This document shows, piece by piece, positions 1 through 32,161 of a stretch of 32,161 bases of DNA; positions within the stretch are counted from its first letter, which is position 1; each line of letters starts with the position of its first letter. Location of the stretch: contig CAMDFP010000014.1 in assembly GCA_945897335.1 (NCBI GenBank), positions 1-32,161 on the forward strand. Reading direction: 5' to 3'. Below the pieces are notes generated by a model. It was not told where the DNA came from and made no database searches. It worked only from the letters and a program-made list of their open reading frames with translations. This DNA comes from Asaia bogorensis. Its GTDB lineage: Bacteria > Pseudomonadota > Alphaproteobacteria > SHVZ01. The position numbers and the translations under genes were made by a program.

Positions 1-221
1 TTCTTCGCGTCGATCGCCATGGCACGGCGATACGACGCGACACTGGGCACCCAGGCCCGCCGTCGAGCGGTGATGTTGCCGAGGTTGCCGAGGACCTGAA
101 GCAGGCTGGGAGCGATGGCCACCGCTCGTCGAAGCAGGGTCTCCGCCAAGCCGTCCTGGCGCGCATCCATGGCTTGCACGGCCGCAAGGTTAAGGCGGTC
201 GGGGTCCGTTGCGAGCGTCAT
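1..221 (-). CDS. TPR-repeat protein, N-terminal part (cut by window edge)
   Basis: This frame reads leftward from an ATG at 221-219 and stays open to the window edge, giving 73 residues. The translation looks like two tetratricopeptide helix pairs: the first ends in LLRRAVAIAPS and the second runs from VLGNLGNITARRR to SYRRAMAIDAK, with the usual small residues and the Ala/Pro turn. TPR arrays are protein-binding scaffolds; in bacteria they often precede a glycosyltransferase or sulfotransferase domain, but nothing beyond the repeats is visible here. The frame is also open some way upstream of the ATG without a better start. The TPR call rests on the repeat pattern alone, and the rest of the protein is outside the window. 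Confidence 0.6.
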   Translation of the reverse strand, partial: MTLATDPDRLNLAAVQAMDARQDGLAETLLRRAVAIAPSLLQVLGNLGNITARRRAWVPSVASYRRAMAIDAK

Positions 222-298
222 GCCGGGTGTCGGCGAAGCGAGGGAAGGGACCGGCTGCCGCAGGCGAGGATCAGCAGCGCAGCGATCACGCGAAATCC

Positions 299-326
299 TT
301 CTTGGGCGCAGGCTCTATGCTATAAC
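299..326 (+). promoter_or_regulatory. Possible sigma-70 promoter for the MBL-fold hydrolase
   Basis: A good -10 element, TATAAC (321-326), lies 16 bases after a weak -35, TTCTTG (299-304). Transcription would start near 333. The gap 222-409 holds no other gene. A start near 333 leaves room for a GAGGA ribosome binding site at 347-351, which bears on where the next gene begins. Confidence 0.35.
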
Positions 327-409
327 CCAGCCCTCTCCTCAGTGTCGAGGATCGGACCCTGCCCGCACATCTGGTATACCCCTTCGCGACCCGGCCGGAG
401 CCGGCGGCC

Positions 410-1384
410 GTGACCGAGGTCGCGCCCGGGGTCCTCTGGCTGCGCATGCCGCTGCCCTTCGCCCTCAACCACATCAATCTCTGGGCGCTCGAGGACGAGG
501 ACGGATGGACGCTGGTGGATACCGGCATCTCAGACGACATCACCCGCGGTCTCTGGGAGCAGCTCTTCGCCGGCCCGCTTGCCGGCCGCAAGGTCGTCCG
601 CCTGATCGTCACGCATTACCATCCAGATCACGCCGGCCTTGCCGGCTGGCTCTCCGAGCGTTTCGGCGTCGAGCTCTGGATGACCCGGGCCGAATGGCTC
701 TATGCCCGCATGCTGCGCTCAGACACCGATGCCGCGATGATCGAGGGGCAGGCAGCGTTCTATTTGCAGGCCGGTGCGTCGGCGGAATACATCGAAGGGG
801 TCCGGCGCGCCGGGGCGGTCTATGCTGAGCGCGTAAGCACCATCCCGCGCGTTTATCGGCGGATCCACGGCGGCGACGAGATCAATATCGGCGGCCGGCG
901 CTGGCGGGTGGTGATCGGCCTCGGCCACGCGCCGGAGCATGCCTGCCTCTTCTGCGCGGAGGAAAACCTGCTGATCGGCGGCGATATGGTGCTGCCCCGG
1001 ATCACGCCCAATGTCAGCGTCTGGGCCAACGAGCCCGAAGCCAATCCGCTCGCCGACTTCCTCTCATCGCTCCGGGGCATCCGCGCGCTGCCGGCGGAGA
1101 CCCTGGTCCTGCCCTCGCACAACGAGCCGTTCCGTGGCCTGCACGAGCGCATCGACGAGGTCGGCCATCATCACGAGGAGCGGCTGGAGAAGCTGGCGTC
1201 ACTGATCGAAGAGCCGAGGACGGCGATGGACGTCGCCCGTGGCCTCTTCACCCGGCCGCTCGACCAGCACCAGACCGGCTTCGCCATCGGCGAGACGCTG
1301 GCGCACATCCATATGTTGTGCAATCGCGGCGGCGCTACCCGGGAGGCGGGTGCCGACGGCGCCTGGCGCTACCGCCGGAGCTAA
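410..1384 (+). CDS. MBL-fold metallo-hydrolase
   Basis: This is a 324-residue metallo-beta-lactamase-fold hydrolase when counted from the GTG at 410. The zinc motif HYHPDHAG lies at residues 69-76 (H69, H71, D73, H74). It is followed by a GHAPEH motif and GGDMVLPRITPN, which supply the second-site His and bridging Asp, and LPSHNEP holds a late His. Such proteins hydrolyse thioesters, lactones or related bonds in the cytoplasm; the substrate is unknown. The frame is open from 326, and the residues before 410 (VYPFATRPEP) resemble, from memory, the start of relatives. A GAGGA site at 347-351 lies 7 bases before a CTG at 359, so the true start may be CTG 359 (341 residues). The 3' end overlaps the convergent hydrolase gene by 4 bases. 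Confidence 0.85.
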   Translation: MTEVAPGVLWLRMPLPFALNHINLWALEDEDGWTLVDTGISDDITRGLWEQLFAGPLAGRKVVRLIVTHYHPDHAGLAGWLSERFGVELWMTRAEWLYARMLRSDTDAAMIEGQAAFYLQAGASAEYIEGVRRAGAVYAERVSTIPRVYRRIHGGDEINIGGRRWRVVIGLGHAPEHACLFCAEENLLIGGDMVLPRITPNVSVWANEPEANPLADFLSSLRGIRALPAETLVLPSHNEPFRGLHERIDEVGHHHEERLEKLASLIEEPRTAMDVARGLFTRPLDQHQTGFAIGETLAHIHMLCNRGGATREAGADGAWRYRRS

Positions 1385-2190
1385 AGCCTCTCGAGGAACG
1401 CCTTCAGCCGGCGGTTGAACAAGTCCGGCTGCTCGAGATTGGGCAGATGCGCGGTTCCCGGCATCAGGAAGCTCTCGCCCCTCGGCGCGGTCGCTGCGAT
1501 GCTGGCCGAGCGCCGCTGGATGTGTTCGAAGTCGAGGTCTCCCCAGATCACCAACGTCGGCATTGTGAGCTGGCTGATGCGTGCCATCGCCGGGGGCGGA
1601 CGCCGTTCCTCGCCGACCTCCGGGTGATGCAGCGCGACGCCGTTCATCGTCAGGAACAGCTCGCGGGCCGCGCCCTTGACCCGGCCTTCCTTGCTGGTCG
1701 GGCCATCCAGCCAGAACCAGGCCTCCAGCGCATTGATTCGCTCGAAGTCCTGGTCCTCCTCGGCTTCCTCCAGCTCCTCGATGTGACGCGCGATCGACGG
1801 CGGATAGGTCGAGGGGCTGGGTGCACCGGTGACGGCGGGAGCGACCAGGACCAGGCCGGTCACGCGCTTCGGCTGGACCAGGGCCAGGTCGATGGAGATG
1901 CGACCACCCTGCGAGCAGCCGACCAGGGTGGCGGTCTCGCATCCGAGCTGGTCGAGCACGGCCTCGAGGTCGTCGACATGGGAGAAGGGCAGAGGCGCGG
2001 ACTCGGTCTCCCCGAACCCCCGGCGGTCATAGGCGATGACCCGGTGGGTCTTCTTGAGCCGGTCCATCTCGGTCCGCCACATGCGACGATCGGCGACGCC
2101 GGCATGCAGGAAGACGACGGGGGAGCCGGTGCCGGCGGATTCGCCAGCGAGGCGGGCGCCGTTGGCGACGACGGTGAAGGTCTCGTTCAT
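1381..2190 (-). CDS. Alpha/beta hydrolase
   Basis: The 269-residue protein has the alpha/beta-hydrolase layout. An oxyanion segment HAGVADRRMW is near residues 29-38, the nucleophile elbow GCSQGG places Ser93, the acid is probably an Asp in IWGDLDFEH, and the catalytic His is in GTAHLPNLEQP. Relatives include 3-oxoadipate enol-lactonases, thioesterases and C-C bond hydrolases, and the sequence does not decide between them. It is the last gene of a minus-strand acyl-CoA operon, 11 bases after the dehydrogenase stop, so it may release or open a product of that pathway. No signal peptide is seen. The stop codon overlaps that of the MBL-fold gene tail to tail. Confidence 0.85.
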   Translation of the reverse strand: MNETFTVVANGARLAGESAGTGSPVVFLHAGVADRRMWRTEMDRLKKTHRVIAYDRRGFGETESAPLPFSHVDDLEAVLDQLGCETATLVGCSQGGRISIDLALVQPKRVTGLVLVAPAVTGAPSPSTYPPSIARHIEELEEAEEDQDFERINALEAWFWLDGPTSKEGRVKGAARELFLTMNGVALHHPEVGEERRPPPAMARISQLTMPTLVIWGDLDFEHIQRRSASIAATAPRGESFLMPGTAHLPNLEQPDLFNRRLKAFLERL

Positions 2191-2201
2191 GGCCGGCGCT
2201 T

Positions 2202-3347
2202 TTACAGCCCCAGGACGCGCTTTGCCAGGATTCCGCGCTGGATCTCGTTGGAACCGCCGTAAATCGTGGTCGGGCGGGCGTTCAGGAACAGGGTCGCGGG
2301 GTCGATCATCTCGCCCTCGAAGCTCTGGGGCTTCCAGACGATTCCGTGCTCGGCCGCGGTCTCCAGCATCAGCTCGGTGATCCTCTGACCGGTCTCCGTC
2401 GCCAGTACCTTCAGCATGGAGACCTCGGGGCCCAGGTCCCTACCCTGCCGCACCAGGTCGACGAAACCCTCGTAGAGCGCCGTCAGGTCGGCGACGTCGA
2501 GAGCGAGGCGGGTGAAGCGCTCGCGGAACACCGGCTCGTCGAGCTGGCCCAGGCTCCGGGCGAGGGTCTTCAGACGGCCGAGGAGGTAGGTCGGCAGCTT
2601 GGGCGAGCCGATGAAGATCCGCTCGAATCCGAGCTGGGCCTTGGCGATGGTCCAGCCCTGGTTCTCTGGCCCCACCCGGTTGGCGACGGGCACGCGGACG
2701 CCGTCGAAGAACACCTCGGCGAACTCGTCGTGGCCGGCGAGGTTCCGGATCGGCCGGATGGTGATGCCGGGGGTTGAAAGGTCGGCGAGCAGGAAGCTGA
2801 TGCCTTCCTGCTTCTTTCCCTCCTTCGAGGTGCGGACCAGCATGTAGATCCAGGTGGCGTCCATCGCCAGCGTGGTCCAGGTCTTGGCGCCGGTGACCAC
2901 GTAGTCGTCGCCGTCGCGGACGGCGGCGCATTGCAGGCTGGCCAAGTCCGAGCCGGCATTGGGCTCGGAATAGCCCTGGGCCCAGATGAAGGCGCCGGAG
3001 AGGGTCGAGGGGAGGAAGCGGTCCTTCTGCTCTTCCGAGCCATGCCGCATGATGGTCGGGCCGACCATGGTGAGGCCGTGGTCGGGCATGCGGGCCGCGC
3101 CCCAGCGCTCCATCTCCTCAATGTAGATGATCTGCTTTGCGGCCGAGAGCCCCATGCCGCCCCGGTCCTTGGGCCAGTTGGGCGCGATCCAGCCCTTCTC
3201 GTAGAGAAGGCTCCACCACTCCTTCGCCTCAGGCCAGTGCAGGCGGTGGCGTGGATGGCGGATATGTTCCGGATAGGTCGCTTCGACCCAGGCGCGGATC
3301 GTCTGGCGGAAGCGCTCGTCGTCCAGCGCGTCGAGGTCTTCGGCCAT
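2202..3347 (-). CDS. Acyl-CoA dehydrogenase, subunit with FAD/acyl signature
   Basis: This 381-residue protein belongs to the acyl-CoA dehydrogenases, which introduce the alpha-beta double bond in acyl-CoA and pass electrons to ETF. The middle-domain signature YSEPNAGSDLAS is at residues 126-137, and the C-terminal YGGSNEIQR is at 363-371. The usual RxQFGxP segment of the C-terminal domain, which binds the FAD of the partner subunit, is not recognisable; the corresponding stretch reads LKTLARSLGQLDEPVFRERF. The Glu of the classic YEGT motif is Gly here. The second dehydrogenase of this operon shows the opposite pattern, which suggests an obligate heteromer. The start is 1 base after the stop of the enoyl-CoA hydratase gene. 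Confidence 0.92.
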   Translation of the reverse strand: MAEDLDALDDERFRQTIRAWVEATYPEHIRHPRHRLHWPEAKEWWSLLYEKGWIAPNWPKDRGGMGLSAAKQIIYIEEMERWGAARMPDHGLTMVGPTIMRHGSEEQKDRFLPSTLSGAFIWAQGYSEPNAGSDLASLQCAAVRDGDDYVVTGAKTWTTLAMDATWIYMLVRTSKEGKKQEGISFLLADLSTPGITIRPIRNLAGHDEFAEVFFDGVRVPVANRVGPENQGWTIAKAQLGFERIFIGSPKLPTYLLGRLKTLARSLGQLDEPVFRERFTRLALDVADLTALYEGFVDLVRQGRDLGPEVSMLKVLATETGQRITELMLETAAEHGIVWKPQSFEGEMIDPATLFLNARPTTIYGGSNEIQRGILAKRVLGL

Positions 3348-3348
3348 T

Positions 3349-4122
3349 TCAGAGCCCCTTGAAGCTGGCCTGGCGCTTCTCGAGGAAGGCGGCGCGGCCT
3401 TCGGCGTGATCTTCGGTGCGGAACAGCGCGCTCTGGCCGTCGAGCTCCATCTGCAGGACGGTCTCCAGCGACGCCGGCATCCGCGCCAGCGCGGCCTTGG
3501 TAAGCGCCAGCGCCACCGGCGGAGCGGCGGCGAAGAGCCTGGCGCGCTCGATCGCGGCGGCCAGCACTTGCCCGGGCTCGACCAGTCGGTCGACCAGCCG
3601 CATCGCCAGCGCTTCCGACGCGTCGATCACCTCACCCAGCATCAGGAGCTCGCGCGCCTTCCCCATGCCGACCCGGAGCGGCAGCGTGTAGAGGAGGCCG
3701 AGATCGGCCATCAGCGCCACCCGGTTGAAGCTGGCGCAGAAGCGCGCGTTCTTCGCCGCGACGATGTGATCGCAGGCGAGTGCCAGTGAGACGCCGGCAC
3801 CGAAGGCATAGCCCTCGACCGCGGCGATGACCGGCTTTCGCCCGGTGAGCAGCAGGCGGGCCACCCGGTGGAGTCGGCCGAGGCGGTCGCGGACATCGAC
3901 CAGCGGCGCCTTCGGATCGAAGGACTTGATGTCGCCGCCCGAGCAGAAGTTGCCTTCGGCGCCGGTGACGACGACGGCGCGGGCATCGCCGGCCATCACA
4001 TGGTCGAGCGCCTCGAACAGGGCCTCCCGCATCGCCAGCGAGAGCGCGTTGCGCCGCTCCGGCTCGTTCAGCGTGACGATGGCGATCTCACCCTCGCGGG
4101 AGAGCATGACGGGCTCGGCCAT
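3349..4122 (-). CDS. Enoyl-CoA hydratase/isomerase (crotonase family)
   Basis: The 257-residue crotonase-fold protein would hydrate or isomerise an enoyl-CoA in the cytoplasm. The first oxyanion-hole segment is NFCSGGDIKSF and the second is GYAFGAGVSLALACD. In the active-site loop where hydratases carry a Glu (PExGLxPxxGG style), this protein reads ALMADLGLLY. An Asp therefore replaces the second catalytic Glu, as in several crotonases with isomerase or side-chain roles. The protein has normal family length and a C-terminal helix ending QASFKGL. Its ATG overlaps the upstream dehydrogenase stop by one base (TGATG), so translational coupling is likely. Family assignment is firm; the precise reaction is not. 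Confidence 0.92.
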   Translation of the reverse strand: MAEPVMLSREGEIAIVTLNEPERRNALSLAMREALFEALDHVMAGDARAVVVTGAEGNFCSGGDIKSFDPKAPLVDVRDRLGRLHRVARLLLTGRKPVIAAVEGYAFGAGVSLALACDHIVAAKNARFCASFNRVALMADLGLLYTLPLRVGMGKARELLMLGEVIDASEALAMRLVDRLVEPGQVLAAAIERARLFAAAPPVALALTKAALARMPASLETVLQMELDGQSALFRTEDHAEGRAAFLEKRQASFKGL

Positions 4123-5219
4123 CAGGAAGCCTCCGAAAGCGTGAGGTCGGCGTAGCGGGCCCTATGCCGGGTGGCGGTACCGAGCCAGGTCGAGAGAACC
4201 AGCGCGCGCTTTAGATAGAGGCCGATATCGTAGTCGTCGGTATAGCCGATTGCGCCGTGAAGCTGGACTGCCTCGCGGCCGACTTCGAGCGCGACCTCCG
4301 AGCACCGGGCCTTGGCGGCACTGATGCGGGCGAGATGCTGGCGCGGGTCGTTGGCGGCAGAGGTCGAAAGCGCCGCGCCCAACGACGCCGAGGCCAGCGC
4401 GATCCGGGTCGAGAGATCGGCGAGGCGAAACTGGAGCGCCTGGAAGCTCGCGACCGGCTGGCCGAATTGCTTCCGCTGGCGGAGATAGGCCACGGTCATG
4501 TCGAAGGCCTGGCGCATGACGCCGATCAGCTCGGCCGAGGCCGCCAGTGTCGCCCGCTCGATCGCATCGGCGAAGACCGAGGAGGCGACGGCGGCACCGG
4601 CGATCCGGCAATCGGCTCCGAGGTCGGTATCGAAGGTGACGGTCCCGGCGAAGGTGCCGTCGACCAAGAGCTCCGGCGTCACCCGGACCTGGGGGGCCCC
4701 CACCAGCAGGAGCGCCGGGGCGCCATCGGTCGCGGTCACCAGGAAGGCATCGGCCGCCGGCGCGCCGAAGACGAAGCGCTTGGTGCCGGTGAGACGCTTC
4801 CCGTCCCATCTGGCCTCGACCGGATCGCCCGCGCGCTGGCCTGCACGCTCCTGCCAGGCGACGGCGACAAGTCGCTCGCCCGAAAGGACCCGTGCGAGCT
4901 CGGCCTTGGCGCCGGCACCGGCGAGAAGGGCGGCCGGCAGCAGGCCGCAGGCGGTGACCGGCTCGGGCGTCGGACCGCGGCCCAGCTCCTCCATCAGTGC
5001 GGCAACGCCGGCATCGCCGAGGCCGCTGCCGCCCTCATCTTCGGACAGGCCGAGGCCGAGCCAGCCGAGCTCCGCCATCTGGACCCAGGAGGTGCGCTCG
5101 AAACCCGGATGCACGGCGCGGACCTTGCGGAAGTGCTGCGGGCCGCCCTCGCGGCCGACATAGGCGCGGGCGCTGTCGCGGACGAGGGCCATCACGTCGT
5201 CGGCCGCGGCATCGGCCAT
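4122..5219 (-). CDS. Acyl-CoA dehydrogenase, second (complementary) subunit
   Basis: This 365-residue acyl-CoA dehydrogenase starts at ATG 5219, preceded by GGGAGAG as ribosome binding site; the frame extends further upstream but without coding character. The middle domain lacks the YSEPxAGSD signature (VAWQERAGQR stands there, residues 119-130). The C-terminal domain has an intact RKQFGQPVASFQALQF segment at 249-264 and HGAIGYTDDYDIGLYLKR at 321-338, followed by STWLGT. This mirrors the first dehydrogenase of the operon. Known heterotetrameric dehydrogenases of actinobacterial cholesterol side-chain degradation share such half-sites between two subunits, and by analogy these two genes probably form one enzyme. 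That pairing is inferred. Confidence 0.9.
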   Translation of the reverse strand: MADAAADDVMALVRDSARAYVGREGGPQHFRKVRAVHPGFERTSWVQMAELGWLGLGLSEDEGGSGLGDAGVAALMEELGRGPTPEPVTACGLLPAALLAGAGAKAELARVLSGERLVAVAWQERAGQRAGDPVEARWDGKRLTGTKRFVFGAPAADAFLVTATDGAPALLLVGAPQVRVTPELLVDGTFAGTVTFDTDLGADCRIAGAAVASSVFADAIERATLAASAELIGVMRQAFDMTVAYLRQRKQFGQPVASFQALQFRLADLSTRIALASASLGAALSTSAANDPRQHLARISAAKARCSEVALEVGREAVQLHGAIGYTDDYDIGLYLKRALVLSTWLGTATRHRARYADLTLSEAS

Positions 5220-5251
5220 GCATCGCTCTCCCGGTGTAAGAGGACGCAACC

Positions 5252-6850
5252 CTACCGCGCGGCCGGAGTCTGGGTCCACGTCTCCGCCATCTCGCGGAGG
5301 CGCGTGCGCTGCACCTTGGTGCCGTTGGGGCCGGTGGTGGAGGGGAAGGCGTCGATCGCGAAGACGCGGGCGGGAACCTTGAAGCCGGCCAGGGCCGCCT
5401 TGCATCGGGCGATGAGCCGCGCCTCGTCGAAATCGCCGCCGGGCCTGAGGGTGACGAAGGCGACGGCCCGGGTGCCGTTCGTGTCGGCGGTCGACACCAC
5501 CTGGGCGCCGTCGATCGCCGGGTCGGACTGGAGCTGCGCCTCGATCTCCGCCGGGCTTACCAGGAATCCACCGAGGCGGAGCACGTCGCCCATGCGGGTC
5601 TCGAACTCGAAGCCGCCCCAGGAATCCATCCGGCCGAGATCGCCGGTGCGGAACCAGCCATCCGCGGTGAAGGCGCCGGCCGTCGCGTCCGCATCGCCGT
5701 CATAGCCGATCATCAGGCTCGGCCCCTTCAGCTCGATCTCGCCGGACTCTCCGGGCGGAAGCACGCGACCGCTTTCGGGATCGCGGACGCGGACTGCGGC
5801 ATCGGGGGAGATCGGCACGCCGCCAGCGACTTTCCGGCGCTCTGCCGGCGCTTCACCGGGCTGGCGGGCAAACAGCGCCTGACACTCGCTCATGCCATAG
5901 AGGCCGAAAAGAGCAACGCCGTACCGGTCCGCGCGCTCGACCAGGTCGCCCAGCGCCGGATTGAACCGCGCATGGCCGATGCCGCGAAGCGAGGGGAAGG
6001 GTCGATCGTCGGCGGGCGCCGCATCGAGCACGCGCGCGACCATGTCGTCGGTCGCGTGGAACTGCGTCACCTTGTGCCGATTGATCGCAGCCGCTGCGGC
6101 ACTCGCCTCGAAGGTCGGCAGCAGCACGGATGGACGTCCGGCGGCGATCGCCGCCAGCGCCTGGGCGAGCCCGAAGGTGTCGCAGTAGGGCAGGGCCTGC
6201 AGCAGCACCGTCTCCGCATCGTCGTAGCCGAAGGCGCGGGCGGCCGTCCGCGCATGCGCGGTCAGAGCGCCATGGCGATGCAGGACGAATTTCGGCGCGC
6301 GGGTCGTGCCCGAGGTGGTGAAGATGGTGACGGGCGTCGCCGGCGTCGCCTGGTCGAAAGTGCCCGGCAGGGCCGCGAACACTTCCTCGCTCGTGTACTG
6401 CTCGCGGCCAGGAAGCACGATCTGCGGCGCGTCACCGACCGTCACCACCCAGTGCAGCGCCGTCAGCGCTGCCGGATCGACGCCGGAGAGGATGCCGGCG
6501 AAGTCGATGGCGCGGAATCCAGGTGACAGGACCAGCGCCTTGGCGCGGGAGCGGCCGACGATGTCCTGCACCTCCGCGGAGCGGAAGCGTGTGTTGACAA
6601 GCACGGCGACGGCACCGAGACGCGCGATCGCGAAATAGAGCGCCGGCCATTCCGGCAGGTTCGGCAGCCAGAGCGCGACGCGGTCGCCCGGACGTATGCC
6701 CATGGTCGAGAGTCCGAGCGCGGCCCTTCGGCTCTTCTCGTCGAGCCAAGCGTAGCTGAAGGACTCATCGCCGGCGAGGAACGCGGGGCGGTTGCCGGCT
6801 GTGGCCGTCGTCGCGGCGAGAAGAGCGGAGAGGGTGGGGTCGTCGATCAT
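5252..6850 (-). CDS. AMP-forming acyl-CoA synthetase/ligase
   Basis: The 532-residue protein is an ANL-superfamily adenylate-forming ligase that would activate a carboxylic acid to its CoA thioester using ATP. The phosphate-binding loop TTSGTTRAPK is at 178-187, YGMSE at 318-322, the TGD motif at 402-404, RLGGFLVSPAEIE at 425-437, and the C-terminal catalytic Lys is probably K512 in GPNGTKVQR. The start at ATG 6850 is chosen because recognisable sequence begins there; the longer upstream frame runs into the metZ control region. No strong ribosome binding site is visible. It is the first gene of the minus-strand operon, so activation precedes the dehydrogenase and hydratase steps. Substrate is unknown. 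Confidence 0.92.
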   Translation of the reverse strand: MIDDPTLSALLAATTATAGNRPAFLAGDESFSYAWLDEKSRRAALGLSTMGIRPGDRVALWLPNLPEWPALYFAIARLGAVAVLVNTRFRSAEVQDIVGRSRAKALVLSPGFRAIDFAGILSGVDPAALTALHWVVTVGDAPQIVLPGREQYTSEEVFAALPGTFDQATPATPVTIFTTSGTTRAPKFVLHRHGALTAHARTAARAFGYDDAETVLLQALPYCDTFGLAQALAAIAAGRPSVLLPTFEASAAAAAINRHKVTQFHATDDMVARVLDAAPADDRPFPSLRGIGHARFNPALGDLVERADRYGVALFGLYGMSECQALFARQPGEAPAERRKVAGGVPISPDAAVRVRDPESGRVLPPGESGEIELKGPSLMIGYDGDADATAGAFTADGWFRTGDLGRMDSWGGFEFETRMGDVLRLGGFLVSPAEIEAQLQSDPAIDGAQVVSTADTNGTRAVAFVTLRPGGDFDEARLIARCKAALAGFKVPARVFAIDAFPSTTGPNGTKVQRTRLREMAETWTQTPAAR

Positions 6851-6899
6851 CGCCGGGCCGATGGGTGACTCAGGAATGATGCGGATGCAAGCGCTTCGG

Positions 6900-6928
6900 T
6901 TGACACCCCGATTTCGCTCGCGTACAAA
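6900..6928 (+). promoter_or_regulatory. Strong sigma-70 promoter of metZ
   Basis: A perfect -35 TTGACA (6900-6905) is followed after exactly 17 bases by a good -10, TACAAA (6923-6928). Transcription should begin near 6935, a few bases before the SAM-II aptamer, so the riboswitch is at the 5' end of the message. An 8-base palindrome AAGCGCTT (6889-6896) lies just upstream of the -35. Confidence 0.8.
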
Positions 6929-6937
6929 CGGATCGTT

Positions 6938-7000
6938 CCCGTGGGGATTTGAGCCGACCGGCTTGCGGCCCACGTTAAATAAAACCGCTAAAAGGTCGGG
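6938..7000 (+). ncRNA. SAM-II riboswitch aptamer
   Basis: The segment matches the SAM-II class known upstream of metX/metZ/metA-type genes in Alphaproteobacteria. Stem P1 is CGTGGG (6940-6945) with CCCACG (6969-6974). The loop carries the conserved GATTTGAGCC and a small AGCC/GGCT hairpin. GCGG (6965-6968) can pair with CCGC (6985-6988) to form the pseudoknot, and the typical tail GCTAAAAGG follows at 6987-6995. SAM binding to this class lowers expression of downstream methionine-synthesis genes. The fit to conserved positions and the location before metZ make the call strong; exact ends are approximate. Confidence 0.9.
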
Positions 7001-7009
7001 ACCAAGTGC

Positions 7010-7039
7010 GCCCCGACCGAGACCGGCCGGGGCTTTTTT
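7010..7039 (+). terminator. Intrinsic terminator in the metZ leader
   Basis: The arms GCCCCG (7010-7015) and CGGGGC (7028-7033) form a GC-rich stem, extended inward by CC/GG beyond one mismatch, and are followed directly by six T residues (7034-7039). A competing 7-bp pairing, GGTCGGG (6994-7000) with CCCGACC (7012-7018), uses part of the same 5' arm, so the two structures exclude each other. The 5' half of the competitor begins right at the end of the SAM-II aptamer. This arrangement would let SAM binding favour termination (inference). Confidence 0.75.
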
Positions 7040-7040
7040 G

Positions 7041-7057
7041 TTGCTCGGGAGGAGCAA
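7041..7057 (+). promoter_or_regulatory. Hairpin holding the metZ ribosome binding site
   Basis: TTGCTC (7041-7046) pairs perfectly with GAGCAA (7052-7057) around a GGGAG loop. The Shine-Dalgarno sequence GGGAGGAG (7047-7054) therefore sits in the loop and 3' arm, 7 bases before the metZ ATG. The hairpin could set or modulate translation after read-through of the terminator. Confidence 0.5.
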
Positions 7058-7061
7058 GCAC

Positions 7062-8264
7062 ATGGTCGATACGTCCCACGCCGGCATGGATGCTTGGCGC
7101 CCTCGTACCCGTCTCGTCCGCGGCGGCCTCGAACGCTCGCAGCACATGGAGACGGCCGAGGCCATGTACATGACCTCGGGCTATGTCTACGGCTCGGCTG
7201 AGGAGGCGGAAGCCGCCTTCGCCACGCCGCGTGACAGCCGCTACGTCTATTCGCGCTTTCGCAATCCGACCGTGGCCTCGTTCGAGGAGCGGCTCAGGCT
7301 AATCGAGGGCGCCGAGGCCTGCCGCGCGACTGCGACCGGTATGTCGGCGGTCTTCGCCTCGCTGATGTGCCAGGTGCGCAGCGGCGATCGCGTGGTGGCG
7401 GCGCGCGCCCTGTTCGGCTCCTGCCTCTGGATCTGCACCGACTACCTGCCGAGGCTCGGCGTCGAGGTCGAGATCGTCGATGGCACCGAGCTCTCGCAAT
7501 GGCGCCGCGCGCTCTCCAAGCCGACCAAGGCCGTGCTACTGGAGTCGCCGTCGAACCCGATGCTGGAGATCGTCGATCTCCGCGCCGTCGCGGCTCTCGC
7601 GCACGACGCCGGCGCCTGCGTCATTGTCGACAACGTCTTCGCCACCGGCCTCCTTCAGCGGCCGCTCGATCTCGGCGCTGACGTCGTCGTCTACTCGACC
7701 ACCAAGCACATCGACGGCCAGGGCCGGGCGCTGGGTGGCGCCATCCTCTGCACCAACAAGTTCCTGACCGACACGCTAGGTCCCTTCCTCCGCCACACCG
7801 GGCCGGCGATGAGCCCGTTCAACGCTTGGCTGATGCTGAAGGGCCTGGAGACGCTCGATCTGCGGCTCCGTGCCCACTGTACGAGCGCGCGCGCCGTCGC
7901 CAAGGCGCTGTCGCGCCATCCGGCAGTCGAGCGCGTGCTCTATCCGGGCCTGCTCACCCATCCTCAGCACAAGCTGGCGGCGAGCCAGATGACGGATTTC
8001 GGCACGGTCGTCACCTTCACCATCCGGGGCGGCAAGCCTGGGGCCTTCAAGGCGCTCAATGGCCTTCGTATCATTGACATCTCCAACAACCTCGGCGACT
8101 CAAAGAGCCTGATCTGCCATCCGGCGACCACCACGCATCAGCGGCTCTCGGTCGAGGAGAAGCGTCAGCTCGGCATCGAGGACGGTGTCGTCCGCCTCTC
8201 GGTCGGGCTCGAGGATCCGGACGACCTGATCGAAGATCTGACCCGGACCTTGGATACGCTCTAG
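7062..8264 (+). CDS. metZ: O-succinylhomoserine sulfhydrylase
   Basis: This 400-residue protein belongs to the Cys/Met-metabolism PLP enzymes (cystathionine gamma-synthase family). It would make homocysteine directly from O-succinylhomoserine and sulfide, in the cytoplasm. The PLP lysine is K215 in YSTTKHIDGQGR; the partner subunit's phosphate-binding YSRFRNPT lies at 63-70, and VDNVFAT at 189-195 holds the pyridine-binding Asp. The N-terminal segment TRLVRGG and the DGQGR after the lysine are typical of MetZ rather than of cystathionine lyases. The start ATG 7062 follows a strong GGGAGGAG site; the open frame upstream is the riboswitch leader. Control by a SAM-II riboswitch fits methionine synthesis. 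An O-acetyl substrate cannot be excluded from sequence. Confidence 0.95.
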   Translation: MVDTSHAGMDAWRPRTRLVRGGLERSQHMETAEAMYMTSGYVYGSAEEAEAAFATPRDSRYVYSRFRNPTVASFEERLRLIEGAEACRATATGMSAVFASLMCQVRSGDRVVAARALFGSCLWICTDYLPRLGVEVEIVDGTELSQWRRALSKPTKAVLLESPSNPMLEIVDLRAVAALAHDAGACVIVDNVFATGLLQRPLDLGADVVVYSTTKHIDGQGRALGGAILCTNKFLTDTLGPFLRHTGPAMSPFNAWLMLKGLETLDLRLRAHCTSARAVAKALSRHPAVERVLYPGLLTHPQHKLAASQMTDFGTVVTFTIRGGKPGAFKALNGLRIIDISNNLGDSKSLICHPATTTHQRLSVEEKRQLGIEDGVVRLSVGLEDPDDLIEDLTRTLDTL

Positions 8265-8294
8265 GCGCTGCGGCGGGGGTTATACTCGGCGGTG

Positions 8295-9788
8295 ATGACC
8301 GAGGGCACGGACCCCGACAGGATCGCCGAGGTACGGAACGCGCTGGTGGCTGCAGGCGGAATCGACGCCGCGATCCCGCTGCTCCAGCAATGCGCAGCCC
8401 GCAGCGACGTTGCGGCGCTGGTGACCCTCGTCGAAGCCTCTGCTGGCCTCGGCGACCTGGCGCCCGTCGTGCGCGAGGCGCTCTACCTGCTGCACCAGGT
8501 CTTCCCGGTGCCGGTCACGCGCGAAGCCGTGGCACGGCTTGCCTCCCTGACCCCGGACACCGAGGCGGTTCAGAACGATCTCGGTTTCGTGCTGCACGCC
8601 TCGGGCGATCCCGAAGGGGCGGGGCGGGCTTTCGGGCGGGCGGCGGCGCTGCTGGAGGAGCGGGTGGCTCGCCACCCGCTGGCCTCGACCGGTCTCCGCA
8701 TCATTCATCCGTCCTGGCTGATCGGGTCGTTGGGAGAGGCGGTGGCGCGGCTCGGGATAATCGCCAAGCTGAGGACGCTTGGGATGATGGCGCCCTGGCG
8801 CCTGGTGCTGCCGGCGCCGCGCGAGAAAATCGTCAACGAGCCGCTGATCGACCTGTTCGCTTCCCATGTCACGGTGGTGAAGGAGGGCGACCTCCTCGCC
8901 AAGTTCCAGGCACTCGCCCCAGAGCTCGCGCTCGATACGTCGTCGTTCCCGCTCGTCGACGGACGCTTCCTTTATGTCCACGATGCCTGGCGCGAATCCG
9001 AACGGGCCTGGGCCGAGGCCGGCCGTGGGCCGCTGCTCACCCTGCCGCCGGAGCGGATCGCTGCCGGCCGCGCCCGGCTCGTGGAGGCCGGGCTGCCGGC
9101 GGATGCCTGGTTCGCCGCGCTCCATGTGCGCGATCCGGGCTTCCACGGTGCCGGCGTAGGCCGCCGCCGGCTCGATCTCGCCGCTCGCGACTCCGATCTT
9201 GCCACCTACCTCCCGGCGGTCGAGCGGGTCACCGCCCGCGGCGGCTGGGTGGTGAGGCTGGGCGGCCCGGCCGCGCTCGCCCTTCCGCCGATGCCCAGGG
9301 TTGTGGACTACGCGCATTCTGATGTCCGTTCGCCCGAGCTCGACGTCGTGCTGCTGGCATCGGCACGGCTGATGATCGGCACGCTCTCCGGCCCCGCCCA
9401 TGTCGCGTCATGCTTCGCCACGCCGACGATCCACGCCAACGGCTTTCCCAGCAACCTGGTCCCGACCCGCCACGACATCTGGGTTCCGAAACTCTACCGC
9501 GAGCGGGCCAGGGGCCGGACCCTGTCCCTGGCCGAGTCGATCAGCGCCCCTTTCCGCGGCGAGATCCGCGGCAGCGGCTTCGATGATCACGGCATCGACC
9601 TCGTGGACAACACCGCCGAGGATCTTGCCGACGCCGCCGACGAGATGCTGGACCGGCTGGAAGGGCGAAGGCCCGTCGACGATCCGGCGGTGCGCGAGGT
9701 GTTCCGGCAAACCAACAACGTCTACATCGCCCCGATCTCGGCCCGCTTCCTCGCCCGGCACCGGTCGGCGCTTCTGGGGCAGCGCTAG
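8295..9788 (+). CDS. Putative glycosyltransferase, TIGR04372-like
   Basis: The 497-residue protein has an N-terminal half (about 1-130) rich in Ala/Leu helices, TPR-like in character. The C-terminal domain carries LHVRDPGFH (276-284), LPAVERVTARGGWVVRLG (306-323), VVDYAHSD (337-344) and IGTLSGPAHVASCFATP (361-377), a pattern I recognise from the TIGR04372 group of putative glycosyltransferases. Those are often found in surface-polysaccharide loci, but the acceptor and sugar are unknown. GTG 8292 directly precedes ATG 8295, and I chose the ATG. A TATACT box at 8281-8286 lies 8 bases before it, so a very short or absent leader is possible. Its neighbours are metZ and a catabolic operon, so context gives no function. 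Confidence 0.72.
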   Translation: MTEGTDPDRIAEVRNALVAAGGIDAAIPLLQQCAARSDVAALVTLVEASAGLGDLAPVVREALYLLHQVFPVPVTREAVARLASLTPDTEAVQNDLGFVLHASGDPEGAGRAFGRAAALLEERVARHPLASTGLRIIHPSWLIGSLGEAVARLGIIAKLRTLGMMAPWRLVLPAPREKIVNEPLIDLFASHVTVVKEGDLLAKFQALAPELALDTSSFPLVDGRFLYVHDAWRESERAWAEAGRGPLLTLPPERIAAGRARLVEAGLPADAWFAALHVRDPGFHGAGVGRRRLDLAARDSDLATYLPAVERVTARGGWVVRLGGPAALALPPMPRVVDYAHSDVRSPELDVVLLASARLMIGTLSGPAHVASCFATPTIHANGFPSNLVPTRHDIWVPKLYRERARGRTLSLAESISAPFRGEIRGSGFDDHGIDLVDNTAEDLADAADEMLDRLEGRRPVDDPAVREVFRQTNNVYIAPISARFLARHRSALLGQR

Positions 9789-9823
9789 CGCGCCGGCCGC
9801 CGGTCCTGCTATGTGAGACGGGA

Positions 9824-10222
9824 ATGGGTACGCCTTCGCCTTTCGACGGGCCCGGCCCCGACGCCGAATACCGACGCCTGCTGACCGAGGGGCGATTTTG
9901 CGTCCAGCGCTGCCGGGAGACCGGCCGACATGTCTTCCAGCCCCGCGTGCTCTCGCCCTTCAGCGGCCAGCCGACCCTCGACTGGGTCGAAGTCTCCGGT
10001 CGCGGCACCGTCTACTCGACCACGGTCATTCGCCGGCGGCCGGAACAGGGCGGCGACTACAACGTCGTGCTTGTCGACCTCGAGGAGGGCTGCCGGATGA
10101 TGAGCCGGGTCGACGGCCCGGCTCCTGCCGAGATCCGCATCGGCCTCAAGGTCAGGGCACGGATCGCCAAGGCGAAGGACGAGACGCCGATCATCGTCTT
10201 CGATCCGGACCCCGACGCATGA
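9824..10222 (+). CDS. DUF35 OB-fold protein with degenerate zinc ribbon
   Basis: The 132-residue protein is of the rubredoxin-like zinc ribbon plus OB-fold type (DUF35) that partners thiolase-fold proteins. The ribbon region reads RFCVQRCRETGRHVFQPRVL followed by SPFSG. Only C26 and C30 remain of the four cysteines usual in the family, so zinc binding is probably lost. The OB-fold contains SGRGTVYSTTVIRR and DYNVVLVDLEEGCRMMSRV. DUF35 proteins bind and stabilise the thiolase-like partner and its acyl-CoA. Its TGA overlaps the partner's start by 4 bases (ATGA), supporting complex formation. It begins an operon running to the MFS gene. An ATG with GACGGGA just upstream sets the start. Confidence 0.9.
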   Translation: MGTPSPFDGPGPDAEYRRLLTEGRFCVQRCRETGRHVFQPRVLSPFSGQPTLDWVEVSGRGTVYSTTVIRRRPEQGGDYNVVLVDLEEGCRMMSRVDGPAPAEIRIGLKVRARIAKAKDETPIIVFDPDPDA

Positions 10223-11367
10223 ACGGCATCCGCGGAACCGCCTCAGTGGTCGGCGTCGGCCTCTCGACCCGCTGGGAGGCGCCCGGTCGGACGGCGCTCG
10301 AGCTGATGGCGGAAGCCGTCCATGTGGCGCTCGCCGATGCCGGGCTCCGCCTCGACCAGGTCGATGGCCTCCTGACCGGCACGGCCATGCATTTCATGCC
10401 GACCCTCAGCGTCGCCGAGTATCTCGGCATCCGCCCGCGCTTCCTCGACGGCACGATGATCGGCGGCTCCTCCTTCGTCGAGCATCTGATCCCGGCAGCA
10501 CTCGCGCTCGAAGCCGGGCTCTGCGACGTGGCGCTGATCTGTTACGGCTCGAACCAGCGGACCGCCTCCGGCAGGCTGGTCTCGGGCTCGGAGCCGCAGC
10601 CCTACGAGCAGCCCTACGAGCCGCGCCATCCGATCACCGGCTATGCGCTCGCTGCCGCCCGCCACATGCACCAGTTCGGGACGACACGACGCCAGATGGC
10701 CGAGGTCGCACTCGCCGCGCGGCGCTGGGCCGAGCTCAATCCCGAGGCCTTCGCCCGCCAGCCGACCTCGATCGAGGAGATCTTGGCTGCGCGCATGGTG
10801 AACGACCCGCTGTCGGCGCGCGACTGCTGCCTGGTGACCGATGGCGCCGGGGCAGTGGTGATGGTCAGGGCGGACCGGGCTCATGATTTTCCGAAGCCGC
10901 CGGCCTATCTGCTCGGCGCCGCCGCCGCGACCTGGCACCGCCAGATCTCGGCGATGCCCGACCTGACCGTGACCGCCGCCGCCGAGTCGGGCCCGCGCGC
11001 CTTCGCCATGGCCGAGGTCGCGCCCACCGACATCGACGTGGTGCAGCTCTACGACGCCTTCACCATCAACACGATCCTGTTCCTCGAGGATCTCGGATTC
11101 TGCCGGAAGGGCGAGGGCGGTGCCTTCGTCGAAGGCGGCGCGATCGCGCCCGGCGGCAGGCTTCCGGTCAACACCAATGGCGGCGGACTCTCCTGCTGCC
11201 ATCCCGGCATGTACGGAATCTTTCCGCTGATCGAGGCGGTGCGTCAGCTCCGCGGCGAGGCCGGCGAGCGGCAGATCGCCGAGACCGAGCTGGCGCTGGT
11301 CCATGGCAATGGCGGGCAGCTCTCATCCCAGGTGACGGCGATCTTGGGCACCGCGGCGACGCTCTAG
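10219..11367 (+). CDS. Thiolase-fold (SCP2-type, Ltp2-like) protein lacking the nucleophilic Cys
   Basis: The 382-residue protein belongs to the non-specific lipid-transfer/SCP2 thiolase branch. At the position where thiolases have the nucleophilic Cys, it reads MIGGSSFVEH (80-89), with Ser and no Cys. The C-terminal part keeps VVQLYDAFTINT (274-285), GFCRKGEGG, VNTNGGG (317-323) and CCHPGMYGIF (326-335). Members of this type paired with DUF35 include Ltp2, a retro-aldolase of bacterial steroid side-chain degradation, for which two catalytic tyrosines have been reported. Y278 and Y332 are candidates here, from memory and not aligned. A retro-aldol or retro-Claisen step on a beta-hydroxy or beta-keto acyl-CoA is the likely role, by inference. 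The start ATG overlaps the DUF35 stop. Confidence 0.88.
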   Translation: MNGIRGTASVVGVGLSTRWEAPGRTALELMAEAVHVALADAGLRLDQVDGLLTGTAMHFMPTLSVAEYLGIRPRFLDGTMIGGSSFVEHLIPAALALEAGLCDVALICYGSNQRTASGRLVSGSEPQPYEQPYEPRHPITGYALAAARHMHQFGTTRRQMAEVALAARRWAELNPEAFARQPTSIEEILAARMVNDPLSARDCCLVTDGAGAVVMVRADRAHDFPKPPAYLLGAAAATWHRQISAMPDLTVTAAAESGPRAFAMAEVAPTDIDVVQLYDAFTINTILFLEDLGFCRKGEGGAFVEGGAIAPGGRLPVNTNGGGLSCCHPGMYGIFPLIEAVRQLRGEAGERQIAETELALVHGNGGQLSSQVTAILGTAATL

Positions 11368-11377
11368 GAGACGGTGA

Positions 11378-12292
11378 ATGGCGAGGATGGTCGACGGCAA
11401 GGTCGTGGTGGTGACGGGTTCGGGTGGCGGCATCGGCAAGGGTATCGCACTCTTGATGGCGGCGCATGGCGCCAAGGTCGTGGTCAACGACATCGGCGCC
11501 GCCCTCGACGGCTCCGGCCATGACGACGGGCCGGCAGCGGCGACCGTGCGCGAGATCAAGGCAGCGGGCGGCGAAGCGGTTGCTAATACCGACTCCGTTG
11601 CTGATCCAAAAGGCGCCGAGCGCCTGATCCGGACGGGACTCGACGCCTTCGGCCGCATCGATGCAGTCGTCAACAACGCCGGCATCCTTCGTGATCGCAT
11701 CTTCCACCGGATGAGCCTGGACGAGTGGCGGGCAGTGATCGACGTGCACCTGAACGGCTCGTTCCATGTCTCTAAGGCGGCAGCCAACCATTTCAAGGAG
11801 CAGGGCTCGGGCGCCTTCGTGCATTTCACCTCGACCTCCGGCCTCGTCGGCAATCTCGGCCAGGCGAATTACTCGGCGGCCAAGATGGGAATCGTCGGCC
11901 TCTCCAAGTCGATCGCCCTCGACATGGCGAAGTTCGGCGTGCGCTCGAACGCGATCGCGCCCTTCGCCTGGTCCCGGATGATCGGCTCGATCCCCATCAC
12001 CGACGAGGTGCAGAAGGCCAGGGTCGCCAAGCTGCAGTCGATGACGCCCGACAAGATCGCGCCGCTGGTGGTCTATCTCTGCGCCGATGCGGCGAAGGAA
12101 GTGACGGGCCAGATCTTCTCGGTCCGCAACAACGAGATCTTCCTGATGAGCCAGCCGCGCCCGTTGCGCTCGGTCCAGGCCGGCGGCGGCTGGACGCCGG
12201 AATCGATCGCCGAGCATGCGATGCCCGCACTCAAGGCTTCGTTCTATGATCTCGACGTGTCCGCCGACGTCTTCTCCTGGGACCCGGTCTGA
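11378..12292 (+). CDS. SDR, MFE-2-type 3-hydroxyacyl-CoA dehydrogenase-like
   Basis: The 304-residue protein is a classical short-chain dehydrogenase. Its cofactor loop is TGSGGGIG (13-20), followed by NDIGAALDG, then NNAG (99-102) and the catalytic set S152, Y165, K169. The NDIG segment, the long insert after it (GHDDGPAAATVREIKAAGG) and the extended C-terminus (to 304) resemble the dehydrogenase domain of peroxisomal multifunctional enzyme type 2, which oxidises (3R)-hydroxyacyl-CoA. The following gene encodes the matching hydratase-2 type, so the two look like a split MFE-2. ATG 11378 follows GGAGACGGTGA 10 bases after the thiolase stop. Electron acceptor is probably NAD, judged from the Asp after strand beta-2. 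Confidence 0.88.
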   Translation: MARMVDGKVVVVTGSGGGIGKGIALLMAAHGAKVVVNDIGAALDGSGHDDGPAAATVREIKAAGGEAVANTDSVADPKGAERLIRTGLDAFGRIDAVVNNAGILRDRIFHRMSLDEWRAVIDVHLNGSFHVSKAAANHFKEQGSGAFVHFTSTSGLVGNLGQANYSAAKMGIVGLSKSIALDMAKFGVRSNAIAPFAWSRMIGSIPITDEVQKARVAKLQSMTPDKIAPLVVYLCADAAKEVTGQIFSVRNNEIFLMSQPRPLRSVQAGGGWTPESIAEHAMPALKASFYDLDVSADVFSWDPV

Positions 12293-13149
12293 TGCCGGTC
12301 GATCCCGGACATCTCCTCTCCTACCGGATACCGGAGATCGTCCAGGATCTGAGCGTCCGCGACACCATTCTCTATGCGTTGTCGGTCGGCCTCGGCGCAG
12401 ACCCCATGGATTTGGAACAGCTGCGCTTCGTCTATGAGGACGGGCTCCAGGCGCTGCCGACGATGGCGGTGGTCCTGGGCTATGCCGGGTTCTGGCTCGG
12501 GCGATCCGACACCGGCGTCGACAGCGTGAAGGTCGTACATGGCGAGCAGGGGCTCCGCATCCACAAGCCCCTGCCCGTCGAGGGGCGGCTGATCGGCCGG
12601 ACGCGGGTGACCGGGCTGGTCGACAAGGGACCGGACAAGGGCGCGCTGCTCTATTCCGAACGCCGGGTGACCGATGCTGCGGGCGATCTGGTCGCGACGC
12701 TCGAACAGACCACCTTTCTCCGTGGTGACGGCGGATGCGGCGGTACGACCGGGCCGGCGAAGTCGCCGCACCCGATGCCTGATCGCGCCCCGGATCTGGC
12801 GGTCGACCTGCCGACGCTGCCGTCCCAGGCGCTGATCTACCGACTGAACGGCGACCGCAATCCGCTGCATGCGAGCCCGGCGGTGGCGGCGAAGGCCGGG
12901 TTCCCGAGGCCGATCCTGCACGGGCTCGGCACCTTCGGCTTCGTCGGGCATGCGCTATTGAAAGGGCTCTGCGGCTATCGGCCGGAGCGGCTGAAGGCGA
13001 TGGACGGCCGCTTCTCCGCCCCGGTCTATCCGGGTGAGACTATCCGGACCGAGATCTGGTGCGAGGCTGGTGGCGTCGTCGCTTTCCGCGCCCGCGTCGT
13101 CGAGCGCGGCCAGTTCGTTCTCACCCATGGCCGGGCGGAGATCGCGTGA
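12292..13149 (+). CDS. MaoC-type (R)-specific enoyl-CoA hydratase (hydratase 2)
   Basis: The 285-residue protein has two hot-dog halves, as in eukaryotic hydratase 2. The C-terminal half holds the catalytic segment YRLNGDRNPLHASP (183-196), with D188 and H193 as the active-site pair, followed by GFPRPILHGLGTFG (203-216). The N-terminal half, with FVYEDGLQALPTMAVVLGY (47-65), would cover the acyl chain and probably has no catalytic residues. It would hydrate a trans-2-enoyl-CoA to the (3R)-hydroxyacyl-CoA, the substrate expected for the upstream SDR. The start overlaps the SDR stop by one base (TGATG), and the stop overlaps the next start by four (GTGA), so one operon is very likely. Confidence 0.9.
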   Translation: MPVDPGHLLSYRIPEIVQDLSVRDTILYALSVGLGADPMDLEQLRFVYEDGLQALPTMAVVLGYAGFWLGRSDTGVDSVKVVHGEQGLRIHKPLPVEGRLIGRTRVTGLVDKGPDKGALLYSERRVTDAAGDLVATLEQTTFLRGDGGCGGTTGPAKSPHPMPDRAPDLAVDLPTLPSQALIYRLNGDRNPLHASPAVAAKAGFPRPILHGLGTFGFVGHALLKGLCGYRPERLKAMDGRFSAPVYPGETIRTEIWCEAGGVVAFRARVVERGQFVLTHGRAEIA

Positions 13150-14357
13150 GCGACGCCAAGGCGCACTCGAAGGACTCACTGCCTTCGGCCGTATTGTCGA
13201 CCTGTTTTCTCTTTGCCCTGGTCAGCCGCGGCATTGGCGAGACCTTCGCGGTCTTTCTTCTGCCGCTGCAGCAGGCCTTCGGCTGGGATCGCGCCCAGGT
13301 CACTGGCATCTATGCCGTGACCGCGCTCGCAGTCGCCAGCGTCGGCCCGCTCGCGGGGTATTTCTCAGGATTCCTCGGCACGCGCCGGCTCTACGCGGTC
13401 GGCGGGCTCCTGCTGCTGATGGCCTATGTGGGCGCCGTCCATGCGACCGAGCTCTGGCACTTCTATGTCACGCTCGGCTTCTGTGTCGGTGCCGCGTCCG
13501 CCTTCGTCAACGTCGCGCAGACGCCCCTGATCGCGATCTGGTTCTCGGGCCGGGTCGGCACGGTGTTCGGCATCATCGGTGGAGCGGCAGGCATCGGTGC
13601 GCTCCTGTTCGCGCCGATGGCGCAGATCGTCATCGATGCGCATGGCTACCGCACCGCCTATTGGGCGCTCGCCGCCGTCGTGCTCCTGCTCGTCGTGCCG
13701 CTTGCGCTGCTGCCCTGGCGACGCATCTCGGCCGGACGCGACGGGCAGGGGCCAGAGCCGGCGGCGAGCGACTGGACCCTCAGGCGCGCCGCTTCAGAGC
13801 CGATCCTCTGGGCGATGTTCGCCGTCTATTTCCTGACCTCGACCGCGATCTTCGTGATTCAGCCGCAGATGGTGGCCTATCTGGTCGAGGTCGGTTTCAC
13901 GCCGCTCACCGCGGCGACCGCCATCGGCTTCGCCGGTCTATCGGCCTCGGTCGGCATGGTGCTGTTCGGCGGGATTGCCGACCGCGTCGGCCGGCGCTGG
14001 GCGCTGACCTTGAGCTATTCCTCGACCGCGCTCGGACTCGGCGTGCTGGCGCTGATGGCGATTTGGCCGAGTCCCTGGCTGTTGGTCGCCTATGTGCTGA
14101 CGTTCGGGCTGTCGCTTGGATCCCGCGGCCCGCTGATCGCCTCGCTGGCGGGACGCATCTATGCCGGCGCGGTTCTTGGCCGTGTGCTCGGCTTCCTGCT
14201 GATCGGCATGGGCACGGGAACGGCGTTCGGGTCGTGGATCGGCGGCGAGCTTCACGACCATGTCGGCGGATACCAGGCGAATTTCATCGTCGCCTGGACG
14301 GCGATCGCACTCGCGCTGGCGCCGTGGTGGCTGTCGAAGGAACTACGCCGGCTTTGA
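13146..14357 (+). CDS. MFS transporter (monocarboxylate-type)
   Basis: The 403-residue membrane protein has about 12 hydrophobic segments, with a charged central linker (near residues 195-215, RRISAGRDGQGPEP). Features include GWDRAQVTGIYAV after the first helix, and GGIADRVGRRW in the second half, the MFS signature between helices 8 and 9. These are typical of the oxalate/formate and monocarboxylate branch. The likely start is GTG 13146, which overlaps the MaoC stop as GTGA; the longer frame in front has no coding character. As the last gene of the DUF35-thiolase-SDR-MaoC operon it probably imports the acid that the pathway consumes. Its 3' end overlaps the convergent ubiK-like gene by 15 bases. 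Confidence 0.9.
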   Translation: MSDAKAHSKDSLPSAVLSTCFLFALVSRGIGETFAVFLLPLQQAFGWDRAQVTGIYAVTALAVASVGPLAGYFSGFLGTRRLYAVGGLLLLMAYVGAVHATELWHFYVTLGFCVGAASAFVNVAQTPLIAIWFSGRVGTVFGIIGGAAGIGALLFAPMAQIVIDAHGYRTAYWALAAVVLLLVVPLALLPWRRISAGRDGQGPEPAASDWTLRRAASEPILWAMFAVYFLTSTAIFVIQPQMVAYLVEVGFTPLTAATAIGFAGLSASVGMVLFGGIADRVGRRWALTLSYSSTALGLGVLALMAIWPSPWLLVAYVLTFGLSLGSRGPLIASLAGRIYAGAVLGRVLGFLLIGMGTGTAFGSWIGGELHDHVGGYQANFIVAWTAIALALAPWWLSKELRRL

Positions 14358-14615
14358 GCCGCCCTTAAGCGCCGCCACCTCGGCTTCGAGCCGGGCGACC
14401 CGCTCGGTCAGGGACTCCTGCTCGGCCCGGGCCTTCGCCGCCATCTCCTTGACCGCCTCGTAGTCGTCGCGGGTCACCAGGTTCATGTCGACGAGCAGGC
14501 GCTCGAGCTGCGCCTTGACGCGGGCCTCGACCTCCTGGCGCACGGCGGTGGCGGCGCCGACGGCGTTGGTGGCCAGCTTGGCGAGGTCGTCGAGGATGCG
14601 GTTGTCGGTCTGCAT
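14343..14615 (-). CDS. ubiK: UbiK/BMFP-type accessory factor
   Basis: This 90-residue protein has the N-terminal amphipathic helix (about 1-45) and C-terminal coiled coil (LTERVARLEAEVAALKGG) of the membrane fusogenic (BMFP/YqiC) family, renamed UbiK. UbiK helps aerobic ubiquinone synthesis by working with UbiJ near the membrane. The motif RDDYEAVKEMAAKARAEQE in the middle is the conserved core. The ATG 14615 follows GAGGAG. A weak promoter, TTGCGA (14664-14659) with CATAGT (14640-14635) at 18-base spacing, reads toward it. Its position beside lgt is common in Alphaproteobacteria, as far as I recall. The gene lies tail to tail with the MFS gene. Confidence 0.85.
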   Translation of the reverse strand: MQTDNRILDDLAKLATNAVGAATAVRQEVEARVKAQLERLLVDMNLVTRDDYEAVKEMAAKARAEQESLTERVARLEAEVAALKGGSKPA

Positions 14616-14651
14616 GGGAGTCTCCTCAGGCGCCACTATGACGGCCCTCCA

Positions 14652-14680
14652 TTGTCGGTCGCAAGCCTGTCGCCTATAAA
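14652..14680 (+). promoter_or_regulatory. Promoter of hldD with leaderless geometry
   Basis: TTGTCG (14652-14657) and TATAAA (14675-14680) are separated by 17 bases. A start point 7 bases past the -10 would fall on 14687-14688, at the hldD ATG. No Shine-Dalgarno sequence is present between the -10 and the ATG. Confidence 0.6.
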
Positions 14681-14687
14681 GCCGCGC

Positions 14688-15656
14688 ATGTTCCTGGTCA
14701 CCGGCGGCGCCGGCTTCATCGGCTCGAACCTCGTGGCGGCCCTGGAAGCCCGGGGAGCGGAGGTTGCCGTCTGCGACCGGCTCGGCCATGGCGACAAGTG
14801 GCGCAACCTGGGCAAACGCGAGCTCGCCGACTTGGTTCCGCCCGAACGCCTGATGGATTGGCTCAAGGGCCGGAGGCTGGAGGGGATCTACCACCTGGGC
14901 GCGATCTCGACCACGACCGAGACCGACGCCGACCTGATCCTCTCCCAGAATTTCTCGGTCTCGCTCGACCTCTGGAACTGGTGCACGGACGCCCGCGTGC
15001 CCCTGGTCTATGCCTCCTCCGCCGCCACATACGGCGACGGCGTCGCCGGCTTCGACGACGACGAGCGTCCCGAGGCGCTGGCAAAGCTCCAACCGATGAA
15101 CGCCTATGGCTGGTCGAAGCACCTGTTCGACCGCCGTGCCCTCCGGCTGGCCGCCTCCGGGCGGAAGCCGCCGCGCTGGGCCGGGCTCAAGTTCTTCAAC
15201 GTCTATGGTCCCAACGAGTATCACAAAGGCGAGCAGCTCTCGGTCGCCTGGCAGATCCATCAGCGGGTGACGGCGAACGAGCCGGCGCGACTGTTCAAGT
15301 CGTATGATGCCCGCTATGCCGATGGCGGCCAGCTCCGTGACTTCGTCTGGGTCGGCGACTGCGTCGAGGTGGCGCTCTGGCTCGCCGGCAACGCCGACGG
15401 CCTCTTCAACGTCGGCACCGGCGAGGCCCGCAGCTTCGATGATCTTGCTAAAGCTGTCTTCCGCGCCTCCAATCGCGATCCGAACATCGTCTATGTCGAC
15501 ATGCCCGAGGCGATGCGGGACCGCTACCAGTACTTCACCCGGTCGAACCCGGAGAAGCTCAGGCGCGCCGGCTACACGCGCCCCTTCACCTCGCTCGAGG
15601 AGGGCGTCGAACGTTATGTCCGCGACTACCTCCTGAAGCCGGACCCGTATCTCTGA
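14688..15656 (+). CDS. hldD: ADP-L-glycero-D-manno-heptose 6-epimerase
   Basis: The 322-residue protein is an extended SDR sugar-nucleotide epimerase. GGAGFIGSN (6-14) binds the dinucleotide, and Y140 and K144 in YGWSKHLFD form the catalytic pair. FFNVYGPNEYHKGEQLS and RDFVWVGDCVEVALWL are characteristic of HldD (RfaD), which makes ADP-L-glycero-D-manno-heptose for the lipopolysaccharide inner core. Length matches the family. ATG 14688 is preferred: the glycine motif begins five codons later, and the alternative TTG 14652 lies in the promoter's -35. It is the first gene of a tight run with lgt. Its stop overlaps the lgt start by one base. No other heptose gene is in the window. Confidence 0.9.
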   Translation: MFLVTGGAGFIGSNLVAALEARGAEVAVCDRLGHGDKWRNLGKRELADLVPPERLMDWLKGRRLEGIYHLGAISTTTETDADLILSQNFSVSLDLWNWCTDARVPLVYASSAATYGDGVAGFDDDERPEALAKLQPMNAYGWSKHLFDRRALRLAASGRKPPRWAGLKFFNVYGPNEYHKGEQLSVAWQIHQRVTANEPARLFKSYDARYADGGQLRDFVWVGDCVEVALWLAGNADGLFNVGTGEARSFDDLAKAVFRASNRDPNIVYVDMPEAMRDRYQYFTRSNPEKLRRAGYTRPFTSLEEGVERYVRDYLLKPDPYL

Positions 15657-16441
15657 TGCTGACCATCGCCTTCCCCTCGATCGATCCGGTCGCCGTCTCG
15701 CTCGGCCCCCTGGTGATCCGCTGGTATGCGCTCGCCTATATCGCGGGGCTGCTGCTGGGCTGGCGCTATTGCCGCTACCTGGCCGCGCGTGGCGGGCCGG
15801 TGTCGCCCGATGCCTTCGACGATTTCCTCACCTGGGCGACGCTCGGCGTCGTCCTCGGCGGGCGGCTCGGCTATGTGATGTTCTACCAGCCGGGCTATCA
15901 CCTCGCGAACCCGCTGGAGATCCTCAAGGTCTGGCAGGGTGGCATGTCCTATCACGGCGGCATGCTGGGCGTGCTCGCCGCCATCTTCCTCTATGCCCGC
16001 AAGCACAAGATCCCCGGCCTCGCGCTCGGCGACCTGGTGGCGGCGGCGACCCCGATCGGCCTCTTCTTCGGCCGCCTCGCCAACTTCATCAACGGCGAGC
16101 TCTGGGGCCGCACGACCGATGCCTCCTGGGCGATGGTGTTCCCGAACGGCGGGCCGGAGCCGCGGCATCCGAGCCAGCTCTACGAAGCCGTGCTCGAAGG
16201 GCTTGTCCTCTTCGCGCTTCTGGCCTGGGCGTCGCACAGGCCGGCGCTGCGCAACCGCCACGGATTGATCGGCGGGCTCTTCCTCGCCGGCTATGGCATC
16301 GCCCGCATCATCAGCGAGGTCTTCCGCGAGCCCGACTCTTTCCTGGGCTTCTTCGCCTTCGGCACCACCATGGGGCAGTGGCTGTCGCTGCCGATGGTGG
16401 TCGCGGGCCTCGTTCTGATCCTTAGGGCTCGGCGGGCGTGA
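15656..16441 (+). CDS. lgt: Prolipoprotein diacylglyceryl transferase
   Basis: The 261-residue inner-membrane enzyme attaches diacylglycerol from phosphatidylglycerol to the lipobox cysteine of prolipoproteins. The Lgt signature GRLANFINGELWGR is at 139-152, H100 lies in the MSYHGGM segment, and RIISEVFREPD in the last third carries a conserved Arg. About seven hydrophobic segments are visible, beginning with LVIRWYALAYIAGLLLG. Length is normal. The ATG shares one base with the hldD stop, and its TGA overlaps the next GTG as GTGA. It would act on the lipobox protein encoded at 24731-23118, among others. Confidence 0.96.
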   Translation: MLTIAFPSIDPVAVSLGPLVIRWYALAYIAGLLLGWRYCRYLAARGGPVSPDAFDDFLTWATLGVVLGGRLGYVMFYQPGYHLANPLEILKVWQGGMSYHGGMLGVLAAIFLYARKHKIPGLALGDLVAAATPIGLFFGRLANFINGELWGRTTDASWAMVFPNGGPEPRHPSQLYEAVLEGLVLFALLAWASHRPALRNRHGLIGGLFLAGYGIARIISEVFREPDSFLGFFAFGTTMGQWLSLPMVVAGLVLILRARRA

Positions 16442-17493
16442 GCCTGGCGGAGCGGCTGCGGCGTCGCATTCGCGCCTTCGGGCCGATCACGCTGGCCGAC
16501 TACATGGCGGCGGCGCTCACCGACTCCGAAGAAGGCTACTACCGCCGCAAGGACCCGCTCGGCGCCGCCGGCGACTTCGTCACCGCGCCCGAGGTCTCGC
16601 AGATGTTCGGCGAGCTGATCGGTGCCTGGGCCGCGGTCGCCTGGGAGCAGATGGGCCGGCCCGATCCGGTACGCCTGGTCGAGCTCGGCCCCGGCCGCGG
16701 CACGCTGATGGCGGACGCGCTGCGGGCGACGTCGCGCGTATCCGGATTTCACCAGGCGCTGCGCCTGCACCTCGTCGAGGTCGGCGAGCAGCTGATGGAG
16801 CGCCAACGCGTGGCTCTCTCGCAATGGCAGCCGACCTGGCATGCCGAGCTCGCCGACGTGCCTGCCGGGCCGTCGATCGTGCTGGCGAACGAGTTTCTCG
16901 ACACGCTCCCGATCCGCCAGCTGGTGCGAGGCGGGAAGGGTTGGGAAGAGCGCCTGGTCGGGCTCAACGGCGACGACCTCGCCTACGTGTTCGGGCCGAC
17001 CGCGCTCACTCCGCTGCTGCCGCCGAGCCTGGAAGATTCGCTTCCCGGCACCACGGTCGAGATCTCCCCGGCACGGATCGCCGTGGTCGATCTCCTCGCC
17101 CGGCGCCTGCTGGGTCACGGCGGCGTTGCCCTGCTGATCGACTACGGCCCGCCGGAGAGCCGGGCGGGCGGCACCTTCCAGGCGATTCGATCGCACAAGT
17201 CGTGGCCGCCCCTGGTCGAGCCCGGGACCGCCGACATCACCTCGCATGTCGATTTCGGCGAGATCGCGCGCGCGGCACGCCTGGCCGGTGCCGCCGTCCA
17301 CGGTCCCGTCGGTCAGGGCGAGTTTCTCGAACGTCTCGGCATCCGGCCGCGGGCGGAGCGTCTGTCGGAACGCGACGCCGGCGTCGCCGCCGCACTCGGT
17401 CGCTTGATCGACCTCGATGAAATGGGCACCTTGTTCCAGGCGATCGTGATCGCCCACCCCGACCTCCCGACACCTGCCGGCTTCGAGACCTGA
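16438..17493 (+). CDS. MidA/NDUFAF7-type SAM-dependent methyltransferase
   Basis: The 351-residue protein is of the COG1565/DUF185 class. GDFVTAPEVSQMFGELIG (45-62) is the family hallmark, VELGPGRGTL (81-90) is the SAM-binding loop, and LANEFLDTLPIRQLV follows. The mitochondrial relative NDUFAF7 (MidA) methylates an arginine in a complex I subunit; bacterial members are likely to act similarly, but this is inference. The GTG start at 16438 overlaps the lgt stop by 4 bases, and the pgeF start follows one base after its stop. The lgt-methyltransferase-pgeF order is, from memory, common in Alphaproteobacteria. Confidence 0.9.
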   Translation: MSLAERLRRRIRAFGPITLADYMAAALTDSEEGYYRRKDPLGAAGDFVTAPEVSQMFGELIGAWAAVAWEQMGRPDPVRLVELGPGRGTLMADALRATSRVSGFHQALRLHLVEVGEQLMERQRVALSQWQPTWHAELADVPAGPSIVLANEFLDTLPIRQLVRGGKGWEERLVGLNGDDLAYVFGPTALTPLLPPSLEDSLPGTTVEISPARIAVVDLLARRLLGHGGVALLIDYGPPESRAGGTFQAIRSHKSWPPLVEPGTADITSHVDFGEIARAARLAGAAVHGPVGQGEFLERLGIRPRAERLSERDAGVAAALGRLIDLDEMGTLFQAIVIAHPDLPTPAGFET

Positions 17494-17494
17494 C

Positions 17495-18271
17495 ATGTCC
17501 ACGCCTCATCTCGTCGCCGCGACGCTCGGCCACCGCGAAATCGCGCATGGATTCTTCGGCCGCCAGGGCGGCGTCAGCGAGGGGCCGTTCGATTCCCTGA
17601 ACTGCGCGCTCACCACGGGCGACCGCCCCGAGGACATCGCCGAGAATCGTCGCCGAGCTGCCGCGACGTTGGGCATAGACCCAAGCAATCTGGTCAGTAC
17701 CTATCAGATCCACTCGGCCGACGTGGTCGAGGTCGATGCGCCCTGGCCGCTCGATGCGCGGCCGAAGGCCGATGCGATCGTGACGCGTCGACCAGGAATC
17801 ATGCTCGGCATCCTGACCGCCGACTGTGCGCCGGTGCTCTTTGCCGATGCCGAGGCAGGCGTGATCGGTGCCGCGCATGCCGGCTGGCGCGGGGCCAAGC
17901 TCGGCATCGCCGACGCGACGGTCGCCGCAATGCGGAAGCTCGGTGCCGATCCTGCTCGGATCGAGGCGGTGATCGGTCCCTGCATCGCCCAGGCGAGTTA
18001 CGAGGTCGGCCCCGAGTTCCCCGGCCCCTTCCTCGCCGAGGATCCTGGCAATGCGCGCTTCTTCCGTCCCGGCGCGCGCGAGGATCGGCACATGTTCGAT
18101 CTCGGAGGCTATGTCGCACACCGCCTGGCTCGGCTCGGGCTCAGATCGGTCGAGCGTCTCGAGCGCGATACCTGCGCCGAGGCTGACCGCTTCTTCAGCT
18201 ATCGGCGGACCTGCCTCGCCGGCGAGAAGAAGTTCGGCTGCGAGCTCTCCGCCATCGCGATCCGGGGCTGA
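17495..18271 (+). CDS. pgeF: Peptidoglycan editing factor PgeF (laccase-domain, YfiH family)
   Basis: The 258-residue protein has the three conserved metal-binding residues of the family: H73 in YQIHSADVV, C111 in LTADCAPVLF and H128 in AHAGWRG. IGPCIAQASYEVG and the C-terminal RTCLAGEKKFG are also typical. In E. coli, PgeF removes wrongly incorporated L-Ser from peptidoglycan precursors; older annotation calls the family polyphenol oxidase or laccase. No signal peptide is present, so it is cytoplasmic. It lies one base after the methyltransferase stop, in the lgt operon. Confidence 0.93.
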   Translation: MSTPHLVAATLGHREIAHGFFGRQGGVSEGPFDSLNCALTTGDRPEDIAENRRRAAATLGIDPSNLVSTYQIHSADVVEVDAPWPLDARPKADAIVTRRPGIMLGILTADCAPVLFADAEAGVIGAAHAGWRGAKLGIADATVAAMRKLGADPARIEAVIGPCIAQASYEVGPEFPGPFLAEDPGNARFFRPGAREDRHMFDLGGYVAHRLARLGLRSVERLERDTCAEADRFFSYRRTCLAGEKKFGCELSAIAIRG

Positions 18272-18275
18272 AGCA

Positions 18276-19430
18276 ATGGCGCTGCACTTCACCCGCGAGG
18301 AGCTGGCGGAGCGCCGGGCACGCACGATCAAGGCGATGCAGGCGGCCGGCCTCGACGGCCTGTTGATCTTCCGTCAGGAGAGCATGTTCTACCTGACCGG
18401 CTACGACACATTCGGCTTCGTCTTCTTCCAGTGCCTCTATCTCGGCGCCGACGGCCGCATGATGCTGCTGACGCGCTCAGCCGATCTCAGGCAGGCGCAG
18501 CAGACCTCGGTGATCGAGGACATCCGCATCTGGGTCGACCGCGACGGCGCCTCGCCGGCGACTGAGCTGAAGGCGATCCTGGAAGAGTTCGGCTGCCGCG
18601 GGAAGACGCTGGGCATCGAGTGGGAGGCCTATGGGTTGACTGCCCGCAACGGCCGCCGGCTCACGGCCGCGCTCGACGGCTTCTGTCGCCACGAGGATGC
18701 GTCGGAGCTGGTGAGCCGGTTGCGTCTCATCAAGAGTCCGGCCGAGATCGCCTATGTGCGGAAGGCGGCTGAGCTGGCGGATGACGCGCTCGACGCTGGC
18801 ATGGCGACGATCCATCCCGGGGTCGGCGAGGGCGAGATCCTGGCGGCGATGCAGGGTGCCGTGTTCAAGGGCGGCGGCGACTACTCCGGCAATCCGTTCA
18901 TCATCGGCTCAGGGCCTGGCGCCTTGCTCTGCCGCTACTTCACGGGCCGCCGTACGCTCGATCCGGAGGATCAGCTCACGCTCGAATTCGCCGGCGCCTA
19001 CCGGCTCTATCATTCCTGCCTGATGCGCACCGTGCGCATCGGCCGGCCGATCCCGCGCCAGATGGAAATGCACGCCGCCTGCAAGGAGGCATTGCTCGCC
19101 TGCGAGGAGGCACTCAAGCCCGGCGAACCGATCGGCAAGGTGTTCGACGCCCATGCCCGGGTCTTCGATCGCCTGGGCTTGAGCGAGCATCGCCTGAACG
19201 CCTGCGGCTACAGCCTCGGCGCGCTGTTCCAGCCGAACTGGATGGACTGGCCGATGCTCTACACCGGCAATCCGGTGATCGCCGAGCCCGGCATGGTCTT
19301 CTTCATCCACATGATCCTGATGGACTCGAAGAGCGGCGTCGCGATGACGCTGGGGCGCACCAGCCTGGTCGGCCCGCGCGGGGCGGAGCCGCTCTCCCGC
19401 GCGAGCCTGGATCCGCTGATCGTCGCTTAG
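18276..19430 (+). CDS. M24-family hydrolase lacking metal ligands (creatinase/ectoine hydrolase-like)
   Basis: The 384-residue protein has the creatinase N-terminal domain (1-145), the linker RLIKSPAEIAYVRKAAE (150-166) and the pita-bread domain. The five metal ligands of Xaa-Pro peptidases are not there: the first Asp position is E237 (LEFAGAY), the second is near S247 (YHSCLMRT), the His is Y312 (CGYSLG), the first Glu is H345 (VFFIHMIL) and the last falls in AMTLGRT. NWMDWPMLY (321-329) and MVFFIHMILMDS recall DoeA, the ectoine hydrolase. A metal-independent amide hydrolase is more likely than a peptidase; the substrate is unknown. ATG 18276 follows the pgeF stop by 4 bases. It is convergent, with a 4-base overlap, with the deacetylase gene. 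Confidence 0.85.
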   Translation: MALHFTREELAERRARTIKAMQAAGLDGLLIFRQESMFYLTGYDTFGFVFFQCLYLGADGRMMLLTRSADLRQAQQTSVIEDIRIWVDRDGASPATELKAILEEFGCRGKTLGIEWEAYGLTARNGRRLTAALDGFCRHEDASELVSRLRLIKSPAEIAYVRKAAELADDALDAGMATIHPGVGEGEILAAMQGAVFKGGGDYSGNPFIIGSGPGALLCRYFTGRRTLDPEDQLTLEFAGAYRLYHSCLMRTVRIGRPIPRQMEMHAACKEALLACEEALKPGEPIGKVFDAHARVFDRLGLSEHRLNACGYSLGALFQPNWMDWPMLYTGNPVIAEPGMVFFIHMILMDSKSGVAMTLGRTSLVGPRGAEPLSRASLDPLIVA

Positions 19431-20359
19431 GCGGCGTTCTCGTTCGCGTATTTTGCGATGTCGGCGTGGGTCGCGAACCACACGCCCTTCTTCGTCTTCA
19501 TGTGCTGGATCAGCTCGTCCAGCAGCGTGAGCCGCGAGCGGTGGCCGATGATGTGCGGGTGCATGGTCAGGATGTACATCCCGCCTTCCTCGTAGGCGAC
19601 GTCGAACTCCTTGGTGAAGATCTCCAGCACCGCCGAGGGCGGCGTGTAGGGGCGGAGGCCGGTGAAGCGGTGCATGTTGAAATAGACGGCGTCGTCGCGG
19701 ATCCACTCCGGCGGCAGCTCGACCACGCCGGTGGGCCTGCCGTCCTCGTTCAGTTCATAGGCGTCGTCGTCGGCCATCAGGGATGAGTCGTAGTAGAGGC
19801 CCATCTCGCGGATGATCGCGAGCGTGTTCGGGCTGAAGTCCCAGGACGGCGTGCGGATGCCGACGGGACGGACGCCGGTGACCTTCTCCAGCGTATCGGC
19901 CGAGCGCAGCATCAGGTCGCGCTCGATCTCGCCCGGCAGGATCGAGTTCAGCTCGTGGATCCAGCCATGGATGCCGACCTCGTGGCCGCCGTCGACCGCG
20001 CGCTTCTGCTCGTCGGGATAGAGCAGCGCCACCACCGCCGGCGTGAAGAACGAGGCCGGGACCGAGTGCTTCTCCAGCAGCTTCATGATGCGGGGGATAC
20101 CGGCGCGGGCACCGTAGTGGCCCATGGACATGCGGCCCAGCGACTTGCCGCCGTCGCGGAGCTCACCCGATTCATGATCGGAATCGAAGGAGATGCCGAC
20201 GGCGACCCGGGCGCCGCCCTTCCAGGTCTTCGGCCTCAGCGCCCGTCCCGGCCGGATCTTGCCGGCGACGGCGCGCCACTTCGCCTCCGACCACTGCCAA
20301 GGCTGCTGGTCGTCATTGTCGGCGGTCTTGGCGACGACAGGCTTGGGGGCGGCGGTCAT
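19427..20359 (-). CDS. Polysaccharide deacetylase-family protein
   Basis: The 310-residue protein is a NodB-homology-domain hydrolase. Motif 1 is SFDSDHES (57-64, D59 and D61), motif 2 is HGWIH (131-135), motif 3 is RTPSWDFS (169-176), and TMHPHIIGH lies near the C-terminus. The SFDSDHES form with a long N-terminal arm fits the cytoplasmic carbon-nitrogen hydrolase subgroup (allantoinase PuuE-like) better than cell-wall chitin or peptidoglycan deacetylases; no signal peptide is visible. The ATG 20359 follows GGAGAAA at normal spacing; the longer frame upstream crosses the divergent methyltransferase start. The substrate is unknown. Confidence 0.85.
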   Translation of the reverse strand: MTAAPKPVVAKTADNDDQQPWQWSEAKWRAVAGKIRPGRALRPKTWKGGARVAVGISFDSDHESGELRDGGKSLGRMSMGHYGARAGIPRIMKLLEKHSVPASFFTPAVVALLYPDEQKRAVDGGHEVGIHGWIHELNSILPGEIERDLMLRSADTLEKVTGVRPVGIRTPSWDFSPNTLAIIREMGLYYDSSLMADDDAYELNEDGRPTGVVELPPEWIRDDAVYFNMHRFTGLRPYTPPSAVLEIFTKEFDVAYEEGGMYILTMHPHIIGHRSRLTLLDELIQHMKTKKGVWFATHADIAKYANENAA

Positions 20360-20446
20360 GGCGGTTTCTCCAGGCTGAGGGCGATCAAAGTCTACCCGCG
20401 GCCGGCGACCGGGGCTATGACTGTGCGGGCCGGAAACGAGGAGCCG

Positions 20447-21976
20447 ATGGACGACTGGACCGAAGGTTATATCGCCGATGTCGACTATCCCCAGGGCTAC
20501 TACCGCGAGCTGACGCCGCCCTTCCTCGCCTTCGCGCTGCTGGCCAAGGGGATCCGTCCGCCGAACCCGTCCGGAAAGCTGCGTTACTGCGAACTCGGTG
20601 CCGGGCACGGCTTCACCTGCAATGTCGTCGCGGCCACCCACCCCGACGCGGAGGTGTGGGCTACCGACTTCAATCCGAGCTTCGCCGCCACAGCCCGGCG
20701 GCTCGCCGATTCCGCCAGCACGCCGAACCTCAAGGTATTTGATTCCTCATTCGAGGAGTTCGCCGCGCTCGACCTGCCGTCCTTCGATGTGATCGTGCTG
20801 CACGGCATCTATTCCTGGGTGATGGCCGAGCATCGGAAGTCGATCGTCGACTTCATCCGCGACCGCCTTGCCTTCGGCGGCGTCGTCTATGTCAGCTACA
20901 ACTGCCTGCCGGGCTGGGCCCCGATCCTGCCGCTCCGCCGGCTCCTGAACGAGATGGCGCAGCGGGCCACCGGCACCACCGACGAGCGCATCGAGAAGGC
21001 GCTGGTCGAGGTTGAGGGGCTGGTCGCGCTCGGTGCCAGCTATTTCGATGCCAATGCCTCCGCTCGTGCCCAGCTCGACACCATCCGGCAGATGCCGCGC
21101 GAGTACGTGGCCCATGAATACTTCAACCGGATCTGGACGCCGCTCTACCACCTGGATGTCTCGCGCCAGATGCACCAGGCGAAGCTCACCTTTGCCGCGT
21201 CCGCCGATCTGGCTCACCACGTCGATCGGCTTTGCCTCGCCGAGGAGCAGCAGAAGAGGATCGCCGGAATCGACGATCCCGCGTTCCGCGAGACGGTGCG
21301 CGACGTCTTCCTGAACCAGCAAGTCCGGAAGGACATCTACGTACGCGGGCCCGAGCGCCTGCCGGCGTCCGAGAGGCGCGAGCTGTTGCGCGCCACCCGC
21401 TTCGCGCTGGTTGTACCGCGAAACCTGATCGAGGCGGCGGCCGAGTATCCGCAAGGCCGCTACTCGCTCGACAGCGGACCCGCTGCCGAAGTGCTGGACG
21501 CGCTGGCCCAGGGGCCGCGGACGCTCGCCGAGATGGTCTCCGCCACCGACGCGGCGGATTTCGAGAGGAAGGTCGAGGCGCTCGTGATTCTCGTCGGCAC
21601 CGGCCGGGTCGAAGTGGCGCTTCCTGCCACCGGCGAACGGGATCGAGCCGAGCGCGCGAGGCGGCTCAATCGTGCCATCCTCGAGCGGGCCCGTCATGGC
21701 GACGAGTTGCAGTTCCTGGTCTCCCCGGTGCTCGGCGGGGCCGTCAGGGTCGACCGCCTGCACCGCCTGTTCCTGCTCGGCGAGGCGCAAGGGCACAAGG
21801 ACACCGCATCATTCGCCTATGCGATCCTGGTGGAAGAGGCAGCCGCCAAGAAGGCCCAGGGCAAGGCAACGCGGCCGCCCAGCCCGCTCGGAGTCATGAT
21901 GATCGCGCAGAAGTTCGAGCAGGAGCAGCGCCCGGTGCTGGTGCAGCACGGGATCGTGGAGCCCGTCAGCGCTTAA
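20447..21976 (+). CDS. Class I SAM methyltransferase with C-terminal regulatory domain
   Basis: The 509-residue protein has a Rossmann methyltransferase domain at its N-terminus: CELGAGHGFTCNVVA (48-62), WATDFNPSF, FDVIVLHGIYSWV and GGVVYVSYNCLPGWA. A long domain then follows, matching the methyltransferase regulatory domain type (PF10119) with MPREYVAHEYFNRIWTPLY. The C-terminal third has winged-helix-like helices and a charged tail. Family members occur singly or near polysaccharide genes and the acceptor is not known. ATG 20447 has GAGGAG 6 bases upstream; a weak -10, TATGAC, lies at 20416-20421. Its 3' end overlaps the convergent aminotransferase gene by 11 bases. Confidence 0.85.
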   Translation: MDDWTEGYIADVDYPQGYYRELTPPFLAFALLAKGIRPPNPSGKLRYCELGAGHGFTCNVVAATHPDAEVWATDFNPSFAATARRLADSASTPNLKVFDSSFEEFAALDLPSFDVIVLHGIYSWVMAEHRKSIVDFIRDRLAFGGVVYVSYNCLPGWAPILPLRRLLNEMAQRATGTTDERIEKALVEVEGLVALGASYFDANASARAQLDTIRQMPREYVAHEYFNRIWTPLYHLDVSRQMHQAKLTFAASADLAHHVDRLCLAEEQQKRIAGIDDPAFRETVRDVFLNQQVRKDIYVRGPERLPASERRELLRATRFALVVPRNLIEAAAEYPQGRYSLDSGPAAEVLDALAQGPRTLAEMVSATDAADFERKVEALVILVGTGRVEVALPATGERDRAERARRLNRAILERARHGDELQFLVSPVLGGAVRVDRLHRLFLLGEAQGHKDTASFAYAILVEEAAAKKAQGKATRPPSPLGVMMIAQKFEQEQRPVLVQHGIVEPVSA

Positions 21977-23114
21977 GCCAAGTTCCGAGGCGGCGCGCCG
22001 CCTCGGCCATCGCCTCGGTCGATCCGGCGAAGGAGATGCGCATCGTCCGCTGGCCGCGCTGCGGATCGAAGTCGATGCCGGGCGTCACCGCGACGCCGGT
22101 GTCGGCCAGGAGGCGCTTGCAGAAGTCGGCGCTGTCATTGGTGACGTCGCCGACGTCGACGTAGAGATAGAAGGCACCGTCGGGCGGTGCGAAGCGATCG
22201 AGGCCGGCCTTCGGCAACGCGTCGAGCAGGACGGCGCGGTTGGCGGCGTAGCGCCGGACATTGGCTTCCAGCTCGTCCTTGCAGGCGAAGACCTCGACCG
22301 CCGCGACCTGCGAGATCGCCGGTGGCGAGATGAACAGGTTCTGCGCCAGGCACTCGACCGGACGGATCAGCTCCTCCGGCAGCACCATCCAGCCGAGCCG
22401 CCAGCCGGTCATCGAGAAATACTTCGAAAAGCTGTTGATGATGATGGCGCGGTCGGTGAGCGCCAGCGCCGTGGTCGCCGGCTCGGCATAGGTGATGCCG
22501 TGATAGATCTCGTCGGAGACCAGCCGGATGTCGCGGCGGCCGCAATGCTCGGCCAGCCGGCGGAGATCGGCCGCCGACAGCATCGTTCCCGTCGGGTTGG
22601 CCGGGCTCGCCACGATCAGCCCGTCGAGATGCCCCGACTTGTCGAGAAGCGCCGGAGTCGGCTGGAAGCGGGTGGCCGGCCCGACTTCGACCTCGACGAC
22701 CTCGATCCCGAGCGCTGAGAGGATGTTGCGATAGGCGGGGTAGCCCGGCGCGGTGACGGCGACGCGGGCGCCGGCGTCGAAGGCGGCCAGGAACGAAAGG
22801 ATGAAGGCGCCGGAGGAGCCGGTGGTGACGACGATCCGGCGCGGATCGACGGGAATGCCGTAGCGGTCGCGGTAATGCGCAGCGATCGCATCTCTGAGAG
22901 GCGGGATGCCCAGCGCATCCGTGTATCCGAGGACGTCGCGGCCCAGCGCCGCCTTGGCCGCTTCGATCACCCGCGCCGGTGCGCCGGTCGAGGGTTGCCC
23001 GACCTCGAGATGAAGGACGTCGGCGCCCGTCGCGGCCCGCTCGTTCGCGGCGCGAAGCACGTCCATGACGATGAAGGGCGGGATGCTTGCCCGCCGGGCG
23101 ACTCGCTCTGTCAT
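21966..23114 (-). CDS. Fold-type I PLP aminotransferase (class I/II)
   Basis: The 382-residue protein has all the core residues of class I aminotransferases: the PLP Lys K231 in NSFSKYFSMTGWRLGW, N173 in PANPTG, D201 and Y204 in SDEIYHGITY, and a substrate-carboxylate Arg in MRISFAG near the C-terminus. It would transfer an amino group between an amino acid and a 2-oxo acid; aspartate or aromatic specificity cannot be read from this. The start MTERVARRASIPPFIVMDV is typical for this alphaproteobacterial subgroup. The gene lies 3 bases downstream of the gamma-glutamyltransferase-like gene on the same strand, probably one operon. Confidence 0.92.
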   Translation of the reverse strand: MTERVARRASIPPFIVMDVLRAANERAATGADVLHLEVGQPSTGAPARVIEAAKAALGRDVLGYTDALGIPPLRDAIAAHYRDRYGIPVDPRRIVVTTGSSGAFILSFLAAFDAGARVAVTAPGYPAYRNILSALGIEVVEVEVGPATRFQPTPALLDKSGHLDGLIVASPANPTGTMLSAADLRRLAEHCGRRDIRLVSDEIYHGITYAEPATTALALTDRAIIINSFSKYFSMTGWRLGWMVLPEELIRPVECLAQNLFISPPAISQVAAVEVFACKDELEANVRRYAANRAVLLDALPKAGLDRFAPPDGAFYLYVDVGDVTNDSADFCKRLLADTGVAVTPGIDFDPQRGQRTMRISFAGSTEAMAEAARRLGTWLKR

Positions 23115-23117
23115 CGG

Positions 23118-24731
23118 CTAGCGCGGGCGGGTACCACCGGTCCCGCCGCCGGCTGGGGCGGCGGCGCCACCGGCACCACCGCCGAAGGCGAGGCCGGCGC
23201 CCCGCGGATCGGTCACCGAGCGGCAGGTGGCCCGGCCGCGGATCAACTCGTCGGGGCAGGAGACGGCATTGACGAATCCCAAGGGCGAGGTCTCGGCGGA
23301 TTTGAGGCCGCCGCGGGAGAGCGAGTCCAGAGGCAGGCCGGGCTCGCTCCGTGCGAGATCGGCCGCGCCGTCATAGGCGACGCGCGGGCGAGCGACGATG
23401 GCGGAGATCTCCTGTTTCTCCGACATGGCGGCCCAGGCGACCTGGGCGAGCGCCGCCGGTGCCGCTCGCCCGGAGGCCGAGGCGGCGAGGTAGATGACGC
23501 CGTTCCCGGGCGCAGCGGCGACGACGCCGACCGCGCGCGGGCCATCGGCCGTCGGCGGCGGGGCGGCGAGGATGCCGGTGCCGGGGAGCACGCGGCCGGT
23601 GCCCCAGGGGGCGTTGAGCCCGAGCGCGCAGGCGGCTACCTGACCGTTCTTGTCGGCGGCGACGAATGACGTGGCGCCGGCACGCGGCGGCGCGATGGGT
23701 CCGAGCGTCTTGGCGGGCCGCTCGTGGGTTCCCGCTCTCGCGCGTGCCGTCAGGGCGGCGATCTCTCCGCTCGGTGGCACGATGTCGGCGCGGCCCTGCG
23801 ACAGCGCCTCGGCCAGATGGCCTTCCGCCGCCGCGCCGGCCTCGGCCCAGAAGCGAGGCTGGTCGGCAGCGCCGGGACTGCCCTCGACGCCCTGCGCCAG
23901 GAGCCGGCCGAAGAGCGCCGCCGTAGGCGGGCTCTCGCCGACGATGACGAATTGCTGCTGGCTGCTGATGCGGATGACGGGCGGGGCGGTGGCTTGCGGC
24001 AGATAGCCGCGAAGCGCCTCGATCGGCAGGGTCCCCTGCGATGCTTCGGCGATCATGCGCGGCATTGTGCCGAGATAGAGCTCGCCGGCGCCTCTCTGGC
24101 GCAGTTGGCCCAGGATCGTGGCGAGGTCGAGCTGAACCAGCAGGTCTCCCTCGCGAATCAGGGTGCCGCTGGGGGCGAAGATCCGGGCCGTCGCCGAATC
24201 GCGCGAGAGCTCGGCTGGTGCCAGGGCGAGATCGTGGGCGAGGGCGCGGCTGACCGGGGTGCCGAAGCGGGCGGCGGTCTCGGCAGGCCCCAGCAGCTGC
24301 GACCAGGCGATGCGTCCGTAGCGGGCATGGACGAGCGCCAGGCCCCGGACCAGCGCCGGAACGGCGATCCTGCTCCCTCCGGCGGTCGTCGCCGGGAAGT
24401 CGAAGAGCGTCGGGGTCACGGTGCGGCCGTCGAAGGTGACGCAGGCACCGCCGCCGCCGAGGCCGGCGGAGGAGGGAAGGGTGACCGCGAGCGTGAAGCC
24501 CATGGCGACCGCGGCGTCGACGGCCGAGCCTCCCGCGATCAGGACGTCCCGGCCGGCGATCGCGGCCCGGGGTTCATCGGCGGAGACTCCCCCGAAGAAC
24601 CCCTCGACCGGCTCGATGACGCCGGGTTGATTGGAGCCCCCGCAGCCGGCGACAATGGCCACGAGCAGCGCCGCGGCACATTTCTGCCATGATCGGCGGG
24701 GAGAATCGGCCGGTGATGAGGAATCGAGCAA
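23118..24731 (-). CDS. Gamma-glutamyltransferase-like lipoprotein
   Basis: From a TTG at 24731 the protein has 537 residues. Its N-terminus carries a basic stretch (RRSWQK), a hydrophobic run (AAALLVAIV) and the lipobox VAGC, so it is probably an Lgt substrate anchored in the envelope. GGSAVDAAVAMGFTLAV and SSAGLGGGGACVTFDG are gamma-glutamyltransferase large-subunit motifs, and GATSFVAADKNGQVAACALG is the start of the small-subunit region. In the latter, Ala stands where E. coli GGT has its nucleophilic Thr, with the adjacent Thr kept, if aligned without a gap. Autoprocessing and activity are therefore uncertain. The C-terminus is rich in Gly/Ala/Pro. The start is insecure because no ATG or GTG precedes the signal peptide. 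It faces the M48 gene with only 4 bases between starts. Confidence 0.82.
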   Translation of the reverse strand: MLDSSSPADSPRRSWQKCAAALLVAIVAGCGGSNQPGVIEPVEGFFGGVSADEPRAAIAGRDVLIAGGSAVDAAVAMGFTLAVTLPSSAGLGGGGACVTFDGRTVTPTLFDFPATTAGGSRIAVPALVRGLALVHARYGRIAWSQLLGPAETAARFGTPVSRALAHDLALAPAELSRDSATARIFAPSGTLIREGDLLVQLDLATILGQLRQRGAGELYLGTMPRMIAEASQGTLPIEALRGYLPQATAPPVIRISSQQQFVIVGESPPTAALFGRLLAQGVEGSPGAADQPRFWAEAGAAAEGHLAEALSQGRADIVPPSGEIAALTARARAGTHERPAKTLGPIAPPRAGATSFVAADKNGQVAACALGLNAPWGTGRVLPGTGILAAPPPTADGPRAVGVVAAAPGNGVIYLAASASGRAAPAALAQVAWAAMSEKQEISAIVARPRVAYDGAADLARSEPGLPLDSLSRGGLKSAETSPLGFVNAVSCPDELIRGRATCRSVTDPRGAGLAFGGGAGGAAAPAGGGTGGTRPR

Positions 24732-24735
24732 GGTG

Positions 24736-26085
24736 ATGGATGTTCTCAGGCGGCGTACGGCCGCGCTCGCGCTGGTTGTGGCCGCCGTTTTCGCGTACTC
24801 GCTTCCGGCGGCAGCGCAGCGGATCTCCTTGATCCGAGACGCCGAGACGGAAAATACCATCCGCGCGTACGCGACGCCAATATTCCAGGCGGCCGGGATC
24901 GGCGGCGACGACGTGCACATCTACATTGTACGCGACGGCCAGATAAACGCCTTCGTCGCCGGCGGGCAGAATTTGTTCATGAACACCGGCCTGCTCTTCC
25001 GTTCGGAGTCGGCGAGCCAGGTCATCGGCGTGATCGCTCATGAAAGCGGCCACATCAGCGGAGGCCATCTGTCGCGCCTGCAGGACGAGCTGAAGGGGGC
25101 GACCGCGATCCAGATCCTGTCGATGGTGCTGGGCGCGGCCGCGGCGGTGGCCGGCCGGGGCGATGCCGGCATGGCGATCATGGGGACCGGCGCCAGCGTC
25201 GCCACTGCCAACGTGCTCAGCTTCAGCCGTGCCCAGGAGTCGGCTGCCGACCAGGCCGGTCTCACCTTTCTTGAGCGGTCGGGTTTCAGCGCCAAGGGGC
25301 TGCTCGAGTTCTTCGAGATCCTGTCCGGCCAGGAGATGCTTTCGCAGGCACGCCAATCGCCCTACATGCGGACCCATCCTCTGACCCGCGAACGGATCGA
25401 TTCGGTTCGGGCATCGATCCAGACCTCCCGTTACGCCAACGCCGTGCCCCCGGCCGAATTCGACCGCATGCACAAGCGCATCAAGGCCAAGCTGTTCGGC
25501 TTCATCGAGCAGCCGGCGCGGACGATGCAGACCTACAAGGAATCTGATAAGTCCGAGGCCGCCCGCTACGCACGCGCCGTCGCCTACTACCGCATCCCCG
25601 ACATGACGCGCGCCCTGCCGCTGATCGACGGCCTGATTGCCGAATTCCCCCAGGATCCCTACTACTGGGAAATGAAGGGGCAGATGCTGTTCGAGAACGG
25701 CCGGGTGCCGGATGCGGTCACGACCTTCGCCGAGGCGGTCCGCCTCTTGCCGACGGCGCCCTTGATCCGAGTTTCCCTGGCACAGGCCCAGCTCGAGCTC
25801 GACCGGCCGGCGGAGACCCGCTCGGCGCTCGCCAACCTCAACGCGGCGGTGCAGAAGGACCGGGACCACGGCCTCGCCTGGCGGTTGCTGGCAATCGCCC
25901 ATGGCCGCGAAGGACGGGTCGGAGAGGCCGCTCTGTCGCTGGCCGAGCAGGCCATGGTCGACAACCGCTTGCCCGATGCCACCCAGCAGGCCATCCGTGC
26001 GCAGCGCCTGCTTCCGGAGGGATCGCCGGGCTGGCTCCGCGCCCAGGACATCAAGATCCAGGCGGACAGCAAAAAGCGCAAATAG
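24736..26085 (+). CDS. M48 metalloprotease with TPR domain (BepA-like)
   Basis: The 449-residue protein begins with a signal peptide (MDVLRRRTAALALVV...PAAAQR, cleavage near 27-28). The zinc motif HESGH is at 102-106 and the third ligand is probably E168 in QESAADQAG. The C-terminal half (about 280-449) is made of TPR-like helix pairs (YYWEMKGQMLFENGRVPDAVTTFAEAVRLLP and following). This layout matches BepA/YfgC, a periplasmic protease and chaperone that checks outer-membrane protein and LptD assembly. ATG 24736 directly follows a GTG (24733), and no strong ribosome binding site is seen. A periplasmic DsbA-like gene follows, which fits an envelope-quality role. Confidence 0.92.
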   Translation: MDVLRRRTAALALVVAAVFAYSLPAAAQRISLIRDAETENTIRAYATPIFQAAGIGGDDVHIYIVRDGQINAFVAGGQNLFMNTGLLFRSESASQVIGVIAHESGHISGGHLSRLQDELKGATAIQILSMVLGAAAAVAGRGDAGMAIMGTGASVATANVLSFSRAQESAADQAGLTFLERSGFSAKGLLEFFEILSGQEMLSQARQSPYMRTHPLTRERIDSVRASIQTSRYANAVPPAEFDRMHKRIKAKLFGFIEQPARTMQTYKESDKSEAARYARAVAYYRIPDMTRALPLIDGLIAEFPQDPYYWEMKGQMLFENGRVPDAVTTFAEAVRLLPTAPLIRVSLAQAQLELDRPAETRSALANLNAAVQKDRDHGLAWRLLAIAHGREGRVGEAALSLAEQAMVDNRLPDATQQAIRAQRLLPEGSPGWLRAQDIKIQADSKKRK

Positions 26086-26112
26086 AGGCCCGCCGTTTCA
26101 CTCGAACGTGCG

Positions 26113-26141
26113 TGGACTTCCGGGCGGGCCGTCGTCATATT
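26113..26141 (+). promoter_or_regulatory. Weak promoter candidate upstream of the DsbA-like gene
   Basis: TGGACT (26113-26118) and CATATT (26136-26141), 17 bases apart, each match four of six consensus bases. The start would be near 26148, giving a short leader that includes GAAAGG before ATG 26170. Read-through from the M48 gene is equally possible. Confidence 0.3.
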
Positions 26142-26169
26142 GCGGCACATTCTCCTCGAAAGGCCGAGC

Positions 26170-26898
26170 ATGCGTCGGGTCGTCATCGCCGTTCTACTCG
26201 TGCTGGCAGCGAGCCTACCTGCGGCCTCCCAGGGCTTCGCCCCGGACCAGAAGAAGGCGATCGAGGAGATCGTCCGCGCCTACATCCTGAAGAACCCGGA
26301 GATCATCCGCGAGGCGGTCGAGGCGCTGCAGGCGAAGGAGCAGCAATCGGCCGACGAGCGCCGGGCCGAGTCGATGGCGAAGCTCAAGGACGAGCTGATC
26401 TCCGATCCGTCCTCGCCCGTATTGGGCAATCCACAGGGCGACGTGACCGTGGTGGAGTTCTTCGACTACCGCTGCCCCTACTGCAAGCGGACCGCGCCGG
26501 TGGTCGATCAGCTGGTCAAGGACGACGGCCAGATCCGCCGGGTGATGAAGGAGTTTCCGATTCTGGGACCTGAGTCGGTCTTCGCCTCGCGTGCCGTCCT
26601 CGCCGCCCATGCCCAGGGCAAGTACGAGGCGCTGCATCGCCTCCTGATCGGGTCCAAGGGCGCGCTCGACCAGGACACGGTATTGAAGCTCGCCAAGGAA
26701 GCAGGGGCGGACATGCCCAGGCTGAAGCGGGACATGGCCTCTCCCCAGATCGACGAAGCGCTGAAGCGCAACCGCGATCTCGCGGGCGCCCTGGAGATCA
26801 CCGGCACGCCTGCCTTCATCATCGGCCGCGAGTTCGTGCCCGGCGCGGCCGACCTCGAGGCCTTCAAGGCCGTCGTCGCCCGCGCCCGCAAGGGCTGA
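26170..26898 (+). CDS. DsbA-family thiol:disulfide oxidoreductase
   Basis: The 242-residue protein starts with a signal peptide (MRRVVIAVLLVLAASLPAAS). An N-terminal helical extension (about 25-78, EEIVRAYILKNPEIIREAVEAL) follows, as in the ScsC/Com1 type. The thioredoxin fold carries the active site CPYC (C102-C105) in FFDYRCPYCKR, and the cis-Pro loop is GTPAFIIG. It would oxidise or shuffle disulfides in the periplasm. The ATG 26170 is preferred over the TTG 26140 because the signal peptide begins there and GAAAGG precedes it. It lies downstream of the M48 gene and is convergent with maiA, 7 bases away. Confidence 0.93.
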   Translation: MRRVVIAVLLVLAASLPAASQGFAPDQKKAIEEIVRAYILKNPEIIREAVEALQAKEQQSADERRAESMAKLKDELISDPSSPVLGNPQGDVTVVEFFDYRCPYCKRTAPVVDQLVKDDGQIRRVMKEFPILGPESVFASRAVLAAHAQGKYEALHRLLIGSKGALDQDTVLKLAKEAGADMPRLKRDMASPQIDEALKRNRDLAGALEITGTPAFIIGREFVPGAADLEAFKAVVARARKG

Positions 26899-26905
26899 CC
26901 CGCGC

Positions 26906-27547
26906 TTAAGGCTCCGCGTCCGGCTGCTTCGACGGCTGCGCCCGATCGAAGGCGGCCTCCCTCATGCAGGCGTCGTAGATCCTCGCGATCGTCGGGTAGG
27001 GGCCGAGATCGAGGCTATAGCGCTTCGAGTTGAACACCTGCGGCACCAGGCAGATATCGGCGAGGCCCGGAGCGTCGCCGTGGCAGAAGCGGCCCGTGGC
27101 CCTGTCCTTCGCCAGCGTCGCCTCGAGCCCGGTGAATCCCAGCGCGATCCAGTGATTGAACCAGCGTCCGACCGCCGCGTCGTCGGCCTTCAGCTCGCGC
27201 TGGAGGTATTGAAGGACCCGCAGATTGTCGATCGGGTGGATGTCGCAGGCGACGATCTGCGCTAGCGCCCGTGCCCGCGCGCGGTCCGCAGGTGACTTCG
27301 GCAGAAGCGGCGGCGCGGGATGAGTCTCGTCCAGATACTCGATGATCGCGAGCGACTGGGTGAGGGCGTGAGGCCCATCCTCAAGGGTCGGGACCAGTGC
27401 CTGGGGATTGAGGCCGAGGTATTCGGCGCTGGTCTGGTCCCCCTTCCGCAGATGGACGAAGGCATTCTCGTAGGCGAGCCCTTTCAGGTTGAGGGCGATG
27501 CGCACGCGGAAGGCGGCGGAGGAGCGGAAATAGCCGTGGAGCTTCAT
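26906..27547 (-). CDS. maiA: Maleylacetoacetate isomerase
   Basis: The 213-residue protein is a zeta-class glutathione transferase, which converts maleylacetoacetate to fumarylacetoacetate with glutathione. The N-terminal thioredoxin-like domain has YFRSSAAFRVRIALN (6-20), where zeta enzymes usually have SSCSWRVR, so Cys is replaced by Ala next to the catalytic Ser. VPTLEDG and LTQSLAIIEYLDE form the glutathione-binding site, and ICLVPQVFNSKRY is the characteristic C-terminal motif. It is the last gene of the homogentisate operon. The gene context (fahA, hmgA, hppD upstream) supports the name. Confidence 0.93.
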   Translation of the reverse strand: MKLHGYFRSSAAFRVRIALNLKGLAYENAFVHLRKGDQTSAEYLGLNPQALVPTLEDGPHALTQSLAIIEYLDETHPAPPLLPKSPADRARARALAQIVACDIHPIDNLRVLQYLQRELKADDAAVGRWFNHWIALGFTGLEATLAKDRATGRFCHGDAPGLADICLVPQVFNSKRYSLDLGPYPTIARIYDACMREAAFDRAQPSKQPDAEP

Positions 27548-27580
27548 CGCCTGTTCCCGATGGGTCGGTGGGCCGCCAGT

Positions 27581-28573
27581 CTACGACGCCGGATCGGCGC
27601 GGACGACCGTCTGCTCGATCGCGCCGAAGACCGAGTGGCCGCCGGCGTCCTGCATCTCGAGGCGGATGGTGTCGCCGAACCGCATGAACGGAGTCTTCGG
27701 CTTGCCTTCGTCGATGGTCTCGATCATCCGGACCTCGGCGATGCAGGTCCAGCCCTTGGATCGGTCGCGGTTGGAGATGGTGCCCGAGCCGATCAGGGTG
27801 CCGGCGGCAAGCGGGCGGGTCCGCGCCGCATGCGCGATCAACGCCGGGAAGTCGAACTGCATGTCTGCGCCGGCGTCGGGACAGCCGACCTGCCGGCCGT
27901 TGAGGGTGGCAATCAGGGGCAGGTGCAGCTTGCCGCCGTCCCAGGCGGAGCCCAGTTCGGCCGGATCGACCGCGACCGGCCCGAAGGCCGTCGGCGGCTT
28001 CCCGTGGAAAAAGCCGAAGCCCTTCGCCAGCTCGTTCGGAATCAGATTCCGGAGGCTCACGTCGTTGACCAGGAGGACGAGCTTGATGTGGCTTCGCGCC
28101 GCCTCGGCCGTCACGCCCATCGGCACGTCGTCGACCGCGACCGCCACCTCGCCCTCGAAGTCGATGCCCCAGTCCTCGGTCGCGGCCGGGATCGGGTCGG
28201 TCGGCGCGAGGAATCGGTCGGAGCCGCCCTGGTACATCAGCGGGTCGTGGAGGAAGGAGGGCGGCATCTCCGCGCCTCGCGCCTTCCGCACCAGCTCGAC
28301 GTGGTTGAGATACGACGAGCCGTCGGCCCACTGATAGGCGCGCGGAAAGGGCGAGGCGAGATCCTTAGCGTCGAGCGCGAAGGCGTCGGGCGCGCGGCCT
28401 TCGCCGAGAAGGCGGTAGATCGAGCGGAGCTCCGGCGCGGCGCGGTCCCAGTCCTCGATCGCTGCCTGCAGGGTCGGTGCGATCTTCGGCACGCGGACGG
28501 CGCGGGAGAGGTCGCGGGAAACGACGACCAGCGTGCCGTCGCGGCCACCCTGCTTCAGCGAACCCAGCTTCAT
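27581..28573 (-). CDS. fahA: Fumarylacetoacetate hydrolase
   Basis: The 330-residue protein belongs to the FAH family and would split fumarylacetoacetate to fumarate and acetoacetate, the last step of the pathway. The metal-binding DFEGE segment lies at 138-142 (E140, E142) with D171 in LVNDVSLRN as a further ligand. GKPPTAFGPVAV, HLPLIATLNG and LIGSGTISN are family motifs. The bacterial form here is shorter than animal FAH (about 420). ATG 28573 follows GAGGAGAGG; the frame upstream belongs to the hmgA end. It is 13 bases downstream of hmgA. Confidence 0.93.
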   Translation of the reverse strand: MKLGSLKQGGRDGTLVVVSRDLSRAVRVPKIAPTLQAAIEDWDRAAPELRSIYRLLGEGRAPDAFALDAKDLASPFPRAYQWADGSSYLNHVELVRKARGAEMPPSFLHDPLMYQGGSDRFLAPTDPIPAATEDWGIDFEGEVAVAVDDVPMGVTAEAARSHIKLVLLVNDVSLRNLIPNELAKGFGFFHGKPPTAFGPVAVDPAELGSAWDGGKLHLPLIATLNGRQVGCPDAGADMQFDFPALIAHAARTRPLAAGTLIGSGTISNRDRSKGWTCIAEVRMIETIDEGKPKTPFMRFGDTIRLEMQDAGGHSVFGAIEQTVVRADPAS

Positions 28574-28586
28574 CGGATGCCTCTCC

Positions 28587-29729
28587 TCACTCGGCCGCGT
28601 CCGGCTTCTTCTTCCAGGAGTCGACGTAGCCCGTCCACTCGACTCCCTCCGGCATGAGGCCGATGTCGAGGGCATCGCGGGCATCGACCATCACCGCCAC
28701 CTCGTCCAGCATCTGCCCGCCCGCCGACTTGGCGGCAAGAGCGAAGGCCTTCGGATGGGGCCCGTGCGGGAAGCCGCAGGGATGCAGCGTCACCATGCCG
28801 GGATGGATGTTGTCGCGGCTCATGAACTTGCCGCGGTGATAGAAGATCATCTCATCGAAGTCGTCGTTGTTGTGGAAAAACGGCAGTTTCAGCGCGCCAG
28901 GGTCGCTCTCCGCCGGCCTCGGCGCGAAGGTGCAGACGACGAAGCGGGACGCCAGGAAGGTCGTGTGCGCCGAAGGCGGCAGATGGTAGCGGTGGCTCAT
29001 CACCGGCCTGATGTCGCGCCAGTTGAGGCGGACCGGTGTCAGCGTGCCCTGCCAGCCGACGGCGTCCAACGGGTTGTAGGGATAGGTGATGGTCGAGAAC
29101 AGGCCGCGGCGCTTCACCGTCACCCGCCACGCGTCTTCCGTCTGCTGCGCCTTGAACGCCTCGTCCATCGCCGGCACGTCGAGCACGCCCGGATCGAAGA
29201 CGGCGTGGGCGCCCAGCGGACCACGGTCCGGCAGCCGATAGCCGTCGTTGGTGGCCTCGATCAGCAGCGCGGTCATCGCCGATGTCGGCGTGATCCGCCA
29301 CTGCGTTCCGCGCGGCAAGATCACGTAGTCGCCGTCGCGGATCGCGAGGTGGCCGTAGTCGCAGAAGAGGTCGCCGTCGCCTTCGTGGACGAAGATCAGC
29401 TCGTCGCCGTCGCTGTTCCGCACAAGATGATCCATCGCGCCGTCGAGCCGCCAGTGGCGGATGCGGACATGCGCGTTGTGCAGCACCTCGACCGCGTCCC
29501 AGGGCGAGGCCTGGGCGGCGTTGAGTTTGGCGAGGTCGAAGGCTCGTGGCTTCAGCGGGCCGTCCCAGTCGACCCAGCCGGTCGGCGGGTGGCGGTGATA
29601 CATCTGGGTCGCCGGGCCGAAGAAGCCCTCCTTGCCGATCTCGCGCTCGTAGGTTCCGGCCGGCAGGTCGGCATGGGCCTGGCGCGAGGCGACACCCTCG
29701 CGGCGGGGAAGGGAGATCCAGTCCTTCAT
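28587..29729 (-). CDS. hmgA: Homogentisate 1,2-dioxygenase (short form)
   Basis: The 380-residue cupin-fold enzyme would open the ring of homogentisate with O2 and Fe(II) to maleylacetoacetate. The metal-binding region is FFHNNDDFDEMIFYHRG (285-299) with H286 and an acid at 292-293, then HPCGFPHGPHP (316-326), where H322 matches the HGPD-type ligand of classical enzymes. Length is clearly below the usual 430-450, and the N-terminal sequence differs from classical HmgA. It belongs to a shorter alphaproteobacterial type, in my reading. Its ATG overlaps the hppD stop by 4 bases (ATGA). Context leaves little doubt about the reaction. Confidence 0.88.
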   Translation of the reverse strand: MKDWISLPRREGVASRQAHADLPAGTYEREIGKEGFFGPATQMYHRHPPTGWVDWDGPLKPRAFDLAKLNAAQASPWDAVEVLHNAHVRIRHWRLDGAMDHLVRNSDGDELIFVHEGDGDLFCDYGHLAIRDGDYVILPRGTQWRITPTSAMTALLIEATNDGYRLPDRGPLGAHAVFDPGVLDVPAMDEAFKAQQTEDAWRVTVKRRGLFSTITYPYNPLDAVGWQGTLTPVRLNWRDIRPVMSHRYHLPPSAHTTFLASRFVVCTFAPRPAESDPGALKLPFFHNNDDFDEMIFYHRGKFMSRDNIHPGMVTLHPCGFPHGPHPKAFALAAKSAGGQMLDEVAVMVDARDALDIGLMPEGVEWTGYVDSWKKKPDAAE

Positions 29730-30796
29730 GCCGTCAGCACTCCCCGGTTGATCTGGTCCTGCTCCATGGATTCGAACAGGGCTCGGAAATTGCCCTCTCC
29801 GAAGCCCTCGTCGCCTTTCCGCTGGATCAGCTCGAAGAAGATCGGACCGATCACGGTCTTGGTGAAGATCTGCAGCAGGATGCCGCCATTCTCGGTCGGC
29901 GCGCCGTCGATCAGGATCTTCTCGCGCTTGAGGCGGGCGACGTCCTCGCCATGGCCGGGCAGGCGCTTGTCCAGGATCTCGTAGTAGGTGTCGGGAACGT
30001 CGGACAGGAACTCGACGCCGCGTTGCTTCAGGCGCTCGACCGCGTCGTAGATGTCGCCGCAACTGAGCGCGATGTGCTGGATGCCCTCGCCGTTGTAGGC
30101 GTGGAGGTACTCCTCGATCTGCGATTTCTCGTCGGAGGATTCGTTGATCGGGATGCGGATCTTGCCGCAGGGGCTGGTCATCGCCTTGCTCTTGAGGCCG
30201 GTCAGCTTGCCTTCGATGTCGAAGTAGCGGATCTCGCGGAAGTTGAAGAGGCGCTCGTAGAATCTGGCCCATTCGTCCATGCGGCCGCGATGGACATTGT
30301 GGGTCAGGTGGTCGATGGTCATCAGCCCGACGCCCTTGGCGTCCTGGTCGGTTCCTGCGATCGGCTTGAAGTCGACGTCGTAGATCGAGCGGTCGCCGTA
30401 GCGGTCGACCAGGTAGATCAAGCTGCCGCCGATGCCGCGGATCGCCGGGATGTTCAGCTCCATCGGGCCGACCCGGGCCTCGACCGGCTTGGCGCCGAGG
30501 TCGACCGCACGCTTGAAGGCGGCGGCGGCGTCCTCGACCCGGAAGGCCAGCGCGCAGACCGAGGGGCCGTGCACGCGGGCGAAGGACTGGGCGAAGCTGT
30601 CGGGCTCGGCATTGACGATGAAATTGACGTCGCCCTGGCGCCAGAGCGTCACGTCCTTGGACCGGTGGCGAGCGACCGCGGTGAAGCCCATGGTCTTGAA
30701 CAGCTGGCCCAGGGCCTGGGGGTCGGGGGCGGTGTATTCGACGAACTCGAAGCCGTCGGTGCCCATCGGGTTCAGAGTCCCCGCCTTCTGGGTCAT
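29726..30796 (-). CDS. hppD: 4-Hydroxyphenylpyruvate dioxygenase
   Basis: The 356-residue protein is a two-domain vicinal-oxygen-chelate enzyme that makes homogentisate from 4-hydroxyphenylpyruvate. The iron ligands are H163 (IDHLTHNV), H241 (GIQHIALSC) and E322 (IFFELIQRKG). The segment GFGEGNFRALFESME near the C-terminus closes the active site. Length is typical of bacterial HppD. ATG 30796 has AAGGAG at 30808-30803, 6 bases upstream; the frame ahead of it is the promoter region. It is the first gene of hppD-hmgA-fahA-maiA. Its promoter contains the palindromic operator described separately. Confidence 0.96.
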   Translation of the reverse strand: MTQKAGTLNPMGTDGFEFVEYTAPDPQALGQLFKTMGFTAVARHRSKDVTLWRQGDVNFIVNAEPDSFAQSFARVHGPSVCALAFRVEDAAAAFKRAVDLGAKPVEARVGPMELNIPAIRGIGGSLIYLVDRYGDRSIYDVDFKPIAGTDQDAKGVGLMTIDHLTHNVHRGRMDEWARFYERLFNFREIRYFDIEGKLTGLKSKAMTSPCGKIRIPINESSDEKSQIEEYLHAYNGEGIQHIALSCGDIYDAVERLKQRGVEFLSDVPDTYYEILDKRLPGHGEDVARLKREKILIDGAPTENGGILLQIFTKTVIGPIFFELIQRKGDEGFGEGNFRALFESMEQDQINRGVLTA

Positions 30797-30806
30797 GTGG
30801 CGCTCC

Positions 30807-30835
30807 TTGACGAAGGGTCGGTGGGCTGAGATATT
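30807..30835 (+). promoter_or_regulatory. Promoter of marR
   Basis: TTGACG (30807-30812) and GATATT (30830-30835) are separated by 17 bases. Transcription would start near 30842-30843, one or two bases before ATG 30844, so the message is nearly leaderless. The -35 shares bases with the hppD ribosome binding site. Confidence 0.6.
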
Positions 30836-30859
30836 AGTTTCGAATGAAACTAATGCCAA
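30831..30859 (-). promoter_or_regulatory. Promoter of the hppD operon
   Basis: Reading leftward, TTGGCA (30859-30854) and TAATAT (30836-30831) are 17 bases apart. The start would be near 30824, giving a leader of about 28 bases. The spacer is almost entirely the operator palindrome, so a bound regulator would block RNA polymerase. Confidence 0.65.
30833..30854. promoter_or_regulatory. Palindromic operator for the MarR-type regulator
   Basis: A perfect inverted repeat, ATTAGTTTC and GAAACTAAT, is separated by GAAT. It fills the hppD promoter spacer, overlaps the edge of its -10, and covers the marR start codon (30844-30846). Size and symmetry suit a MarR dimer. That the adjacent regulator binds it is inferred. 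Confidence 0.8.
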
Positions 30860-31359
30860 GCCCTGAGACGGAAACACCCGAGGTGGCCGGCAGCCTCATC
30901 CTCGAGCGCTTCGTCCCCTACAGGCTCTCCGTCCTTTCCAACACCGTCAGCCGGGCGATCGCCCGCATCTATGCGGAACGCTTCGACCTGACGATCCCGG
31001 AATGGCGGGTGATGGCCCAGCTCGGCCGCCACGGCCGGCTCTCGGCCAGCGACATCGTCGGATTGACCGCCATGGACAAGGTCCGGGTCAGTCGCGCCGT
31101 CGCCCGCCTGACGGCTTCGGGGCGCGTTGTCGCGGTCGCCGACGAGACCGATCGCCGGCGCCAGCTCCTCACTCTCGCCGCGGCCGGCCGGCGCATCTAC
31201 CGCGAGATCGTCCCGCTCGCGCTCGAACGGGAAGCGCGGCTCCTGGAGGCGCTGGAGCCGGGGGAGCGCCAGATGCTCGACCGGCTGCTCGCCAAGCTCC
31301 AGGCGCAGGCGCTCAGGCTCGCGCCGGAGGCCGGAGGACGGGTCGGCGAGCCGGATTGA
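30844..31359 (+). CDS. MarR-family regulator of homogentisate genes
   Basis: The 171-residue protein is a winged-helix MarR-type repressor. The segment around residues 50-110 contains IPEWRVMAQLGRHGRLSASDIV (helix-turn-helix), KVRVSRAVARLTASGRVVAV (recognition helix) and the wing DETDRRRQLLTL. Long N- and C-terminal helices for dimerisation flank it. The divergent position to hppD and the palindrome over both promoters point to control of tyrosine or homogentisate catabolism and of itself. ATG 30844 or the in-frame ATG 30853 could start; both lie in the operator. The inducer may be homogentisate or hydroxyphenylpyruvate (inference). Confidence 0.9.
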   Translation: MKLMPSPETETPEVAGSLILERFVPYRLSVLSNTVSRAIARIYAERFDLTIPEWRVMAQLGRHGRLSASDIVGLTAMDKVRVSRAVARLTASGRVVAVADETDRRRQLLTLAAAGRRIYREIVPLALEREARLLEALEPGERQMLDRLLAKLQAQALRLAPEAGGRVGEPD

Positions 31360-31409
31360 GCGTTGCCCGAGGAGGCGAATCCGAGCGAATCCAATCTCTT
31401 GCTCGCCCC

Positions 31410-31440
31410 TTGCCCCGACCCCGGCTCGGACTGATATAAA
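31410..31440 (+). promoter_or_regulatory. Promoter of the SRP RNA gene
   Basis: TATAAA (31435-31440) lies 7 bases before the predicted RNA 5' end at 31447. The best -35, TTGCCC (31410-31415), is 19 bases upstream, so spacing is loose. The gap 31360-31409 holds nothing else recognisable. Confidence 0.5.
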
Positions 31441-31446
31441 GACGTC

Positions 31447-31543
31447 GAGAGGTTGGGCGGTGGACGGGCTCCTCGCCAACCCGGTCAGGTCCGGAAGGAA
31501 GCAGCCGTAACGAGTTTCGGCCCGGGTCGCTGCCCAGCCTCTC
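31447..31543 (+). ncRNA. ffs: Signal recognition particle RNA, small bacterial type (4.5S)
   Basis: The apical domain GTCCGGAAGGAAGCAGC (31489-31505) followed by CGTAACGA is the conserved Ffh-binding loop with GGAA tetraloop. The ends pair as GAGAGGTTGGGC (31447-31458) and GCCCAGCCTCTC (31532-31543) with one G-T wobble. This gives a single 97-base hairpin of the short type. With Ffh it targets membrane proteins to the translocon. It lies 43 bases before dnaX, a common bacterial neighbour. No T-rich terminator follows. Confidence 0.95.
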
Positions 31544-31586
31544 ACCCTAGTCTCAAGATCCAAGGCGCAGGAACCCGGCCGGAAGC

Positions 31587-32161
31587 ATGTCCGACGCGAC
31601 GCCGCCGACCTCCGCCCAGCCCTACCGCGTCCTCGCGCGCAAGTACCGGCCGTCCACCTTCGCCGAGATGATCGGCCAGGAGGCGCTGGTCCGCACCCTC
31701 TCCAACGCCTTCGCCTCGGGGCGCATCGCGCATGCGTTCATGCTGACGGGGGTGCGCGGGGTCGGCAAGACCACGACCGCCCGCATCATCGCGCGTGCGC
31801 TCAACTGCATCGGGCCGGACGGCACCGGCGGGCCCACCATCAGCCCCTGTGGGGTCTGCGCGCCATGCGTCGCCATCACGGAGGACCGAGATGTCGACGT
31901 CCTGGAGGTCGACGCCGCCAGCCGCGCCGGCGTCGGCGACATCCGCGAACTGCTCGACGGAGTGCGCTACAAGCCGATCTCGGCCCGCTACAAGGTCTAC
32001 ATCCTGGACGAAGTCCACATGCTGTCGCCGCAGGCGTTCAACGCGCTGCTGAAGACGCTGGAGGAGCCCCCGCCCGAGGTAAAGTTCATCTTCGCGACCA
32101 CCGAGATCCGCAAGGTGCCGGTGACCGTACTGTCGCGCTGCCAGCGCTTCGACCTGAAGCG
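31587..32161 (+). CDS. dnaX: DNA polymerase III subunit gamma/tau, N-terminal part (cut by window edge)
   Basis: The 191 visible residues are the start of the clamp-loader ATPase. The opening YRVLARKYRPSTFAEMIGQ (13-31) is typical, the Walker A is GVRGVGKTT (55-63), the zinc cysteines are C74, C88, C91 and C94, Walker B ends in DEVH (141-144), and sensor 1 is in FATTE (169-173). It loads the beta clamp and holds the polymerase together. ATG 31587 follows GGAA. The remaining part, including any tau extension, is outside the window. The SRP RNA gene lies just upstream. Confidence 0.97.
   Translation, partial: MSDATPPTSAQPYRVLARKYRPSTFAEMIGQEALVRTLSNAFASGRIAHAFMLTGVRGVGKTTTARIIARALNCIGPDGTGGPTISPCGVCAPCVAITEDRDVDVLEVDAASRAGVGDIRELLDGVRYKPISARYKVYILDEVHMLSPQAFNALLKTLEEPPPEVKFIFATTEIRKVPVTVLSRCQRFDLK

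Follow-up and report, generated by a model that had tools for sequence, protein, structure and literature searches.

A predicted MarR operator lies across the overlapping promoters of hpd and a divergent marR gene in Asaia bogorensis

Introduction

How might a single short sequence govern two genes that are read away from each other? The stretch of Asaia bogorensis DNA analysed here (32,161 nucleotides, contig CAMDFP010000014.1; hereafter the window) raises this question in the gap between hpd, a gene of tyrosine breakdown, and a divergent gene for a MarR-family regulator, where an inverted repeat lies inside the promoter of the one and on the start codon of the other.

Four genes on the minus strand, which by their sequences encode the homogentisate pathway and are all read in one direction, lie to the left of the repeat. 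The first, hpd (29726..30796, ATG at 30796), encodes a 4-hydroxyphenylpyruvate dioxygenase of 356 amino acids (TIGR01263, 425 bits, cut-off 277), and its end overlaps by 4 nt a gene for an hmgA-type homogentisate dioxygenase (28587..29729). The hmgA homologue scores above cut-off for Pfam HgmA_N and HgmA_C and below that of TIGR01015, and is therefore a divergent form. A fumarylacetoacetate hydrolase-like gene follows (Pfam FAA_hydrolase, E 1.5e-33), given here as its longest open reading frame (27581..28684) and probably starting nearer 28574, and then maiA for maleylacetoacetate isomerase (26906..27547; TIGR01262, 281 bits, cut-off 171).

On the plus strand, marR (30844..31359) encodes a winged-helix protein of 171 amino acids (Pfam MarR_2, E 2.6e-11) which passes the MarR family cut-offs (PF12802, 43.9 bits, cut-off 27; PF01047, 28.3 bits, cut-off 24.6) and whose structure model has the helix-HTH-wing-helix order behind a disordered N-terminal tail of about 18 residues. 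It stays under the equivalog cut-offs of the named NCBIfam regulators HpaR, BilQ and BagL/FevM, the best being BilQ (42.5 bits, cut-off 125), with HpaR at 29.9 bits (cut-off 121.2). A bacterial small SRP RNA (31449-31544, plus strand) lies 3′ of marR and before a dnaX-like ORF.

Results

The repeat, a predicted MarR dimer site without strand (30833..30854), reads ATTAGTTTC-GAAT-GAAACTAAT. The initial annotation had called it a perfect palindrome, which is true of the two 9-bp arms but not of the 4-bp centre, as GAAT is not self-complementary. In relatives the centre is usually CANNTG, a symmetry that the CGAATG of the window misses by one base; against the full consensus derived from those relatives, TAGTTTCA-NN-TGAAACTA, the window likewise differs by one base.

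Scanned blind for sigma-70 consensus elements, the region 30760-30900 returned exactly two promoters, one for each gene, both scoring 9/12 (shuffled sequences gave 0.0 ± 0.2). The hpd promoter (30831..30859, minus strand) has its −35 element TTGGCA at 30859-30854, a 17-nt spacer and its −10 element TAATAT at 30836-30831; the marR promoter (30807..30835, plus strand) has TTGACG at 30807-30812, a 17-nt spacer and GATATT at 30830-30835, with a TG ahead of it. The −10 elements of both match at 4/6 positions only. Placing each start point 7 nt after its −10 element predicts transcription from about 30824 for hpd and from about 30842 for marR, 18 bp apart. The operator fills the hpd spacer and touches both hpd hexamers, overlaps the marR −10 element, and covers the predicted marR start point and the marR ATG (30844-30846). 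In both respects, its place in the leftward spacer and its cover of the marR start, the earlier description was correct in sequence and coordinates, and the bases that it had the two −10 elements sharing amount to five of six hexamer positions, the hexamers being offset by one base. The packing extends to both sides: the hpd Shine-Dalgarno sequence AAGGAG (30803..30808, minus strand) overlaps the marR −35 element by 2 bases, and the first marR codons, ATG AAA CTA ATG CCA AGC (30844..30861, plus strand), also hold the right operator arm and the hpd −35 element.

Within the window the 14-base core TAGTTTC-N4-GAAACTA occurs once at up to three mismatches (0.07 expected). In the whole genome (5.0 Mb, 95.8% complete) the operator is the single site at up to two core mismatches, and it alone was found when up to three mismatches to the 18 arm positions were allowed; the genome scan that had been proposed as a check yields this one site at these thresholds.

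The comparison covered marR orthologues of 60 related genomes and of a set of named genomes; the two collections overlap, with a few genomes counted twice. An operator was called where the core matched at 11/14 positions or more within 250 nt upstream of marR. By this rule the core was present in 71/98 loci with a strong marR match, giving 63 non-redundant sites, while the reversed pattern was found in 1/98 and shuffled regions gave 0.5%. Several orthologues (e.g. L009, L014-L016, L065 and L066) had no recognisable site within the 250 nt upstream. Thalassobaculum-like genomes (L033, L040, L048, L061, L087) carry tandem operators, exactly 28 nt apart, before hpd.

The marR start codon is predicted to lie within the operator, on an mRNA that would be leaderless. 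The predicted leader, judged from the −10 position, is about 2 nt long and there is no Shine-Dalgarno sequence; a TAG triplet in the marR frame (30835-30837, part of the left arm and three codons before the ATG) means that no marR start is possible upstream of 30844. Among the relatives, 14 non-redundant loci have an in-frame ATG at the same operator position, TTG codons at this position having been left out as real starts, and in 13/14 the left arm provides the same in-frame TAG three codons ahead of it. In 12/14 of these loci vs 8/49 of the others, a TTGAC box precedes the operator by 25-27 nt (Fisher p = 3e-6, not corrected for relatedness). With the box at this distance, transcription of marR would begin 1-2 nt ahead of the ATG, which suggests a leaderless message. 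Such messages are known from Alphaproteobacteria, amounting to 7% in Methylorubrum (PMC9320726) and to 119 transcripts in Zymomonas (PMC7566282).

It is unlikely, in our estimate, that marR instead starts downstream behind a conventional leader, with the operator covering promoter and leader only. Both ATG 30853 and GTG 30883 are in frame and the disordered tail of some 18 residues would accommodate such a start, but neither codon has a Shine-Dalgarno sequence, and in 7/14 loci (L004, L006, L025, L026, L036, L095 and L111) the conserved domain is preceded by no start codon other than the ATG in the operator. Two of these loci, L004 and L025, are copies of the hmgA-hpd/marR region in one same-genus assembly (G001), with regulators 83% and 79% identical; they reflect either a duplication or a mixed bin.

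On the other side of the operator, the sequence CAA (the reverse complement of TTG) starts at +23/+24 from the first operator base in 50/63 loci, which indicates that the hpd or hmgA −35 element keeps a fixed distance from the operator. This bears on the sense of regulation. Some MarR proteins activate a target while repressing their own gene, activators occur among the local regulators of aromatic catabolism, and the 28-nt spacing of paired operators in Thalassobaculum and its relatives would allow more complex control there. We nevertheless regard activation of hpd by bound MarR as improbable in the window, where the operator lies between the −35 and −10 elements of a normal 17-nt promoter, so that a bound protein would block polymerase, and the distance from −35 element to operator is fixed across relatives. 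The standard 17-nt spacer, together with the central position of the operator, argues for steric repression over activation, and from sequence we favour this over an untwisting of the MerR type.

Whether the adjacent MarR is the partner of the site can be judged from where the site is found. All 55/55 loci with a close divergent hpd or hmgA carry the operator beside the regulator gene (some genomes being in the sample twice); in Azospirillum and others the divergent neighbour is hmgA instead of hpd, and the same operator is present. Where hpd or hmgA is codirectional with marR and upstream of it, the operator would be expected at hpd and should be absent at marR, a prediction that could have failed. 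The outcome was as expected: none of the 12 such loci has an operator ahead of marR, and in 9/9 that were readable it stands 49-78 nt before the hpd match, at 10-14 of 14 core positions. A genome-wide search across 11 genomes, with three mismatches to the core allowed, was discarded as too loose, as it gave 7-34 matches each and the reversed control gave more; the test was therefore redone at the hpd promoters themselves, with the result just given. In Lysobacteraceae (Gammaproteobacteria) the operator matches at 12/14 or better in 14/14 fetched loci, with a divergent hpd visible in 13.

These comparisons of sequence strongly support the view that the operator belongs to the adjacent MarR, travelling with its regulator and relocating to the target promoter; they lend equally strong support to the initial proposal that tyrosine breakdown is governed by a compact MarR switch acting both ways. 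That the palindrome is instead bound by another MarR paralogue, or serves several regulons, we hold to be very improbable. In favour of this, a perfect TAGTTTC-N4-GAAACTA stands immediately before the gene of another MarR paralogue (L124, G067:C3:126703-126720), so that the identity of the bound MarR cannot be read from the arms by themselves, the half-site being, by its sequence, of a type shared within the MarR family; and in Thalassobaculum fulvum (L142, G074:C3:436911-436932) a second, operator-like site is found where a monooxygenase gene begins. Against it stand the single site in the genome of the window, the joint occurrence of site and regulator in every divergent locus, and the movement of the site with the target promoter. 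The ORF at L142 reads like an FAD-dependent monooxygenase and might be an extra regulon member; we do not claim the L124 and L142 sites, which lie outside hpd/hmgA, for the regulon.

That an AT-rich promoter gap holds this palindrome by chance has a negligible probability, since 9+9 repeats with short spacers are indeed not rare in the window (nine found vs 5.4 expected, at 68.5% GC) but this one, the sole AT-rich 9+9 repeat there (0.0 expected), is conserved across Alphaproteobacteria and Lysobacteraceae.

Discussion

We propose, with a probability of roughly 85%, that the adjacent MarR protein is an autorepressor with the palindrome as its operator, and that one bound dimer shuts a divergent, probably bidirectional promoter both ways. 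A MarR dimer on the operator would occupy the spacer of the promoter serving hpd, hmgA, fah and maiA, and would at the same time lie over the −10 element of marR, its transcription start and its ATG, excluding RNA polymerase in both directions, so that repression of the pathway and autorepression would act through one site. Release of the operator would most likely come from an intermediate of the pathway, whether homogentisate or 4-hydroxyphenylpyruvate; both the silencing of two directions by one dimer and the identity of the ligand are what we infer from the layout and the pathway.

After release, two polymerases may compete, because the two −10 elements occupy nearly the same bases. Such competition after derepression is plausible by analogy with the bidirectional promoters described in PMC12825309, which resemble the arrangement predicted here in being divergent about a shared −10 element, and for which 18 bp, the distance between the starts predicted here, is the commonest start-point spacing reported. 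They differ in that their activity was reported in E. coli, whereas the arrangement here is a sequence prediction and has an operator over the shared −10 element. More tentatively, and with somewhat less than even odds, we suggest that in this lineage the 22-bp sequence has been selected at once as operator, as part of promoters with a shared −10 element and as the opening codons of a repressor message that has no leader, the next codons holding the opposing −35 element, and that polymerase competition would lower the amount of repressor and so make a positive-feedback switch.

The regulator is a well-conserved one of known type, in an unusually tight layout. Two regulators of the same pathway invite comparison. 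HmgS, of the MarR family, was predicted to regulate hmgAB in Alteromonadales and Pseudoalteromonadales (three genomes, one taxon; PMC5343134). It resembles the MarR protein of the window in family, in being a local regulator of the homogentisate pathway and in having been inferred by comparative genomics; it differs in that Alphaproteobacteria are not among the taxa listed for it in the main text of that paper, the two being compared by description only (PMC5343134). Taken by family and by its presumed control of the homogentisate pathway, the protein of the window answers to the description of HmgS. An orthologue of it is encoded beside hpd, with the same operator, in Bowmanella (L108), which we take to be an alteromonad. 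HmgR of Pseudomonas putida is an IclR-family repressor of hmgABC, antirepressed by homogentisate (cited in PMC5343134); pathway, local repressor logic and the likely kind of ligand are alike, but the IclR family is unrelated to the MarR protein of the window. In the open-access literature, subscription journals and supplements aside, we found no description of an alphaproteobacterial MarR protein that regulates hpd.

The best structural relative of the window's protein is PDB 2FA5, a MarR/EmrR regulator (E 1e-34 with the single sequence, 3e-54 with a profile; about 45% identity) whose entry name states no function and which is presumably XC1739 of Xanthomonas campestris. A Lysobacteraceae gene (L146, G091:C20:174063-174482) is 98% identical to the aligned sequence of 2FA5, which places the 2FA5 structure in the family of the window's regulator; the operator lies between this gene and a divergent hpd. 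This context hints at a function for the crystallised protein, which the entry labels simply as a MarR/EmrR regulator.

For many Alphaproteobacteria and for Lysobacteraceae, the analysis thus offers a testable prediction of how tyrosine breakdown is controlled, comprising regulator, operator and regulon, and the very compact natural promoter, with its operator over a shared −10 element, could be used to study polymerase competition. Elsewhere in the window, a SAM-alpha riboswitch lies at 6931-7011 on the plus strand (67.5 bits).
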